Shown here: positions 1-64,000 of the stretch, piece after piece
Position numbering within the stretch: the stretch's first letter is position 1
Layout: each line of letters begins with the position of its first letter
IMG/VR virus record: IMGVR_UViG_3300007513_000015
Span: 1 to 64,000 of that record
DNA from: a virus
Length of the DNA stretch: 64,000 bases
Reading direction: 5' to 3' (one strand)
Notes under the pieces: generated by a model
Told to the model about the DNA's origin: nothing
The model's input: only the letters and a program-made list of their open reading frames with translations
The model's database searches: none
Position numbers and translations under genes: made by a program

Positions 1-23
1 GTGGTGTTGCTGATTGGAGTAAA

Positions 24-254
24 ATGGATAATCCACCACAAGTAAAGTGGATTGAAGTAGCTACTACAGAAGGATTATCATTAAAGAATTTTAGGGATGG
101 TGGTGAGTTTTTTGGATTTAGTGAGTATGGGGCAGAACTATATACGCCTTGGGATTATATGAATAAAGAAGAATTCGATACTAAACTAAAAACTAAAGAA
201 GAGAAAGAAGAGCATAAAAAAGCAATGGATATGCTTGCTAGTTGTATGGTATAA
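24..254 (+). CDS. Hypothetical protein, possibly the C-terminal end of a longer gene
   Basis: This 76-residue product is Lys/Glu-rich toward its C-terminus and I do not recognise its family. The reading frame stays open upstream to base 3, so it may be the 3' end of a gene that starts outside the window. If it starts here, GGAG four bases before the ATG is a usable but close ribosome binding site. It ends just before a possible extended -10 element and the phosphoesterase gene. No signal peptide or membrane segment is seen. Confidence 0.5.
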   Translation: MDNPPQVKWIEVATTEGLSLKNFRDGGEFFGFSEYGAELYTPWDYMNKEEFDTKLKTKEEKEEHKKAMDMLASCMV

Positions 255-255
255 T
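247..255 (+). promoter_or_regulatory. Possible extended -10 promoter before the phosphoesterase gene
   Basis: TGG followed by TATAAT forms an extended -10 (TGnTATAAT). No TTGACA-like -35 lies at the right distance, unlike the other early promoters here, so this is only a candidate. Confidence 0.3.
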
Positions 256-281
256 ATGATTAAAGTGAACGGAGGGATTTT

Positions 282-782
282 GTGAGTAGAGTGTTTTTCA
301 CTTCAGATTTACATTTTGGACACAAGAATATTCATAATTTCAGAAAGGAATTTGAGTCAGAGATACATCATAGAAAATTTGTAATGGACAATTGGCAGTC
401 CACAATTACCAAACGAGATAAAGTATATGTGCTTGGGGATGCCGCTTTCACAATGGATGGACTCGATTCTATTAAGCAGTTGAATGGTACAAAAATTTTG
501 ATCCGTGGGAATCACGATAATCTAAATACGAGTGTGTATCTGAAAGCGTTTAAAGAAGTTGAGGGTATTGTAAGATATAAACACGCTTGGTTGTCTCACG
601 CTCCAATTCATCCAGAAGAGTTGCGTGGTAAAATCAACATTCACGGGCATACACATTATCATACAATGCCTGAGTTTGAGTATGAAAACGTGTGTCTTGA
701 GCATACAAACTACACCCCGATTTGTTGGGATGATTTAATCGAAAGAAGAAAAGAGAATATAAATGCCACCACATCAAGTTAA
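282..782 (+). CDS. Calcineurin-like metallophosphoesterase
   Basis: This 166-residue protein is a single small metallophosphoesterase domain, expected to be a cytosolic two-metal hydrolase of a phosphoester or nucleotide. The metal-binding blocks appear in order: SDLHFGH near residues 8-14, GD near 52-53, GNHD near 76-79, a SHAP motif near 104 and HGHTH near 121-125. The start is GTG, chosen because GGAGG lies six bases upstream at 271-275. GDAAF replaces the more usual GD-x-(V/F)-(D/G). The small downstream gene at 763 overlaps its 3' end. Family assignment is firm; the substrate is unknown. Confidence 0.88.
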   Translation: MSRVFFTSDLHFGHKNIHNFRKEFESEIHHRKFVMDNWQSTITKRDKVYVLGDAAFTMDGLDSIKQLNGTKILIRGNHDNLNTSVYLKAFKEVEGIVRYKHAWLSHAPIHPEELRGKINIHGHTHYHTMPEFEYENVCLEHTNYTPICWDDLIERRKENINATTSS

Positions 783-924
783 GATAATCAAAAATTATAA
801 TCTATATCCACCAAAGAATGTTTTTTCAATGACGAAATTAAACAATGAAGAAGTTGGTTATGTAGATATAAATGGTAGTTATATATGTGTTAGTAGAAAA
901 GAATTTGATGGAATAAAAAAATGA
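763..924 (+). CDS. Small hypothetical protein (53 aa)
   Basis: A 53-residue frame starts inside the end of the phosphoesterase gene and ends with an ATGA overlap on the next gene (921-924), which fits translational coupling. The product begins MPPHQVKIIKNYNLYPP and is basic and Asn/Tyr-rich, with no recognised domain. An internal ATG at 829 is an alternative start. It fills an otherwise empty 138-base gap, and the overlaps at both ends are the main support. Confidence 0.55.
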   Translation: MPPHQVKIIKNYNLYPPKNVFSMTKLNNEEVGYVDINGSYICVSRKEFDGIKK

Positions 925-1670
925 AAACGATTAAAGAAAAATTATATCCTGATATGCCAGAAGCCCTTGAGCCGGGTAAGTGGGCAGAATGGGATGCGGA
1001 ACAAAAGAAGAACACTCCTATCAGATGGTTCTTTGCTGATACTGTACCAGACTTCTTTAATGAGAATTTGGTATGGCCGATTGAACGTAATTATAGAAAA
1101 TTCAAGGCTCGTTGGATTCATAAAGAGTGGATGATTGTTCCCCGTGGACTTGACAAATATGAGTATGTGGAGAATGATACTCTAATGATTCACGCTATGT
1201 TTGAGATTCTTGAGAATTTTGTGATGAACGAGAAATCATATATGTGGCACGTTTTTTCTGATGATATACCTGCACCAAAGAATGATGAAGAGCGTTTTGA
1301 TTATGCTATGAAACATCTTGATTGGGAAATTGCTCTTTGCGGTGAAAATGATTTACAGAATTCTTGGAAATGTGGAAAACAGAGCCAATCGCACGTAGCT
1401 AAAGAAACAAAGGAGCTTTATCTCTGGTGGAAATATGATAGACCAGAACGAACTGATCCATTCGAGAATATGTGGTATCAGAAATATCACGAAATGAGAA
1501 AGGCGCGTGGTTTTGATGAATTCTCACTAAAAAACGATAACACTCCAGCAGAAGAGGAGATATATAAGAAAGCGATGGATTTATCTACAGAACTTGAAAA
1601 TGACTATCGTAAAGAAGATGAGGAAATGATGATCCGTCTTGTTAAAATCGCACCAGGAATGTGGACCTAA
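921..1670 (+). CDS. Hypothetical phage protein, Trp/Glu-rich
   Basis: This 249-residue soluble protein is unusually rich in Trp, Lys and Glu. It has no membrane segment, signal peptide or catalytic motif that I recognise. Its N-terminal half contains a compact aromatic stretch (RWFFADTVPDFF, then KARWIHKEWM); the C-terminal 50 residues are acidic and probably helical. It begins within the ATGA of the preceding small gene and is followed by an early promoter. Its length and even codon use support a real gene, but no function can be given. Confidence 0.75.
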   Translation: MKTIKEKLYPDMPEALEPGKWAEWDAEQKKNTPIRWFFADTVPDFFNENLVWPIERNYRKFKARWIHKEWMIVPRGLDKYEYVENDTLMIHAMFEILENFVMNEKSYMWHVFSDDIPAPKNDEERFDYAMKHLDWEIALCGENDLQNSWKCGKQSQSHVAKETKELYLWWKYDRPERTDPFENMWYQKYHEMRKARGFDEFSLKNDNTPAEEEIYKKAMDLSTELENDYRKEDEEMMIRLVKIAPGMWT

Positions 1671-1674
1671 TTAC

Positions 1675-1703
1675 TTGACAAACACCACAACATAGTGTAT
1701 AAT
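1675..1703 (+). promoter_or_regulatory. Sigma-70-type early promoter
   Basis: TTGACA at 1675-1680 and TATAAT at 1698-1703 are separated by 17 bases, a full consensus. The predicted start point, about 1709-1711, falls on the first ATG of the next gene. Confidence 0.85.
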
Positions 1704-1710
1704 ACATAGT

Positions 1711-2148
1711 ATGAATGATATTGAAATGTGGGACCATTATTGTCCCGTTGAAAAGACCGTTCTTTCTGTTGAGAAAGGATATGATTGTAATTGGTGTGAT
1801 ACGAAGGAGAGTTATATGAAAGATGAAATGAAAGATGAAATGAGTGATGACGAAAACGAAATGATTCAAATTACTGAAATGATCGAAAATGAAGATGGTT
1901 CTGCTAATCTCACTATTGAATGTGATGATATTGTCATTAGATCCTTGATCCGTGAGGGATTCAGAGAGCTAGTTAGCGAGACTGAAAAAAAAGTTATCAT
2001 TCTACCACCATCAGAACCATTCACAATGAAAGCAAAGACTTATGAGATGAGTGATGATGAGGCACAATTGATGCTCCAGATGGGGTTCATTGCTGTAATT
2101 CAAGCTGGGATGAACAAAGAGGAGGAAGTGTATGGGAGCATTGCGTGA
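1711..2148 (+). CDS. Hypothetical acidic protein with possible N-terminal Cys (zinc-ribbon-like) segment
   Basis: The long form has 145 residues. Its first 32 contain HYCP and, further on, CNWC, a spacing that resembles a small zinc-binding knuckle. The rest is very acidic and helical. Starts conflict. The ATG at 1711 has no Shine-Dalgarno and sits at the predicted transcription start, so it would be a leaderless start. An in-frame ATG at 1816 has GGAG at 1806-1809 and would give a 110-residue protein without the Cys segment. Both forms may be made. The function is unknown. The next small gene overlaps its end by 17 bases. Confidence 0.65.
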   Translation: MNDIEMWDHYCPVEKTVLSVEKGYDCNWCDTKESYMKDEMKDEMSDDENEMIQITEMIENEDGSANLTIECDDIVIRSLIREGFRELVSETEKKVIILPPSEPFTMKAKTYEMSDDEAQLMLQMGFIAVIQAGMNKEEEVYGSIA

Positions 2149-2281
2149 AGCATTCCAAGCATTGGAAGATGCTAAATTGAGAATCATACACTTAGAAATG
2201 GAGCTTAAAGAAACTACAGAAAAGTATGATGCCTTGTGTGAAAAAATTAAAGAAAAAGGGTTGACAAAGGACACCAAATAA
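2132..2281 (+). CDS. Small coiled-coil-like hypothetical protein (49 aa)
   Basis: A 49-residue frame starts at an ATG preceded by GGAGG at 2121-2125, one of the better ribosome binding sites in this region. It overlaps the preceding gene by 17 bases. The product (begins MGALREAFQALEDAKLR) has a heptad-like pattern of Leu/Ile/Met with alternating Lys/Glu, so a short coiled coil is likely. Its stop codon lies inside the next early promoter, between the -35 and -10. The function is unknown. Confidence 0.6.
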   Translation: MGALREAFQALEDAKLRIIHLEMELKETTEKYDALCEKIKEKGLTKDTK

Positions 2282-2289
2282 GCTATAAT
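2261..2289 (+). promoter_or_regulatory. Sigma-70-type early promoter for the HD hydrolase gene
   Basis: TTGACA at 2261-2266, 17-base spacer, TATAAT at 2284-2289. The predicted start near 2296 gives a leader of about 24 bases before the ATG at 2320. Confidence 0.85.
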
Positions 2290-2319
2290 ATACGTGTTGA
2301 TTGAGTTTGTAGAGAAATT

Positions 2320-2883
2320 ATGAAATATACTAAAGAAATGATCAAAAAAGCTAGTCTGTTTGCGAGTGAAGCGCACTTAGGACAGTTCAGAAAGGGGGAA
2401 GAAGGGATACCTTATATCGTTCACCCTATTGCTGTTTTTGAAATTCTTCGTAGAAGTGGGGCTTCGGTTGAAGCCCAACTTGCTGGGATTCTCCACGATG
2501 TTGTTGAGGACACTAATCACTCTCTTGAAGATATCTCCTCTCGTTTCGGAACTTCTATCTCGTCTATTGTTGATTTTGTTTCCGAAGAGGATAAATCACT
2601 GAGTTGGAAGAAGCGTAAGATAGCGTATATTGAACGTCTGAAAAAAGCACCGTTTGATGCTGTATTTGTTTCTGCCGCAGACAAACTTCATAACTTACGC
2701 TCAACATTGATCGACTATGAGATTCACGGTGAAGAAGTTTGGTCAATGTTCAACAGTAAGAAAGATGGTCAATTCTGGTTCTATTCTACTCTGATTGACC
2801 TGTTTGAAGAGCGCGGAGTTAAACAATCACTTGTTGAAGAAATGCGTTCGATTGTTGAAGAAATTAAGTTGGAGTATGTATAA
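2320..2883 (+). CDS. HD-domain (p)ppGpp hydrolase-like protein (small alarmone hydrolase, SpoT/MESH1-like)
   Basis: This 187-residue protein consists of the HD hydrolase domain of the RelA/SpoT family without synthetase or regulatory domains, like stand-alone alarmone hydrolases. Visible motifs are FRKG near 23-26, PYIVHP with metal ligand His35, HDVVEDT with His59-Asp60, and AADKLHNLR near 121-129, which matches the family's ADKL-x-N motif. The expected reaction is Mn2+-dependent removal of the 3' pyrophosphate of (p)ppGpp, which would relieve a host stringent response; this is inferred from the family. A dedicated early promoter precedes it, and a late promoter for the tmRNA overlaps its last codon. 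Confidence 0.82.
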   Translation: MKYTKEMIKKASLFASEAHLGQFRKGEEGIPYIVHPIAVFEILRRSGASVEAQLAGILHDVVEDTNHSLEDISSRFGTSISSIVDFVSEEDKSLSWKKRKIAYIERLKKAPFDAVFVSAADKLHNLRSTLIDYEIHGEEVWSMFNSKKDGQFWFYSTLIDLFEERGVKQSLVEEMRSIVEEIKLEYV

Positions 2884-2886
2884 ATA
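2879..2886 (+). promoter_or_regulatory. T4-type late promoter upstream of the tmRNA
   Basis: An exact TATAAATA overlaps the stop codon of the HD gene. A start point 6-7 bases downstream (about 2893) would fall at the 5' edge of the tmRNA acceptor piece, so the tmRNA precursor looks late-transcribed. Confidence 0.65.
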
Positions 2887-2892
2887 GAATAC

Positions 2893-3200
2893 AAAACAGC
2901 GTAAAGTTATTATCGGAGAGATTCAAGACGTGGGTGCAATTCCCACCATCTCCACCAAAAACACATTCGAATGTAGGCTTCAAGCCTTGTGGCAATTGTC
3001 CTAGAGTGTGTTTTTGATGGGGATGACTTAGATTCGATTGGGTTGTCAAAGCTAATAATCGCTCGACCAAATTATACATATTTGTCGTAAAACTGAGTAT
3101 AAATAAATATAACTGCAAACGATAGTTATTACGCTCTAGCGGCCTGATTCGCTAGATGAGGATTTCGATAGGGTTACCTTATTACCAAATAACCCTATCA
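2893..3200 (+). ncRNA. ssrA: Circularly permuted (two-piece) tmRNA
   Basis: Transfer-messenger RNA, which rescues stalled ribosomes and tags the nascent peptide. The 3' tRNA half comes first: T arm GTGGG/CCCAC at 2930-2946 and acceptor strand CATCTCC plus ACCA at 2947-2957. An intervening loop closed by AAAAACACA/TGTGTTTTT (2957-2965 with 3007-3015) follows. The 5' half then begins GGGGATG at 3019-3025, pairing over all 7 bases (one G-U) with CATCTCC. Helix H2 forms from TAATAA-T-CGCT (3053-3063) and AGCG-TAAAG-TTATTA (2898-2912). The tag frame at 3115-3147 encodes ANDSYYALAA then TGA, with the stop in the loop of a CTAGCG/CGCTAG hairpin. A 10-bp hairpin at 3167-3199 may end the coding piece. 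Exact processed ends are not visible. A TATAAATA promoter lies directly upstream. Confidence 0.93.
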
Positions 3201-3285
3201 AGAATTAAAAAACCGTAACGGTTCAAGAAACTTTAAATTGTGATGTAAATATTTAACCAGTGATAAGCGTAAGAGTTAATATAAT

Positions 3286-3463
3286 ATCATAAATGTTTCT
3301 GAGTTAAGGGGAACCAGCAGATAGTTGAAAAACTAAACCCCCTATCGGAAGTTTACGGTGCTTCCGCCTAATTTGATGAGTAGATGCTTCGGGTCTATGA
3401 ATCGAATATAAAGTGGTACTTAATTAAGGCCACAAATTTTAACTCGCTTAATAGGAGAATATT
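3286..3463 (+). ncRNA. Structured non-coding segment / hsp20 leader, unassigned
   Basis: The stretch between the tmRNA and hsp20 has no convincing reading frame but holds several hairpins. GGGG (3308-3311) pairs with CCCC (3338-3341) around TAGTT-GAAA-AACTA (3322-3335, a GNRA-type tetraloop). CGGAAG (3346-3351) pairs with CTTCCG (3361-3366). A smaller TAGA/TCTA hairpin follows. A TATAAT at 3280-3285 without a clear -35 could start a transcript near 3292. It may be an hsp20 leader, perhaps temperature-sensing, or a further part of the tmRNA precursor. I could not match it to a known family. Confidence 0.45.
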
Positions 3464-3928
3464 ATGCAAAACAACAGACGCCTCTCGGCCCCCTCAGAAT
3501 TTTTCGGCCCTTGGATGAGTAATTCCCTCGGTCTCGATAATATCTTTGATTCATTGAATCAGTACGATACACCAAATCAAAAGTATCCCCCTTACAATAT
3601 CATAAAAGGCAAAGACCTCTATATGCTGGAGTTTGCTCTTTCTGGATGGAGAATGGAGGAATTATATATTGTTCACGAAAAGAATGTATTGACTGTTGAA
3701 GGTACGAAAACCGAAAAACCATATGATATGGAGGATGTAGAAATTCTACATAAAGGAATCGCGGATCGTTCTTTCACAAATAAGTTTACATTAGGAGATA
3801 ATGTTGAGGTAGTTAGTGCCGATCTTACTGACGGACTTCTATTGATTTATATGAATGTAATTGTTCCAAATGAAGATAAACCTAAAGAAATTCCTATCAC
3901 TAACAATCAACTGTTGCTAGAAGAGTAA
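3464..3928 (+). CDS. Small heat shock protein, Hsp20/alpha-crystallin family
   Basis: This 154-residue protein is an ATP-independent holdase chaperone by family. After a variable N-terminus, the alpha-crystallin domain covers about residues 42-140: PYNI..KG.D.Y.LEFAL at its start, LTVEGTKTEK in the middle, then RSFTNKFTL and DLTDGLLLIYM, the last matching the conserved A-x-L-x-x-G-(V/L)-L block. Phage Hsp20 homologues are common in marine T4-like viruses. AGGAG at 3452-3456 is its ribosome binding site. It follows a structured leader and ends at a bidirectional terminator. Confidence 0.92.
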   Translation: MQNNRRLSAPSEFFGPWMSNSLGLDNIFDSLNQYDTPNQKYPPYNIIKGKDLYMLEFALSGWRMEELYIVHEKNVLTVEGTKTEKPYDMEDVEILHKGIADRSFTNKFTLGDNVEVVSADLTDGLLLIYMNVIVPNEDKPKEIPITNNQLLLEE

Positions 3929-3934
3929 CATTCT

Positions 3935-3959
3935 AGGCTCCCTGATCAGGGAGCCTTTT
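3935..3959. terminator. Bidirectional terminator between hsp20 and the lipoprotein gene
   Basis: A perfect 22-base palindrome, AGGCTCCCTG-AT-CAGGGAGCCT, is followed by TTTTA, and lies between two convergent genes. Confidence 0.85.
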
Positions 3960-4275
3960 ATTTAAACGGGTTCCATTTTTTGTCCTTTTCACGGACACAC
4001 ACATATCTATCAGTATTACCTTCTTGTCGGCATCTGAGAAAGATTTCTTCTCCTATAGTTACAACTTCGGGAACAACTATTACCTTTTCAGGTACAGTTT
4101 CAACCACAGGAGGACTAACAGATACACTACTAAGAGTGTTATTGTTTCCATCATTTGGTGCCTTTGAAATTATACTGCTACAAGCAGTTATAGTAGATGC
4201 GACTGCCAAAGCCGCCATTGAATAGAATACCGGTTTATTGAACCAGATATGCTGTTGTTGTGTTTTCTTCATCAT
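3958..4275 (-). CDS. Small lipoprotein, possible outer spanin-like protein
   Basis: The 105-residue product has a classic lipoprotein signal: a hydrophobic stretch from about residue 13, then a lipobox ITAC with the modified Cys near residue 32. The mature part is Ser/Pro/Val-rich (VSPPVVETVPEKV) and ends with a small domain holding two Cys. It should be anchored in a membrane, probably the outer one. It is the last gene of a minus-strand late cassette with a holin-like protein, so an Rz1-like outer spanin role is possible but unproven. The start follows GAGAAGGTG. Confidence 0.65.
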   Translation of the reverse strand: MMKKTQQQHIWFNKPVFYSMAALAVASTITACSSIISKAPNDGNNNTLSSVSVSPPVVETVPEKVIVVPEVVTIGEEIFLRCRQEGNTDRYVCVREKDKKWNPFK

Positions 4276-4366
4276 TTTTCACCTTCTCATTATTATGTGT
4301 TGCGTTGAATCTCAATTCCTTTCTCTCCTTTCTACGCTTCTTTTGTTTTGCTTTCTTCTTACTCAA
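4235..4366 (-). CDS. Possible small basic protein (43 aa, TTG start)
   Basis: A 43-residue frame begins at TTG overlapping the end of the HExxH gene and runs into the start of the lipoprotein gene in another frame. The product is extremely basic (SKKKAKQKKRRKERK), typical of tiny phage nucleic-acid-binding proteins. GGGAAGAAG lies just upstream. The non-ATG start and overlaps at both ends make this tentative. Confidence 0.3.
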   Translation of the reverse strand: MSKKKAKQKKRRKERKELRFNATHNNEKVKNDEENTTTAYLVQ

Positions 4367-4721
4367 ACTTCTTCCCTTTGTTGTGTTTGGCTAACATACA
4401 ATGATACAACTCGTGACCAGTTATAGCCATTTGTTCACGGTCATCCCAAAATTCTGCTTTCTCTATATGTATATAGCAAGTATCTATACTTTCTGAGGAT
4501 ACGGTAAAAGCACGAATACCATTTGAATTACCTAATTCATCGCTAGTAGTTCTCTTATCATATTCCCATTGAAGTGATCTTGGATTATCATAGAAAACCA
4601 TTTCTACAATAAATTTAGTACGTTTGACTTCAACGTTGGCTTGTGGACCATATCTGAATAAATCGAAGTCGTCCAAAGCGTATGCGTTAAACGCCATTAA
4701 TAACAGTATTAATGTTTTCAT
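4359..4721 (-). CDS. Secreted putative zinc metallopeptidase (HExxHx5H motif)
   Basis: The 120-residue product starts with a signal peptide (hydrophobic residues 3-12, likely cleavage after AYA at 13-15), so it should act outside the cytoplasm. Near the C-terminus, HELYHCMLAKH (103-113) has the HExxH zinc motif plus a third His at the spacing of metzincins (ligands 103, 107, 113), though the usual Gly is absent. With few residues after the motif it is much shorter than typical metallopeptidases. It sits in the minus-strand cassette with holin-like, DUF1353-like and lipoprotein genes. An envelope-degrading role is a context-based guess. Confidence 0.6.
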   Translation of the reverse strand: MKTLILLLMAFNAYALDDFDLFRYGPQANVEVKRTKFIVEMVFYDNPRSLQWEYDKRTTSDELGNSNGIRAFTVSSESIDTCYIHIEKAEFWDDREQMAITGHELYHCMLAKHNKGKKFE

Positions 4722-4769
4722 ATTCCTACATAGTTAAAGGATTAACAATTGCTGAAATTTCTACGTCTT

Positions 4770-5294
4770 TCATTTTATTGAAGATTTCCAATCAGCCCCT
4801 ACTTTTCTATGTCCATTCCAAGCAAGAAAACCACCTAATCTCAATGCGTAGTAGGCAAGATAATTAATTGTTCTGAATCCATTTACGGAAATGTTGATAT
4901 CTCTGAATGTCTCATCCATCCACTTCTGATTTCTCAATCCGTTGTTTGTATGTTTGTTTTTATGAAGTAGTGTTTCATACTTGTATCCGTAATCGTGAAC
5001 AAGACCACCAATCAACAAAACTCCCATTGGACTCAACCAACTTCTGAAAAACTTTGGTACAGAAGCACCATCAAAAACAAATCCTTTTGGAATTGTGTAT
5101 TGAATGCCATCAATGCTATAATTGAAATCTTCTGTCAATTCCCATTTACGAGTTTCCATAATCCAAATTTTTACACCACCCCAAAATCCCTTTCCTTTTG
5201 TTGGAATAGAAATTGGTTTCATAACTGGCATACCTTCAATATCAAAAATAATTTCCGAGTTTGCTTCTTGTAAATGTTGTTTGAATGATAACAT
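4770..5294 (-). CDS. DUF1353-family protein
   Basis: This 174-residue protein shows the DUF1353 core: IPKGFVFDGASVPKFFRSW near residues 68-86, then a GLVHDYGYK block near 97-105, then WMDETFRD near 125-132. The family is widespread in tailed phages, and its His/Asp pattern suggests metal-dependent activity, but its function is unproven. Its start codon overlaps the stop of the preceding small membrane protein (TAATG), so the two are translationally coupled. It lies in the late minus-strand cassette next to the holin-like gene. Confidence 0.75.
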   Translation of the reverse strand: MLSFKQHLQEANSEIIFDIEGMPVMKPISIPTKGKGFWGGVKIWIMETRKWELTEDFNYSIDGIQYTIPKGFVFDGASVPKFFRSWLSPMGVLLIGGLVHDYGYKYETLLHKNKHTNNGLRNQKWMDETFRDINISVNGFRTINYLAYYALRLGGFLAWNGHRKVGADWKSSIK

Positions 5295-5452
5295 TACATT
5301 TTCTCCGTATTACTCATACAAGTACCATCTGGCATAGCGTGCCATCCTTCACCACAACTAACATCTGTTCCTAGTATCGTCCAGACTAATATCAACGATG
5401 CTAATATAAACGCCGTCAATACTAAAAATGCTACATATTTCATATCATTCAT
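5294..5452 (-). CDS. Small single-span membrane protein (52 aa)
   Basis: A 52-residue frame fills the gap between the holin-like and DUF1353 genes and overlaps the latter by TAATG. The product has one strong transmembrane helix (about residues 6-28), then a short exposed tail with two Cys (SCGEGWH and DGTCM) that could form a disulfide outside the cytoplasm. Tandem ATGs occur at 5452 and 5443, with AGGAAATAGAT upstream. An accessory lysis role is plausible from context; I do not recognise its family. Confidence 0.65.
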   Translation of the reverse strand: MNDMKYVAFLVLTAFILASLILVWTILGTDVSCGEGWHAMPDGTCMSNTEKM

Positions 5453-5454
5453 AT

Positions 5455-5892
5455 CTATTTCCTATTTACAGCACCCGTTCCAAAGTAGAAACCAAGTACA
5501 TTTAATATCGCATATGGTAACCATTCTGGAGTTACCACCCCTACTAATTCTGTCCACTCATTTGAAGTCCAAGTGAAGTCCAAGAACCATAACTTGAAAC
5601 CGTGTGTTACTTCGTACATTACGTTGGTTGGTTCGTTGAATAGAACTGGAGCAATGAGAATAAATCCTGCCATTAACATAAGTGATGTAACGATAAACTT
5701 TCTCGCCCACTTCGCAGATTTAGTATTATTTTGTTGTGCCCGTTTCCTAGACTGTTCTTCTCCTTTTAGAAGTTTGAGAGTCATCATATTGCGGTCACGC
5801 TCATCTTGTCGAGCATCCGCTTTCATCTTCATATATCCACCTAGTATAGTGGACGCCAACATTGATATCACTTCTAATGGTATTCCAAACAT
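5455..5892 (-). CDS. Membrane protein, holin-like
   Basis: This 145-residue protein has a hydrophobic N-terminal helix (about 5-20), a charged central linker with many Lys/Arg (25-65) and two further hydrophobic stretches (about 67-85 and 122-140). The N-terminus resembles small membrane proteins of marine T4-like phages that are often annotated as holins. It is the first gene of a minus-strand cassette preceded by a late promoter at 5914-5921, as expected for lysis timing. No experimental family link can be claimed. Confidence 0.5.
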   Translation of the reverse strand: MFGIPLEVISMLASTILGGYMKMKADARQDERDRNMMTLKLLKGEEQSRKRAQQNNTKSAKWARKFIVTSLMLMAGFILIAPVLFNEPTNVMYEVTHGFKLWFLDFTWTSNEWTELVGVVTPEWLPYAILNVLGFYFGTGAVNRK

Positions 5893-5913
5893 ATATCACC
5901 TCGTATTGTCTAT

Positions 5914-5921
5914 TATTTATA
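5914..5921 (-). promoter_or_regulatory. T4-type late promoter for the minus-strand lysis-like cassette
   Basis: The minus strand reads TATAAATA exactly, about 22 bases upstream of the ATG at 5892. The predicted leader is about 15 bases. Confidence 0.7.
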
Positions 5922-5946
5922 AAAATAAAATATTTTCAGAAAAAAC

Positions 5947-5975
5947 TTGACATTTGTTAATAAATAGAGTATAAT
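5947..5975 (+). promoter_or_regulatory. Sigma-70-type early promoter
   Basis: TTGACA at 5947-5952, 17-base spacer, TATAAT at 5970-5975. Just downstream, CTTGAC/GTCAAG (5986-5991 with 5999-6004) could form a hairpin near the 5' end of the transcript. Confidence 0.85.
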
Positions 5976-6042
5976 ACTCGTGTTTCTTGACTAAAATGGT
6001 CAAGTATTTTGTAAGTGTATTTAAAATAAAGGAGTTATATAT

Positions 6043-6279
6043 ATGCGTAGAAGTGAAAAGAAAAAGAATGGGCCACGTAGGACTATTCAGGTATGGGGCG
6101 TTGTACTAGAAGATGGTACAAAGATTGATGCGGGCGATGTTGATGCCCAAGGACGTGAAATCGTGTCTGTATACAATCTAGGCGGAAAGGATGGACACGG
6201 ATACAAGACTGTATTCAAAGACAATTCATTTGATATCATTGAGGCCAATGTAGTCTCTGCCAATCCGAGGTTCAACTAA
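6043..6279 (+). CDS. Hypothetical small basic protein
   Basis: This 78-residue protein starts with a basic cluster (RRSEKKKNGPRR) and continues with a compact beta-rich segment. It is the first gene after an early promoter and has a strong ribosome binding site (AAAGGAG, 6030-6036). The size and early position are typical of host-takeover proteins, but no family is recognised. Confidence 0.7.
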   Translation: MRRSEKKKNGPRRTIQVWGVVLEDGTKIDAGDVDAQGREIVSVYNLGGKDGHGYKTVFKDNSFDIIEANVVSANPRFN

Positions 6280-6280
6280 T

Positions 6281-6430
6281 ATGGCCACTTTTGAAGAAGT
6301 AAGTGAGCAGTGGAAAGAGAATTCCTCTGAACCAGTCTGGTGTGAGGATGAATCTTGTCAAATTGCGGTAGCATTAGCAAAGAGGTTCTACAATGAATCC
6401 AGAACAGAAAGAAGCGATACGAAGAGCTGA
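6281..6430 (+). CDS. Small hypothetical protein (49 aa)
   Basis: A 49-residue frame begins two bases after the preceding stop (TAATATG) and ends inside the next small gene. The product is acidic at its N-terminus and contains VWCEDESC, a possible metal or disulfide pair. It lies in a chain of overlapping small frames downstream of one early promoter. Support is from tight packing and compatible spacing; the function is unknown. Confidence 0.5.
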   Translation: MATFEEVSEQWKENSSEPVWCEDESCQIAVALAKRFYNESRTERSDTKS

Positions 6431-6560
6431 AATAACAGCCCAGAAGTATCACCAAAAACAACTATCCGAATATGAGGATATTAAACGTATAGCAAGGATG
6501 TATTATGAAACCAGAACAACACAGAGCCATCGCAAAATGGCATATGGAACAAGCAGATAA
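6393..6560 (+). CDS. Small hypothetical protein (55 aa), helical and charged
   Basis: A 55-residue frame overlaps its upstream neighbour by 38 bases and its downstream neighbour by 56 bases. AGAGG precedes the ATG by eight bases. The product (MNPEQKEAIRRAEITAQKY) is strongly charged and probably helical. It is part of the compact early operon 6043-6657. No family is recognised, and the heavy overlap lowers confidence. Confidence 0.45.
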   Translation: MNPEQKEAIRRAEITAQKYHQKQLSEYEDIKRIARMYYETRTTQSHRKMAYGTSR

Positions 6561-6657
6561 ACACGATAATCAAGAAGGATATTCTTGTGGTTGTCCTGTT
6601 GAGCATCATAAAGCAAAAACAAATGAAGAGATTCTACAGGAGATGGAAGTAGAATAA
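6505..6657 (+). CDS. Small hypothetical protein with Cys/His cluster (50 aa)
   Basis: A 50-residue frame with AAGGA upstream ends just before a strong terminator. The product contains CGCPVEHH, and with other His residues could bind a metal ion. It is the last gene of the early operon that starts at 6043. Its N-terminus (MKPEQHRAIAKW) resembles that of the preceding small gene (MNPEQKEAIRRA), which hints at an old duplication. Confidence 0.5.
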   Translation: MKPEQHRAIAKWHMEQADKHDNQEGYSCGCPVEHHKAKTNEEILQEMEVE

Positions 6658-6673
6658 TTAATCATTCCGCAAC

Positions 6674-6700
6674 AGAAAGGGCCCGAAGGGCCCTTTCTTA
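6674..6700 (+). terminator. Rho-independent-type terminator
   Basis: A perfect 11-bp stem, AGAAAGGGCCC / GGGCCCTTTCT, surrounds a GAA loop and is followed by a short T-rich end. It closes the 6043-6657 operon just before the next promoter. Confidence 0.8.
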
Positions 6701-6701
6701 C

Positions 6702-6730
6702 TTGACATTAGCAATAAAATATAGTATAAT
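6702..6730 (+). promoter_or_regulatory. Sigma-70-type early promoter for the DsbA-like gene
   Basis: TTGACA at 6702-6707, 17-base spacer, TATAAT at 6725-6730, immediately after the upstream terminator. Confidence 0.85.
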
Positions 6731-6763
6731 ACACTCACCATTTCAACAATAGGAGAAAATGTA

Positions 6764-7039
6764 ATGAGTGTAATGATGCCATCAAATCCAGCTGATCTAA
6801 AGAAAATTGATACAGCACTTCAACAGATTTCAGATTCAATGACTCGAATTGAATCTGAACGTGATCACATCAAAGACGTTGTGGACACTATTCACGATGA
6901 ACAAGGTCTGCCGAAGAGATTAATCCGTCAGCTTGCTAAAGTGTGGCATATGCGTAACTTCGCTGAGGAAGTTACCGCCCAAGAAGATTTCCAGGACGCA
7001 TATGCTGCCCTAACAACAGTTAATAAACAACTAACTTAA
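6764..7039 (+). CDS. dsbA: DsbA-like dsDNA-binding late-transcription factor
   Basis: This 91-residue protein is close in length to T4 DsbA (89 aa), a double-stranded DNA-binding protein that binds near late promoters and enhances late transcription. The pattern fits: a helical N-terminal half (ISDSMTRIESERDHIKDVV) followed by a basic LPKRLIRQLAKVWH segment and an acidic, Ala-rich tail. It has its own early promoter and an AGGAG ribosome binding site. Its stop overlaps the stop of the convergent capsid-like gene by four bases. Assignment rests on pattern and length. Confidence 0.68.
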   Translation: MSVMMPSNPADLKKIDTALQQISDSMTRIESERDHIKDVVDTIHDEQGLPKRLIRQLAKVWHMRNFAEEVTAQEDFQDAYAALTTVNKQLT

Positions 7040-7920
7040 CTGATAGCGAACTTCATTAACATTTCCGCACCTGTTGTTGATAAAGGATTTACCACAGATG
7101 CGTATCTGTTAATGATGCCAACTCTTTGTTGGAATGATTCCACGTGAGTTGATGTAACAATCTCTTGCTTATAGTCACCAACAATAATTGAGGATGCACC
7201 TAGAGCAGTCTTATCATTTTCAACAAGACCAACATATGCTGTTGTAGATGCTGAATCTGGATTCACATAGTAAGTTGTCTTACCAAGTTTACTCACAACA
7301 AGACCACTCTTGTTATCTTCTCCACCACCAATATATTGGTTTAGAGTAGAAACTGATGCCGCGAACTTGTATGGAAGAATCACAAATGCATCATATGTGC
7401 GGAAGTTAGGAGTGTTCATTTTCAGAACAAGTTCCTGAACTCGTTGAGTGATTTCAAAAAGATTTGTTTCAGCATTTCCAGCATTCGTAAGTGTCAAAGC
7501 GGTAGTTGAAAGGGAGTTAGTAGAAAGGAAAGTCTCTAAAGCAGTGTTTTCTTCCTTGTCGATAATTCCACGAAGAAGATTTGCCGCAATTTTAATACCA
7601 TTCTCTTGATATTGATTGTGAAGATCCTGTAGAGCCTCAACAGAAATTCCAGTAGAAACAGGAGTGGCAGAGATACCATTTACATTCAATGTTGCCTGAA
7701 CAGTCTCATATGAGTTGGTGGCTCCATTTCTACGAATGTTGATAACTTTACCTGTCGATAACTTCATCGGAACAGTGGATGCAATCGAACGAAGTAGTGA
7801 TGCCGTTGGAAGTTCTTGGAATGCTTTAATAACATTGTTAAAACTAAAGTCTGCTGTACCTATATCAGATGCTTCTGTTGCTTCTTTTAGTCCTTCTGGA
7901 TTTGTGTTTTCAATAGTCAT
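7036..7920 (-). CDS. Capsid-like protein (gp23/gp24-related), possible vertex or decoration protein
   Basis: This 294-residue protein has the look of an HK97-fold capsid protein. Its last third (IIVGDYKQEIVTSTHV, then FQQRVGIINRYASVVNP) parallels the C-terminal region of T4 gp23/gp24 (attribution from memory). The central part has helices followed by Ala/Thr-rich strands. It is shorter than gp23 (521 aa) or gp24 (427 aa) and stands alone on the minus strand inside the early region, with its own late promoter at 7961-7968. It could be a vertex protein, a minor capsid paralogue or a decoration protein. Confidence 0.5.
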   Translation of the reverse strand: MTIENTNPEGLKEATEASDIGTADFSFNNVIKAFQELPTASLLRSIASTVPMKLSTGKVINIRRNGATNSYETVQATLNVNGISATPVSTGISVEALQDLHNQYQENGIKIAANLLRGIIDKEENTALETFLSTNSLSTTALTLTNAGNAETNLFEITQRVQELVLKMNTPNFRTYDAFVILPYKFAASVSTLNQYIGGGEDNKSGLVVSKLGKTTYYVNPDSASTTAYVGLVENDKTALGASSIIVGDYKQEIVTSTHVESFQQRVGIINRYASVVNPLSTTGAEMLMKFAIS

Positions 7921-7960
7921 AATGGTAACTTCTTTAAATTTGTTAATATATATACTTGAT

Positions 7961-7968
7961 TATTTATA
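7961..7968 (-). promoter_or_regulatory. T4-type late promoter for the capsid-like gene
   Basis: The minus strand reads TATAAATA exactly, 41 bases before the ATG at 7920. It lies back to back with the plus-strand early promoter at 7979. Confidence 0.7.
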
Positions 7969-7978
7969 ATACAAAAAC

Positions 7979-8007
7979 TTGACATCCTTTGATTATTAGT
8001 GTATAAT
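7979..8007 (+). promoter_or_regulatory. Sigma-70-type early promoter
   Basis: TTGACA at 7979-7984, 17-base spacer, TATAAT at 8002-8007. Drives the genes from 8038. Confidence 0.85.
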
Positions 8008-8037
8008 ACTACGTATTGACAATAGAAAGAGAACAAT

Positions 8038-8220
8038 ATGATGAACTTTAATATTTCACAAGAGCATATGGAACAGATTATCAAGTCTGTTGTGAATAAT
8101 CCGTCAATCGAGGCTCATATCAGAGAAGAGATTGTACGGCCAATCAGAATTCAACTTAATGAGCAAATTAAGGGTGGATCTTGGAAGAAGCGTTTAAGAG
8201 AACAAGGAATGGTATTATGA
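8038..8220 (+). CDS. Hypothetical small protein (60 aa)
   Basis: A 60-residue helical protein, amphipathic and basic at its C-terminus (GGSWKKRLREQG). It is the first gene after an early promoter, with AAAGAG upstream of the ATG. It ends with an ATGA overlap on the next gene. No family is recognised. Confidence 0.6.
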   Translation: MMNFNISQEHMEQIIKSVVNNPSIEAHIREEIVRPIRIQLNEQIKGGSWKKRLREQGMVL

Positions 8221-8429
8221 TTATTAATGCAGATAATAAAGATGCGTATTTACGTGCAAAGAGTAGATTTTATAGAGCAGGATGGTTTGCCTCTGAGTAT
8301 GGAGAAAATCCACAAGAATTCACTGGAGACAATCCAAAATTCAAAGAATATTATGAAGACTATATACGAGGATATGGTGATGAAGTTGCAAATTCAGCAT
8401 CATTAGAGTATGATCCTAACACTATGTAA
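8217..8429 (+). CDS. Hypothetical small acidic protein (70 aa)
   Basis: The start at 8217 is chosen over an upstream in-frame ATG at 8181 because it forms an ATGA overlap with the preceding stop and has AAGGA seven bases upstream. The product (MIINADNKDAYLRAKSRFY) has a helical N-terminus and an acidic, Tyr-rich C-terminus. The function is unknown. A small membrane protein frame overlaps its last 20 bases. Confidence 0.6.
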   Translation: MIINADNKDAYLRAKSRFYRAGWFASEYGENPQEFTGDNPKFKEYYEDYIRGYGDEVANSASLEYDPNTM

Positions 8430-8559
8430 AACATTTGGTGGTAAGTGTGCAGAAGATAATAAAAAAGCCGATATGTGTTGTTACATCCGACTCTTTTGGT
8501 ATCTAATGGAAATGATAACAATGATCGCAATTATATTGAATGCGATTCATCAATGGTGA
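8410..8559 (+). CDS. Small membrane protein (49 aa)
   Basis: A 49-residue frame fills the gap before the MazG-like gene. The N-terminal half has three Cys and charged residues; the C-terminal half is one hydrophobic helix (about residues 26-46, including MITMIAIILNAI), so an inner-membrane protein is likely. The start overlaps the preceding gene by 20 bases and has only a weak GAG upstream. It resembles small early toxin-like membrane proteins in design, but no family can be named. Confidence 0.45.
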   Translation: MILTLCKTFGGKCAEDNKKADMCCYIRLFWYLMEMITMIAIILNAIHQW

Positions 8560-8565
8560 AGAAAT

Positions 8566-8862
8566 ATGATTAAATTGATTCGTGATAACTACATTAAAGA
8601 AATTCCTGACGAAAGACTAAGTACAGTTATGCCTGGAGGGACTACATATAAAAAGTTTCTTATAGATAAACTTTATGAAGAGATAGAGGAAGTTATTGAG
8701 TCTGATTGGCTTGATGTAAATGAATATGCTGATGTTTATGAGGTATTCACAACCCTTATGAAGATGCACGGAATCACCGAAGAAGAAGTGATTAAGGCTA
8801 AAGCAGAAAAAAGATCAAGACTTGGTGGATTCGATACTGGACTTTTATTGATAAGTGAGTGA
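8566..8862 (+). CDS. MazG/HisE-like all-alpha NTP pyrophosphohydrolase
   Basis: This 98-residue protein matches the all-alpha pyrophosphohydrolase superfamily in the variant related to phosphoribosyl-ATP pyrophosphohydrolase. It starts KLIRDNYIKEI, then has KLYEEIEEVIES (about 35-46) with the Mg-binding Glu cluster, EYADVYEVF (about 53-61) with the second acidic set, and a final KAEKRSRLGGFDTG block. By family it hydrolyses a nucleoside triphosphate or related substrate to the monophosphate and pyrophosphate. Phage MazG proteins have been proposed to influence nucleotide pools or alarmone signalling, notable beside the (p)ppGpp hydrolase at 2320. Confidence 0.78.
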   Translation: MIKLIRDNYIKEIPDERLSTVMPGGTTYKKFLIDKLYEEIEEVIESDWLDVNEYADVYEVFTTLMKMHGITEEEVIKAKAEKRSRLGGFDTGLLLISE

Positions 8863-8868
8863 AAAGAC

Positions 8869-8896
8869 TTGACATTACCACAGATTCGTGTATAAT
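8869..8896 (+). promoter_or_regulatory. Sigma-70-type early promoter
   Basis: TTGACA at 8869-8874, 16-base spacer, TATAAT at 8891-8896. Confidence 0.83.
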
Positions 8897-8929
8897 AGTA
8901 ATTGTTGATTGAGAGAGAAACTTATTATT

Positions 8930-9550
8930 ATGAATGAAATTTTCGAAAGAATTAAAAATCAAGTAGTTGGGGTCGAAATGGATGGTGCTGACTTAGCGAC
9001 TATTTTTCAAGAAGAACTTGAACAGTTTGGTGTGGGTGTTGCCATATATTCTGTTGGTGATCAGATTGACCAAGATAGTGTCACTGTTAATGGATACTTC
9101 AACTCTTTTGATTGGGAAGAGGAAGAGAACATTGAGTTGGTTCTGATTATGAATGATGAGGAAGAATTGCTGACTATAAATACTGATAGTTGGGAGTTCC
9201 TACAACATCAAGCACAACAAACAATAGAACACGAAATGATTCATAGAGAACAAATCAAAAAACGTGATGGATTGGTAGTGATGCCACTCTATCTCGACGG
9301 AATGGATGAAAAACAAAAGCGTATAGTATATCTGAGTGATCCAGATGAAATTGATGCATATGCTAATGACATCACCCTCGACTTGCTGAAAAATTATACT
9401 TACCAAGGAGCGTATAGTCGTCTGAGAGAGTATAAGAAAATCAGACAAGATGAGTGTCCAATTCTTGCCGAATATGTCGATATTTTTGGATGGGACAGTG
9501 ATATTGTAAGGACTATCGTTTTGAAAGCATTAAAGAGGTTAGAGACTTAA
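8930..9550 (+). CDS. Hypothetical protein with HExxH motif (putative metallopeptidase-like)
   Basis: The ATG at 8930 is preferred over an upstream TTG at 8909 that lies close to the predicted transcription start. The 206-residue product is acidic. Near residues 101-111 it contains IEHEMIHREQI, an HExxH zinc-binding motif within a helix, as in metallopeptidases; no third His at metzincin spacing is seen. There is no signal peptide, so it should be cytosolic. Proteins with an H-E-(L/M)-I-H-x-x-Q motif are common hypotheticals in marine T4-like phages. It starts an operon with the DUF1289, gp33-like and gp59 genes. Confidence 0.62.
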   Translation: MNEIFERIKNQVVGVEMDGADLATIFQEELEQFGVGVAIYSVGDQIDQDSVTVNGYFNSFDWEEEENIELVLIMNDEEELLTINTDSWEFLQHQAQQTIEHEMIHREQIKKRDGLVVMPLYLDGMDEKQKRIVYLSDPDEIDAYANDITLDLLKNYTYQGAYSRLREYKKIRQDECPILAEYVDIFGWDSDIVRTIVLKALKRLET

Positions 9551-9551
9551 T

Positions 9552-9734
9552 ATGAGCAGTAAAGAAAAATTTATTAGTCAATGTGTGGCAATGTCGCCGT
9601 GTATTAAAGTATGTAAGATGGATGAAGAGGGTAAGTGTAAGGGATGTAAACGTACACTTGAGGAAATTAAAGCGTGGGAAGGCACTTCATTTGAGGACCG
9701 CGAAAAGATTTGTGAAGAATTACTTGACAGATAA
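9552..9734 (+). CDS. DUF1289-family small Cys protein
   Basis: This 60-residue protein contains the DUF1289 pattern: SPCIKVCKMD, then GKCKGCKRTLEEIKAW. The four Cys (two pairs) are probably metal ligands. The family is common in proteobacteria; function is not established. It starts one base after the preceding stop and its stop overlaps the ATG of the gp33-like gene (TAATG). Confidence 0.8.
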   Translation: MSSKEKFISQCVAMSPCIKVCKMDEEGKCKGCKRTLEEIKAWEGTSFEDREKICEELLDR

Positions 9735-9751
9735 TGGGGATATGTTATAAT
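9724..9751 (+). promoter_or_regulatory. Sigma-70-type early promoter within the gene boundary
   Basis: TTGACA at 9724-9729, 16-base spacer, TATAAT at 9746-9751. The predicted start (about 9758) lies after both possible start codons of the gp33-like gene, so it probably serves gp59 and later genes rather than gp33. Confidence 0.7.
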
Positions 9752-9979
9752 ATGAGAAAAGTTAATAAGCAACAAGCATTTCAGATGTTAATTGAGGAGA
9801 AGATGCAAGCTGGTGTTACATATATGGATGCTATGGTAGAGTATATGGTTGAACACGAATTGGAAGCCAAGCAAGTTGCGAAGTTAATTTCTCCTGCATT
9901 CCAAGAAAAGATTCATTGTGAAGCAGTTAATAATAATTTGATATCGGATGAAGAAAAAGGTAGTGTACTGCCACTGTGA
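9734..9979 (+). CDS. 33: gp33-like late-transcription coactivator
   Basis: The 81-residue product resembles marine T4-like gp33, the small protein that bridges RNA polymerase and the sliding clamp and activates late promoters with gp55. The helical block TYMDAMVEYMVEHELEAKQV followed by AKLISPAFQEKI is the basis. Two starts are possible: ATG at 9734 (TAATG coupling to the DUF1289 gene) and ATG at 9752, where the conserved-looking part begins. The match is by pattern only. Position next to gp59, as in T4, supports it. Confidence 0.62.
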   Translation: MGICYNMRKVNKQQAFQMLIEEKMQAGVTYMDAMVEYMVEHELEAKQVAKLISPAFQEKIHCEAVNNNLISDEEKGSVLPL

Positions 9980-10602
9980 CTGGATTTGAAGCATATAAAT
10001 TATATGTTTCCTTAAAGCAACATTTTAGTATTACCAGTGATTATAATTTTGTCAAGTATAGGGGCAAGACGAAAAAGATTAACACTTCGGCATATGAAAA
10101 ACGGAGTGATAGGTATTTCTTTGAGGCTATAGGAAACAAAAATAAAAGAGATTTGCTCCAGTATTTGGTAGCAAACTTTTCATATCACGGTAGTGATGAA
10201 GTATGGATAGGAGATTTACATTCACAAGAGGCAGAGAACACATACTTTGAATGGAAGAAGCGGGTGCAATCACTATCATATGTTTTTACTGAGGATATGA
10301 AAGAGGTGAAAGAGTTCCTTGTTGCAAGAGGAATGGGATTTGATAGATTGTTTGAAGTTGAAGATGGAGAACACCCTATTATTTTTAGATTCGTTCAACA
10401 AAAGATGATTGAGGTTGAGTCATATATAATTATGGATTCGTTACTACATTTTAGCAGACGATTTAAGAAAGAGATAACAGATCAGTATATCTATCCAATG
10501 GAACAATATAGATATGATAGATATAGTGAGTTTATGAATTTTGACACTAAACACTATGGAGAAATTATGAAAGGAGTATTTGTGAATGCCTCAGATGAAT
10601 GA
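9976..10602 (+). CDS. 59: Helicase loader gp59
   Basis: The 208-residue product aligns by eye with T4 gp59 (217 aa), which loads gp41 helicase onto forks covered with gp32. Matching blocks are AYKLYVSLKQHF near 5-16, AYEKRSDRYFFEAI near 38-51, WIGDLHSQEA near 76-85, and IIFRFVQQKMIEVESYIIMD near 134-153. The start is GTG, overlapping the preceding stop as GTGA. It works with gp32, encoded at 12340. Confidence 0.88.
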   Translation: MTGFEAYKLYVSLKQHFSITSDYNFVKYRGKTKKINTSAYEKRSDRYFFEAIGNKNKRDLLQYLVANFSYHGSDEVWIGDLHSQEAENTYFEWKKRVQSLSYVFTEDMKEVKEFLVARGMGFDRLFEVEDGEHPIIFRFVQQKMIEVESYIIMDSLLHFSRRFKKEITDQYIYPMEQYRYDRYSEFMNFDTKHYGEIMKGVFVNASDE

Positions 10603-10825
10603 TACAGATAAGAGCCACTTGAATTTTACACGAGTTAACCTCGAAGGAATTGTTTTTGAGGGCACTGATAAATTGGACGTGAAATATAGACTAAATGGAG
10701 TTTTAATTGAAACTACGCTCCAGTATGATTCTTATTATTCGGCCAGGAATGATTATGAAATGATTATTGAAATGTTGAATTCAACAGAAAGGCAAAGGGA
10801 AATGTTAATGGAGGAATTTTTATAA
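10586..10825 (+). CDS. Hypothetical small protein (79 aa)
   Basis: A 79-residue protein with an alternating beta-strand-like centre (GIVFEGTDKLDVKYRLNGV) and a helical C-terminus. GAAAGGAG lies upstream, and the start overlaps gp59's end by 17 bases. Its stop overlaps the ATG of thyX (TAATG). No family is recognised. Confidence 0.6.
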   Translation: MPQMNDTDKSHLNFTRVNLEGIVFEGTDKLDVKYRLNGVLIETTLQYDSYYSARNDYEMIIEMLNSTERQREMLMEEFL

Positions 10826-11787
10826 TGAGATTAGATCCTCTTGGTGATGGTATTTCTTCTGTAGAAATGCTCCCAATTAAACCATCTGACTTGACTGTGG
10901 TTAATGCAGCCCGAGTATCAATGCATAAATTCCACGATAAGATTGATATGGAGAAAGATAAAGGTCTTATCAACTATCTAGCAAAGCACGACCACTGGAC
11001 TCCGTTCTCTCACGTTCAATATCTACTTGAACGAATAATGAATAAGAACGAATATATTGATTGGGTTAATAAATCCACTAATGAACAGTTTGCTAGATCA
11101 ATCGTTCAGATTGGTTCTACCTCTGTCCGTTTCTTTGAACGCGGTTCACTCTTCGCCTTCTTGAAGAACGGTATTGTTACTGATACAATGAAGAGCCAGA
11201 ATCCACTTTCTGTTCAAGCGTTTGATATGATGGATAAAATCACAGACTCTTATCTCGTAGCAGACTATACACCTAAACTTTCTGAGCCTGATTCTATGTG
11301 GTGGAAGCAGAACGTGAAAGAAGAGGATGTTGATAAACTTCAAGTAGCCTCTTTCAGAATCAAGATGCCTATTTTTATTGCCCGTCAGTGGTACAAACAT
11401 CAAATTGGATTCACTCGAAATGAAGTGTCCCGAAGGTATGTTGCTGATACTCCAGACTTCTTTATTCCAAATGAATGGAGACTTCGTGCTGATAATGTGA
11501 AACAAGGTTCCTCTGATGATATTCACGAATATAGTGGCGATATGCAGGGATGGATTTCTGATGCCACATTTGGAATGCTATCTAAATATAATGAATTGAT
11601 TGAGACTGAAAATGTTTGTCCAGAACAATCAAGGTCAGTATTGCCTCAATCTATGTACACTGAGTTTGTTGAAACAGCATCCTTGAATGGATACAACAGA
11701 CTTATTGGTTTGAGGACTGATCCTCACGCCCAATATGAAGTGAGAAAATATGCAGAAAGTATACAAAAACACTTGACAACTACATAG
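10825..11787 (+). CDS. thyX: Flavin-dependent thymidylate synthase ThyX
   Basis: This 320-residue protein catalyses dUMP to dTMP using methylene-tetrahydrofolate, NADPH and FAD. The ThyX signature region is present as RQWYKHQIGFTRNEVSRRY (about 190-208), with the NE-x-S-x-RY core intact, although the first His of the classic RHRxxS motif is replaced. Other matching blocks are HVQYLLER near 62-69, CPEQSRSVLPQS near 265-276 and NGYNRLIGLRTDPHAQYE near 287-304. It is longer than typical bacterial ThyX (about 220-250 aa), as in other marine phages. Downstream, an early promoter starts within its last codons. Confidence 0.93.
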   Translation: MRLDPLGDGISSVEMLPIKPSDLTVVNAARVSMHKFHDKIDMEKDKGLINYLAKHDHWTPFSHVQYLLERIMNKNEYIDWVNKSTNEQFARSIVQIGSTSVRFFERGSLFAFLKNGIVTDTMKSQNPLSVQAFDMMDKITDSYLVADYTPKLSEPDSMWWKQNVKEEDVDKLQVASFRIKMPIFIARQWYKHQIGFTRNEVSRRYVADTPDFFIPNEWRLRADNVKQGSSDDIHEYSGDMQGWISDATFGMLSKYNELIETENVCPEQSRSVLPQSMYTEFVETASLNGYNRLIGLRTDPHAQYEVRKYAESIQKHLTTT

Positions 11788-11801
11788 GATTAGTGTATAA
11801 T
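11773..11801 (+). promoter_or_regulatory. Sigma-70-type early promoter at the end of thyX
   Basis: TTGACA at 11773-11778, 17-base spacer, TATAAT at 11796-11801. The predicted start near 11808 is only a few bases before the ATG at 11812. Confidence 0.82.
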
Positions 11802-11811
11802 GGATGGTAAA

Positions 11812-12000
11812 ATGCATACAGAAGAACAATGTTTGATTAAATTAAAAGCATTGATTGGTGAATGTAAAGCAGTTTATGATATAAATATGAAGAATCAGAG
11901 ATTACCCCTTCCTGGTGTGATGCCTGATTTGTATAATATTAATCATAGGATTGATTCTATGAATCAATTAGCGTGTGAACTCGAAAGAGAAATTTTGTAA
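11812..12000 (+). CDS. Hypothetical small helical protein (62 aa)
   Basis: The ATG at 11812 is preferred because the in-frame ATG at 11800 lies inside the -10 element. The 62-residue product (from MHTEEQCLIKLKAL) is helical with a Pro-rich turn (RLPLPGVMP). The predicted 5' leader is only about 4 bases, so translation may be leaderless-like or depend on readthrough from thyX. Function unknown. Confidence 0.5.
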   Translation: MHTEEQCLIKLKALIGECKAVYDINMKNQRLPLPGVMPDLYNINHRIDSMNQLACELEREIL

Positions 12001-12021
12001 TAACTCAATTAGGAGATAATA

Positions 12022-12249
12022 ATGAGTGAAGAAGTATCGGTACAAAATACTGTACGAATTGATGGTAATGAATATGATGTAGAGACTCTACCTGATGTAG
12101 CGAAGATTGCAATTGAGCATCTTGTTTCTATTGATAAAGAAGTTCAGCGACTTGAAATGGCAAGAGCAGGTTTTGCTCAAGCGATTAAGAGTGTTATGGA
12201 AGGTGATGATGCACCCACTCCAGTTGCAGATGAGGATTCTGCGGAGTAA
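12022..12249 (+). CDS. Hypothetical small acidic protein (DUF6447-like pattern)
   Basis: The 75-residue product starts with a strand-like V-x-IDGNEYDVETLPD block and continues with a helix ending QRLEMARAGFAQAI. This arrangement is typical of small phage proteins of the DUF6447 type (from memory), whose function is unknown. The C-terminus is acidic. TTAGGAGA provides a strong ribosome binding site. It precedes gp32, with which it probably shares a transcript. Confidence 0.6.
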   Translation: MSEEVSVQNTVRIDGNEYDVETLPDVAKIAIEHLVSIDKEVQRLEMARAGFAQAIKSVMEGDDAPTPVADEDSAE

Positions 12250-12258
12250 AAAGTCATA

Positions 12259-12308
12259 GTGGGTGGTCACTCTAATCCACAAAAGCAGGTAGGTGATAAT
12301 ATATCACC
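12259..12308 (+). promoter_or_regulatory. gp32 leader hairpins, possible autogenous translation operator
   Basis: The 90-base gap before gp32 holds a perfect 7-bp hairpin GGTGATA-ATA-TATCACC (12292-12308) and a weaker GTGG/CCAC pairing (12259-12262 with 12277-12280). T4 gp32 represses its own translation by binding a structured leader; a similar role here is inferred from position only. Confidence 0.4.
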
Positions 12309-12339
12309 CCTTAAATCAATATAAAATAGGAGAAGTATT

Positions 12340-13248
12340 ATGAGTTTTGCCGCTCTAAAAAAGCGTTCTAAATCTAAAAAGAACGTATCTGAAATGATGG
12401 AAAAGTTGAACCAGGCCTCTGGTTCATCAAATAGTTATGTAGACGACCGTTACTGGAAGTTAGAACGTGATAAGTCAGGAAATGGATATGCAATTATTCG
12501 ATTCCTTGATTCCCCAAATGAAGAGGATTATCCCTTCGTTAAGATGTACACTCACGGTTTCAAAGGTAAAGGTGGATGGTATATCGAGAATTCACTAACA
12601 ACAATTGGTAAGCAAGATCCTGTATCTGAGGCTAATTCTGAGTTATGGAATTCTGGAATTGATTCTAACAAGCAGATTGCAAGAGATCGTAAGCGTAGAT
12701 TGCAGTATATCTCTAACATCTATGTGGAGAAGGATTCTGCTCATCCAGAGAACGAGGGTAAGGTATTCTTGTTCAAGTATGGTAAGTCTATTTTTGATAT
12801 GATTCAGGCAGCCGCATCACCTGAGTTTGAAGATGAAACTCCAGTGAATGTGTTTGATTTGTTCAATGGTGCCAACTTCAAGTTGAAGGCACGTAAGGCG
12901 GATGGATTTGTTAAATATGACAAGTCCACATTTGAAGAGCCATCACAGTGGTTGAAGGATGAAAGTGAAATGGAGACTCTTTATAATGGTCTTTATTCAC
13001 TTCAGGCTGAGATTACTGAGGATAAGTTCAAGTCATATGATGAGTTGAAGAAGAAGTTCCTTCGTGTAACAGGCGGATCCGATTCACCAACATCTACATT
13101 CACTGCCGAAACTATTTCTGCACCTGAAACTCCAGTAGCAGAAGCTAGTAAGCAGGATGATGAAATTCCTTGGGACACGTCAGATAATTCTGCCAGTGCT
13201 GAGGAAGATGATACTATGAGTTACTTCTCTAAACTAGCAGAATCGTAA
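12340..13248 (+). CDS. 32: Single-stranded DNA-binding protein gp32
   Basis: This 302-residue protein is the T4-type ssDNA-binding protein (T4: 301 aa) that coats replication and recombination intermediates. It has the basic N-terminal LAST-like cluster (KKRSKSKK, 7-14), an OB-fold core with GWYIEN and PENEGKVFLFKYGKSIFD blocks, and an acidic C-terminal tail (about 275-302) that in T4 binds partner proteins. The zinc-binding Cys residues of T4 gp32 are absent: the corresponding segment, SLTTIGKQDPVSEANS, has no Cys. The loss also occurs in cyanophage-type gp32 (from memory). AGGAG precedes the ATG, and a terminator follows. Confidence 0.95.
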   Translation: MSFAALKKRSKSKKNVSEMMEKLNQASGSSNSYVDDRYWKLERDKSGNGYAIIRFLDSPNEEDYPFVKMYTHGFKGKGGWYIENSLTTIGKQDPVSEANSELWNSGIDSNKQIARDRKRRLQYISNIYVEKDSAHPENEGKVFLFKYGKSIFDMIQAAASPEFEDETPVNVFDLFNGANFKLKARKADGFVKYDKSTFEEPSQWLKDESEMETLYNGLYSLQAEITEDKFKSYDELKKKFLRVTGGSDSPTSTFTAETISAPETPVAEASKQDDEIPWDTSDNSASAEEDDTMSYFSKLAES

Positions 13249-13270
13249 CAAGTAGTAATTTCGGAACTGA

Positions 13271-13297
13271 GGGGATCCATATGGATCCCCTTTTTTA
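13271..13297. terminator. Bidirectional terminator between gp32 and the tape measure gene
   Basis: A perfect 20-base palindrome, GGGGATCCAT/ATGGATCCCC, is followed by TTTTTT and lies between two convergent genes. Confidence 0.88.
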
Positions 13298-16200
13298 TTA
13301 TCTATTCATTCCCGCAGGTAATGCTGGTGCGTGTGCTGTTGATGTTGGAGCAACATATGTATTATTTGTTATATGCGTATTGCCTGAATTTGCAACAACA
13401 CCACCACTAGAATTATCGGAACTATTCATAACAGGATGTGGTTTGAGTTGACTGTTTAATGTTTCTAATATACCAGCCTGATTTGCATCATCATACTTCG
13501 CACCAACTCTCCAAGCATCCTCAGAAGTATTAATTGTTTCTCTATTCCAACGAATTTTCGCATATGCGCTATTCTGCTCCCAGAAATCACCAAGTCCCTT
13601 CATAGGACCTTCTTTATCTTGAAGATGGTATGGAAGTGTTAGGAATGCCGCCCATGGAATTTGTCCGATGGCGGCAATTTTATCTAAGAAATCAGGAGCC
13701 TCTTTCGGAAGTTGGTCAAAGGTACCCCAACCAACTTTAGTCATTGAAGCCCCTTTCGCTTCACCAAATGCCGTATCTCCTTTTCTTCCAGTTAAATAAT
13801 CTCTCAACAATTGTTCGTCCATTGGAGCATAATCTTTGATGATACTTGGCGGTTTACCATTATCACCAGGCCAAATATGCTTTCTAAAGAATGCGCTTAT
13901 ACCAGACCAGATTGGATCATCCCAAGAAGATGATTCAATGCCACCATAATCACTCATAGCAGGTGCAACAGCGGCCGCGTTCATTCCTTTCTTATTTTGA
14001 GTTATGAATTGATGTTTTTTCTGCGCGGCTTCTAACGCTTTTTTACCTAAATCAGTTGCCTTATTTTGAAGTTTTATAAGTTCAGGATGAGCATCGATAT
14101 CAGCTTTTAGTCCACCGCCCTCCTTAACTCTATCAAGTGAGGATTGCATTGACTCTCTTGTTCCAGGATTATCTCTAAAATACTGTTCACGTTCAAATTC
14201 ACTCTTTCTCTCATACCATCTAACATTTTTTCTATCTTCGCCCAATAACCTTCTATAATCAGAATATTCTTTTTGCGCTTTAGAACTTTTACCAGTTGCA
14301 CCAGCAACATCATCACTAAGTTTCTTTAACATCTTCAACAAGAATTTATCAGTTACTCCCGCCTCTGCACTACCAGAACCAGTCATAAATGTGAACATTT
14401 CGCCTAATGTTTTCTCAAGATGAATATCGTGTGTGAAGATAGAACCTCTTTCTAAACCAGCTTTCGCAAAATCATCTTGTAATTTAATATCAGGAGTTAA
14501 TGCATCAAATTCTTCTGATGTTAACCATTCGCCTTTATTGGTTTGATATTTTATAGACTCACCGAATCCCATAAATCCAGATTCATACTTAATTCCCACA
14601 CCATTCATTTTAGCATCAAGAAGATTGGTGATTGTTTCTCTGTCACCTTTGTCCCAAGCCTGATGTTGTAACAGTGCATCTAAATGTTCTGGAGATAATT
14701 TTGAAAGTGCTTGTAAATTTTCAATATCACCAACACCCCAACCAACATCTACAGCGCCATATATGTTTTCTGCTTCATCGTGTAATTGTCTTCCATATTT
14801 TGGACCAGCTTTATTGAGAAGATCAGTTTTATATTCCCTCTTCTTGGGGCCAGCACCAAGCCCCGTAGCAATTATTCCTGTTTCCCATTGATTACTGTTA
14901 TCAAATATATCTGATTGGCTGTCCATATACTCATCAAGCGCAACTTCAAAATCACTTGTGCCTGGAGTATCAGGTGTAATAGCATCACCTAACCATAGAA
15001 GTCCTTTTAAACCATCGTGAAGTGTATTAAGGGCAGCCTCACCGTATCCTTGACCTTGTCTGATTGAAGCCATATAATCAGCAACCATCAACACTTTGGC
15101 CGCCTTATTAGCAACATCAAGTGTTTTGTATGCTCCAGCCTTAAATCCGCCTGGACCCACTGTTTTAAATCGTTTAGGAACTTTTCCTTCTCCCAACTGC
15201 TGAATCTCTTTAGGTGTTAAATTCAACTTCAACTTTTTGGCTAGATCCTTAGGAATTTGTCCTCTTTCTAATGCGTTTAAATGTGAACGTGATAATGCAG
15301 GCCCACCTGACGTACGGCCATTCTTAATCAACTCCATTAATTTGCCTTCATTTATTTCCATTGGAAGAAGCTGACCAGGCTTAAAGGTCTTTGTTATTCC
15401 AGCAGAGTTAGTATATGTGAATGGTGATGCCCCCTTAGGAACTCTAAGTTGAGAATTATATGGGCCAGTTCCTTTAATACCGCCTTTGGGTGTAAGTCCC
15501 TCTTGCCAAGGAGAAGCAGTTGGTTTTGGAGAAGTTGGTTTTGGAGAAGCAGTTGATTTTGTGTTCTGATGTTTTTTCCAATATGTTTTGCCCGCTTTAT
15601 ATGCGCCCCATCCTAATGCACCTTCAAGAATAGGTAAATCTTTAAGAAAATCAGGAGGAAAGAGGTCAAACATTCCATTTTTACTTCTATCTTTTGCTAA
15701 TTTTTGGAGTGCCGCTGACGGATCAGTTCGTTTTCCGCTCATAGCATCTCTTCTAGCCTCTTGCTCTAATCTCCAGCGCCTCCTATCTCTTTCATCTCCC
15801 TTCTTTTCAAGGTCATATAAATCTTCTAATATTTCACAACATTGGCCAAACAATCCACCAGAATTATTATAATCAAGAAATTGAGATGTTGGAGAGGACT
15901 CATTAGGATCAAGTACTGCATATCCATCTTGCCCAAGATTATTCTTTGTGATACGTCCTACATTTCTTAATTCCGTTTCTATTTGACTGAATGTTTTCCC
16001 TAACTCACTATTCTTTCCTCCATTCAGAATGTTTTTATACATTTCTGTTTGAAATTGGTGTTGTGAAGTGATCTTTTCATCAGCAAACTTCTTATTGTTC
16101 TTTTCTGCTAGTGATATTCTAGCATCAAAATCAGCTTGAATTGCGGCTTCTCTTTGTAGACCAAAGTTTCTTTCTCTTCCTAATCGTGAAATTCTTTCTT

Positions 16201-16756
16201 TCTGTTGTGCAATAGAATCGCCCTTCAAAAACGAATGGAGCCTAACAATTTCAGTAGATACAGCGTTAATCGCAACATAGTTTTGGGATGACATATGAAG
16301 CATCCCCTGCATCATCTGATTTCCCGCTGTCAGAGATCGCATTTGTTCCACGTTCGATCCTATTAAGGAGCCTAAACTAGCAATATTCGCTAATGCGTTT
16401 TTAGCGTCTTGTTTATTACTTAATATTCTGGCTTTTTGAGCATCTTCGTGTTGTTGTTCCTGTTGTGTCAACATCTTTTCCGAAGTATCAGCAACAGAAG
16501 CCGTGTTTTTATGTGTTTCTTTGTCCCTTTTTTCTTCTTGAGTAGATACAGAGACCGTATTAACAAGTTTTCTCAACATATCTTTATTTTCTTTAAGATA
16601 TTTTCTTGCTTCGTCCTTTTCTTTCTTGGACTCTTGTTTTTCTTTTTGTTTTTTTGCCCGTTCAGTTACACTAAAGGTTTTTATCAAAGCCTCTAGACCA
16701 GTAGAGGCTCCAGCTGTTGCCGCTGTTAATTTCGCTATTGTCTCAGGTGTCTGCAT
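13298..16756 (-). CDS. Tail tape measure protein
   Basis: This 1152-residue protein follows the gp26-type chaperone and its -1 extension, the standard position of a tape measure. The first 260 residues are highly charged and coiled-coil-like (runs such as KKQKEKQESKKEKDEARKYL). A Thr/Pro/Lys linker with repeated SPKPT units lies near 400-415, and the C-terminal half is Gly/Ala-rich with short hydrophobic helices. It is about twice the length of T4 gp29 (590 aa), its likely functional equivalent. No lysozyme or peptidase motif was recognised. The assignment rests on context, length and composition. Confidence 0.72.
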   Translation of the reverse strand: MQTPETIAKLTAATAGASTGLEALIKTFSVTERAKKQKEKQESKKEKDEARKYLKENKDMLRKLVNTVSVSTQEEKRDKETHKNTASVADTSEKMLTQQEQQHEDAQKARILSNKQDAKNALANIASLGSLIGSNVEQMRSLTAGNQMMQGMLHMSSQNYVAINAVSTEIVRLHSFLKGDSIAQQKERISRLGRERNFGLQREAAIQADFDARISLAEKNNKKFADEKITSQHQFQTEMYKNILNGGKNSELGKTFSQIETELRNVGRITKNNLGQDGYAVLDPNESSPTSQFLDYNNSGGLFGQCCEILEDLYDLEKKGDERDRRRWRLEQEARRDAMSGKRTDPSAALQKLAKDRSKNGMFDLFPPDFLKDLPILEGALGWGAYKAGKTYWKKHQNTKSTASPKPTSPKPTASPWQEGLTPKGGIKGTGPYNSQLRVPKGASPFTYTNSAGITKTFKPGQLLPMEINEGKLMELIKNGRTSGGPALSRSHLNALERGQIPKDLAKKLKLNLTPKEIQQLGEGKVPKRFKTVGPGGFKAGAYKTLDVANKAAKVLMVADYMASIRQGQGYGEAALNTLHDGLKGLLWLGDAITPDTPGTSDFEVALDEYMDSQSDIFDNSNQWETGIIATGLGAGPKKREYKTDLLNKAGPKYGRQLHDEAENIYGAVDVGWGVGDIENLQALSKLSPEHLDALLQHQAWDKGDRETITNLLDAKMNGVGIKYESGFMGFGESIKYQTNKGEWLTSEEFDALTPDIKLQDDFAKAGLERGSIFTHDIHLEKTLGEMFTFMTGSGSAEAGVTDKFLLKMLKKLSDDVAGATGKSSKAQKEYSDYRRLLGEDRKNVRWYERKSEFEREQYFRDNPGTRESMQSSLDRVKEGGGLKADIDAHPELIKLQNKATDLGKKALEAAQKKHQFITQNKKGMNAAAVAPAMSDYGGIESSSWDDPIWSGISAFFRKHIWPGDNGKPPSIIKDYAPMDEQLLRDYLTGRKGDTAFGEAKGASMTKVGWGTFDQLPKEAPDFLDKIAAIGQIPWAAFLTLPYHLQDKEGPMKGLGDFWEQNSAYAKIRWNRETINTSEDAWRVGAKYDDANQAGILETLNSQLKPHPVMNSSDNSSGGVVANSGNTHITNNTYVAPTSTAHAPALPAGMNR

Positions 16757-16765
16757 AGTTTTATC

Positions 16766-16948
16766 CTATTTCATAGATTGCTGTCTATCTCGTTCTTCTT
16801 CGAGGTGTTGCCTCAATAAATCAACATATATTTCTCTTTCATAAGGAATCATATTTTCAAGGTCGGACAAACTATAATTATGATGTTGCATAAGTTGAAA
16901 ATTAGTCTTGTAATGATTTACAAGATTATCATAACTTATGCTAAGCCG
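16766..16948 (-). CDS. -1 frameshift extension of gp26 (tail assembly chaperone C-terminal domain)
   Basis: An open frame in -1 phase to gp26 continues without a stop from the slippery site for 60 codons, ending nine bases before the tape measure ATG. It encodes YDNLVNHYKTNFQLMQHH, then YSLSDLENMIPYEREIYV, then a charged helix. The coherent segment begins upstream of its only internal ATG (in QLMQHH), which has no ribosome binding site, so production as a gp26 fusion of about 305 residues is more likely than independent translation. The order chaperone, frameshifted chaperone, tape measure matches lambda G/GT/H. In T4 a separate hub-assembly protein, gp51, may be the counterpart. Confidence 0.72.
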   Translation of the reverse strand, partial: RLSISYDNLVNHYKTNFQLMQHHNYSLSDLENMIPYEREIYVDLLRQHLEEERDRQQSMK

Positions 16949-17682
16949 AAAAAAGCATCTAATCCTGCTAAAGTAACATCTTCCTTATATCCACATTTAG
17001 AACACTTATATTCAAAGGTGTGTTCTAATCTTGGTACAGAAGCAAAGAACTCTTTAATTTTATCAAATACTTCTTCTGTTAATGTCTCAACAAACTTCAT
17101 CATTTCTGCTTTTGGCGTTTCTGATGATTTATATATTTGGTCATTATCGAAAATATAATCAATTGAATCAACTATAATCTTAAACATTTTTTCAACATCA
17201 TCATTCTCTTTGTCGTGATATTTTAATTCTTCGGTGCTGATGTATTTCATCTGAATTCCAACAGAATCATTAATCATAATCTTTGATTTATCTTCCTTTG
17301 GAAACTTAATTTTAACATCATTCAAATTAATTATAACCTCATTTGATTCACCACACGTTTCTCCGTCAACAACATTTTGACAGTTGAATGAAGGTTTTAA
17401 AACTTCCCCTCGGCTCTTTGTTCTAATATTCAAAAATAGATAGTCAACATCAAATGTTGGTAACTTATTTCCATCCACTTTTCCTTCTGTACAGTTACCA
17501 ATAATCTTGATAATAGTATCCCGTACAATTCCCTCAAATTCATTTTCCTCTTTATCTTTCGCTCCTTCCATTGCTGTTAAAAGTATCTTCTCCTCTTTAA
17601 CTAAAAATGGTCTATATTCTACAATCTCTTTAGTTGATGGAACTTCAATTTTATAAACAGGTGTTTCAATTTTTGGTAACAT
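16936..17682 (-). CDS. 26: Baseplate hub assembly protein gp26 / tape measure chaperone
   Basis: The 248-residue protein matches the T4 gp26-type baseplate hub family. It begins LPKIETPVYKIEVPSTKE, has a mixed alpha/beta centre with one Cys pair (NCQNVVDGETCG), and ends with a zinc-ribbon-like KCSKCG near residue 230 before DAFFGLA. It is expected to assist hub and tape measure assembly in the cytoplasm. The last codons contain a T-TTT-TTC heptamer that would allow -1 frameshifting into the next frame. It lies between gp54 and the tape measure in the minus-strand operon. Confidence 0.78.
   Translation of the reverse strand: MLPKIETPVYKIEVPSTKEIVEYRPFLVKEEKILLTAMEGAKDKEENEFEGIVRDTIIKIIGNCTEGKVDGNKLPTFDVDYLFLNIRTKSRGEVLKPSFNCQNVVDGETCGESNEVIINLNDVKIKFPKEDKSKIMINDSVGIQMKYISTEELKYHDKENDDVEKMFKIIVDSIDYIFDNDQIYKSSETPKAEMMKFVETLTEEVFDKIKEFFASVPRLEHTFEYKCSKCGYKEDVTLAGLDAFFGLA
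16948..16954 (-). promoter_or_regulatory. Putative -1 ribosomal slippery heptamer (T-TTT-TTC)
   Basis: On the minus strand the gp26 codons GCT TTT TTC present T-TTT-TTC, an exact X-XXY-YYZ heptamer, 12 bases before the gp26 stop codon. Both tRNAs can re-pair after slipping. The new frame is open for 60 codons. Confidence 0.7.
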
Positions 17683-17702
17683 AATATTTTCATCCTATAT
17701 TG

Positions 17703-18416
17703 TTAATGATTAAATCTATTTGGTTTGTGGTCACCATCGTTCCAAGGATCCATTGTGTCAGTAACTTTACCGTCGCTGCCTCCACCTTGAACCCCCTTGG
17801 CCGCCCAGAATTCCTGTGGTTCTGGTTGTTGATGTTCCCAATCTCTAAATGTAAATGTGACAGTAAATTGAGCGATATCCCCGTCACCCCATTGCATATC
17901 TATCGCACCAATATTTGTTGGATATGCTTCTTTTAAAGTAATTTTTGAAGTTTCTGCGCCTTGCCTATCAAGAGTGTTTATGTATATTGAAGAAATATAA
18001 TCATCATAATACATCATTGAATAGTGATTAGTTGTACTTGTACCATTTCCTCTTCCCCATTGATCCCACCCTACAGTACCGTGCTTATTGTATATTGCAG
18101 ACATCCACCCTTCAAAAAATTTATGTTCACTATAATCTTGACTACACATAATGGTACAAGTTACCTGATCACTGATAACATCATTAGCTACTTTGAATAT
18201 TGCTCCATAGCGTTTAACATCAATTGTTCCTAATGCTTTCTGTGGAATCTGTATATTTTTGATCATAAAAGACAATTCTGGTTCTAAAACTGTATTTCCA
18301 CCATTATACCACTTATAATCAACAAGTTTTGGTGGCTTCGTTACGACCGCTCTAAATAGATTAGTTCTTGCTAAATCTCCTTTTCTAATAATAGCACCGA
18401 ATTGACTTACATTCAT
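17703..18416 (-). CDS. 54: Baseplate tail-tube initiator gp54
   Basis: The start at 18416 is chosen over an upstream in-frame ATG at 18452 because GGAG lies eight bases before it and it closely follows the gp2 stop. The 237-residue product has the tail-tube-like fold pattern near its end (LKEAYPTNIGAIDMQWGDG, then IAQFTVTFTFRDW), shared by gp19 and gp54. Length and location with gp48 on the adjacent operon suggest gp54, which caps the baseplate hub and starts tube polymerisation. T4 gp54 is longer (320 aa). A tail tube (gp19) role is the main alternative. Confidence 0.68.
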   Translation of the reverse strand: MNVSQFGAIIRKGDLARTNLFRAVVTKPPKLVDYKWYNGGNTVLEPELSFMIKNIQIPQKALGTIDVKRYGAIFKVANDVISDQVTCTIMCSQDYSEHKFFEGWMSAIYNKHGTVGWDQWGRGNGTSTTNHYSMMYYDDYISSIYINTLDRQGAETSKITLKEAYPTNIGAIDMQWGDGDIAQFTVTFTFRDWEHQQPEPQEFWAAKGVQGGGSDGKVTDTMDPWNDGDHKPNRFNH

Positions 18417-18417
18417 T

Positions 18418-19089
18418 TTACTTTCTCCAAACTGCTTTAGCAGATTCTCCAACGAATTTTTGATAAGGCAGATAAATTACATTTTCCCACTCGCTAGGTG
18501 GAGCCTCCAGTAATGTAGTTCTTACGTGAGGATATAAATATTTATGTATCATCTTGTCTGCTCCCCGTATATTTCGTATTGCATTCCAAGTGATATTGAA
18601 TCTCGCTTTTCTAGTGAATGTTTCAGGATCCCCTTTTTGTGTAGCATACTTCATTACTTTTGTCAAGAACTTTTCACGTTCAATAGGTGACAGATAATGA
18701 AAATTTAATCCTAAGAATCCATCTTTATATACATCTATAACAATAATTAATGGAAATCTATCCCAGTAAGGAAGTGTTTTCTTATGCTTGGCATCATATC
18801 CAAATGTATACATCTTTCCTGGCATTAGTTTTGTCTTAATTCTAAATCCTTTTGCAGACTCGCCAACTTTCTTCTTGAACCAGGCGGCAGACTTCTTAGC
18901 CTTTGTTCTTTTTGAAAGAGTCCTTGATGACAGTGCTTTCTGAGTCAATTCTTGACCAATAACACGTTTCGCCATACGAGAAGTCTTGCCTGATTTGGCA
19001 ATCATTCCCCATTGAGCACCAAGCCAACGATAGCGATTACCATCACTCGCCTTTGCTTCTGTACCTCGTTCTATCGCTACCTTTGTCAT
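18418..19089 (-). CDS. 2: Putative DNA end protector protein gp2
   Basis: The 223-residue protein is basic (KRTKAKKSAAWFKKKV) and contains a characteristic block, PGKMYTFGYDAKHKKTLPYW followed by DRFPLIIVIDVYKDGFLGLNFHYL, which I associate with DNA end protector proteins of T4-like marine phages. gp2 of T4 sits at the ends of packaged DNA and protects it from RecBCD after injection. The gene lies two bases after gp4, its neighbour in T4-type gene order, which supports the call. It is shorter than T4 gp2 (274 aa). Confidence 0.6.
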   Translation of the reverse strand: MTKVAIERGTEAKASDGNRYRWLGAQWGMIAKSGKTSRMAKRVIGQELTQKALSSRTLSKRTKAKKSAAWFKKKVGESAKGFRIKTKLMPGKMYTFGYDAKHKKTLPYWDRFPLIIVIDVYKDGFLGLNFHYLSPIEREKFLTKVMKYATQKGDPETFTRKARFNITWNAIRNIRGADKMIHKYLYPHVRTTLLEAPPSEWENVIYLPYQKFVGESAKAVWRK

Positions 19090-19091
19090 CG

Positions 19092-19532
19092 TTATCTTAC
19101 CAAATGATCCTCAGTTAGTATCTTGAATTGCCACATTCTATCGTCACAGAATTCTTGAGCGGCTTCCCATTTTGCTTCATTTACTTTCCAAGTCTTTAAT
19201 TCTTTCAAATATCTATACTTACTCTTTGCGGTCTTTCCCATCTTCGGTGGCGCTGTTTGTGTTTTAGGTTTAACCTCAATCACAATATTCTTCACATTTC
19301 CTTCCGTGTCTTTCACTTTAATCCAGAAGTCAGTGAAATATCTATGTACACGACCATCAACAGGACTCACATAAGGAATTACTAATTCTTCACTATTCCA
19401 CTCAACTACATTGGGATTAGAATCAGCATACACCATAAATCGTCTTTCCCAAGATGAGCGATATACTACGTTATCCACATCACCAACGTATTTCTCACGA
19501 TTCGTAACTTTATACTTACCTTTATGTGCCAT
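19092..19532 (-). CDS. 4: Head completion protein gp4 (T4 gp50/gp4)
   Basis: The 146-residue protein matches T4 gp4 (150 aa) in length and in its blocks: a basic N-terminus, YRSSWERRFMVYADSNP (24-40), NVVEWNSEELVIPY, RYFTDFWIKVKD and IVIEVKPKTQTAPP. The S-W-E, D and E-x-K residues form a TnsA-like restriction-endonuclease fold active site. It acts in head completion after packaging. The minus-strand late -10 at 19539-19546 puts the transcription start almost exactly on its ATG, so it may be translated from a leaderless end. Confidence 0.88.
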   Translation of the reverse strand: MAHKGKYKVTNREKYVGDVDNVVYRSSWERRFMVYADSNPNVVEWNSEELVIPYVSPVDGRVHRYFTDFWIKVKDTEGNVKNIVIEVKPKTQTAPPKMGKTAKSKYRYLKELKTWKVNEAKWEAAQEFCDDRMWQFKILTEDHLVR

Positions 19533-19558
19533 CTCAAGTATTTATATAAATACTTGAG
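19533..19558. promoter_or_regulatory. Palindromic divergent late promoter
   Basis: A perfect 26-base palindrome contains TATAAATA on the plus strand (19545-19552) and on the minus strand (19539-19546), sharing two bases. One element would thus drive both the gp4 operon (minus) and the gp48 baseplate operon (plus). Confidence 0.8.
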
Positions 19559-19581
19559 AAACATATTTTGGAGCATTGATT

Positions 19582-20604
19582 ATGGGTAAAATAACCAAAA
19601 CAATTATTGGGGCAGGTGTAGGGGCAGGTGTAGGCGTAGGTGTAAGCGTTAGCTTAATGTACGCACTTGATACTATGGGCGTGCTTGATGATGTTATTGG
19701 AATGGGTGATGTATGGAAGAATCACACTCCCAAAACACTGAAATTTCCTTTAGAAGGGGAATCAGCAGGAAACTTTTGGACTATGATAACTTTTAATTCC
19801 TGGGTTCCAATTGAATCACCAGCTGATAAAGTGAAGAGCCAAAATAATTTTATAGCAAAGGATTTTATCGGAAAAGTAATGTTGCCTATGCCATTGACAT
19901 TAGGAACTCAATACAATCAATCTTTCAGCGATGCAGAAGGAATGATGAATAATAGAGGAGAATCAGGAACTGGAATAGCATCATCAATAGATAAATCTTC
20001 TAAAGGTGTTGGAATGGAAATTGCAAGTATGGTTGAAGCTGTAATTTCGCCTAACAATTCTTCAAAAATGTCAAAAGGCTCTATTCTCAATAATAAAATG
20101 GGAATGATATATGAAGGTCCCACCCTCAGAGGACACACCTTCAGTTGGAGAATGACTCCCAGAAACACAGAAGAACAAGCCGCTATTGAATCTATTGTTA
20201 ATTGGTTCAAGATTGCTTCCTCTCCGAAAACAGCAAGTGCTTTTGGTAATGTTGATGATGGTGAGGTTGCGAAACAAATTGAGGAAATGAATAAGCTGAG
20301 AGAAGCCGATGCACAATTGCCAATGCCAGCCGTGGGAGATGCAGAAAAATGGTTAAAAAATTATGTCGGAATTGGTAGATTATCAATACCTCCGACAATT
20401 TCAATTCAATTCTGGGATGGGGATAAGATTAACAGGCACTTATTTGAAGTGAAGGATTCATTTATTACTAATGTTGATGTTAATTATACACCAGCAGGAA
20501 ATTGGACTGCTTATGATAATGGTGCACCTATAGAAACGCAATTAACTATCACTTGTAAAGAAATTAGTGTTCTTACGTTTGATGATATGAAAAAAGGATA
20601 TTAA
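19582..20604 (+). CDS. 48: Baseplate tail-tube cap gp48
   Basis: The ATG at 19582 is chosen over a TTG at 19576 because GGAG lies nine bases upstream. The 340-residue protein (T4 gp48: 364 aa) starts with a Gly/Val-rich hydrophobic stretch (GAGVGAGVGVGVSVSLMYAL, residues 10-29) and has conserved-looking blocks: GHTFSWRMTPRNTEEQAAIE near 191-210 and IPPTISIQFWDG near 266-277. gp48 caps the hub and with gp54 begins the tail tube. It is the first gene of the plus-strand baseplate operon after the divergent late promoter. Confidence 0.82.
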   Translation: MGKITKTIIGAGVGAGVGVGVSVSLMYALDTMGVLDDVIGMGDVWKNHTPKTLKFPLEGESAGNFWTMITFNSWVPIESPADKVKSQNNFIAKDFIGKVMLPMPLTLGTQYNQSFSDAEGMMNNRGESGTGIASSIDKSSKGVGMEIASMVEAVISPNNSSKMSKGSILNNKMGMIYEGPTLRGHTFSWRMTPRNTEEQAAIESIVNWFKIASSPKTASAFGNVDDGEVAKQIEEMNKLREADAQLPMPAVGDAEKWLKNYVGIGRLSIPPTISIQFWDGDKINRHLFEVKDSFITNVDVNYTPAGNWTAYDNGAPIETQLTITCKEISVLTFDDMKKGY

Positions 20605-20606
20605 TT

Positions 20607-21113
20607 ATGGCTAAGTATTCATCAATGTTACCCGAATTAGAATATAATGGTGCATCTATAAAAGATATAACACATAGAATTGCATTATTAGACTATGTTT
20701 CAGAATATAGTTTTATGTTCTATAAACAAAAAATCGAAAATGAAATGACACCTGAGAAATTGTCATTGGCTTTATATAATAATCAAGATTATTGGTGGAT
20801 TATTTGTGCAATCAATAACATCATTGATCCATTTTATGATTGGATTATGCTTGAAACTGAAGTTTATGCATATGCTGAAAAACTTTATGATAATATCAAT
20901 GATATTCATCATTGGGAAGATAATGAATACAATCAATTTGATGAAGATAGTCCTGAAAATGATAGAGTTCCTATTACCAATATCGAATGGGAAATCCATA
21001 AAAATGAATTAAAACGGAGTGTACGTATAGTCAAAATGGAATATATTAGTAAAATAGAGAAAGAATTTAAAATGCATATGAAGAAAATACCAAAACAGAA
21101 ACAGGAAGAATAA
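20607..21113 (+). CDS. 53: Baseplate wedge protein gp53
   Basis: The 168-residue product carries the gp53 signature: LSLALYNNQDYWWIICAINN followed by IIDPFYDW (about 50-77), matching T4 gp53's block of the form LYGNERYDWLILL-ANDIVNPFYDW. The C-terminus is a charged helix. gp53 joins wedges to the hub in baseplate assembly. It starts two bases after gp48 and its stop directly abuts the gp27-like ATG. Confidence 0.85.
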   Translation: MAKYSSMLPELEYNGASIKDITHRIALLDYVSEYSFMFYKQKIENEMTPEKLSLALYNNQDYWWIICAINNIIDPFYDWIMLETEVYAYAEKLYDNINDIHHWEDNEYNQFDEDSPENDRVPITNIEWEIHKNELKRSVRIVKMEYISKIEKEFKMHMKKIPKQKQEE

Positions 21114-22397
21114 ATGGCTCTAAATCTAAATGCCGCCGGATTATCTGAATGGGACATTATATTTGTCAATCAGTTTGGTGATGAATCAGAAATGTCAGGA
21201 ATTGTGGAACAAGTTTCTATTTTTGAAAGTATCTACAATAACTGTATTATTGGTAACATCAAAGTCAAAGATGGTACTGGTTTTGTTGAGGCGAATGGTA
21301 TTATTGGTTCAGGAAAGGAGATGATTAAAATTGAAATCATTACTCCCTCCCTTTCAGTGGACACAACAGCAAATTTTGAAAAGCAATTCGTTATTAATAG
21401 TATTACCAATGGTCAAAAAGAAAATGGATATATTATCTATGATGTGGGTGTAGTTTCTCCAACACTTATAAAGAATAATAATACTATTATCAGTAGGTCT
21501 TTTTCTGGAATGACTTCCTCTGAAATTGTAGAGTATGTTGCTGCCGATATAATGGAGTTTGGCGTTGATTATGAATGGGAACAGATGAAGGAGATTGAGG
21601 CAACAAAACACACTAAAAATATTGTTGTTCCTAATTGGAATCCATTCCAATTGATGAATTTTCTTGCTAAAAATAGTGTATCTCTGGACAATTATTCTAA
21701 TTATATGTTTTTTGAAAATAATGAGGGGTTTCAGTTTGTAACAATTGACACCCTAAAAAATAAAGAGCCAATGAGAGAATTGTTTTTGAAAAATAATCAC
21801 ATTACAGACTTTCATACTACTACATCTGGACGAGGTGTCATTGATGGATCTACTATGAAGGATTATAATGAAATACAGAGATTTGATTTATCCGAGGGAA
21901 CAATGAATGGATTATATAGTAATTCATTATTGACTCATAATTTAATTACGAAGAAACTTGACAAATACGAAGTTATTTACGATGGTATGATGGACACAAC
22001 TCTCGGTGAAGTTGGATTAAATGCTGGTAATTTATTTACATCAAATTCAGAGGCACATTCTGGATTTATGAGTAGTAACTATCTATATGATATTCACGAT
22101 AAGGGAGATAAAAATCATTATGGTGTATATGATATGAAAAAAGCGGAATTACGAAATAATATTATTTCGTTTGATATAGCAGGCGATTCAAACATTTATG
22201 CGGGTGATGTTCTGACTCTTCACATTCCTACTAATATTCATCAAGGAGAGGAAGCAGAGGATCAATATATGACTGGAGAATGGTTCGTATCAGCAATCCA
22301 TCATAAAATTAATAATACGGAATATATTATGACACTTGAATGTATGAAAGATGGTTTCTATTCTGATCCAAAAGTGACAATATCAGCGAGAGGTTAA
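21114..22397 (+). CDS. 27: Baseplate hub protein gp27-like
   Basis: The 427-residue protein has the length and order expected of gp27 (T4: 391 aa), the trimeric hub ring holding the gp5 spike. The N-terminus (SEWDIIFVNQFGDESEMSG, then QVSIFESIYNNCIIGNIKVKD) resembles the tube-like domains of hub proteins. The middle has WNPFQLMNFLAKN, and the C-terminus (IISFDIAGDSNIYAGDVLTL) is the second tube-like domain. It directly precedes gp5, the usual hub pair. No enzymatic motif is seen. Confidence 0.78.
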   Translation: MALNLNAAGLSEWDIIFVNQFGDESEMSGIVEQVSIFESIYNNCIIGNIKVKDGTGFVEANGIIGSGKEMIKIEIITPSLSVDTTANFEKQFVINSITNGQKENGYIIYDVGVVSPTLIKNNNTIISRSFSGMTSSEIVEYVAADIMEFGVDYEWEQMKEIEATKHTKNIVVPNWNPFQLMNFLAKNSVSLDNYSNYMFFENNEGFQFVTIDTLKNKEPMRELFLKNNHITDFHTTTSGRGVIDGSTMKDYNEIQRFDLSEGTMNGLYSNSLLTHNLITKKLDKYEVIYDGMMDTTLGEVGLNAGNLFTSNSEAHSGFMSSNYLYDIHDKGDKNHYGVYDMKKAELRNNIISFDIAGDSNIYAGDVLTLHIPTNIHQGEEAEDQYMTGEWFVSAIHHKINNTEYIMTLECMKDGFYSDPKVTISARG

Positions 22398-22401
22398 TAA
22401 T

Positions 22402-23394
22402 ATGCAGTTTATGGGATTTGATGGATTTATTTGGTTTACTGGTGTTGTTGAAGAAAGAAACGATCCGATGAAACTCGGCCGCGTAAAGGTTCGTATTGCT
22501 GGACTCCACACAGAAAATAAAACACAAGGCATCGATAAGGGTATACCAACTGCTGATTTACCGTGGGCCTATCCAATGCAACCAATCACTTCTGCGGCAA
22601 TGAATGGGATCGGCGAAAGTCCTATCGGTGTTGTTGAAGGAACTTGGGTAGTTGGATTTTTCAGAGATGGAAAGAATTGTCAAGAACCTATCGTGATGGG
22701 AACATTAGGTGGATTCCCTATGGAGACTCCTGGGGTTTCTGGTTTCAATGATCCTAATATGGTGTATCCGAAAGCAACCCATTTAATAGAACCAGATACA
22801 CATAGACGTGCTGTAATTGAGTTTGAAGAACCAATTGAAAATGCTCCTATAGACTCTAAACCGACCGACCTCGATACGAAGGGTGGGAGAATAGAAGATG
22901 AAGATGTAACAGTGGCATTGAGTGCCTCCACTTGGTCAGAGCCTCCTAATCCATTTGCGGCAGTATATCCATTCAATCACGTTCGAGCTAGTGAATCTGG
23001 TCACGTAGAAGAGTGGGACGATACACTTGATAATGAAAGATTAATGCGTTGGCATAAAGCAGGAACATTTGAGGAAATTCGTGCTGATGGAACAAAAGTG
23101 ACAAAGGTTGTCAAAGACAACTATCATATTACGATGGGTGATGATTATATTCATATTACACCAGATGCCGAGGGGAATGGTGGTAATTGTTATGTAACTG
23201 TTGATGGGAATGCACATTTAAAGATTGACGGAAATTATAATGTTCAGGTGGGAGGTAATTATAATATTGAAGTGATGGGTAATTGGAATGTTGATATATT
23301 AGGAAATACAAATATATCTACAGTAGGCACAAAGGATGATGAGTCTGCTGGTATTCATACTATTAAGGGTGCTGTTATACACTTAAATCCATAG
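22402..23394 (+). CDS. 5: Baseplate central spike gp5-like, without a lysozyme domain
   Basis: The 330-residue protein has the gp5/VgrG-type N-terminal OB fold (GVVEERNDPMKLGRVKVRI, then PWAYPMQPI and GTWVVGFFRDGKNCQEPIVMG). It ends in beta-helix repeats such as LKIDGNYNVQVGGNYNIEV, which form the spike. T4 gp5 is 575 aa and carries a lysozyme between these parts; here no lysozyme motif is seen and the length leaves no space for one. The spike tip would be completed by the PAAR protein at 25891. Confidence 0.85.
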   Translation: MQFMGFDGFIWFTGVVEERNDPMKLGRVKVRIAGLHTENKTQGIDKGIPTADLPWAYPMQPITSAAMNGIGESPIGVVEGTWVVGFFRDGKNCQEPIVMGTLGGFPMETPGVSGFNDPNMVYPKATHLIEPDTHRRAVIEFEEPIENAPIDSKPTDLDTKGGRIEDEDVTVALSASTWSEPPNPFAAVYPFNHVRASESGHVEEWDDTLDNERLMRWHKAGTFEEIRADGTKVTKVVKDNYHITMGDDYIHITPDAEGNGGNCYVTVDGNAHLKIDGNYNVQVGGNYNIEVMGNWNVDILGNTNISTVGTKDDESAGIHTIKGAVIHLNP

Positions 23395-23403
23395 GAGCAA
23401 ATA

Positions 23404-25878
23404 ATGGGTATTCTCGATTCAACGATTGATACAGTCACAAATGCAATAGGTGATACAGTGGATGCTACATCCACTAACAGTAGTGCCACACCAGGCGAAC
23501 TTGTTCAATCGGCCTCTGGGACATCATATTTTAATGGGGTAGATGATGCACTCAACAATCTAGGTAAAGAATTAAAATCTCCTGCATTCTCAAAAGTTGA
23601 TTCAATGAAGGCCGCTGGTGAATCATTAAATGTTACAGACAATCTTGATCAATATACTCTTGAACAAGGTTTTGGCGCGGATGGTACTGCAATGTGGGAG
23701 ACAATGCAGGAGGTTCAAGACTTTTCGGACTCGTTAAATTCTTGTGGTCAACTCGCTCAGGATGCTCTTGAAGGAGCGACCAAAGATTATATCAAAAATA
23801 CTGGTATTCAGCAAGCGGGTCGTGAGTTATCTAAATCTTTAGGTAAAGCTGACGATATGATTGATTGTGTGGCAGGTTTTGCTACATTATTTGATTCTGC
23901 TGGTGTTATGGATGATGCTATGGGGCTGGGAGATTTACCACAAATCCAATCTCGTGTCCAATCAATCATTCGTGATGCTACTGATCCATCAAAATTATCT
24001 AATATGCTGATAAACACTCAAGCAGTTCAAGGTTTACTTGGTGATTTCCAGGGAATGTGTGATGCTATGACCAAGTCTCTAAAAGACTTGGCAGAAAAAG
24101 ATATCGCGGCAATGAACGCGGCCATTAACAAACTCGCTCAATGGGCAGCATTTGCTAAAATTGCAACAAGTGATCCCTGTGCCCTAGTAAACAATAATAA
24201 GATGCTTTCTCATATCACTGAACCAGTGATGGATGATATCGTAACATTATATAATAAGGCAACAAATTCAAACGCCAGTGCAGATGATCCAATCATAGAT
24301 TTAGGTGATATATTAGGTATAGACGACTCCAACAAAAAACCACAAATACCTAAACTAACTCAAGGTGCCGGTGGTGGATTATTGAGTTTTGATGCTTTCT
24401 CTTCAAATCTGCCGTCGGGTGGAAAAAGTTGTGTATGTCACGGCGGTGATGCATTTGATGGAAATGAAGCAGATTGTGTAGCGCACGGAGGAGAATGGCG
24501 ATGTTCTGTAGTAGGAGAAACAGGAACTACAATTTCAGTAACAGAAGTTATTAAACCAACTGAATATAATCCTGATACAAATACTTGGGATATTATACCT
24601 GATGTAGTAAAACAGAAATCTCCACTAACACAAAATATTTTGAGTGGTTCTACTCCGTTTAATAACTCAAAAGAGATGTTTACAGAAAATGCGAAAGAAG
24701 TGGAACATATCGCGGCCACAGAAGATAAAACAGCAGTAGCAAAAGTCCATAAGGTTGGTTGGTGTTCGGGCGGGAATTTTGATCCAATGACTAATAGGAC
24801 AGAGGAAGAATGCGCGGCAGATCCAAAAGCGACTTGGCACGAAAGAGAAATGACTGATGCTGAGGTCAAGCAACAAGGTGCATTGACATCTTCATTAATG
24901 GGAGCATTCTCACCATCTTTAGTAGATACATTCAAAAAGATTGCAGAATCAGCACCAACGCAACCGTCAGTTGCCTCAGAGCCTACCAAAAGACCTCCGA
25001 CAGTTGTGACCAAATCAAGAACAGAATTACCTGGATTAGAAGCATTAACTGGTATGAAACCTGTGGCTGTTGTATCGCCTTCTCAGGCATCACCTCAAAA
25101 AGAAAGTGCTGATCCAGAACAAAAAGATCCACCACCATTCACAGTTGATAATATTTTTTCTGGTGAATTTGATAAACCTGGTTATCAACAAGAAACAACC
25201 GGTGCAAGTTTTCAAGATAGTGTTCAAATGATGAAATCTAACATTGGTGGAGATATTTCTGAATATCATCAATCAATGGAAGCTGTAGATACTGCAATGG
25301 AAACGGGCGATTGGTCTAATGTTGAAACTTGTTCTTGTAAACCTAAACCAGGTAAGAAAGCAGAAAAGGGAACTGGTGATTGTGATTATACCAATAGTGA
25401 TGAAAGAAAATGGATTAATCTTCATAAAATGTCAGTATCACAACTGGAACAGATGAAGGAGAAAGAAAAACGATACCCTAAAGAATATTTTGTAGTCAAT
25501 GATGAGTTATATCAAGATGTATCGGAAACAGTACTCCGTAAATATGGAACACTATATATCAAAAATTATGACAAGGGGAGTGCTACCTGTGAGAAGTGGG
25601 GCGGCACTTGGATAGGCTCAAGTGATACATCTGGTACATCTGGTGGAAGTTCTACATATGATATTACAAATGCCCGATCAAAAACAGTGTGTGAAAATGT
25701 TAATGGTCAGTGGGTATGTAAGAAAGGAACAAAACAATCAGGAAATCCAATGAAATCAGTTGAATCCTTTGGCTTGTTTACTAATAGAAAAAATGTTAGT
25801 CCTAAATCCAGACTGCCTTCTACCCCAGCGTTTGATACGAAGAAACTTCCCAGTATTGATGGAATTTTAAAAACTTAA
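23404..25878 (+). CDS. Large baseplate-associated structural protein with Cys modules
   Basis: This 824-residue protein lies between gp5 and the PAAR tip. The first 300 residues are helical and Ala/Asp-rich. The rest alternates low-complexity linkers with short Cys modules: CHGGDAFDGNEADC then GEWRC (about 345-365), a module from about 455 of the form CSGG-x(11)-EEEC-x(6)-TW, and C-terminal modules such as TCEKWGGTWIG and VCENVNGQWVC. The operon position suggests a hub/spike accessory protein. I do not recognise a named family. The Cys modules recur in most giant virion proteins downstream. Confidence 0.7.
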   Translation: MGILDSTIDTVTNAIGDTVDATSTNSSATPGELVQSASGTSYFNGVDDALNNLGKELKSPAFSKVDSMKAAGESLNVTDNLDQYTLEQGFGADGTAMWETMQEVQDFSDSLNSCGQLAQDALEGATKDYIKNTGIQQAGRELSKSLGKADDMIDCVAGFATLFDSAGVMDDAMGLGDLPQIQSRVQSIIRDATDPSKLSNMLINTQAVQGLLGDFQGMCDAMTKSLKDLAEKDIAAMNAAINKLAQWAAFAKIATSDPCALVNNNKMLSHITEPVMDDIVTLYNKATNSNASADDPIIDLGDILGIDDSNKKPQIPKLTQGAGGGLLSFDAFSSNLPSGGKSCVCHGGDAFDGNEADCVAHGGEWRCSVVGETGTTISVTEVIKPTEYNPDTNTWDIIPDVVKQKSPLTQNILSGSTPFNNSKEMFTENAKEVEHIAATEDKTAVAKVHKVGWCSGGNFDPMTNRTEEECAADPKATWHEREMTDAEVKQQGALTSSLMGAFSPSLVDTFKKIAESAPTQPSVASEPTKRPPTVVTKSRTELPGLEALTGMKPVAVVSPSQASPQKESADPEQKDPPPFTVDNIFSGEFDKPGYQQETTGASFQDSVQMMKSNIGGDISEYHQSMEAVDTAMETGDWSNVETCSCKPKPGKKAEKGTGDCDYTNSDERKWINLHKMSVSQLEQMKEKEKRYPKEYFVVNDELYQDVSETVLRKYGTLYIKNYDKGSATCEKWGGTWIGSSDTSGTSGGSSTYDITNARSKTVCENVNGQWVCKKGTKQSGNPMKSVESFGLFTNRKNVSPKSRLPSTPAFDTKKLPSIDGILKT

Positions 25879-25890
25879 AGGAGAAGTAAT

Positions 25891-26181
25891 ATGCCAGGTG
25901 CTGTAAGATTAGCTGATGCTTGTACAGGTCACGGTTGTTATCCATCGAGAACAAATGTGTCCGCTTCTGCAAATGTTTTCATTAATAGTAGAGGCGCACA
26001 TAGAGTGGGAGATGCTTGGGATAGTCACGGATGCGCTGTTTGTCCTCCCCACGGTGCTTCACAAGCAAATGGTAGTCCTAATGTGTTTGTGAATGGGAAG
26101 CCTCTAGCTAGAATTGGAGATTCAGTTGACTGTGGTAGTTCAAATCAAACAGGTTCTCAAGATGTGATTGCAAATGGATAG
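25891..26181 (+). CDS. 5.4: PAAR-repeat spike tip protein (gp5.4-like)
   Basis: The 96-residue protein is almost entirely a PAAR domain, matching T4 gp5.4 (97 aa), which forms the sharp metal-stabilised tip of the spike. The start PGAVRLADACTGHGC, the internal GSPNVFVNGKPLARIGD and the closing ANG are typical, and His and Cys residues are placed to bind the tip metal. It has more Cys (six) than many PAAR proteins. It lies downstream of gp5 and upstream of gp25, with a late promoter at its stop codon. Confidence 0.92.
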   Translation: MPGAVRLADACTGHGCYPSRTNVSASANVFINSRGAHRVGDAWDSHGCAVCPPHGASQANGSPNVFVNGKPLARIGDSVDCGSSNQTGSQDVIANG

Positions 26182-26189
26182 TATAAATA
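26182..26189 (+). promoter_or_regulatory. T4-type late promoter for gp25-gp6
   Basis: An exact TATAAATA begins one base after the PAAR stop codon; predicted start about 26196, leader about 20 bases before gp25. Confidence 0.72.
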
Positions 26190-26216
26190 TAGAAGATAAT
26201 ATAAGGATTTATTCTG

Positions 26217-26624
26217 ATGCCACAGCCGATTAAAACTGAAATTACAAGACGATATAGGGATATTGACCTAGATATGATTGTACATCCTCTAACAAATGAT
26301 ATTGTTGGAAGAAATGATGTTGAGGCTATTAATGGTTCGATTATTAATATAATTAAAACACAAAAGGGGGAGCGTGTTTTTCAACCAGATTTTGGTAGTA
26401 CAATATATAGTTCATTATTTGAACCGATGAGTATTGAAACAAGAGTTACACTAGAAGCACAAATTGAAGCCGCTATAAGACTTCACGAACCGAGAATATC
26501 ATTACAAAGAATTATTGTAAATGCTGATCCAGATAAAAATGGCTATACAGTTTCCATTTTTTATACACCAAATAATGATTCTGGTTTGATTAATTTGGAT
26601 TTCTTCTTAAAAAGATTAAGGTAG
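26217..26624 (+). CDS. 25: Baseplate wedge protein gp25
   Basis: The 135-residue protein (T4 gp25: 132 aa) has the gp25/lysozyme-like wedge fold signature: RVFQPDFGSTIYSSLFEPM (about 56-74), then LEAQIEAAIRLHEPRI (about 81-96) with the conserved E-P-R triad. It anchors the sheath to the baseplate inner ring. AAGGA is its ribosome binding site. Its neighbour gp6 follows four bases after the stop. Confidence 0.93.
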   Translation: MPQPIKTEITRRYRDIDLDMIVHPLTNDIVGRNDVEAINGSIINIIKTQKGERVFQPDFGSTIYSSLFEPMSIETRVTLEAQIEAAIRLHEPRISLQRIIVNADPDKNGYTVSIFYTPNNDSGLINLDFFLKRLR

Positions 26625-26628
26625 TATT

Positions 26629-28392
26629 ATGGCAGAACAAAGACAATTAAATATTTCAAATCTTGAATTTGATGGAATTAAGAAGAATATCAAAGAATTC
26701 TTGATTAATCAAGATGAATTCGTGGACTATGATTTTGAAGGTTCTGGTATGAGCGTTATGCTTGATGTAATGGCATACACAACTCATTATATGGGTTTCC
26801 ATACTAATATGGCAATCAATGAATCCTTTCTTGATACTGCAACACTACGAAATTCTGTAGTATCTCACGCAAAGACTATTGGATATACTCCTAAATCCGC
26901 TACTGCTGCCGAGGCTATTGTTAAACTTTCATTCAATACTGATGGATATGATCCAAATTATATCATAGTTGAAAGAGGAACACAATTTGTTTCTAGTATT
27001 AATGGTGTTTCTATGCCATTCACAAATGTTGATACCGTGAATATTTTTGAGGATGAAGGAAATGAATTCTCAGGTGAAATCAAACTTCATCAAGGCTCTC
27101 TAAAAGGTCTTGAATGGACATATGATGAAGGACTTTCTGAAATACAAAACTTTATCATTAAGGATCCTACTTGCGATAGAAGTACAATTAAATTAACTGT
27201 TAATGATATTCCTTGGTCCAATGATCAATTTCTTTCTGAAACGAATCCCTCCTCAAATATTTACTTTCTTCAAGAAGGTCTGGATGGAGTAACTGAGATT
27301 TATTTCGGTAATGATATATTCGGAAAAGTGCCATATCATAATTCTGTAATCAGTGTTACATATCTTTCAACAACTGGTGAAGCCGGCAACTATTCATCAA
27401 CAATTAATGAACAAGTGTTTGCACTTGAAACAACCATTGATGGTGTATATGATTCAAGTAAAGTTAGTGTGGAAACTGTTGATATTTCTTCTCTGGGTTC
27501 AAATATCGAATCAACAGAAAATATCAAAATGACTGCGCCGAGGGCGTATGAACGTCAAAATCGTGCTGTAACAGCAGAAGATTATAAAACTATTCTGATT
27601 GAGAAATATCCAAACATCGATTCTATTTCTGTATGGGGTGGCGAAGATAATGATCCTCCGCAATATGGTGCGGTATTCATCTGTATTAAACCTAAACACG
27701 GACTCGAATTATCACCATTAACTAAACAAAAATTGACGAAAGATATTCTTTCAAAGTATAATATGTTGGCAATTAATCCAATAATTACTGCTCCTGAATA
27801 CACATATATTGATGTTGATACCACAGTGAAATATAATCCATTAGAGACATCATTATCTGCTGGTGAAATTCAGAGTAATATTATTAATAGTATTGAACGA
27901 TTCTTCAAAGACGAAATCAGTCAATTCAAAGTCACCTTACGATATTCTAAATTAACCAATACGATTGATAATACGGATTCATCAATTAGTAATAACTTGA
28001 CTGATATTAAGATTTATAAGAAATTCTATATTCAAGCATCCAATACAACTGGTAACTATATATTCAAATATGATAATGCAATTAAACCAGGTACTGCTGT
28101 TTCTTCTGTATTTGGTAATACTGAGGCATCTACTCAATATGCATTACTAGATGATGGTCAAGGAAATATACTTCTTTATGATATTGTTTCTGAGGTATTC
28201 GTGAATACAGAACAGGGAACAGTAGACTATGATACTGGAGTTATTGAGCTAATCGGATTTAGACCTGTACTTGACACAAATTCAGTTATTAGTTTATATG
28301 CTACACCACAATCAAATGATATTTCTGCAATAAGAAGTAACTTGCTTGTACTAAATAATAGTAGTGTTACAATGCAATCAATCGCAGAATAA
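26629..28392 (+). CDS. 6: Baseplate wedge protein gp6
   Basis: The 587-residue protein (T4 gp6: 660 aa) forms the continuous inner ring of the baseplate. Its N-terminus is typical of the family: NIKEFLINQDEFVDYDFEGS, then MLDVMAYTTHYMGFHTNMAI and NESFLDTATLRNSVVSHAK. The middle contains the gpJ-like core (TAPRAYERQNRAVTAEDYKT). The C-terminal region, with a threonine-rich Ig-like pattern, is less conserved. Direct coupling to gp25 upstream supports the assignment. Confidence 0.9.
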   Translation: MAEQRQLNISNLEFDGIKKNIKEFLINQDEFVDYDFEGSGMSVMLDVMAYTTHYMGFHTNMAINESFLDTATLRNSVVSHAKTIGYTPKSATAAEAIVKLSFNTDGYDPNYIIVERGTQFVSSINGVSMPFTNVDTVNIFEDEGNEFSGEIKLHQGSLKGLEWTYDEGLSEIQNFIIKDPTCDRSTIKLTVNDIPWSNDQFLSETNPSSNIYFLQEGLDGVTEIYFGNDIFGKVPYHNSVISVTYLSTTGEAGNYSSTINEQVFALETTIDGVYDSSKVSVETVDISSLGSNIESTENIKMTAPRAYERQNRAVTAEDYKTILIEKYPNIDSISVWGGEDNDPPQYGAVFICIKPKHGLELSPLTKQKLTKDILSKYNMLAINPIITAPEYTYIDVDTTVKYNPLETSLSAGEIQSNIINSIERFFKDEISQFKVTLRYSKLTNTIDNTDSSISNNLTDIKIYKKFYIQASNTTGNYIFKYDNAIKPGTAVSSVFGNTEASTQYALLDDGQGNILLYDIVSEVFVNTEQGTVDYDTGVIELIGFRPVLDTNSVISLYATPQSNDISAIRSNLLVLNNSSVTMQSIAE

Positions 28393-28412
28393 TTTGATAA
28401 GTGTAGGTACAA

Positions 28413-31400
28413 ATGGCCAACGATAATTTTTCCAAAACTCCAGCAAAGTTTCTTTCAATCTTTGTAGAGAGAATGGTTCCTGATTATGTTCGGGAAGATC
28501 ATCCTATGTTCATTACTTTCTTACGGAAGTATTTTGAATATCTGGAAAGGGAAACGGACGTCAATGGTGAACTTGGTGAATATTCTCAGATTACAGATTT
28601 AATTCAGAATGTTGATATTGACCACGCTTTGGATCAATTTATACCAGAGTTCGAGAAACAATATCTAACAACAACTCCACACACTGCAATCGATCCCACT
28701 GTACCTACTACAGATAAGGCATTCCTTGCTAAAAATATTCAAGATGTTTATCGACAAAAAGGTACAACATCTGCACTTAATTTTCTATTCAGAAGAGATT
28801 TTAATACCGATGTAAATGTTATTTATCCGAAACAGTGGTTGATGAAATCGTCTGGTTCAATTTGGTATGAGCCAAAATGGATTACAGTTCTAACAGATAA
28901 AGAGACCACTAATCCTGAATCTGAATACTATAATGAGATTGAAAATGTTCATACTGCTGAAACTGTAAGGACAGTATATAATAAGAAAGTTATTGGTCAA
29001 ATATCTGGGGCTACTGCTTTCATTGATATGGATGAAAGTTCAGCAACTTCTGATTATGAGAAGTTACTTTTAACAGAAGTTTCAGGAGAGTTCATCAAGG
29101 GCGAGCCAATCTGGGAAGATGTTGGTACATCTGGTCAGATACCATACGTTGCTGTTATTATCTCGGAAGGCATCGAAACTGAAGGTGAATGTATAATCAA
29201 CGGTAACTCTTGGGCAGATCGTTGGATGCATATCACAACCCATCCGAATGAAGTTAAGTATATCATATCAGAAGGCGCTGGCGCGATTAAAGGTACTACA
29301 TCAAATGCAACAGCGATTATTGAAGGATTTAATACAGACTGGACACGATTTGACCTAAAAAATATTGATGGTGAGTTTGTTGTTGGTGAGAATATTTTCA
29401 ATACTGCTGGTTCAATATATTGGGAAAATCCAACATCTTCGTTCTGTTCCTCAAGTAATGATTATCCGCTATTCACATTTGATAATGAAATTGATTGTGT
29501 AAATGCACTGCATCCAGAAGGACATATTAATGAATCACCTTTCTTCGGTGAACCAGCATTTCTACACTGGTTCCCATTAGCCGAAGTTACTTCAACTATA
29601 CAAAGCGTAGAAAATAACATTCTCACAGAAGGCACAGCACGGCCAGTTACTCGTGAACAGTGTAATAATCTTCTTGATGGTTCTCATTCAAAAGTTAAAA
29701 CTGCTGTTTGGAAGACAAATGGTTATTGGTTAGATTCTGGCGGATTCTTATCATCTGATAGAAAACTCCAAGATAATAGTTATTATCAGGACTTCTCTTA
29801 TGTAATTAAATCTGATGTTCCTGTACAGACATACCGTGAAGTATTAAAGAAGCTGGTTCATCCAGTTGGTCTAAAACTATTTGCTGAATTCTCATTCCAG
29901 TCTACCGTAGACCTTAAGGTTGAAATGCCATCGAATTATGTTAAATTGATTACATACATCTTCTCATATCTTGATGTTGCTATTGATATTTGGGACCAAG
30001 AGTCAGAACAACACGGTACAGTTGGAAGAGCGCATACTGGATTTGGTGTTTATCTTGAAGATGGATTTGATGAATATGTTGTAGAAATTATGAATATGAT
30101 GGACAATAGATCCGCATTAATTTCTGCTGAATCTTGGGATAATCCAACAGACCATCTATCTGTAAACTTTGAGATTGATGCTGGTAGAATTGGCACTATA
30201 GTTAAAGAGAAACTATATACAATTTCTTGGATGAATGAAGATGTAAGAAACTCAATTCTTGCTTGGCCAGAAACAACTGCTCTTGAATTCACAAAACAAT
30301 TGAAGGTTCTACCTATTGATGAATTCCCGTCTGCAACACAAGAATTGGAAATTGTTGATGATTTGTATAGTTCCACAGATGGTAGAATGATTTCTGCTGA
30401 AATTTGGGAAATGTCTGTATATAAAGCACTTCAAAAACTTGTTGAATGGGTTGATTCATTTATGCCAGAGGCAGACTATGCGCCTGAGAAATCATACAAG
30501 TATTTTGAGGCTAATAGAGAATCAAATAGAATTCACAATATTTATGGCGTAACCAATGATGTAATTGATACTGTTGAGATTCAGGCATTTGAAAGTGAAC
30601 ACGAAATCCATTCTCACGGAGAAAAGAATGGATTTGCTCCTCTTGTGGAGACTGTTATCACAAAAGGACTTGAATTGCCTGAAATGAATGTTGGGGCTTC
30701 GGCATTCCACGTTCACGATTTTAATGGTGAGCAAATCAAGAATCTTATTGTACACGGCAAAGAAGCAACTGCAAGAGGATTATCACACCAAGAAGCAAGA
30801 GATTTGATTAATAGAAACGCATTCGAGATTCCAACATTCTATGGTGCTAATCTCGTTTGTGGTGGAATTATGACACCTCCTCTTTGGGGTGATTGGGTTG
30901 CTTCTGAAACTGATCCACGTTATAATGGTATCGGAGAATGTTTCAATTCACAATACACAAACGAAGCTGATTGTGTGGCGTTCTTTGGTGACCCAATGTT
31001 CTGGATGAATCCAATGTGTTCCGATCAAACATCTCCAGACGAAGCGACTTGTCATACTAATTCACAATCTTGGGGCTATTTCACACTTGAATCATTATCT
31101 CCACTGAAAGGACACGCCTCATATTTTGAACCTGGTGAAGTTGTTGATAGACAAAGAGGGCGTACTGCTGATCCTCTTTCAAGAATACAAGCACGACAAT
31201 TAATTGATGGTGATATCACTTCTGTTACACTATATGACAATATCGGTAAACTTGATAATGGTCATCCTATTGTTGATGAATACGATGTGACTCAAGGTGG
31301 CACAATCACGAATATCCACGGAGAAATTACTTCTGCCCATTATCACGAATATGAAGTGACATATGATGCTGATTGGGAAAACAAAACTGACTGGCAGAAT

Positions 31401-34400
31401 AATCCATTAACTCACGGATTTATATACACTCCTGTAACTACTTGGCTATGTTTCAACTATCAGCCAGACAAGATTGTTGATCCTGATTCTATGGGTGGAA
31501 TGGACTTTATGGGCAATCAATGGCCTCAGAACGTCTTTATGGAAGTTTCGGACGAATATGTTGCTGGTTTCTTAAACAATCCTGATGTTACACTACAACA
31601 CAATCAAGTATGGAGTGAACAGCTAAATCCAAATGTTGATTGGGTAGAAATTTACTCATCTAATCATATTGCTCAAATTGCCGGCACTGGTGATACTGGA
31701 GACCTAGTAAGTGCTACTATGTTGACAGATCAAGTAACTGATATCGCCACTATTGAAGCATATCCAATGGATAGTAATAAAGTTGTTATTTGTGACCAAG
31801 CTGGATTGATTTATCTATTAGACACCATAACTGGCGCAACTGATGGTTTTATGGACTTGACTTCATTGAATCTAACTATTGGTCTCGGCCCGTTCGCAAA
31901 CTATGATGAACGAGGATTGCTTGGTATAGCGTTTCATCCTGACTATGTTAATAATGGTAAGTTATATGTTTACTATATGACAGAACAGGGCGGCACAACT
32001 GGTGCTTGGGGGTATCCTCTTTCATCTACTGTTATATCAGAATTCACTTCTGCTGATCCTGCTACTCATTCTGTAGACATTTCAACAGAAAGAGTCCTAA
32101 TGACTATTCCACAGCCTGATTTCAATCACAATGGTGGTGAACTAGCATTCGGACCAGATGATATGCTGTATATTGGTCTTGGTGATGGTGGTTCTGCTGG
32201 TGACACTTCTCCGCTTACAGGCCACGGTGGACACGGCAACTATGGTAATGCTCAAAATCCTACTAATCTACTTGGATGTATTCTTAGAATCGATCCTACA
32301 GAGGATACAGTAAACAATCTACCGTATACTATTCCTGTGGATAATCCATTTACTGCTTCAATTTACGGCCCAGATTCAGTAGCATATAGGCCTGAAATCT
32401 TCGCATTCGGATTCAGAAATCCTTGGAGATTCTCTTTTGATAACACTGGAAGACTTTGGTGTGCTGATGTTGGTCAAGATAAATTTGAAGAGATTAATAT
32501 TGTAGAATCGGGCGGCAACTACGGTTGGAGAGTAATGGAAGCATATCATTACTATGAAGAACAACAACCAATTATTGACCAAATTGCTATTGATTTAGGA
32601 TATACTACTACAAACGAATACTTGAATGACTTAAAGCAACCTATTCACGAATATTCTCACGGCACTGGTATTTCAGTGTGTGGTGGTTTTGTGTATCGTG
32701 GTACTGCTATGCCTGAACTGGTAGGTAAGTATATCTTTGGTGATTGGTCTACTACGTGGGAAGGTACATCTGGTCATTTATATACATTAGAAGAGAATAA
32801 TGAGGGACTATCTGCTCATTTTATTGTTCTGCCGAATCCAACAAATGGCTCTACCCATAGTCATACACTAACATTAACTGCGGCACACGTTCAATTCTTA
32901 CAAGCAAATCCAGGATCACCTGTTGTGGTGACTCAGACGGATTCTGTTCATTCTGAATTCTATGTTCATACATTTACAATGATATGGAGTACAGCAGATA
33001 ATCAATTCCATCTTGTTGGTCAGACAAATCCTGAAGGACACGACATATTAGAGTTTGATAAGTGGTCAGATGATTTTGCATATATAAGAAAACCTCTTTC
33101 ATTTTGGGATCCTGTGACCGAAGTTGTCACCCTTACCACATATGACGAATCATTATTAACTATCGGCGAAGATACAGATGGAGAATTATACTTCTCCACC
33201 CGTGGTGGTATTGACACTGCTCAAGGAACTGGCCCAAATAATACAAACATTTATAAGTTAACAGAAACTTACAGTTCTGTTGATATTCCTAATGCACCAG
33301 CTCAGATACCAGCTACGGAAGTGGCTCACGTTCACGGATACAAAGTGACGTATGATAATGAGAATATGTTCCAAGTCGAAGAGATTTCAGATATCGAAAT
33401 GCAAGATTGGGATGAATTCTGGCCTATCTGGTCATTAAATGATCCAGCTTCCCATATTCATCCTGTTATCACATCTTGGACTGGTGTTACTGATAAAGAT
33501 ACCATTATTGGTTCCTCTGCTGGATGGTATTATAACGAAGAGAATGATATTTGGGAACCATATGACACTGGTGCAGATACACCTTGGACACCTGAGACTG
33601 ATGATGGACCAACTACATTCTATATTGAAAATGCTCCTATTGTAAACATTCTTGGTGCAAATGAGTATGGAGAAAACACTCACATCCACTATTTTGATAG
33701 TTCACAACTTGACACACTTGGTGCAAATTCAGATAGACTCGCTACACCACTCACACGTATCCAAGCACAAGAATTAGCAAATGGTGTTGTGAATGAAGTA
33801 ATTATTTACTCATCTATCATTAACTCTGGCAATAGATTACATTATCATAAGTATAAGATTCTTTGGAATTTATCCACTCAACAATTCATTGCAAATGAAA
33901 TCGGTGAATTCTGGGATGAATATAACACTGGTGAATACACTATGGTAACAGAGGACACAAGAACTCACGAGCATACATTGACAGTAGATGGATTAACTAC
34001 TCACTTAGGATGGAATGGTACTCCACTTCATTCTGCTCCTGATGTAACTCTTGCAAATGCCCACGATTGGGACAATCTTGAAGGGTCTGAAATTGATCAT
34101 CTTCATTCATTTAATAATACAACACTTGATACAATTGGTGTTAATGCAGGAAGACAATCTCTTCCTATAACAGATGAACAAGCAACTGACTTGATTAATG
34201 GCGATTCAGCAGAAATTATGATATATTCTTCTATCGCAAACGGCGACCATTATCACGGCATTCGTGTAACCTATGATAGTGATTCATTGTCATTCATTGC
34301 CCAGGATGTGGAGAAATGGGAATCTACAGATGGTGCTCAGTTCTTCAACACTACGCCAAGGTCACACGCTCACGCAACAAGTGTTTCTAATGTTATTTCA

Positions 34401-35861
34401 CGACCTGGATTCAATGAATCATTATCAATTCTTCCAACGTTCGGTGCGCCTGGTTATCCGTATCCTGGTGGTTCGCATCCACACTTCTTCAATAATACAG
34501 TTGTTGGACCATTTGCTTGGAATAATGAGATTGAACACGCTGATGGTTTATCAACCACAGAAGCAATGAATCTGATTGATGGTATTGAAGAATCAGTATT
34601 AGTGTATGATTCAATTGAGGGTGCCCACTTCCACGATTATACAATCAAATGGAACGATGTGACAAATAAATTCTATTGTTCAGAATCCACTACTTGGATT
34701 CGTGGTGGTATTGAAGATAATACACAAGACACTTCGAAATATTATACATCTGTTGTAATGAATGAGTCCGAAGGACTTCATTGGCATAACTTGACTGTTG
34801 ACTGGAATCCTAATACCGCTCCAGTTCCTCAACAGACTGGTGGTTCAATCTTTGTAACAAGAACAACAAGCGTTGATGAAGTATTAACTTCTGATCCACA
34901 GATTACAGTACAATCATCATCAACAGAATTAAGTCCTGAAACTACAACATACAATGACACTCCAGAAGCTGGTGATACGACTGTTATCACGACTTATTCT
35001 GATTTGATAACTACTACAACAACAGAAACAGTAACAATCACTACCACTACAACCACTACAACATATTATTCTGATGGAGCAAATCAAGTTGTAGTTGGTG
35101 AACCAGTAATTTCAAATGTTTCTACGCCTACTACAACAACAGAAACAGTAGAAGATTTGACAGAAAGAAAGACATTCGTTAATGGAATTCTTCAGGCGAA
35201 TAACCCGCCTGTTATTTGGATTCAGCCATCATTTATTGATGGAGAAGGTTCACACGACCACTTATTATATGATGGCTGTACACTTGACTCAGAAGGTCAA
35301 TATGCAGGCAGAATCTGTGAACCAATTACACTTTCACAAGCAAATGAATTAATCAATGCTCAGGATATTAATTACGGATTCATTTTCTTCGATTCGCCTA
35401 ATGGGGCTGACGCTCATTATCACGGATATACAATTAAGTTTAATCCTAATATTGGGCCAGATGGTGAGTTTGTTGTAACAGGAATCACTCAGTTTGATAG
35501 AATTCCTGGTACTGGTGAGACTGTACATAAATTCAAGTTGTCTGGTGGTTATCACGATCACGATTATTGGATGAGCGTTTCTGAATACACTTCTCTTCTT
35601 TCTGGAAATCTCGTTATAACTCCTCAGAGAGATATGATTCACGCAACTCAATATACACACGAATTGACAGTTTCACATACGACTGGACAATATAACATTG
35701 TATCACAAACTAGCGACTATGACAATCACAATTTGTTGACATATTTAGGTAGTGTTGCATTAGGTGGAGAATGGACACAAAACTTTGAAGGCGGCGGTGC
35801 AGGCGATCATATACATACTACAATCATTGATGATTCAAATGTGTGGCCTGTCCCAGTATAA
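28413..35861 (+). CDS. 7: Giant gp7-like baseplate wedge protein with embedded PQQ-dependent sugar dehydrogenase-like propeller and HxH modules
   Basis: This 2482-residue protein (T4 gp7: 1032 aa) begins like marine T4-type gp7 (PAKFLSIFVERMVPDYVRED). Residues about 1085-1465 form a glucose/sorbosone dehydrogenase-type beta propeller: LLGIAFHPDY, HNGGELAFGPDD with putative catalytic His1239, YIGLGDGG, FGFRNPWRFSFD with Arg1335, and GGNYGWRVMEAY. These match the active-site His and Arg blocks of soluble PQQ glucose dehydrogenase. His-rich modules (HxH, then DT-x-G, LING, YDSI, HYH) occur at about 730-800, 960-990 and repeatedly from 1635 to the end. Two Cys modules occur at about 345-390 and 840-905. 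A Thr-rich linker lies near 2170-2250. Domain calls are by eye. Confidence 0.8.
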   Translation: MANDNFSKTPAKFLSIFVERMVPDYVREDHPMFITFLRKYFEYLERETDVNGELGEYSQITDLIQNVDIDHALDQFIPEFEKQYLTTTPHTAIDPTVPTTDKAFLAKNIQDVYRQKGTTSALNFLFRRDFNTDVNVIYPKQWLMKSSGSIWYEPKWITVLTDKETTNPESEYYNEIENVHTAETVRTVYNKKVIGQISGATAFIDMDESSATSDYEKLLLTEVSGEFIKGEPIWEDVGTSGQIPYVAVIISEGIETEGECIINGNSWADRWMHITTHPNEVKYIISEGAGAIKGTTSNATAIIEGFNTDWTRFDLKNIDGEFVVGENIFNTAGSIYWENPTSSFCSSSNDYPLFTFDNEIDCVNALHPEGHINESPFFGEPAFLHWFPLAEVTSTIQSVENNILTEGTARPVTREQCNNLLDGSHSKVKTAVWKTNGYWLDSGGFLSSDRKLQDNSYYQDFSYVIKSDVPVQTYREVLKKLVHPVGLKLFAEFSFQSTVDLKVEMPSNYVKLITYIFSYLDVAIDIWDQESEQHGTVGRAHTGFGVYLEDGFDEYVVEIMNMMDNRSALISAESWDNPTDHLSVNFEIDAGRIGTIVKEKLYTISWMNEDVRNSILAWPETTALEFTKQLKVLPIDEFPSATQELEIVDDLYSSTDGRMISAEIWEMSVYKALQKLVEWVDSFMPEADYAPEKSYKYFEANRESNRIHNIYGVTNDVIDTVEIQAFESEHEIHSHGEKNGFAPLVETVITKGLELPEMNVGASAFHVHDFNGEQIKNLIVHGKEATARGLSHQEARDLINRNAFEIPTFYGANLVCGGIMTPPLWGDWVASETDPRYNGIGECFNSQYTNEADCVAFFGDPMFWMNPMCSDQTSPDEATCHTNSQSWGYFTLESLSPLKGHASYFEPGEVVDRQRGRTADPLSRIQARQLIDGDITSVTLYDNIGKLDNGHPIVDEYDVTQGGTITNIHGEITSAHYHEYEVTYDADWENKTDWQNNPLTHGFIYTPVTTWLCFNYQPDKIVDPDSMGGMDFMGNQWPQNVFMEVSDEYVAGFLNNPDVTLQHNQVWSEQLNPNVDWVEIYSSNHIAQIAGTGDTGDLVSATMLTDQVTDIATIEAYPMDSNKVVICDQAGLIYLLDTITGATDGFMDLTSLNLTIGLGPFANYDERGLLGIAFHPDYVNNGKLYVYYMTEQGGTTGAWGYPLSSTVISEFTSADPATHSVDISTERVLMTIPQPDFNHNGGELAFGPDDMLYIGLGDGGSAGDTSPLTGHGGHGNYGNAQNPTNLLGCILRIDPTEDTVNNLPYTIPVDNPFTASIYGPDSVAYRPEIFAFGFRNPWRFSFDNTGRLWCADVGQDKFEEINIVESGGNYGWRVMEAYHYYEEQQPIIDQIAIDLGYTTTNEYLNDLKQPIHEYSHGTGISVCGGFVYRGTAMPELVGKYIFGDWSTTWEGTSGHLYTLEENNEGLSAHFIVLPNPTNGSTHSHTLTLTAAHVQFLQANPGSPVVVTQTDSVHSEFYVHTFTMIWSTADNQFHLVGQTNPEGHDILEFDKWSDDFAYIRKPLSFWDPVTEVVTLTTYDESLLTIGEDTDGELYFSTRGGIDTAQGTGPNNTNIYKLTETYSSVDIPNAPAQIPATEVAHVHGYKVTYDNENMFQVEEISDIEMQDWDEFWPIWSLNDPASHIHPVITSWTGVTDKDTIIGSSAGWYYNEENDIWEPYDTGADTPWTPETDDGPTTFYIENAPIVNILGANEYGENTHIHYFDSSQLDTLGANSDRLATPLTRIQAQELANGVVNEVIIYSSIINSGNRLHYHKYKILWNLSTQQFIANEIGEFWDEYNTGEYTMVTEDTRTHEHTLTVDGLTTHLGWNGTPLHSAPDVTLANAHDWDNLEGSEIDHLHSFNNTTLDTIGVNAGRQSLPITDEQATDLINGDSAEIMIYSSIANGDHYHGIRVTYDSDSLSFIAQDVEKWESTDGAQFFNTTPRSHAHATSVSNVISRPGFNESLSILPTFGAPGYPYPGGSHPHFFNNTVVGPFAWNNEIEHADGLSTTEAMNLIDGIEESVLVYDSIEGAHFHDYTIKWNDVTNKFYCSESTTWIRGGIEDNTQDTSKYYTSVVMNESEGLHWHNLTVDWNPNTAPVPQQTGGSIFVTRTTSVDEVLTSDPQITVQSSSTELSPETTTYNDTPEAGDTTVITTYSDLITTTTTETVTITTTTTTTTYYSDGANQVVVGEPVISNVSTPTTTTETVEDLTERKTFVNGILQANNPPVIWIQPSFIDGEGSHDHLLYDGCTLDSEGQYAGRICEPITLSQANELINAQDINYGFIFFDSPNGADAHYHGYTIKFNPNIGPDGEFVVTGITQFDRIPGTGETVHKFKLSGGYHDHDYWMSVSEYTSLLSGNLVITPQRDMIHATQYTHELTVSHTTGQYNIVSQTSDYDNHNLLTYLGSVALGGEWTQNFEGGGAGDHIHTTIIDDSNVWPVPV

Positions 35862-35885
35862 TGTAACGATAATTATTTTTAGATG

Positions 35886-35893
35886 TATAAATA
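35886..35893 (+). promoter_or_regulatory. T4-type late promoter for gp8
   Basis: Exact TATAAATA, with predicted start near 35900 and AAGGAG before the gp8 ATG at 35944. Confidence 0.72.
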
Positions 35894-35943
35894 GTTCTGA
35901 TTATTTAATCAAATATATTAAAAAACTTTAAGGAGTATTCAAA

Positions 35944-36954
35944 ATGGGTGCAATTGTAACCAGTAAATTTAGAACACAGAACTTGATGGTATTTATTGAC
36001 CAGTTCAAAACTACTGGTTCTGTTGATGATAACTTCCTGTATCTAGGCTTCGGACGTTCACAAGCGTGGGCTGATGATGCTCAAGGAAATGACGAATCTT
36101 CAGGTAACTTCACATTACCTGATCCACTTGATGAAGATGAAGGACAATATTGGGCTGACATTGTTGGCGCAAAGCGTATTCAGAATGATGATATATCACC
36201 TGTACTTCCACGTGTTGACTGGGAAGGCGGTGATACTTTAGCATTCGATGGTGATACTACTAATGGTATTGTAGGTATCGCTGAGCCCGGTCGTTCTTTC
36301 GTTTCAAAGACTGGATATCATTCAGTTATAATGAATTCAGAGTATCGTGTTTATATGTGTACTGGTGAACCTACTGGTGGTAAGTGTTATATTGGTGGTG
36401 TATTTGATGGTGGTACTGCTACTTCACGTACAACTTGTGAGAACACTACTGGTGGATTATGGCTACCTACTGGTGCTTCTGAGGAACCAACTGGATTTAC
36501 AGGTGATGCGGCAGGACTAACTTCACAAGCAATTACTACTGCTGATGGTTATGTGTGGACTTTCCTTTATAAGCTAGAATTGAATGATATTATTAACTCA
36601 ACTACAAATGACTGGATGCCTGTTATTTCTGGTACTGGTGTTCTTTCTGGTTCTGAGCAATCAAACTTTGGTGATGTTGATGCTATCTTTACGGCAAAAT
36701 GTCATCACGGTTTGATTCACGTTCGACTAGAAACTTCTGATGGATTCCCAGAAAATGATGACTTCCGTCAAATTGGTCTGTTACGTAATCCTGAATTGGC
36801 GGGCGGTGGAACAAAGGCACAATCTGCGGTATATGCTGATGCTGTTACATCACTTGAACAAGATTCAGGACAGTTAATTTATCTTGAGAATCGCCGTGCG
36901 ATTACTCGTGCTTCTGATCAGATTGAAGATTTGAAACTTGTAGTTGAATTCTAA
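35944..36954 (+). CDS. 8: Baseplate wedge protein gp8
   Basis: The 336-residue protein (T4 gp8: 334 aa) matches gp8 at its N-terminus: GAIVTSKFRTQNLMVFIDQF, then YLGFGRSQAWADD, and in the middle AITTADGYVWTFLYKLELND. The wedge homodimer links gp6, gp7 and gp10. An unusual insert with four Cys (about residues 139-175: CTGEPTGGKC, then TTCENTTGGLW) carries the Cys module found in the other virion proteins here. Own late promoter upstream; a long inverted repeat follows. Confidence 0.9.
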   Translation: MGAIVTSKFRTQNLMVFIDQFKTTGSVDDNFLYLGFGRSQAWADDAQGNDESSGNFTLPDPLDEDEGQYWADIVGAKRIQNDDISPVLPRVDWEGGDTLAFDGDTTNGIVGIAEPGRSFVSKTGYHSVIMNSEYRVYMCTGEPTGGKCYIGGVFDGGTATSRTTCENTTGGLWLPTGASEEPTGFTGDAAGLTSQAITTADGYVWTFLYKLELNDIINSTTNDWMPVISGTGVLSGSEQSNFGDVDAIFTAKCHHGLIHVRLETSDGFPENDDFRQIGLLRNPELAGGGTKAQSAVYADAVTSLEQDSGQLIYLENRRAITRASDQIEDLKLVVEF

Positions 36955-36973
36955 ATCTGTAAAAGCTATACTG

Positions 36974-37019
36974 AATATCCCTATTCTGTATATAAGATAA
37001 ATATACGAATAGGGATATT
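36974..37019. repeat. 13-bp inverted repeat between gp8 and the DUF4815-like gene
   Basis: AATATCCCTATTC (36974-36986) and GAATAGGGATATT (37007-37019) are perfect inverted copies around a 20-base AT-rich loop containing GATAAATA, one base off the late promoter consensus. No T-run follows, so it is not a classic terminator. It may shape mRNA processing or stability. Confidence 0.7.
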
Positions 37020-37047
37020 TCATAAGAACAAACTGTAGGATAAGATA

Positions 37048-40000
37048 ATGGCGTATAATTTTAACACTTCACCATACTATGACGATTTTAATGCAGATGA
37101 TAGATTTCTAAGGATTCTATTCAATCCAGGTCGTGCTGTCCAGGCAAGAGAATTAACGCAAATTCAATCCATTCTACAGAATCAATTGCAGTCAGGCGCC
37201 AACCATATTTGGAAGAACGGTACTCCAGTAATTGGTGGTGAAGTATCAATTAATACAAGAGAATGGTTACAATTAGCTGATGTTGATTCGACCTGGTTGA
37301 ATCGTGTTGTTTATGGAGAAACATCAAACGCGGTTGCGATAATTGAGCAACTACACGATGATGAAACTCAGCCAATTTATTATTATAGAGTTCTTTCAGG
37401 AAATTTTGCTGATACTGAAAATCTACATACATATGATACGGTTTGTGATGGTGGTTTCGATGAATCTGGTAATTGCGCGGACAACTCTTGGTATGATGCT
37501 ACTCAAGCATACAAAGCGGGTGTTATTACAGCAAAGGGTCAAGGTCTTGAAGCTAAAGTTGGGAATGGAATATACTGGTTGGATGGATTTTTCACTCCAG
37601 TATTAGAACAAACAATTTTTCTTTCTCCAACCTCTCCAACACCAACAACAAAAGTTGGTTTTGATATTGGAGAGAATATCATTGAATCTACAACTGATCC
37701 GAGACTTCTTGATCCTGCTTCAGGATTCTATAATCAGAATGCTCCTGGTGCAGACAGATATCAAATTGCTTTAACCTTAGTAAAAGAAGAGGATTCTGCT
37801 GAATCTAATAAATGGATTTGGTTGATGGACATTTCTGAAGGTAAAATCACAACTACATTTGAATCAACTACATATTCCCTTCTAGCAAATGAATTGGCAC
37901 AGCGTACATATGATGAGAGTGGTAACTATACACTAAATCCATTCCCATTAGAGATGAAAGAGAGTGCTGATTCTAGTAAATTTATAATTAAAGTAGAACC
38001 ATCAAAAGCATATATTAATGGCCATTCTCACGAATTATTAGTTCCTACTGAACTTGAATCTAATAGAGCAAGAACATCAAGGCACGTGGCAAATGACCAC
38101 ATCACTCCTGAATTTGGTCCATATTTTGAGATTGAAAGTGTTAATGATTTACACGGTGTATTTAATGTAGTTAATAAGGAATATGTTAATTTTGTAACTG
38201 ATGAAAATTATACTTCTGCTATTGCGAATCCAACAACTGTAGGTCAGAAACAAAGAATTACCCACGTTACTAAAGAGGATACCTCTTTTAGAATCTATGT
38301 TGAAAATGATGATGGTTTAGATGCTATTTCACCAGCACGTTATATTGTTTCAGAAAGTGATCCTGATGTATATGCTAAACTATATCGTCCAACGGGAGTA
38401 GCAACCCGCAATGGGGTTAATTATCCTTGGATATATAAAATGACGGATATTGTTTCGTCTGTTACTCTTGGACAGGTAACATTCTCAACACAAAAGAATT
38501 TCAGTGCAACATTAACCTCTGATACTGCTTCTGTTCCTGCTGTATTTAATGATATGCATTGGGAACGTGTTTTATACATTTTCGATGATACTACAGGAAG
38601 TATTATTCCTAAATCTGGCACGGTCGCTTCTGGTGATATGTGGACTGCTGACTTATCAGGAAACACAAACGCTATTATTAATATAGTTGACCAGGATGGT
38701 AATGTTAGCACTAATTTAAGTGGACACCATATTAGCATTATGGCTGATATGTATATGAGTAATGCCCAGTGGAGGTCAATTGGTCAAGATGCTGCCGCAT
38801 CTGGTGACTTCATTCTTTCCGATGAAGTGTTGACTCTTCCACACGGTGTAACTAAAATTGTTTCTGTAATTGCTCCTGATACAACAAATGTTACTAACTC
38901 TTTCACTTTCCTTTATGGTGAGACTGACACCACATATGGCAATGCCACACTCACTTGGACAGATACAGTAAACGCCTCTCAACCGGGCACATATACAGTT
39001 ACATATGAAGTATATAACTTCGGCAACATCACAACAGCAAACTATTTCGCTGTAAACTCATATACTGATGCTGGTTTATCATATGAGATTATTCCTGCAT
39101 ATAGAGGAAATGTTAATCAGGAAATTTTTTCACTAGCAGATACACTTGATTTCAGAACATCGGAGGATGATTATGCTGTGGGTACATATTTACCACTTCC
39201 TTCATCTAATATTTCTGTTTCATATGACTACTATCTTCCTAGAAAGGATAGACTTGTAATTGATGATGATGGTATTATTTCAATCAAAGAGGGATTCCCT
39301 TCTGATGATCCGATTCTTCCTACAGAAGAACCAAATGAAATGACACTATATACAATGTTTGTTCCTGCTTATACATTTGAACATAAAAATGTTAATGTCA
39401 CTCACGTTAAAAACAAACGATACACAATGCAGGATATTCGAGGCATTGAGAATAGACTTGATAAATTAGAATATTACACCGCACTAAATCTACTAGAACA
39501 AGAAACTGCGGCGATGCAGGTTATTGATGAGAGTGGTTTAATGCGTTATAAGAATGGTATGCTAGTGGATCCATTCGTAGACCACGGCATTGGTGATATC
39601 AATGATGAAGAATACTATGTTTCGATTTATCCAGAAGCAGGTATTTGCACAACTCCATTTGAAATGAGTGGTCTTGATTTTGAGGGTGGTGTTGTCTCTG
39701 GAATGAGAAAGAATAACATTACATATACACTTGATTTTGATATTATCGAGAGTTGGATTTCTCAACCATATGGTTCACAAGTTATCAATCTAAATCCTTA
39801 CGCAAGAAAATCTTGGGTTGGATTCGTAACACTTACTCCTTCAACTGATACTTGGTTTGAAGAAGAATATATGCCTGATGTTATTATTCAAAATGAAAAT
39901 AATAATGCAGTTCTACAACAAGTAGAGACTTATGGCACTCAAACTCGCTGGGGTAATTGGCAGACAACTTGGAGTGGTTGGAGAGATACTGGCGGAAGAT

Positions 40001-42456
40001 TTGGAGTAACCAGTGGTGCAGAACAAACATTCGGCGGTTGGGGTGGTGCTGGTACAGCAAGAAGAGTTTTCAATGGAACCCAAGGAAGACTTGGTCGTCA
40101 ATCAGGCGGTATCTCAAGACAGGTTAGTGTTTGGAGAACTATTGTTAATAGAGAAAGATGGCAACAGGCTCAGCAACAGCAAAGTTCTCAAGTTCGTACA
40201 GGTGAAAGAAGTTGGATGGAAACCAATGATATCAGAACAGAAGTTGGTGACCGTTTAGTTGATACTTCTGCTATTCCTTGGATGAGATCAATACCTATCA
40301 CAGTGGAAGCAGATAAATTACGACCTAATACTGTAATACATTTTAAATTTGACGGTGTCGATGTTGATGCTTATATGACTCCTGAAGGCGGTTCAATGGG
40401 TGATGCTGTTTCTACGGATTCTATGGGACGATTAAGAAATACTATATTCACTGTTCCTTCCGAAGGTTCCGATGGCGTTAGATTTAGAACTGGCACAAAA
40501 ATACTTGATATGAAAGATTCATATGAGTCTGATATGACGACTCAAGCAATTGCACCATTCACCTCTGCTGGAACACTTCACACCAGACAAAAAGATATTC
40601 TTTCGACTCTCGAATCATATACAGTCACAGAATCTATTAGAGATGATAGATCAATCCTTGGACCACGCAGAACTGTTTCGAGAAGTAGAGTAATTAATTC
40701 CTCTACATCAAGGATGAATGTTTCGTTGTGGTATGATCCAGTAGCAGAATCATTCCTTGTTAATGATATGGAGGGCGGGGTATTTATTGATTCAATTGAT
40801 CTTTACTTCTGGTCAAAAGATGACGAATCAACTCCAGTTCGTGTTGAACTTCGTACAATGGAGAATGGATATCCTACGGCTTCTGAAATCCCATTGGCTT
40901 CTTCTATGCTATATCCTGAAGATGTTGTAACAGCTTCAAATGGTACTGCTAATACTCGTTTCACCTTTGCTGATCCAATTTATCTAATGAACGGCACAGA
41001 ATATTGTTTCGTTGTTATTTCCGATTCACTTAAATACAATTTGTTTATTTCAGAATTAGGAGAAACAGATTTAGCGACAGGAGAGTATATATCTTCACAA
41101 CCTTATCTTGGTTCAATGTTCACTTCACAGAATAACACAACTTGGACTGCCGAACAAAATAAAGATGTTAAGTTCCGGATTAACAGGTGTGATTTTGATA
41201 CTGGTTCCGAAGGAACCATTCAATTGAATATGAAGGGATTTGATGGAACTAAAAAGATTACCAGTTTTACGCCAAACTTCCAGCCTATGGTTCTAACTGG
41301 AACTGATTTCACTCTTGAAGGAATTATTAACGGTAATACGAATAATACTATTACCGGTATTCTTGATAACGAGAACGAGTTCCTTGAACAACAAGAAACT
41401 ATTGATGGATCTCATACAATTGAAGGTGGTTATCAATATACCCCAATTTCTTATATAGCAACTGTTTCTTCTGAAAACTCAAATATATCTCCCGTTATTA
41501 ACACAGAGAGAATGGGCACTATTATTCAAAACAATGTTGTTTTTGATAATGCAACTGAGGAAAAGAATCAGAAAGGTGTTTATCTTTCTAAAGATATTAA
41601 ACTCTCAAATCCAGCAATGGATTTAGTTATGTGGCTGTCTATTCAAGCAGTTCCTAATACATATATTAAAGTGTTCTATGACACAGGTAAAGTGATTCCG
41701 CGTTATATTACTACTAAATCCTATACAAACACGATTACACACGGTGATTATAATGTGAATGATTTTGAGGAAGAATATGCTTATGTATATCCTGCTGGAA
41801 CTAATAGTCCTGAGAATACAATCACTAATAATGGCCAAGGTATTGCGTCTTGGACTGGTGTGATTGGATCCACACCTGCTTCTACTCACGTTTCAACAGC
41901 ATATGTTGATGGTGATGATAATCCAGATAATACAACTATGATGCATATTGCTGATATATCTAATATGAAGAGTATTGTTAAGTCTTGTTTCATTTCAAGA
42001 TATGACCTTGATACTGTAACTGCTGATGTTACAAGTGCTGGTATTGGTACTGATATCTCTAATTATGAAGTTGGAGATATTTGGTTCGGTATTTGGGATA
42101 ATGACTTGGATAGAAAGTTCTATCGTAAAATTCTGATGGCGGATGGTTCTATGAGTAAGGAAGAAGTTCCTGTTCTTGAAATTGATTCTGAGGTTCCAGA
42201 AGAGCATCCTGATTTTGGTATTAATCTTGCTGTTATTGAAGAAGATGCAGTCACTTGGAGAGAAATGAAAGACTCAGGTACAGGTATTACAAACTCTTCT
42301 ATTGTTACTGATATGGAGTTTGTTGAACATACTTTCTCTCCATTGAAGAAAATTGTTGATGAGTTTGATCACTTTAGAGTTAAGATTGAACTTCACACAA
42401 CTAATCCAGTTTATCTTCCTGCTGTACGTGAATTACGTGTAATGGCAGTAACATAG
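37048..42456 (+). CDS. Giant baseplate/tail structural protein with DUF4815-like N-terminus
   Basis: The 1802-residue protein starts with the block known from DUF4815 structural proteins of marine T4-like phages: NFNTSPYYDDFNADDRFLRI, LFNPGRAVQARELTQIQSIL and QNQLQSGANHIWKNG. A Cys module occurs near residues 131-150 (CDGGFDESGNCADNSW). Residues around 955-1060 are Gln/Arg/Gly-rich. The C-terminal third consists of beta-rich repeats ending LHTTNPVYLPAVRELRV. Its position after gp8 matches the gp9-gp10 region of T4, so a role at the baseplate periphery or fibre attachment is likely. T4 equivalence is not certain. Confidence 0.78.
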   Translation: MAYNFNTSPYYDDFNADDRFLRILFNPGRAVQARELTQIQSILQNQLQSGANHIWKNGTPVIGGEVSINTREWLQLADVDSTWLNRVVYGETSNAVAIIEQLHDDETQPIYYYRVLSGNFADTENLHTYDTVCDGGFDESGNCADNSWYDATQAYKAGVITAKGQGLEAKVGNGIYWLDGFFTPVLEQTIFLSPTSPTPTTKVGFDIGENIIESTTDPRLLDPASGFYNQNAPGADRYQIALTLVKEEDSAESNKWIWLMDISEGKITTTFESTTYSLLANELAQRTYDESGNYTLNPFPLEMKESADSSKFIIKVEPSKAYINGHSHELLVPTELESNRARTSRHVANDHITPEFGPYFEIESVNDLHGVFNVVNKEYVNFVTDENYTSAIANPTTVGQKQRITHVTKEDTSFRIYVENDDGLDAISPARYIVSESDPDVYAKLYRPTGVATRNGVNYPWIYKMTDIVSSVTLGQVTFSTQKNFSATLTSDTASVPAVFNDMHWERVLYIFDDTTGSIIPKSGTVASGDMWTADLSGNTNAIINIVDQDGNVSTNLSGHHISIMADMYMSNAQWRSIGQDAAASGDFILSDEVLTLPHGVTKIVSVIAPDTTNVTNSFTFLYGETDTTYGNATLTWTDTVNASQPGTYTVTYEVYNFGNITTANYFAVNSYTDAGLSYEIIPAYRGNVNQEIFSLADTLDFRTSEDDYAVGTYLPLPSSNISVSYDYYLPRKDRLVIDDDGIISIKEGFPSDDPILPTEEPNEMTLYTMFVPAYTFEHKNVNVTHVKNKRYTMQDIRGIENRLDKLEYYTALNLLEQETAAMQVIDESGLMRYKNGMLVDPFVDHGIGDINDEEYYVSIYPEAGICTTPFEMSGLDFEGGVVSGMRKNNITYTLDFDIIESWISQPYGSQVINLNPYARKSWVGFVTLTPSTDTWFEEEYMPDVIIQNENNNAVLQQVETYGTQTRWGNWQTTWSGWRDTGGRFGVTSGAEQTFGGWGGAGTARRVFNGTQGRLGRQSGGISRQVSVWRTIVNRERWQQAQQQQSSQVRTGERSWMETNDIRTEVGDRLVDTSAIPWMRSIPITVEADKLRPNTVIHFKFDGVDVDAYMTPEGGSMGDAVSTDSMGRLRNTIFTVPSEGSDGVRFRTGTKILDMKDSYESDMTTQAIAPFTSAGTLHTRQKDILSTLESYTVTESIRDDRSILGPRRTVSRSRVINSSTSRMNVSLWYDPVAESFLVNDMEGGVFIDSIDLYFWSKDDESTPVRVELRTMENGYPTASEIPLASSMLYPEDVVTASNGTANTRFTFADPIYLMNGTEYCFVVISDSLKYNLFISELGETDLATGEYISSQPYLGSMFTSQNNTTWTAEQNKDVKFRINRCDFDTGSEGTIQLNMKGFDGTKKITSFTPNFQPMVLTGTDFTLEGIINGNTNNTITGILDNENEFLEQQETIDGSHTIEGGYQYTPISYIATVSSENSNISPVINTERMGTIIQNNVVFDNATEEKNQKGVYLSKDIKLSNPAMDLVMWLSIQAVPNTYIKVFYDTGKVIPRYITTKSYTNTITHGDYNVNDFEEEYAYVYPAGTNSPENTITNNGQGIASWTGVIGSTPASTHVSTAYVDGDDNPDNTTMMHIADISNMKSIVKSCFISRYDLDTVTADVTSAGIGTDISNYEVGDIWFGIWDNDLDRKFYRKILMADGSMSKEEVPVLEIDSEVPEEHPDFGINLAVIEEDAVTWREMKDSGTGITNSSIVTDMEFVEHTFSPLKKIVDEFDHFRVKIELHTTNPVYLPAVRELRVMAVT

Positions 42457-42465
42457 GAGAATAAA

Positions 42466-42675
42466 GTGAAAGAACTAAATTACACCAAAGATAGAAAAAC
42501 AGGTGCTGTTATCTTCAATGATGTGGATGCTTATGCTCAAAGAAAAAAAGTAATTGAGAAACAGAAAATCACTAAGGCTGTAGAGAAAGATTCTAAAAAA
42601 GTTATAAATAGTCTTAGAAATGAAATTAATGGGCTGAAACAACTCCTAAAAGGTTTGATTGAAAATCAAGGATAA
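42466..42675 (+). CDS. Small coiled-coil structural-operon protein (69 aa)
   Basis: The 69-residue protein has a GTG start with AGGAG ten bases upstream. It is basic in the middle and ends with a heptad-like helix (INSLRNEINGLKQLLKGLIE), typical of short oligomerising proteins in T4-like marine structural operons. Its last 73 bases contain a TATAAATA that may drive the genes downstream. The function is unknown. Confidence 0.65.
   Translation: MKELNYTKDRKTGAVIFNDVDAYAQRKKVIEKQKITKAVEKDSKKVINSLRNEINGLKQLLKGLIENQG
42603..42610 (+). promoter_or_regulatory. Possible late promoter inside the small coiled-coil gene
   Basis: Exact TATAAATA, 70 bases upstream of the ATG at 42680. Being inside a coding region it could be chance, but it would serve the giant gene at 42890. 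Confidence 0.45.
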
Positions 42676-42679
42676 TTCT

Positions 42680-42871
42680 ATGATTGGAACTACTGAAATA
42701 CCATACGTAAGAAAGGACGAAACTTTCAAAACTTGGCGTGAACGTACAAATCAAATGATTCAGCAACAAAATAATTTCGTTAGAATGCAGGAATTTGAGA
42801 TGCTGGGAGTAAGTGATCCATATGTTACTACTTCAATGCAGTTAAATTACGCAAGTGAAACAACTGATTAA
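42680..42871 (+). CDS. Small structural-operon protein (63 aa)
   Basis: The ATG at 42680 is chosen over an upstream in-frame ATG at 42659 because AAGGA precedes it and it avoids overlapping the previous gene. The 63-residue product (MIGTTEIPYVRKDETFKTWR) is probably a helical adaptor; small proteins with an R-K-x-E-T-F-x-x-W-R block occur at this position in other marine T4-like phages (from memory). Function unknown. Confidence 0.62.
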   Translation: MIGTTEIPYVRKDETFKTWRERTNQMIQQQNNFVRMQEFEMLGVSDPYVTTSMQLNYASETTD

Positions 42872-42889
42872 TATTTAGGAAGAATAATA

Positions 42890-45800
42890 ATGGCACACTA
42901 TACAGGTCACAAATTCACTTTAACTGAATTAAATACAATAGAACAACAGAAGAGTGATTTTCTCAACTCTCTGAATATTAAATTATCTGCTCCTGATCTG
43001 TTAGTTAAGGATCTATCTCTGATGTTGAAGTCTCTGGAAGTAATGGAGAATCTTGAGCATTTACCAGAGTATAAAGACTTTCTGATTAATGTTGCTAATC
43101 GTTCTGCAACATTTGTTAATCCAACAGAAATGATTCCTAATGGTGGTTTTGATGTAACATATAACACAACAAACCTTGTCACCAATTCGTCTTTTTCTGC
43201 TGATGCTTTTGAACTTGAAATAATTAAAAACTCTGGTTTTGATGTTCCTGTTGACCTTGCACGTCCTTGGGCGAATGGTATTGCATATAAGTTTGATACA
43301 TTATTTACAGAAGGCACTCAAATTGTTCAAGCATTCACTGATGGACAACAGACTGCTCTTACTTGGTTCGAGACTGAATTAAAACCCAATACACAGTACA
43401 AGTTTTCTTATGACTTGACTGTAAATCCAGTTAATTGGGATTTACTGAGTGGTGGCTTCAATATGGTTGATATACCATCTTCTGATAAAGCAGTATTCTC
43501 GGAGACTGGCGGCGGCCCTGATCCACAAACATTCATTTGTTCTGTAATTGAAGATGCATCTTTGGTTCGTCCTACTTGTGATGGCGTTGCCATCGAGTGG
43601 AATACTTCTATTGAACAAATGGCTATTGATTGTCAATCTGGCGGCGGCGTTTGGGATGAAGGCGCTATTAATGATCCACAAGCACAAAATCACATACTGA
43701 TTCCTTATCATATTAATGCTCGGGAAGGCGACACAATCATTTTCACTAATCCATCTACATCTATTCTGGTTCACAATGCTGTATCTGATGATAATATTGC
43801 ATTCATTTCACCAGACTTAAATCCAGGAGAATCTTGGTCTTGGGTAGTTGACGGTTATCACGACTTGTATTTCCACTGTACATTCCACCCACTTGAAGAA
43901 GGTCGTTTAACTTCCACAACTAATCATAGATACGTTTATGCTATCGACCACGGTTTGAATCCGGGCGATACAGTTAAGATTCCTATTAATTATGGTGCGA
44001 ATGTTGCATTACCATCATTATCAAATTCTTATGCTATTAACTTAGCATTACCACAATCTTGTACTTCACTTGGTGGTGCGGGCGACCAAAATGTAGTTGA
44101 GTCTCTATATCACGATTTATCAATTGGTAATATTGTTTCCTTCCAGTCTGGTGAAGTTGAAACGAATCCTGATGCTGGTGTTCCTGTTGATGTAGTTTTT
44201 CAAGGCGGCACTGGTTCAGATACTGCTAATGCGTCTGCGAGTGTTCAAGTCACTGGCGGTGTTGTTTCTGATATATCACTAACAAGTGGTGGTTCTGGAT
44301 ATATTGAAATTCCTACAGTTTATATTGTGGGTGGAGGCGGTGCTGGTGCTACTGCATCAATTAATTTCTCTGGCAACATAACATCTATAAGTATTGATGA
44401 TATCGGTTCTGGTTACCAAACTGCTCCTACTGTTCAAATATCTGCTCCAGATGTAGCAACAATTCCTGATGGTATTGGTGGCACAATACCAACAACTCCA
44501 GCAACTGCTATAGCAACAATTAATGCCTCTGGGTCAATAGATTCTATTACCATTACGGAGAATGGTAGTGGTTACCATTCTCCTCCAACTATTACACTTG
44601 TAGGTGGTACACCTACAGTAGCAGGTAGTGTTAGTGGAGAAATTAACGGTTCTGTTCTTGGTATTACACTTATATCAGGTGGCTCAGGTTATGGTTCTGG
44701 TGATGGTTCTGTTGGAGTAGGCGAACGTAAATGGGAAGAATATATTATTACTGCTGTTCAAAAGGGCGATGCTCGTGTAGATATATTCTTTGATGATGTT
44801 AATGTTATCGGACACTTGCATACTGCTGAATTAACTCCTGCTGAATATCAACAGATTAAGAATGGCACACCTACAGTTATTATGACTTCTACTGATGGTG
44901 AAGGTTCTGGAGAGAATTCTCCTCACTCACACTCTGCAACTTTCGATTGGGATCCTGCATTAAATAATGGCGACGGTGGTATGTACCTTGTTGGTATGAC
45001 AGGTTCACACACTCACGGAATGCAGAACTATTATGATATTACTGGCGGCACTAAGGTAGAACTTACTAACTTCGGTCACTATCACGAGATTCTAATTTCT
45101 CTTGATGATGAGGCTACTCTTAAGGCCGCTCCACTACAGAATGTAACACAGGATACTGACGGTACTTGGAGTGCTACTTCAGGCAATACACTGATTCTTA
45201 CTTCTGACTACGGTACTTCTGATCCTCAGCATTTCCATACTCTTGAGATGGGGTGTTTGGATCCAGACAATGATACTTACTTAATCATTGCTATTGACCA
45301 GCATATCCACGATTTCGATAGAGTTTGGTACCCTGGTTCTTCACAGTTTACACTTGGTCAGTATAATTTTGCGTTAGGTGGAGATGATACTAATCCCACA
45401 TCTATTAATCTTCCATTTATTGATATTATTGGATATGTTAAGAAAGATAAAGGTATCGAATGTGATGCTCACGGCTTGAAAGCTGGCGATAAAGTTCATT
45501 ATCAGAATGTTTATAACGGCATTCATCACGGTAATACTAACTACTTTGTTGACTATGTTATCGATTGGGATCACTTTGTATTAACCGAATCTGTTATTTA
45601 TCCGCTTGAAAATGCTCCTGGCACAACTCCAACACAATTCGATGTTGTTGAATCTTATGAAGTTGTTGCGGATTTAGCATCATATAGATTTGAAGTAGAA
45701 AGAGATTTAACAAATCACGTTGGTTCTCCATTTATTGAAGGCGTAGAGATTCATTGGTCACGTCCTAGAACAGTAAAATCAACCAATCACGGACTTTCTG

Positions 45801-48800
45801 TTGGCGATGTTGTTCAGTTACCTTCTGGACCACAACCATATACACCATCTGAATTACCTGGTGCTATGAACGACCATACTGTTGTTGCGCTTGGTGATGG
45901 TTATGGCCCGACTGACAATATGGAAATCACTGTAGATACGCAAACTACATTAACATTTGTTGATCCAGACACCACTACTGTTGAAGGCGCACAAGACTCA
46001 CCTTGGTACTGGACTTGGTGGGATCATTCTGATCCATCATATGCTCCTTATCAAGTAGATGAAGCAGTGGCAGCATCATTTGGTGGTAACGAAGGAACAA
46101 CAGGTGGTTTTGACTTATATCGTGGTGGTACATATAAATTCACTAATAATGCTTGGAATCCATCAGGTCATATCGTACAGCCTGATCCATTCACTGGACT
46201 CCCTACTCCAATGTATATGCACGCGGCTGGTGTTAAAGCTATTCTCGGCGCAGGGTGGGATAATCTAGTTGAAGCGGGTATGGTACAGAATGATGGTAAG
46301 AAGTGTGTTTCTATGAGAGCAGATCACGGTCTAACTATCGTTGCTGGTGATCATAATCCATTCAACAATCTTGAAGAGGAGCCAGGCAACTGGACTTCTA
46401 CAGAAACATTCCCGGTTTGTATGGGGTTAAATGGTTGGTGTGAAGAGTTAGACGTTGATGGATGGTACTACAATGGCGAAGATGATAAACAGACTTGTTT
46501 AGATTTGAATCCAACAAGTGAGGTTGGATTAGCGCAATGGAGAGAATCACAATACATTGGTAACTTCTCTAAAGAATTCACTTGGAAGATTCCTGAAGAT
46601 TTCGGTCTTACTGGTTCTGATGGTAATTCTGGACTTGGTCCATTTGTTGCGCCTGGCGAAGTAAATGGATACTATGCTGTAGAAGCTGATGGTGGTCTAT
46701 ATAAATTTGATAAAGAAGGTATGATTGAAGGTACTAACAGAACAGTCAACCTTTATCGTGGTGGCACTTATCGCTTCCGTGTGAATGCGGCTGGTCACCC
46801 AATGTATATTACAACTGATGATGGTTCACACTTTACTCCAGGTGCTTATTTTGGTGAGTATCTACTTGGTGTAAATGGTTCAAGAGCAGAAGAGGGAGCT
46901 GGTGACCAAACATACGCTGATTCTTCTAACTTTGGTCTTGATGGGGCAGGCGTTCCTAAATATGAAATTTTAGAATTCACTGTACCATCTGTCGCTCCTG
47001 ATACACTTTACTATCAGTGTGCTTGGCACGCTTCTATGATGGGACAATTCAATATTATTGACTTGCCTGTTGTTAATGCTGGTGAAGATATTGTTGTTTA
47101 CTACCATCACGGTCAGGACAATATGTACACTCCTCTACATATTAAGGATAAGATTGTTGTTGATAACGGCACTTCTACTGACTACTTCCAGGTACAGCCT
47201 GAGCCAGTAAATTCATTCCCAGTAAAAGGAACTCAAGCAGACGTACTTAATGAAGGCAATCTGTTAACTGCTACAGGTGAAGGTGCAATTCCAAAGATTC
47301 AAGCAATGAATATTGAACTTGGCACTACATCTTATATTGATCCACTTGTGATGATTCCAGGAATTGGTTCTGAGCAATTCCTTGTAACAAACAATGAAAG
47401 TGGTCTTGCTAAGGTTTATATCAGTGTTGATATAGATAAGCGTTCTAATATCTCTCTTGATAACGTAACATTCAAGGAAGTTGTATGGACAGAATCTGGT
47501 TCTTGGCAGATTCAAGGTGGTACTGCATTTACGAATACTACTGTTGCAGGATATATTGAGCAGATTGTTACTGGTTCAATTGTTGAAGGCACAACATACG
47601 AGATCCAATACGATATCGTAGAATCATTCAAGGATGACTTTGATGCGGAAGTTGGAACAGTTCAAGCAGTTCTTATTGGTGATACTATTGTTGAAGGCAC
47701 ATCTAATACTACAGTTGGACACTACTCCGAAACAGTAATTGCTCCTGCTAATACAAATATATTGAGACTAAATAACACAGGTAAGGGTAAGATTGATAAT
47801 GTTTCAATCCGTGAACGTGTAACTGGTCAAAATGCTTGGTATATGGGTGAAGGCTGGAATTCAGTCGGAGGTAAAGCATATATTGACGGCACTATCTCTT
47901 CTAAAACAGAAGTTAACCAGACTGTTGATATTGAGACTGGTAAACTATATGAAGTTAAGTATAATTTAGCAGACCTCGACCCTAATGATAACGGTATGTC
48001 TGGTAGATTACGTGTTACTCTAGGTACTAATCCTGAGAATTTAATTTCAAATTGGAACTTTGATTTCACTGATCCTGTTCTAGTTAATTGGACAACTTCT
48101 GGTCCTGATGTACAGATTGTTAATGAGAAGTTAATTTTCAATTCTTCTACAAATGGCACTGCTACATACACCTTAGCTAATGCTCTTGTTAAGAATGAGA
48201 AGTATGAAGCAACTATTGATTGTGATGTGTTTGATGAAAATATCTTGAATTTCCAAGTTGGGCCTGGGCCTGCTGGAACTCACGCTCATACATTCCAAAT
48301 GACTGAAACACAGAGTAATTGGTTACAAGAGAATCCATCTGTTAATACGCTATCATTTGTGCAGACTGATGGTTATCACGCAGAAACATATACACACATC
48401 TTTACAATTGCTTGGTCTCAAGATATTATGAGTTATGTGTTAGTTTCACAAACAATTCCTGAAGGTCACGATGAATTAACTCTAGTGTCAACTACTAATA
48501 ACAATCCTACAATTGATGTGTTTGTTGATGGTGTTGCTCAACATACTATTTCTACAACTGGTATCCATCACATTGATTTAGTTGGAGAGGCTTCATCTAC
48601 ATTTATGCTACAGATGAATGGTTCAGGTTCTATCAACTCCGTTAAGCTAGTTGAAGAAGAAATACCAGCAATTGATTATGACTCTACTGGTGTTGTTCCT
48701 AATGGTGAACAATCTTACTATACGAGAGCTGGTTCACACGACTCTAAGATTCACTTCATTGCTGATGTGGACAATAATCGTCCTGAAGAAAATAATCCTT

Positions 48801-50425
48801 ACTACACTAATATTGGTTTTGAAGGATCTATTGATAATATTTCAGTTCGTGAAGTGGAAGAGAATTGGACTTTCGCTTCTCAAGAAGGTGGTAATTCATA
48901 TGTTGACCAAACTTCACAACAGATTTACACTTCTGGTGTTGGTACTGGTGCAAGAGGAATCGCACATATCTCATTTGAAATCACTAATGAAATGAACTAT
49001 CGTGTAGGCTTCAATATTGATAGACCTACTGATTCTATTGTTAAGATTGGTCCTACTCCAGATTCAGACACGTATGGTAGTTTTGAAATCACTGCTAATG
49101 ATAATGATGGAGATAAAGACTTTATATTCACTGCACCAGTTACTGGTGTTGCGTACATAACACTTTCTACTACTGGAAATGGCTTCACTTATTGGGATAA
49201 TGTTTCTGTTAAGACTATTCCTAATCTTTCTTCTGATGAGTATCTATTGCTTGCACGTTCTTTGAATGTGTTTGGTGTACCTATCGGTGGAGAAGAAAGA
49301 TGGAAGAGTGTCCATCTTGATATGGAAAATGCAGACTATACAGGTCAGCCTATCTCTGGTATGCGTACACTGGAATCATTTGGCGAATCAGTGATTGAAA
49401 ATTACTATGATGTTAACAGACGTTCTAATGATATCTTGAATCCACCTGTATCTCTGACCGGTATGAATATTGAGTTTGGTACAAGAGCGGTTACAGCAAT
49501 TAATCCTTCTTGTTCTAATGATCTATATAATAATCAAGTAGATTGTGAGACACCTAACGGTACTTGGTTCGATACAGTAGTATCCTTCTGTTCTGATTCA
49601 ATCTATCCAGATGAAGTGTCTTGTATTGAGCCTAATGGTACTTGGACTGCTGGTTCTTGTTCTAATCCAATATATGGAGATGTTTCATCTTGTGAAGATG
49701 CGGGAACGTGTTCTGATTCACAGTTTAACAACAGTGAAACACAGTGTACTACTTCTGGTGGAGTTTGGACTTCTGATAATAATACTTGGACATTTGGTGT
49801 TTGTACTGACTTATCTTTCAATGACCAATCTTCTTGTGAATCACCAAGAGGAGTTTGGACACCTGAGAATCCAGCTCATTGTACTGACTTATCTTTCAAT
49901 GACCAATCTTCTTGTGAATCACCAAGAGGAGTTTGGGATGCTACTGTAGTTGAGGCAATGACTGGAGACACAATCGAAGTAACTGGTGCTGGTATTGATC
50001 CAAACTATATTATCACTATTGGTGGGGTTGAACAATCATCTTCACCAATAAATCTACCAACTAAGGTTAACTTTATATTAAATGCTGATACTCCACTAGG
50101 AATACAAGAATTTAAGATTACAAATATTGACGGTGATTTTGCTATACTTGATGTGCCATTCACTGTACTTGATCACTTGAGAATCATTACTGTTACTGAT
50201 AATCTTGATGGCACTTATGGAGTTACAGGAGCATCATTTGAATCTACTACAACAGTAACACTTATTGACCAAGCAACTACAACTGATTATCCTCAAACGG
50301 TAACATTTGTTGATGCTAACAATATTTCATTTACTGATGTTGTAAATCCTGGTACATATGATGTGAGAGTTGATAATTCTGATGGATCAACATTCACTGA
50401 AATTGATGCAGTAGTTATAGCATAA
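42890..50425 (+). CDS. Giant virion protein with cupredoxin-like, HxH, jelly-roll-like and Ig-like modules
   Basis: This 2511-residue protein is a chain of beta modules after a helical N-terminus (1-90). A first cupredoxin-like domain (about 270-340) has His295, Cys330 and His333 but no obvious axial Met. GGSGY-type repeats (about 455-605) and HxH modules (about 640-730, 1800-1865) follow. A second cupredoxin-like domain (about 1285-1395) has His1303, Cys1377, His1380 and Met1384, the ligand order of type 1 copper sites. Several lectin/jelly-roll-like repeats (about 1520-2115) contain KIDNVSIRE-type endings. Six Cys modules (about 2205-2350) and two Ig/TIG-like domains end the protein. It is probably a tail fibre or baseplate appendage; copper binding is inferred. 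Confidence 0.75.
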   Translation: MAHYTGHKFTLTELNTIEQQKSDFLNSLNIKLSAPDLLVKDLSLMLKSLEVMENLEHLPEYKDFLINVANRSATFVNPTEMIPNGGFDVTYNTTNLVTNSSFSADAFELEIIKNSGFDVPVDLARPWANGIAYKFDTLFTEGTQIVQAFTDGQQTALTWFETELKPNTQYKFSYDLTVNPVNWDLLSGGFNMVDIPSSDKAVFSETGGGPDPQTFICSVIEDASLVRPTCDGVAIEWNTSIEQMAIDCQSGGGVWDEGAINDPQAQNHILIPYHINAREGDTIIFTNPSTSILVHNAVSDDNIAFISPDLNPGESWSWVVDGYHDLYFHCTFHPLEEGRLTSTTNHRYVYAIDHGLNPGDTVKIPINYGANVALPSLSNSYAINLALPQSCTSLGGAGDQNVVESLYHDLSIGNIVSFQSGEVETNPDAGVPVDVVFQGGTGSDTANASASVQVTGGVVSDISLTSGGSGYIEIPTVYIVGGGGAGATASINFSGNITSISIDDIGSGYQTAPTVQISAPDVATIPDGIGGTIPTTPATAIATINASGSIDSITITENGSGYHSPPTITLVGGTPTVAGSVSGEINGSVLGITLISGGSGYGSGDGSVGVGERKWEEYIITAVQKGDARVDIFFDDVNVIGHLHTAELTPAEYQQIKNGTPTVIMTSTDGEGSGENSPHSHSATFDWDPALNNGDGGMYLVGMTGSHTHGMQNYYDITGGTKVELTNFGHYHEILISLDDEATLKAAPLQNVTQDTDGTWSATSGNTLILTSDYGTSDPQHFHTLEMGCLDPDNDTYLIIAIDQHIHDFDRVWYPGSSQFTLGQYNFALGGDDTNPTSINLPFIDIIGYVKKDKGIECDAHGLKAGDKVHYQNVYNGIHHGNTNYFVDYVIDWDHFVLTESVIYPLENAPGTTPTQFDVVESYEVVADLASYRFEVERDLTNHVGSPFIEGVEIHWSRPRTVKSTNHGLSVGDVVQLPSGPQPYTPSELPGAMNDHTVVALGDGYGPTDNMEITVDTQTTLTFVDPDTTTVEGAQDSPWYWTWWDHSDPSYAPYQVDEAVAASFGGNEGTTGGFDLYRGGTYKFTNNAWNPSGHIVQPDPFTGLPTPMYMHAAGVKAILGAGWDNLVEAGMVQNDGKKCVSMRADHGLTIVAGDHNPFNNLEEEPGNWTSTETFPVCMGLNGWCEELDVDGWYYNGEDDKQTCLDLNPTSEVGLAQWRESQYIGNFSKEFTWKIPEDFGLTGSDGNSGLGPFVAPGEVNGYYAVEADGGLYKFDKEGMIEGTNRTVNLYRGGTYRFRVNAAGHPMYITTDDGSHFTPGAYFGEYLLGVNGSRAEEGAGDQTYADSSNFGLDGAGVPKYEILEFTVPSVAPDTLYYQCAWHASMMGQFNIIDLPVVNAGEDIVVYYHHGQDNMYTPLHIKDKIVVDNGTSTDYFQVQPEPVNSFPVKGTQADVLNEGNLLTATGEGAIPKIQAMNIELGTTSYIDPLVMIPGIGSEQFLVTNNESGLAKVYISVDIDKRSNISLDNVTFKEVVWTESGSWQIQGGTAFTNTTVAGYIEQIVTGSIVEGTTYEIQYDIVESFKDDFDAEVGTVQAVLIGDTIVEGTSNTTVGHYSETVIAPANTNILRLNNTGKGKIDNVSIRERVTGQNAWYMGEGWNSVGGKAYIDGTISSKTEVNQTVDIETGKLYEVKYNLADLDPNDNGMSGRLRVTLGTNPENLISNWNFDFTDPVLVNWTTSGPDVQIVNEKLIFNSSTNGTATYTLANALVKNEKYEATIDCDVFDENILNFQVGPGPAGTHAHTFQMTETQSNWLQENPSVNTLSFVQTDGYHAETYTHIFTIAWSQDIMSYVLVSQTIPEGHDELTLVSTTNNNPTIDVFVDGVAQHTISTTGIHHIDLVGEASSTFMLQMNGSGSINSVKLVEEEIPAIDYDSTGVVPNGEQSYYTRAGSHDSKIHFIADVDNNRPEENNPYYTNIGFEGSIDNISVREVEENWTFASQEGGNSYVDQTSQQIYTSGVGTGARGIAHISFEITNEMNYRVGFNIDRPTDSIVKIGPTPDSDTYGSFEITANDNDGDKDFIFTAPVTGVAYITLSTTGNGFTYWDNVSVKTIPNLSSDEYLLLARSLNVFGVPIGGEERWKSVHLDMENADYTGQPISGMRTLESFGESVIENYYDVNRRSNDILNPPVSLTGMNIEFGTRAVTAINPSCSNDLYNNQVDCETPNGTWFDTVVSFCSDSIYPDEVSCIEPNGTWTAGSCSNPIYGDVSSCEDAGTCSDSQFNNSETQCTTSGGVWTSDNNTWTFGVCTDLSFNDQSSCESPRGVWTPENPAHCTDLSFNDQSSCESPRGVWDATVVEAMTGDTIEVTGAGIDPNYIITIGGVEQSSSPINLPTKVNFILNADTPLGIQEFKITNIDGDFAILDVPFTVLDHLRIITVTDNLDGTYGVTGASFESTTTVTLIDQATTTDYPQTVTFVDANNISFTDVVNPGTYDVRVDNSDGSTFTEIDAVVIA
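49801..49936 (+). repeat. Exact 58-base tandem repeat encoding two Cys modules
   Basis: Bases 49801-49858 recur identically at 49879-49936 (period 78). Each copy encodes CTDLSFNDQSSCESPRGVW. The identity, including third codon positions, points to a recent duplication within the Cys-module array. Confidence 0.95.
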
Positions 50426-50441
50426 AGAGATACTAAACTAT

Positions 50442-50468
50442 TATAAATAGTTTTAATTATTATAAATA
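50442..50468 (+). promoter_or_regulatory. Two late promoter elements before the 1196-residue fibre gene
   Basis: Exact TATAAATA at 50442-50449 and again at 50461-50468, 37-63 bases upstream of the ATG at 50505. Either or both may be used. Confidence 0.7.
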
Positions 50469-50504
50469 TAATCAGAAATAGATTTAATTTGGAGATAAAC
50501 TAAA

Positions 50505-53500
50505 ATGTCCGTAACACTATCAAACATAACAACTGCGGTTGATCCGTTTAACGATATTCCAGATATTACATTTGATAGTATCGACATCACGGCTTTCACC
50601 GAAGAAGTAGAAATTTATACTAACACTCCTGCGGTGATGATTCCAACTAAGTTGAACGCAATGGCTGGTTCAATGAAAACTTGGTTGAATGATAATATTA
50701 GTGCGCCACTAGAGAACCAACAAAACACATTCAAGAATGAAGTGATTATAAGAACCAACACTGCTATGAATGCTGTTGAAACCTATATGAATGATGAAGT
50801 TCAAGGTTTCGTTAATACAGTATTTGTGCCTTGGGCAAACGATGCTGGTAATATTCTTTCAAATCACGCAAACATTCTTGAAACTAATGTGACTGGAACA
50901 ATATCACAGTTACAAAGTGACTACACTCTTCACGTTGAATCTCAGGATGCTATTATCCAGCAGGCCCTTGATGATATATTATCTAATATTGCTCAATATA
51001 CTTCTGGTGCGGCAGATTCTGGTTATTCTATTCATCAAACCAATGAATTACTTGCCGATGTTACGATGACTCGTGAGATTGGATTTGATAACTACAAATA
51101 CAATGCAGAAGGTCAGATCACATTCGCAGAAGAAGGACCAAATAGAACACATCATATTTCATATAACAAATCAACTGGCGCTATTCAGGCATTTGGTGAG
51201 TCAATGCAAATCGAAGGTGAGCCTCGTCCATTCGTTCAACATCTTAAACTTGAACAAGAGGCTTCTACTGGCTCAACTTCTGTTACTAAGATTAAAGCAT
51301 ATGATATAAACAAGTATGTATCCACTACTAATGTTAATTCATTCAGAGGAACTGGACACGAAGAAGATGGCACACCGGCTGTTGAATTAACTATTCTTAA
51401 TAATACGTCTATTGCTGATACTGATAATCCTGAACTTGTCTTGAGAAGAGGTATTGATTCAGCTATGATGTGGGGTAGTCTTGATGATGGTGATTTTATT
51501 ACAATCACAAATCTTGATGGTTCTATTTACAATGAAGGTATTGTTGGCCAATATGCACAGAACTATGATACAACTTTATTTAAGCCTTATTCTTCCTATT
51601 GTCACGATTCAACATCATCCGTAACTGGATGGGGTGTGGATGCTAGTATGAATGCTATTGATATTGATTCTTCTGGCGGCCTATATGACACTCCTGTAAA
51701 ATGTGAAATGTATAAAGATTCTAATGTTGCTCTTTTAGATGATTTAAGTCGTTCTTATGAGTTTAATATTGCTGGTGAATCTTATGATTCTGATTTATCT
51801 GATGGTCTTATCTATAATGTATACATTAATGATGATTCCGGTTTCATTGATTCGTATGCATACACAATTGATGCTAATGGCAAACAAGATACTGGTGCAA
51901 TCTTAAATGCTGTTTATGATAATGGTGTTTCAGATGTTACAATCACTAATAGAGGTACAAAATATTCTAAAAACTCATCTGCAAGAGCATTTGATTTAGG
52001 TGCTGTTGATGTTACAGGTTCCATTGAAACAAAAGCAGTAGCAACTCATACATTAAAGAATGGTATGGTTGATGAGATTTTAATTACTAATGCTGGTGCA
52101 GGTTATACCGGATATTATGAAATTATCGTTCCTGAAGTTCCGGGTGGTGATGGTCATACTCATACATTACAATTTTCACAAGCAATAATTAATCAAATTA
52201 AAGCAGGAACTCCTCAAGTCGGCGCAACCGTTGAGGCAGGTCACTCACACGATATTACTGTTGCTTGGAATGATTTTAACAATTCATTCATTCTAACACA
52301 AACAGTTGGCGGTGGTCACGACCACGAAATGACTATTACAACACATAATGTTAATCCAACAATTACAGTAGCATTCACAACAAATACTGGTGGTCTTGCT
52401 GATGGTTATGTTGTATTAGCAGAAGATGGAACAGTAGATGAAGTTATTATAACTAATGGTGGTGCTGATTATGGAGTAGGAGATACAGTCTCTATTAGTG
52501 GTGGAGCCCCTGCTACTCCTGCGCAAGTATCAATGAATCTTGCTGATGGTGGTATCGCAAGTATTGCAGTTTCAGATCAAGGTACTGGATATACTGATAA
52601 TACAGCAAAGACTGTTCAGGTGGATATTCAAAACAATACTTTCACTCCGTCCGTTATTTCTGTAAATGTTGGAGATACAATCGACTTTACAAATCTTGAT
52701 ATTCAAGCGCATACAGTAACACATACTGATGGAATGTTTAATTCTGGTGATATTCCACAAAATGCTACATTCTCATATACAGTCACAAAGGACACTGAAT
52801 TAACAGATAGATATGATATTGTTGATGAGAATAATACTGAAACTACTGCTACTCTTTGGGTTCGTGAAAACACGGTATTTGTTGAAATGAACACAACAAC
52901 TGGTGGTGGTCTGAGAGGTCTTGGTACTATTAATGCATCAGGAAACTTAATTGATATTGCTGTTGATAACCCAGGAAAAGGATATAATGCAACAGATACA
53001 GTTCGTATTATTGATGTATCTGGCCCAGGAGAAGGAGCATATGCTTCTGTAGAAACTAATCGCTCTATTGGTGCTGTTACTGTTGTGAATAAGGGAACTG
53101 GTTATTCTGAGAATACTCAAATTCTTGCGTTTGATCCTACTGGTACTCCTATCATTGATTCTGCTACTGGATTAGAAACAGGAAGAACATATGGTTCTGG
53201 AGCTATTTTGAGACCAAATTTAACAACAGAATACGTTCCAGCTGTTTGTTCTGATTCGCAATTTCTCGTTCAAGCGGATTGTGAAGGGGCCGGGGCAACT
53301 TGGAGTGCAGAAATCACTATAGGTGAAATAATTGATGTTACTGTAGCTGATGGCGGCTCTAATTATAATGATATTCAACTTATTATTAATGATCCTGCTG
53401 GAACTGGTGCAGGTGGTTCATTGACACCAGATGTTAATAATATAATCTCTGATGTAAGTTTGACTAATCGAGGTTCAAATTACAATGAGCCTATCATAAT

Positions 53501-54095
53501 TATATCTGATCCTTCAGGTAAGATTGGTACTACTTTAGATAGCACAATTGGCGGTGGATTCGCTGGAACAGTCACACTTAATAATGGTATCGGCTCGGCT
53601 ACAATCGTTGAAGATTGGCAAAATTATATTGATGGACAAACAAGAGTTATAGTAGTTGATGCAGATCCTATTCCTACTGGTTACGGTGCTACTGGCACAG
53701 TTCAACTTGGAGCGGCAGGCAATGTTTCATCTATCACATTCACTAATCCTGGAACTGCTTATAAGCAACCTGTAGTGGTGGTTGCAGGACCAGTTAGTTA
53801 TACTGGTGCTTCTATCAATAATGTTAATACTGATTTAGCACTGTATGGGCCAGAAGGAAATACAGATAATAGCCCATTTTCTGCTAATAACACAGCCGGA
53901 ACAAACTTTAAGAATGGTATTATGATTCAGTTTGAGAATCCAAATGGTCATTCTATGGATGATTATTGGACATTCAAATGCCAGTCTTGGAAAAAAGGAA
54001 CGCCAGATTCACTACTATACACTTCTAGTAGATATGATGGTAATAATGAAAATATGCGTGGAATTATTACATTGAAAGATGTATGGGACGTTTAA
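50505..54095 (+). CDS. Tail-fibre-like structural protein with GxGY repeats, HxH module and degenerate cupredoxin-like domain
   Basis: The 1196-residue protein begins with about 180 residues of helical, coiled-coil-like sequence, as in trimeric fibres. It then carries at least eight short repeats of the form I-x-(V/I)-x-N-x-G-x-x-Y (for example ITNRGTKY, VNKGTGYS, LTNRGSNY). One HxH module lies near 547-620 (GHTHTLQFSQAIINQIKAG). A cupredoxin-like domain near 703-785 (NNTFTPSVISVNVGDTIDF) lacks the expected Cys-x-x-His ligand pair, so it probably does not bind copper. One Cys module lies near 915-935. It precedes the adhesin genes, so it may be the fibre shaft or connector. Confidence 0.72.
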   Translation: MSVTLSNITTAVDPFNDIPDITFDSIDITAFTEEVEIYTNTPAVMIPTKLNAMAGSMKTWLNDNISAPLENQQNTFKNEVIIRTNTAMNAVETYMNDEVQGFVNTVFVPWANDAGNILSNHANILETNVTGTISQLQSDYTLHVESQDAIIQQALDDILSNIAQYTSGAADSGYSIHQTNELLADVTMTREIGFDNYKYNAEGQITFAEEGPNRTHHISYNKSTGAIQAFGESMQIEGEPRPFVQHLKLEQEASTGSTSVTKIKAYDINKYVSTTNVNSFRGTGHEEDGTPAVELTILNNTSIADTDNPELVLRRGIDSAMMWGSLDDGDFITITNLDGSIYNEGIVGQYAQNYDTTLFKPYSSYCHDSTSSVTGWGVDASMNAIDIDSSGGLYDTPVKCEMYKDSNVALLDDLSRSYEFNIAGESYDSDLSDGLIYNVYINDDSGFIDSYAYTIDANGKQDTGAILNAVYDNGVSDVTITNRGTKYSKNSSARAFDLGAVDVTGSIETKAVATHTLKNGMVDEILITNAGAGYTGYYEIIVPEVPGGDGHTHTLQFSQAIINQIKAGTPQVGATVEAGHSHDITVAWNDFNNSFILTQTVGGGHDHEMTITTHNVNPTITVAFTTNTGGLADGYVVLAEDGTVDEVIITNGGADYGVGDTVSISGGAPATPAQVSMNLADGGIASIAVSDQGTGYTDNTAKTVQVDIQNNTFTPSVISVNVGDTIDFTNLDIQAHTVTHTDGMFNSGDIPQNATFSYTVTKDTELTDRYDIVDENNTETTATLWVRENTVFVEMNTTTGGGLRGLGTINASGNLIDIAVDNPGKGYNATDTVRIIDVSGPGEGAYASVETNRSIGAVTVVNKGTGYSENTQILAFDPTGTPIIDSATGLETGRTYGSGAILRPNLTTEYVPAVCSDSQFLVQADCEGAGATWSAEITIGEIIDVTVADGGSNYNDIQLIINDPAGTGAGGSLTPDVNNIISDVSLTNRGSNYNEPIIIISDPSGKIGTTLDSTIGGGFAGTVTLNNGIGSATIVEDWQNYIDGQTRVIVVDADPIPTGYGATGTVQLGAAGNVSSITFTNPGTAYKQPVVVVAGPVSYTGASINNVNTDLALYGPEGNTDNSPFSANNTAGTNFKNGIMIQFENPNGHSMDDYWTFKCQSWKKGTPDSLLYTSSRYDGNNENMRGIITLKDVWDV

Positions 54096-54103
54096 TAAAT
54101 TAA

Positions 54104-54111
54104 TATAAATA
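54104..54111 (+). promoter_or_regulatory. T4-type late promoter for the adhesin genes
   Basis: Exact TATAAATA, predicted start near 54118, and GGAG before the ATG at 54147. Confidence 0.7.
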
Positions 54112-54146
54112 GAAGTAAATAAAAGAATTTCTGGAGATAAACAACT

Positions 54147-55109
54147 ATGGATATTTTAACACTTGGTAAGATGAACCAGATGGCAAAAGAAGTTGACCAA
54201 ACTATGGAATATCTTGCCAATGCGACATTCTCCGCACTGAAAGATATTTGTACAGTTCAAGATGAACAACTAACTTGCATCAATCAAACAGTCGCCGAAG
54301 GTGTAACAAATCTTGAAGATATGGGCGGTGGCGGAAGTGGCGTTCAAATTGTAGATTTTTACAATGAAAACGATATAGGCTGTCATTGTTTTACTGGTTG
54401 TAACACTACTTGGACTGTCCCTGATGGCATAAAATCTATTACATTTGAAGCCTGGGGTGGAGGCGGTGCTGGCGCTGGCCACTGTTGTCACGGGTGTTGG
54501 TGTGATATGGCATCGTGCGGTTCTCAAGGTGGCGTATATGCACGAAAAACTGTTTGTTGTATTGCTGAGGATTTTGTAGCAGGTGATGTTTACTCACTTT
54601 GTATGGGTGACGGTGGTAATGCGGCCGGTGGAGGCGGTTGTTGGACCGGTTGTTGTGATGCTCCACGAGGGTGTATGTCATATATCACTGGCCCAGGATT
54701 GGATAATTTCTGTGCGCCTGGTGGTAGGGGTGGTTATAATTTATACTGTAGTTGTAGGTGTAATATGAACCATTGTTGGTACGAAACTCCACAGTGTTTA
54801 GGTCTTTGTGTTGGTCAAAATGTTGATTTTGCCGCAACAGCGACTGGTCACCAATTCTTCAAGGGCCGCCGTAATTGTGATTGTAACTCACGTTACACAC
54901 AAACAGGCTCTTCTTATGGTTTAAGAAATGATTTTATGCAACATATTGAGGATTCTATGAGCTGGTGTGGTTGCGAAACAAATTGTCACGCATATCGACT
55001 GGCAGGCGGCGGTATGAATGTTCAAAAATCATATTGCGGAAACGCTCTTTGTGGTGGATGCTTAGGCAGCCCAGGACATTCTGGTTTAATTAGAATCACA
55101 TACGCATAA
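54147..55109 (+). CDS. Cys/Gly-rich tail fibre tip adhesin, copy 1
   Basis: The 320-residue protein has a helical N-terminus (MDILTLGKMNQMAKEVDQ) that probably docks to the fibre, then a Gly-rich domain with clusters such as WGGGGAGAG, GGGGCW and GGRGG, resembling polyglycine-rich receptor-binding tips (gp38-like). Cys is extremely frequent, often in CC or CxC pairs (CCHGCWCD, CNCDCNSR-like). A shared motif, CMSYITGPGLDNFCAPGGRGG-type, recurs in the second copy at 55821. Either extensive disulfides or metal binding would be needed to stabilise it. A chaperone-like gene follows. Confidence 0.68.
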   Translation: MDILTLGKMNQMAKEVDQTMEYLANATFSALKDICTVQDEQLTCINQTVAEGVTNLEDMGGGGSGVQIVDFYNENDIGCHCFTGCNTTWTVPDGIKSITFEAWGGGGAGAGHCCHGCWCDMASCGSQGGVYARKTVCCIAEDFVAGDVYSLCMGDGGNAAGGGGCWTGCCDAPRGCMSYITGPGLDNFCAPGGRGGYNLYCSCRCNMNHCWYETPQCLGLCVGQNVDFAATATGHQFFKGRRNCDCNSRYTQTGSSYGLRNDFMQHIEDSMSWCGCETNCHAYRLAGGGMNVQKSYCGNALCGGCLGSPGHSGLIRITYA

Positions 55110-55125
55110 TTTAGGAGTTATAAAA

Positions 55126-55818
55126 ATGAGTGAAACTTGGCAAGAAACAGTAAATGTAGAATATACATACGACTGTCCAACAGACAATTATCTATCCGGG
55201 AAGATAAATGAAACTATTACTGAAAATTATAATGGTCCAGCTAGATTAGTTTCCCTAGTCGATAAAGAGACTAATGTTCCTGAAGTTGTTTTAAGGGAAT
55301 GGGAAGCATATGACGGCAGACCCGATAGGTTAAATTGTTATAGTGTTGTTATTGACTGTTCTGAAAATGCTTTAGTGTGTGAGGTTCTTTCTGACTATCA
55401 TAACAACCATTTAGATGATGAAAACTTAGGTATTGAAGGAAACGAAGATACTAGAGAAATGAAATCAATTTCTACTCCTGACGGTTATAATGAATTCACT
55501 TATCCATATCCAATTCATCCTGATGAACTTTATGATGATAAACGGTCTACATATAATAAAGAAACAGAAACTTGGAATCTTCAAAAGAATACAAATGTTG
55601 ATATTTTAGGTGAAAGTAATTGGGATGAAATTCGTATTTTGAGAAATGAAATTCTTCAAAATACTGATGGAATGATGAGTTCTGATGTACCAGAAAATAT
55701 TAAAACAAATGTTGGTGCTTTAAGACAAAAATTAAGAGATTTACCAGAAGAACTCGCAGGAATTGATGAAGTATTTGTGCCATCTTCTTTCCCCAGCACT
55801 TCTATTTTGGAGAAATAA
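55126..55818 (+). CDS. Putative tail fibre assembly chaperone, copy 1
   Basis: The 230-residue acidic protein ends with a pattern typical of phage tail-fibre assembly proteins: WDEIRILRNEILQNTDGMM, then DVPENIKTNVGALRQKLRDLP (about 165-210). This matches the general R-N-x-x-L-x-x-(S/T)-D, then Y-R-Q-x-L-R-D-(L/I)-P form. The N-terminal part has short beta-like stretches. Pairing with the adhesin just upstream, repeated at 55821-57565, suggests each chaperone folds its neighbouring adhesin. Confidence 0.65.
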   Translation: MSETWQETVNVEYTYDCPTDNYLSGKINETITENYNGPARLVSLVDKETNVPEVVLREWEAYDGRPDRLNCYSVVIDCSENALVCEVLSDYHNNHLDDENLGIEGNEDTREMKSISTPDGYNEFTYPYPIHPDELYDDKRSTYNKETETWNLQKNTNVDILGESNWDEIRILRNEILQNTDGMMSSDVPENIKTNVGALRQKLRDLPEELAGIDEVFVPSSFPSTSILEK

Positions 55819-55820
55819 AA

Positions 55821-56792
55821 ATGGATATTTTAACATTAGGTAAAATGAATGAAATGGCCAAGAGCAACAATGTGGCTCTTGAGTTGATGGCAAATCACGT
55901 TTATGATGCGCTTTCAGATATTAATACAGTTCAAGCTGGTAATGTCAATTGTGTTAATAGTGTTGTTCAAGAAGGTGTTGACAATTTAAATGAAATGGGC
56001 GATTCTTATCTACAGGAGCCTCAAAAACACTTTTATATTTACAACACAAATCACTGGTCAGTAACGAACGGTGGATGTTGCCTACAATGGACTGTTCCTA
56101 CTGGAACTCGATTAATTACATTTGAGATTCTATCTGGTGGCGGACCGGGTGGTTCTTCAGGACACGACTATGACTCAGGTCACGGTGGAGCAGGCGGTAA
56201 CTATAATGAAAAAACACTCTGCCTAGAAGCAGGTAACTTTAACTCTACAGCAGGAAGTGAATCAGTTTATACACTTTGTTCTGGTGGAACATCTCAGTGT
56301 AATTGTTGTGCTAGTTGTAACAGGTCTTGTAGACACGGATGTACGTCCTATGTAACCGGACCGGGACTATCAAACTTTTGTGCGATAGGTGGACACGGTG
56401 GTTCAACTTCTTGGGATGTTAACTCTCATTGTTATAACTGTCATATCGGTAACCAACAGTGTGACTTAGGTAACTACAACGCAGGTTGGGTATCAAATAA
56501 CTGTAACGAGGCAACGCAAGGTGGAGATATGTGTTTCAGAGGAATTTCTGGCTCACATACAAAACAATACGATTGTTGTTCAGACACGAACTCATTTGCG
56601 GGTGGACCTTCGGGACCATTTACAGTATCAGGCACTTCTGTTAATAAGCACTGGTGTACTGGGAATATGGCTTGTTGTAATGCTCACGCGGCCTTCCCGG
56701 GCGGTGGTGGAAGTGGACACGCATCTGGTTCTGGCTCGGCTTGTTGGGGAAGTTTCGGTGCAGGTGGATTAGTCAAAGTGACTTACCAATAA
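55821..56792 (+). CDS. Cys/Gly-rich tail fibre tip adhesin, copy 2
   Basis: The 323-residue protein is a paralogue of the adhesin at 54147. The first 18 residues are nearly the same (MDILTLGKMNEMAKS), followed by the same layout: WTVPTGTRLITFEILSGGG, Gly-rich loops, Cys pairs (CNCCASCNRSC) and the shared CTSYVTGPGLSNFCAIGGHGG-type motif. Loops between the conserved parts differ completely, as expected for diversified receptor-binding tips. It starts two bases after the first chaperone-like gene. Confidence 0.68.
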   Translation: MDILTLGKMNEMAKSNNVALELMANHVYDALSDINTVQAGNVNCVNSVVQEGVDNLNEMGDSYLQEPQKHFYIYNTNHWSVTNGGCCLQWTVPTGTRLITFEILSGGGPGGSSGHDYDSGHGGAGGNYNEKTLCLEAGNFNSTAGSESVYTLCSGGTSQCNCCASCNRSCRHGCTSYVTGPGLSNFCAIGGHGGSTSWDVNSHCYNCHIGNQQCDLGNYNAGWVSNNCNEATQGGDMCFRGISGSHTKQYDCCSDTNSFAGGPSGPFTVSGTSVNKHWCTGNMACCNAHAAFPGGGGSGHASGSGSACWGSFGAGGLVKVTYQ

Positions 56793-56821
56793 TAAATATG
56801 AATTTTAGGAGATAGAATAAA

Positions 56822-57565
56822 ATGGCAAATGTACAAAAAGTCGTAACTTATGACTTGCCTGACGAGTTTGAACAGGCTGTCCCAACAACTGCGTTAGGTA
56901 AAACGTCAACGCAAAGTTATGATGGGCCTGAAACTCTAATCCTGTGGATTGACAAAGAGTCACAAGACATCGAACAAACTTGGAACAAGGATGAATATAC
57001 AGAACGTCCTGTTCCTTTGAATTGCGAAGTTAAAGAACTACACGCTGACACAGATGAGAATACGATTAAAATCGGAATGCTCTTCGGTGGATTTGAAGAA
57101 GTAATTAAACTTTATGAAGTTCAGGTAGGACCTGCTGAAGATGATAATGCGGTTCTCAGAGACCCATCTGACCCACGTCAAATCTTTTCAGAAAATGACA
57201 TCATTGATGACTACACTAAGCCTCTAGTTTTTAGAACTGACTGGCGTAGGTATGATGATGCGTTCGTCCGTAGTGAACGTAATGCTAAATTGAAGCAGTC
57301 TGATTCCAGAATCGCTGAAGATATGCCTGACGAAGTTAAAGCAAAATGGTTAGCATATAGACAGAAATTGAGGGATATTCCTGCGGATTGGGCGGCTGTT
57401 CCAAATCATATGATTAAATGGCCTACTGACCCTGACGGAGAGTATGATGAACCTTTGGTTCGTGGAGAAGATCCAGATAACCCAGTAATTATGATTGCAG
57501 ACAGAGGGCCATCTGATGCAGATGCTATCGCTCAGTTAGCACCTATTAGTGGCGTTGATGAATAA
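56822..57565 (+). CDS. Putative tail fibre assembly chaperone, copy 2
   Basis: The 247-residue acidic protein parallels the protein at 55126: an early YDGPETLILWIDKESQDIEQ segment matches YNGPARLVSLVDKETNVPEV, and both end with the tail-assembly pattern (here FVRSERNAKLKQSDSRIAED, then WLAYRQKLRDIPADW). The C-terminal 40 residues are an acidic extension absent from copy 1. It is the last gene of the baseplate and fibre operon, followed by a strong terminator. Confidence 0.68.
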   Translation: MANVQKVVTYDLPDEFEQAVPTTALGKTSTQSYDGPETLILWIDKESQDIEQTWNKDEYTERPVPLNCEVKELHADTDENTIKIGMLFGGFEEVIKLYEVQVGPAEDDNAVLRDPSDPRQIFSENDIIDDYTKPLVFRTDWRRYDDAFVRSERNAKLKQSDSRIAEDMPDEVKAKWLAYRQKLRDIPADWAAVPNHMIKWPTDPDGEYDEPLVRGEDPDNPVIMIADRGPSDADAIAQLAPISGVDE

Positions 57566-57586
57566 GATTTAAAGATACACCAAAAG

Positions 57587-57620
57587 AGGCTCTGTTTCTT
57601 CCTGAAACAGAGCCTTTTTT
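57587..57620 (+). terminator. Terminator ending the baseplate/fibre operon
   Basis: A 12-bp stem AGGCTCTGTTTC / GAAACAGAGCCT with a five-base loop is followed by TTTTT. Confidence 0.92.
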
Positions 57621-57625
57621 ATGCG

Positions 57626-57663
57626 TATAAATACTTGACAAATAGAGCGAACTATAGTATAAT
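57626..57663 (+). promoter_or_regulatory. Tandem late and early promoters for the sugar-modification island
   Basis: TATAAATA (57626-57633) is followed after one base by TTGACA (57635-57640), a 17-base spacer and TATAAT (57658-57663). The island can thus be transcribed both early (host sigma-70) and late. Confidence 0.82.
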
Positions 57664-57703
57664 AGTTCCAATTATAGATTATTAAAACAAGTGAGGTGAA
57701 ACA

Positions 57704-58753
57704 ATGAGTCGTTCCAAGGCTTTCTTTATTAATGGTGGTGCCGGTCGGGTACTATGTTCAATTCCTGCTCTCGAAAGATATGCAGAGGACTCAGGTGATG
57801 AGGACTTTGTAATTGTTTGTGAAGCTGGTATGGATTTCTATCGCGGTCATCCAATTCTTCATAAACACGCATATGAAGTGTGGCATAAAGGTCTTTTTGA
57901 GAATCATCTAAAAGACAAAGATATTGTTACTCCAGAGCCATATCGAGTTCACGATTATTTCAATCAAAATTGTAATCTTACTCAAGCGTTTGATATTGAA
58001 ATTAATGGTCTTGAAGAGCCAAGAGTAGTGAATGATCCTTCAATTAAACTCAACAAAATGGAATTGATTGTAGGATTTCAAACTATTCAAGAAATCAAGG
58101 CTACCACAGGAAAAGATAAGGTTCTTGTTGTACAACCATTTGGTAGAAGTGTTACACAAATGGGAGAATTTATTGTTGATCCCTCTTCTAGGTCTTTTGA
58201 ACTTCAAAATATCATTAACATCATTCAAGGTCTACGAAAAGAATATGCTATCATTATGATGAGTGAGTTGAAAATTCCTCTACCAACTGATGAGAATAAT
58301 ATAATTGCGGCACCACAAGAGCCTGATTTAAGAAAATGGGCAGCAATGATTAATTCAGCGGACCATTTCTTAGGATGTGACTCTGTTGGACAGCATATCG
58401 CAAAGGCACTTGGTAAAACTGCAACAGTAGTAACAGGATCAACAGTGCCTGAAAATATCAGTTATCCAGATTTCGTAGATTTTGATGTTATAGATATTGG
58501 TGAAGGTAAAAGAAAATATTCTCCTATTCGTATAGCTATGGATGATGAATGTGATAGAGTAAATGATGAGGTTATGATGATGGATGAATATCAAGAGAAA
58601 GAGGTTATCGACTCTTGTAAACAATTCCTAGGTGAAGGAAAGAAGTTTGAAGGTTCTTTTACTCCAACACAACAGGGCGGTTGCGGAACTTGTGGCACAA
58701 GTGAATCTCTGCCTAAGTATGATTTTAATACTACTAACCTTCTGGAGAATTAA
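57704..58753 (+). CDS. Glycosyltransferase family 9 / heptosyltransferase-like protein
   Basis: The 349-residue protein has a GT-B-like two-Rossmann layout. The N-terminal AFFINGGAGRVLCSIPALER resembles the nucleotide-fold start of ADP-heptose:LPS heptosyltransferases. The C-terminal FLGCDSVGQHIAKALGKTATVVTGS matches their GxDS-x-x-x-H-x-A-x-A-x-G block that contacts the sugar nucleotide. The last 40 residues contain a Cys cluster (GGCGTCGTSE) of unknown role. It is the first gene of an island with two carbamoyltransferases and ADP-heptose genes, so ADP-heptose is a likely donor. The acceptor (host LPS, virion protein or DNA) is unknown. Confidence 0.68.
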   Translation: MSRSKAFFINGGAGRVLCSIPALERYAEDSGDEDFVIVCEAGMDFYRGHPILHKHAYEVWHKGLFENHLKDKDIVTPEPYRVHDYFNQNCNLTQAFDIEINGLEEPRVVNDPSIKLNKMELIVGFQTIQEIKATTGKDKVLVVQPFGRSVTQMGEFIVDPSSRSFELQNIINIIQGLRKEYAIIMMSELKIPLPTDENNIIAAPQEPDLRKWAAMINSADHFLGCDSVGQHIAKALGKTATVVTGSTVPENISYPDFVDFDVIDIGEGKRKYSPIRIAMDDECDRVNDEVMMMDEYQEKEVIDSCKQFLGEGKKFEGSFTPTQQGGCGTCGTSESLPKYDFNTTNLLEN

Positions 58754-58756
58754 ATT

Positions 58757-60493
58757 ATGAGTCAGTGGATTGCGGGAATTGCTCTAGGGCATAATGCTGG
58801 CGTTTGTTTATTAAAAGATGGTGAAATTATTTTCTCTGTTGAGGAAGAAAGACTATCAAAGTTTAAGCACGACGGTGGTCCTCTTCTCAGTATGATGAAA
58901 ATCTTAGACTATACAGATAAACTTGATTATCTGATAATCTCTCATTTAATAGCTAATCCACAAGACATAAAAGAATACACGGTTTTAGAATATACTAGAG
59001 AACCTCTTTATCAAGGATTTGCCAGAAGATTAGGATTAATTGAACAATCAAAACCACTTGAAGAACAATCACCACAAGTTATCAATATGGTTGATAACCA
59101 TCATCAATGTCACTCCGCAATTGCTTTTTACAATTCTGGATTTCAGACAGCGGCGAGTGTTATTGTAGATAGCAATGGAAGTTCTAATATGTTGACGCCA
59201 AACGGAGAAATATATTATGAAACAGAATCTATTTTTGATTGTTCTTATACAAAAGGAATAAAAACATTATATAAAAAGGTTCATTGTACTAAGGGGAAAA
59301 GTTATTTATTACCAGACAATCATAATGCAGATTTGAACGAAACGTTTGAGTTAGAGGCTGATGAAGGTCCGGGCATTGGTAAAGTGTGGGATGCGGTCAC
59401 AGAGTTTTGTGGATTTCACGTAAACGAATGTGGAAAGACAATGGGATTATCTGCATACGGCGCACCAAACCCAAACTTACCAGACTTATTTCAAAATGAT
59501 ACTGCTAATAAAGATTTGATAAAAGCATTTTATCCATACAGATCCGAACTGAATACAAACAAATATAATATTTTAGATGTTTTGGAATCAGCCGATCAGG
59601 ATATGGCTTTCAAAGTACAAAAGGAAACCCAAGAACAAGTCTTAAAGTTAATTATCAAAGCATCCGAGATGAGTAACAATAAGAATGTGGTATTAAGTGG
59701 AGGCTATGCTCTCAATTGTGTTTCTAATTATTATTACTTGGATAAACTGAAAGAACACGATATTAATTTGTATGTAGAACCAAATTCGTCTGATGCTGGA
59801 ACTGCAACTGGTGCCGCCTTGTTATATCATTATCGAAAAGGTGATATAAATAAACGAAAAAGAATTGAGAGTTTATATCTAGGGCCGGAACAAAAGTATA
59901 CCGGTTACGATGTTTTTCAAATTATTGACAGTTACAATGGACAAGTGAATGATGCTTCATATAAAGAAATTGCCGAACTAATTAAAGAAGGAAATATAGT
60001 TGCTATATTTCAGGGTAGGTCTGAGATTGGACCTAGAGCATTAGGAAATAGAAGTATTTTGTTCAATCCAACCATAAAAAATGGCAAAGATATCGTAAAC
60101 AAAGTAAAGAAACGGGAATATTTTAGACCATTTGCCGCTTCAGTAATGAAAGAATATGCTCACGATTGGTTTGATATGAAAGGTTTAAAGGAGTCTCCTA
60201 ATATGATGTATGCTGTTAATGTTAAAGAAGATAAGAAAAATTTAATACCAGCAGTTTTACACGTAGATGATACTTGCAGAATACAGACCGTTAATAAAAA
60301 TGTAAATGAACATTATTATAATCTCATTGAGGAGTTTTATAAATTAACAGGTATACCGTTATTGTTCAATACTTCATTGAATCTAGCAGGAGATCCTTTA
60401 GCGGAAACTCTTAATGATGTGATGGAAATTTTAACCGATTCGGAAATAGAATATTGTTATATGCCCGAACACGCAACTTTAATTAAATTATAA
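58757..60493 (+). CDS. NodU/CmcH-family carbamoyltransferase, copy 1
   Basis: The 578-residue protein has the two-domain layout of this family (TobZ, NodU, CmcH). An N-terminal ASKHA/Kae1-like domain shows GHNAGVCLLKDGEIIFSVEEERLS (9-32), NHHQCHSAIAF with metal-binding His, VVLSGGYALNCVSNYYY and EPNSSDAGTATGAAL. A C-terminal domain shows SEIGPRALGNRSILFNP and KREYFRPFAASVM. By family it makes carbamoyl-adenylate from carbamoyl phosphate and ATP and carbamoylates a hydroxyl group on a sugar or base. A second copy follows. Context with heptose genes suggests a heptose hydroxyl; cytosine modification is the alternative. Confidence 0.9.
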   Translation: MSQWIAGIALGHNAGVCLLKDGEIIFSVEEERLSKFKHDGGPLLSMMKILDYTDKLDYLIISHLIANPQDIKEYTVLEYTREPLYQGFARRLGLIEQSKPLEEQSPQVINMVDNHHQCHSAIAFYNSGFQTAASVIVDSNGSSNMLTPNGEIYYETESIFDCSYTKGIKTLYKKVHCTKGKSYLLPDNHNADLNETFELEADEGPGIGKVWDAVTEFCGFHVNECGKTMGLSAYGAPNPNLPDLFQNDTANKDLIKAFYPYRSELNTNKYNILDVLESADQDMAFKVQKETQEQVLKLIIKASEMSNNKNVVLSGGYALNCVSNYYYLDKLKEHDINLYVEPNSSDAGTATGAALLYHYRKGDINKRKRIESLYLGPEQKYTGYDVFQIIDSYNGQVNDASYKEIAELIKEGNIVAIFQGRSEIGPRALGNRSILFNPTIKNGKDIVNKVKKREYFRPFAASVMKEYAHDWFDMKGLKESPNMMYAVNVKEDKKNLIPAVLHVDDTCRIQTVNKNVNEHYYNLIEEFYKLTGIPLLFNTSLNLAGDPLAETLNDVMEILTDSEIEYCYMPEHATLIKL

Positions 60494-60502
60494 GGATAAA
60501 AT

Positions 60503-62275
60503 ATGAGTCAGTGGATTGCGGGAATTGCTCGAGGACATAATGGCGGTATTTGTCTTTTGAAAGATGGTGAAATTGTTTTTGCTATTGAAGAAGAAAGACT
60601 ATCCCGAAGAAAATATGATGGTGGACCATTTGCATCTATAGTCAAAATTCTTGATTATACAGATAAACTAGATTATCTTGTAATATCACACACACAATCA
60701 GATGAAAGTCGTGTTGACTTTTCTGGTGATAATGTATATGCTGGTCTAGCGAGAAAACTTCGATTGATTGAATCAGAAGATCAAATTATTGATATGCATA
60801 AATGGCATCATAAAATGCACGCCGCTTGTGCTTTCTATCGTTCTGGTTTTGAATCCGCAACAGCATTGATTGTTGATGGAGCTGGCACGTTTATTCCAAT
60901 GAATATTAATATGCAACAAGAAATGACTTGGGAACTTGAAACGATTTTTGATTGTAAGTATCCGGCAGACTTCAAAACTCTTTATAAGCATCAAGGCGGG
61001 AGAGGCCCTTGGACATCTGCTCATTACACTGATATGGATTCAGAAAGAGAAGGTGAAGAAGGCACGCACGAAATGATTCTTGATGATAGTGCAGGTATTG
61101 TAAAAGCGTATGAAGCAGTAACACAATATTGTGGCTGGCAACCAATCGAGGCGGGTAAGACTATGGGGCTGTTTCCGTATGGTAAGCCGAATGATAATAT
61201 TCCTGATATCTATACAGATGGGAATGGTGGTGATTGGAAAACAACAGATAGAAATGTAATTATTCCAACATATCCCAATGGCGCGCTTGTTAACGCAGGA
61301 AGATATAAAGAATTGAGAGAGTGGAATGATGGGGATGTAACATTGCTCCAAAATCGTAGAGATATGGCATATGCGATTCAAACTGAATCGCAAGCTATGG
61401 TTCTTGATTTGATTCGTAAAGCAGTCGATAAGAGTGGAAATAAAAATGTAGTTCTTTCTGGTGGATATGGTTTGAATTGTGTAGCAAATTATTGGTATCT
61501 TGAGCAATTGAAAGATGAAGATATCAATCTATATGTTGAACCAATTTCAAATGATGCAGGAACAGCAGTTGGAGCGGCAATGTTAGCATATCATTCTATA
61601 ACAAAAGATAATAATGTACGTCCTTTTGGTGAGTCATTATTCCTTGGTCCTGTACAGAAGAACACTACAGAAGAGATTGTTGAGATTGCAAAGAATTATG
61701 GTGCAACTGGTGTATTTGATAAGCAGTATGCTCCTGATGCAGTTAAGTTGATTTTGAAAGGGAATATAGTAACACTATTCCAGGATAGATGTGAGAATGG
61801 GCCGAGAGCATTGGGCAACCGTTCTATTCTCTTTGATCCTCGTACGCTTGATGGTAAAGACTACGTGAATAAAGTCAAGCATAGAGAATACTTCCGCCCA
61901 TTTGCTGGTTCAATCTTACACGAACACGCACACGAATGGTTTGATATGAGAGGGCTTGAAGAGTCTCCACATATGATGTATGCTATGAATTGCGCTTCTG
62001 ATGAATATGCAGAACAGATTCCAGCAATCATTCACGTTGATGGTACTTGTAGAATTCAGACTGTAAAGGAACATCAAAATCCAGTCTATTATGAAATGAT
62101 TGACCACTTCTACAAAGAAACTGGAGTACCAATTCTTTTCAATACTTCTTTCAATCTTGGTGGTGAACCGCTTGTTGAAACGATTGATGATGCGATTCGT
62201 ACCCTTGCTAATAGTGATATTGAATATCTTTATATTCCAGATAATGATCTAATAATTGAGGTGAAAAACAAATGA
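60503..62275 (+). CDS. NodU/CmcH-family carbamoyltransferase, copy 2
   Basis: The 590-residue protein is a paralogue of the preceding gene. The first 28 bases of the two genes are identical, and both share the motifs GHNGGICLLKDGEIVFAIEEERLS, WHHKMHAACAF, VVLSGGYGLNCVANYWY, EPISNDAGTAVGAAML, CENGPRALGNRSILFDP and KHREYFRPFAGSI. The N-terminal insert regions differ (about 60-200), so the two may act on different acceptors or as a pair. Its stop overlaps the start of the HldD-like gene by four bases (ATGA). Confidence 0.9.
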   Translation: MSQWIAGIARGHNGGICLLKDGEIVFAIEEERLSRRKYDGGPFASIVKILDYTDKLDYLVISHTQSDESRVDFSGDNVYAGLARKLRLIESEDQIIDMHKWHHKMHAACAFYRSGFESATALIVDGAGTFIPMNINMQQEMTWELETIFDCKYPADFKTLYKHQGGRGPWTSAHYTDMDSEREGEEGTHEMILDDSAGIVKAYEAVTQYCGWQPIEAGKTMGLFPYGKPNDNIPDIYTDGNGGDWKTTDRNVIIPTYPNGALVNAGRYKELREWNDGDVTLLQNRRDMAYAIQTESQAMVLDLIRKAVDKSGNKNVVLSGGYGLNCVANYWYLEQLKDEDINLYVEPISNDAGTAVGAAMLAYHSITKDNNVRPFGESLFLGPVQKNTTEEIVEIAKNYGATGVFDKQYAPDAVKLILKGNIVTLFQDRCENGPRALGNRSILFDPRTLDGKDYVNKVKHREYFRPFAGSILHEHAHEWFDMRGLEESPHMMYAMNCASDEYAEQIPAIIHVDGTCRIQTVKEHQNPVYYEMIDHFYKETGVPILFNTSFNLGGEPLVETIDDAIRTLANSDIEYLYIPDNDLIIEVKNK

Positions 62276-63117
62276 TAGTTGTTACAGGTGGTGCAGGCTT
62301 CATTGGAAGTCGATTGATTAAAGCATTAAATCAAGAGGGTATTGAAGATATTCTTTTAGTTGATGATTTGACAGATGGTTCTAAAGTCAACAATATTAAA
62401 GACTTGAAAATATTTGAATATACTGATAAAGATAAATTTATTGAACTTTTACCACTATTAACGGGTCAGAAATTAATAGATTGTATATATCATTTGGGTG
62501 CTGAATCTTCAACTAAATGTACTGATGGTAAATATCTAATGGATAATAATTATCAATACACTTGTAGTATATTGAGTATATGTTCTTCTGAAAACGTGCC
62601 AGTAGTATATGCTTCGTCTGCTAGTGTGTATGGTAACAGCACAACATTTAATGATAAATCTGATGATTATCAACCAAACAATATGTATGGTTTTTCTAAA
62701 CTTCTCGCTGATAAATTTGCCAGACGTTTAATGAATAATAGTAAGATTATTGGACTTCGATATTTCAATGTGTATTCAGATGGTGAGTTTGAAACCCATA
62801 AAGACGGAATGAAATCACCAACTGCTTGGTTGAAAGATCAATATGAGTCAACAGGTAAGGTTCAATTGTTTGAAGGATCAGATGAGTTCAAACGAGACTT
62901 TATAAGCATTGATATGACAATCAATAAAACCATTCAGATGATGAATTCTGGTAATTCAGGAATCTATAATATCGGCACAGGTACAGCAAGATCCTTTGTT
63001 GATATGGCCAAAACTATAGATGAAAATATTGAAATTGAATATATCCCTATGCCAGAAGATTTGAAAGAACATTATCAATCATTCACTGAGGCTGATATGA
63101 CAAATTATCCTTTTTGA
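62272..63117 (+). CDS. hldD: ADP-L-glycero-D-manno-heptose 6-epimerase HldD, C-terminally short
   Basis: The 281-residue protein matches HldD of the extended SDR family: NAD(P) motif GGAGFIGS (6-13), SSASVYG (about 116-122), catalytic YGFSK (about 142-146), GLRYFNVYS, LFEGSDEFKRDFISI, IYNIGTGTARSF, and IEYIPMPEDLKEHYQSFTEAD. It interconverts ADP-D-glycero- and ADP-L-glycero-manno-heptose. It ends at MTNYPF, about 30 residues before the usual C-terminus (E. coli HldD: 310 aa), and overlaps the convergent cupin gene by 13 bases. Whether the short form is active is open. Forward genes here end; the next two are on the other strand. Confidence 0.85.
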   Translation: MIVVTGGAGFIGSRLIKALNQEGIEDILLVDDLTDGSKVNNIKDLKIFEYTDKDKFIELLPLLTGQKLIDCIYHLGAESSTKCTDGKYLMDNNYQYTCSILSICSSENVPVVYASSASVYGNSTTFNDKSDDYQPNNMYGFSKLLADKFARRLMNNSKIIGLRYFNVYSDGEFETHKDGMKSPTAWLKDQYESTGKVQLFEGSDEFKRDFISIDMTINKTIQMMNSGNSGIYNIGTGTARSFVDMAKTIDENIEIEYIPMPEDLKEHYQSFTEADMTNYPF

Positions 63118-63461
63118 GAATCCCCAGGTCTGATACGGTAATTATCTTCGGTAGTATCCTCACTTGATGCTTCGATAATTACCGTATCGTTTTCTAAACA
63201 AGTCACCTGATGTGGAGTCATTGGTTCAATATGAATAGTTCCCCCTTGATTCACAATCATAACTCTTGTGGATGAATCTCTCATATCCATTAATTCAACC
63301 TCAATTGCACCACTCTGGACCAACCACGTTTCAGTCTTATTCTTATGAAAATGCATTGATGATTGATGGCCCCTTCTATGAAAGTGAAGTTCTTTCATAC
63401 AATATTGCTCATTACTTTCAATGATTCGTTCGTGTCCCCATCCTTTTTCAATCTTTTCCAT
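63105..63461 (-). CDS. Cupin-domain protein, probably sugar-phosphate related
   Basis: The 118-residue protein is a single cupin barrel. WGHERIIESNEQYCMKELHF starts it, then HRRGHQSSMHFHKNKTETWL with cupin motif 1 His and Glu residues, and THIEPMTPHQVTCL-like motif 2. Such small cupins accompany sugar nucleotide genes and resemble the C-terminal domain of mannose-6-phosphate isomerase/GDP-mannose pyrophosphorylase. Its start overlaps the 3' end of the HldE gene upstream by 14 bases, so the two share an operon. Confidence 0.75.
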   Translation of the reverse strand: MEKIEKGWGHERIIESNEQYCMKELHFHRRGHQSSMHFHKNKTETWLVQSGAIEVELMDMRDSSTRVMIVNQGGTIHIEPMTPHQVTCLENDTVIIEASSEDTTEDNYRIRPGDSQKG

Positions 63462-63999
63462 TCTTCACTCTCTCAATCGTATTAGTTGTACTCTTACCCT
63501 CAATCGTTGGAATTATCACAACATTTTCTACTAAGTCATTACCAATAACTTCATCAAAAGTGTAATCTCCTCCCTTTATCAGTATATCAGGCTCTAATGT
63601 TTTAATCAAGTCATATGGAGTATCATCTTCAAAAATAATTACACTATCGACCCCATCTATTGCTTCTAATACAGCCTTTCTCTCATACATATCATTCACT
63701 GGTTCACGCTTGATACGTCTTACTGAATTATCACTATTCAATCCTACAATCAATCTATCACCAAATCGACTTGCTTTCTGTAGAAGAGCAATATGGCCAG
63801 AATGGATGATATCAAAACAACCATTAGTAAATACCACTGTTTCTTTTACGGCAGCTTTGTCTGGGGTAGCAGTTCCTAATTTACTCACAACATTTCCAGC
63901 CGCTTTATTGGAATACTTCATTGCATTCTTAACCCCCTTCGGTAAGAAAAGAGCAAACGTAGCAATCACGGTATCTCCAGCTCCAGTAACATCTATCAC
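63448..63999 (-). CDS. hldE: HldE (bifunctional heptose-7-phosphate kinase / heptose-1-phosphate adenylyltransferase), partial at window edge
   Basis: The visible 183 residues are the C-terminal part of a protein that continues beyond base 64000. They contain the end of a PfkB-type kinase (DVTGAGDTVIATFALFL, Asp as the catalytic base) followed by a nucleotidyltransferase domain: FTNGCFDIIHSGHIALLQKA with the HxGH site, RLIVGLNSDNSVRRIKREPV, KAVLEAIDGVDSVIIFEDD, LIKGGDYT and KSTTNTIERVKN. This matches HldE, which phosphorylates D-glycero-D-manno-heptose-7-phosphate at O1 and transfers AMP to the 1-phosphate. The intermediate phosphatase (GmhB) and the isomerase (GmhA) are not in this window. 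Confidence 0.92.
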   Translation of the reverse strand: MIDVTGAGDTVIATFALFLPKGVKNAMKYSNKAAGNVVSKLGTATPDKAAVKETVVFTNGCFDIIHSGHIALLQKASRFGDRLIVGLNSDNSVRRIKREPVNDMYERKAVLEAIDGVDSVIIFEDDTPYDLIKTLEPDILIKGGDYTFDEVIGNDLVENVVIIPTIEGKSTTNTIERVKNGKD

Positions 64000-64000
64000 T

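Follow-up and report, generated by a model that had tools for sequence, protein, structure and literature searches.

Sequence comparisons confirm an earlier observation on the viral DNA studied here (hereafter the earlier note), namely that the window, a stretch of 64,000 nucleotides forming part of a 99,126-base IMG/VR virus record, carries the predicted gene of a circularly permuted, two-piece transfer-messenger RNA (tmRNA) of a T4-like phage. In bacteria, tmRNA releases stalled ribosomes and marks their incomplete proteins for destruction. A two-piece phage tmRNA was published for the phage Melnitz in 2022, as the earlier note had correctly stated, and the authors of that work reported 53 such RNAs in the phage genomes of early 2021 (PMC9004378); a curated model of permuted tmRNA also exists (PMC11915505). 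Phage two-piece tmRNA is therefore already known and the window gene is a further, divergent example.

Covariance searches with the Rfam models of permuted tmRNAs, which the earlier note had named as a test that could refute it, bore the identification out. The match to RF04321 (tmRNA_permuted) extends over window positions 2898–3147 on the plus strand, covers the whole model (positions 1–213 of 213) and reaches 99.3 bits, the cut-off being 47 (E = 4e-18 for the window). RF01849 (alpha_tmRNA) also exceeded its cut-off (57.6 versus 50 bits), with only positions 40–268 of the 355 in the model being covered. RF01850 (beta_tmRNA) remained slightly below its cut-off (78.8 versus 84 bits), yet its alignment to window 2849–3200 spans the entire model. 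The minimum-energy fold of the tmRNA region has a z-score of −4.9. ARAGORN, when run on the window, called no tmRNA. A separate IMG/VR contig of 10 kb, obtained from a different sample, contains an identical copy of the region (100% identity over 10,334 bp).

All elements of the RNA described in the earlier note were found at or near the positions it gave, in the permuted order, with the CCA-bearing 3′ half located 5′ of the 5′ half. The acceptor (tRNA-like 3′) piece comes first in the gene and is delimited by the RF04321 match and the sequence itself to 2898–2957 (plus strand, as are all features of the RNA), its start being approximate. It comprises the T-arm (2930–2946; RF04321 match and sequence) with the loop TGCAATT, the 3′ strand of the acceptor stem, CATCTCC (2947–2953), and an encoded ACCA (2954–2957, with CCA at 2955–2957). 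The T-loop has a G where standard T-loops have U55, a feature common among viral permuted tmRNAs. A 61-nt intervening sequence (2958–3018), recognised from the fold, the sequence and the comparison of loci, separates the acceptor piece from the 5′ acceptor strand GGGGATG (3019–3025). The earlier note was right that this spacer is closed by a stem, the length of which is 11 bp (2958–2968/3004–3014; AAAACACATTC/GAGTGTGTTTT) rather than the 9 bp it had stated. Pairing of CATCTCC with GGGGATG yields the seven acceptor base pairs claimed, including a G·U at the third. This G3·U70 is the alanine identity pair of alanine tRNA and tmRNA. The acceptor stem continues almost without a break into the spacer stem in the minimum-energy fold, so that the two make up a single long helix.

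The coding (mRNA-like) piece occupies 3019–3200, where the 3′ end is approximate (the RF04321 alignment extends to 3147 and that of RF01850 to 3200). The tag reading frame (3115–3147) starts with a GCA resume codon and encodes ANDSYYALAA, the C-terminus of which is hydrophobic, followed by TGA; the stop codon lies, as had been claimed, in the loop of a hairpin (helix 5; 3135–3156) with a 7-bp stem (3135–3141/3150–3156). The tag of Escherichia coli is AANDENYALAA. Further downstream, a 10-bp hairpin (3167–3199), supported by the RF01850 alignment, the fold and the sequence, exposes the loop CCTTATTACCAAA, which matches the post-tag region of beta-type tmRNA (CCUUnUUACCAAA) and falls inside the RF01850 alignment.

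In order to place the gene among other viral sequences, IMG/VR was scanned with a pattern describing the T-arm followed by CCA, which retrieved at least 120 contigs. Among the matches listed, the permuted order, with the 5′ half downstream, was present in 67 loci, and all 40 viral relatives tested exceeded the RF04321 cut-off. Fifty-three dereplicated viral loci from the matches listed, including that of the window, were then compared. Three pairs of the acceptor and T-stems had not been fixed by the search pattern, and these are Watson–Crick in 53 of 53 loci, with three to four pair types each; G3·U70 was imposed by the pattern and is therefore not evidence from the viral set, whereas the free acceptor pair covaries. 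Such compensatory changes in the acceptor and T-stem favour a real RNA structure beyond what chance would be expected to give. In most of the 53 loci the spacer contains a stem of 9–14 bp that opens no more than 2 bases after CCA and closes 3–6 bases before the 5′ acceptor strand. The nearest sampled viral tmRNA is 61% identical to the window copy, which sits on a long branch of the tmRNA tree, its placement being without support. The middle of the viral tags varies and, among the matches listed, a few tags end in MAA, ANA or IAA. Highly divergent phages retain the permuted tmRNA even as its flanking genes change.

Structural and replication proteins of T4 type are encoded on the contig, the capsid protein of which is closest to those of HTVC008M (54% identity), Melnitz (53%), DLP6 (52%) and Mosig (50%). 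All four of these phages possess a permuted tmRNA and lack a recognisable SmpB. No permuted tmRNA was present in C48C1, XG4 and S-BM3, the three other phages tested from the capsid list. The permuted tmRNA looks like a shared trait of the HTVC008M/Melnitz/DLP6 group. In the GenBank records of HTVC008M, DLP6, Mendera and X1 the permuted tmRNA copies are unannotated; these being cultured phages, tests in culture are feasible. The tmRNA genes of Mendera and DLP6 are located in or adjoining tRNA clusters. Searches for SmpB in the window's contig and 17 other phage records revealed no recognisable homologue, while the control genomes gave matches. The contig is a 99-kb fragment of a genome and the complete genomes of its relatives lack SmpB; therefore, unless the missing part of the genome differs, the phage RNA would use the SmpB of the host.

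Comparison with known systems places the window gene closest to that of Melnitz (MZ577097; PMC9004378), a T4-like phage from the broad group to which the window's phage also belongs. The two genes share the permuted form, the lack of a detectable phage SmpB, the sequence TATAAATA directly upstream and a tag ending in ALAA. They differ in the tag (ANDNYVPVDYALAA in Melnitz versus ANDSYYALAA), in the −35 element (a full TTGACA in Melnitz, at most a weak one in the window) and in genomic context: the Melnitz gene, reported together with a glutamine riboswitch, adjoins the late coactivator gene and has thyX nearby, whereas that of the window is flanked by an alarmone-hydrolase-like gene and hsp20. 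The Pelagibacter phages HTVC008M and Mosig likewise have the permuted form along with capsid proteins 50–54% identical to that of the window, but other neighbouring genes. The HTVC008M RNA has a similar T-arm (GGGTGCAAT) and the tag ANFNEYALAA, passes the alpha model at 83.8 bits and shows no TATAAAT box directly upstream of the gene; it is unannotated in NC_020484, whereas the Mosig tmRNA is annotated. As to the bacterial lineages, the window RNA aligns to the whole beta model (RF01850), including the CCUUnUUACCAAA loop after the tag, but one genome from a Pseudomonadota sample, taken as a true beta member, scores 251 against 78.8 for the window; the match to the alpha lineage (RF01849), as given above, is partial in model coverage.

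The earlier note had placed a T4 late promoter directly upstream of the gene. A box of this type, TATAAATA, is indeed located at 2879–2886 (plus strand), as revealed by motif search and by the conservation of its position in relatives. The window contains 17 such boxes versus 7.2 expected, and ten of the 17 lie in intergenic gaps at most 71 bp from the start of a gene on the same strand. Genes for a gp55-like late sigma factor (phrog_234, 5.7e-62) and a sliding clamp are present on the contig. Owing to this over-representation, the proximity to gene starts and the presence of the sigma factor and the clamp, the boxes are credible late promoters. A possible weak sigma70 −35 element, TTGAAG (2855–2860, plus strand; 4 of 6 matches), precedes TATAAA by 18 nt, and is not significant on its own (total score 9/12 with N18, p about 0.25). 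The window gene keeps the late box but at most a weak −35. Exclusively late timing is uncertain, since in most relatives with the box the promoter seems both early and late.

When 130 nt upstream of the 53 viral loci were inspected, exact TATAAATA was found in nine loci between −47 and −53 relative to the GGG of the T-stem, and in one other at −73. A second scan, allowing TATAAATA at any offset of 41–68, yielded 70 dereplicated sites among the matches listed, including that of the window. In 62 of these the distance from the box to the GGG of the T-stem is 46–52 nt (53 in the window), and a permuted 5′ half follows in 63 of the 70. Of the 70 sites, 53 have a sigma70 −35 with at least five of six matches 16–18 nt ahead of the shared −10, compared to 9 of 77 other TATAAATA boxes of the same loci and to about 3% in shuffled sequences. 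The reverse selection, for TTGACA-N16–18-TAT upstream of a second T-arm type, returned 58 dereplicated sites among the matches listed, 35 of which contain TATAAATA. Many of the IMG/VR loci behind these promoter counts are related, so that the counts do not equal independent origins; on the tmRNA tree the late-box label requires five changes, with poor support. The comparison with the other boxes shows that the pairing of a −35 with a late box is unusual, which does not in itself imply use by both sigma factors: TATAAA is near the sigma70 −10 consensus and a strong sigma70 promoter can therefore resemble a late box.

The sequence upstream of the Melnitz tmRNA is TTGACA-N17-TATAAATA, that is, a sigma70 −35 plus the full T4 late box; the Melnitz paper calls this promoter early and infers early action of the RNA (PMC9004378). 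Taken together, the promoter comparisons leave evenly balanced the proposition that many phage two-piece tmRNA genes share a sigma70 and a T4 late promoter fused on one −10 at a fixed distance from the gene, with the tmRNA being made both early and late, and that in the window version the late half is preserved but most of the early half is gone. No published description of this fused design was found in a partial literature search, and the recurrent composite promoter across IMG/VR may be the new part of the present analysis. The putative fused promoter gives a concrete indication, open to experiment, that phages need the RNA during the whole of infection, and would revise the published early-only reading of Melnitz.

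From the layout of the gene, the tag, the structure and the lack of a recognisable phage SmpB, we infer how the RNA would be processed, charged, timed and of benefit. A single transcript would start just upstream of 2898, mainly via the late promoter, and its acceptor half (2898–2957) and coding half (3019 to about 3200) would share the acceptor stem and helix H2. Removal of the spacer by host tRNA-processing enzymes would yield two molecules, an acceptor RNA ending in CCA and a coding RNA. The alanyl-tRNA synthetase of the host would charge the acceptor via G3·U70 and host SmpB would deliver it to stalled ribosomes, which would move to the GCA resume codon, add ANDSYYALAA and be released. The tagged products would be directed to ClpXP; degradation is expected because the tag keeps the SspB/ClpX(P) positions of the E. 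coli tag (AND...Y...LAA). The phage would most likely gain from the return to service of ribosomes stalled on broken messages, mainly late in infection. It is very probable, in our judgement, that the gene encodes such a functional two-piece tmRNA, which uses AlaRS and SmpB of the host and keeps ribosomes in circulation.

Two other readings of the intact gene are less likely than ribosome rescue. The phage might profit from the tag itself, through redirected or increased degradation of particular proteins, for example in the recycling of host proteins, rather than from the freeing of ribosomes. Such a role has been proposed as an alternative for Melnitz (PMC9004378), and the variable middle of the viral tags, as well as the few MAA, ANA and IAA ends, would fit with it. 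The tag in the window, however, is almost that of E. coli, with both the AND and the LAA ends kept, and should act like the tag of the host; we regard a tag-driven role as rather improbable here. The chances are slimmer still that the gene is a passenger, i.e., a bacterial ssrA that is intact in sequence and either unexpressed or without benefit to the phage. Host ssrA genes are integration sites of prophages, in which ssrA fragments occur (PMC9004378), and the long branch of the window copy is compatible with such an origin. Nevertheless, every structural part of the RNA is intact, the promoter box stands at a distance conserved among relatives, and permuted tmRNAs persist in phages of great divergence despite the turnover of their neighbours. 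As for a chance tRNA-like sequence or an assembly artefact, the silence of ARAGORN is outweighed by the covariance match over 213 model positions and by the identical separate contig; this reading, of vanishingly small probability, is already refuted.

The YALAA-type tag, which the earlier note had likened to those of beta- and gammaproteobacteria, is present but is not diagnostic of the host group, since many viral two-piece tmRNAs carry similar tags. Assignment of a host from the tag or the T-loop was accordingly dropped: both YALAA-type tags and the GGGTGC T-arm recur widely among viral permuted tmRNAs, and genomes of many bacterial phyla contain this arm together with CCA. The beta model was also abandoned as a pointer to the host, with 24 of 40 viral relatives exceeding the RF01850 cut-off; 92 bits on this model were reached by a phage whose host, Stenotrophomonas, belongs to the gammaproteobacteria.

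Upstream of the tmRNA gene, and not part of the RNA, lies a gene (2320–2883, plus strand) the stop codon of which overlaps the late-promoter box. Its 187-aa product is a small alarmone ((p)ppGpp) hydrolase-like HD protein (Pfam HD_4, 2.6e-18), related in phmmer searches to the guanosine polyphosphate pyrophosphohydrolase-type PDB entries 7qoe, 7qoc and 4yf1, and to MESH1; it might reduce the (p)ppGpp level of infected cells. Conserved pairing of an alarmone hydrolase gene with the tmRNA was considered and rejected: the HD-type proteins near the tmRNAs of Mendera and X1 match other HD families, that of X1 does not align with the window protein, and no alarmone-hydrolase-like neighbour was found in the other loci of the viral set among the matches listed.

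Downstream, an Hsp20 small heat-shock protein is encoded at 3464–3928 (plus strand; Pfam HSP20, 3.3e-13; phrog_432). Among the matches listed, hsp20 is near a permuted tmRNA in four other loci of the viral set, directly downstream in one (L041) and upstream in L013 and L052; a link between the two genes is only suggestive. The untranslated stretch between the tmRNA and hsp20 (3205–3463, plus strand), which does not form part of the tmRNA claim, adopts a multi-branched predicted fold closed by GAGTTA/TAACTC (z = −2.9). It matches no Rfam family, its only relatives are in near-identical contigs, and it is possibly an undescribed RNA element. An RNA thermometer before hsp20 was rejected, the GGAG site being in an open loop. 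Elsewhere in the window, an apparent tandem duplication comprises two neighbouring genes (58757–60493 and 60503–62275) that belong to the Nol-like carbamoyltransferase family (phrog_1601). Finally, the product of 7036–7920 (minus strand) displays weak similarity to a major head protein family and, with the main capsid gene being located further along the contig, is perhaps a second capsid-related protein.
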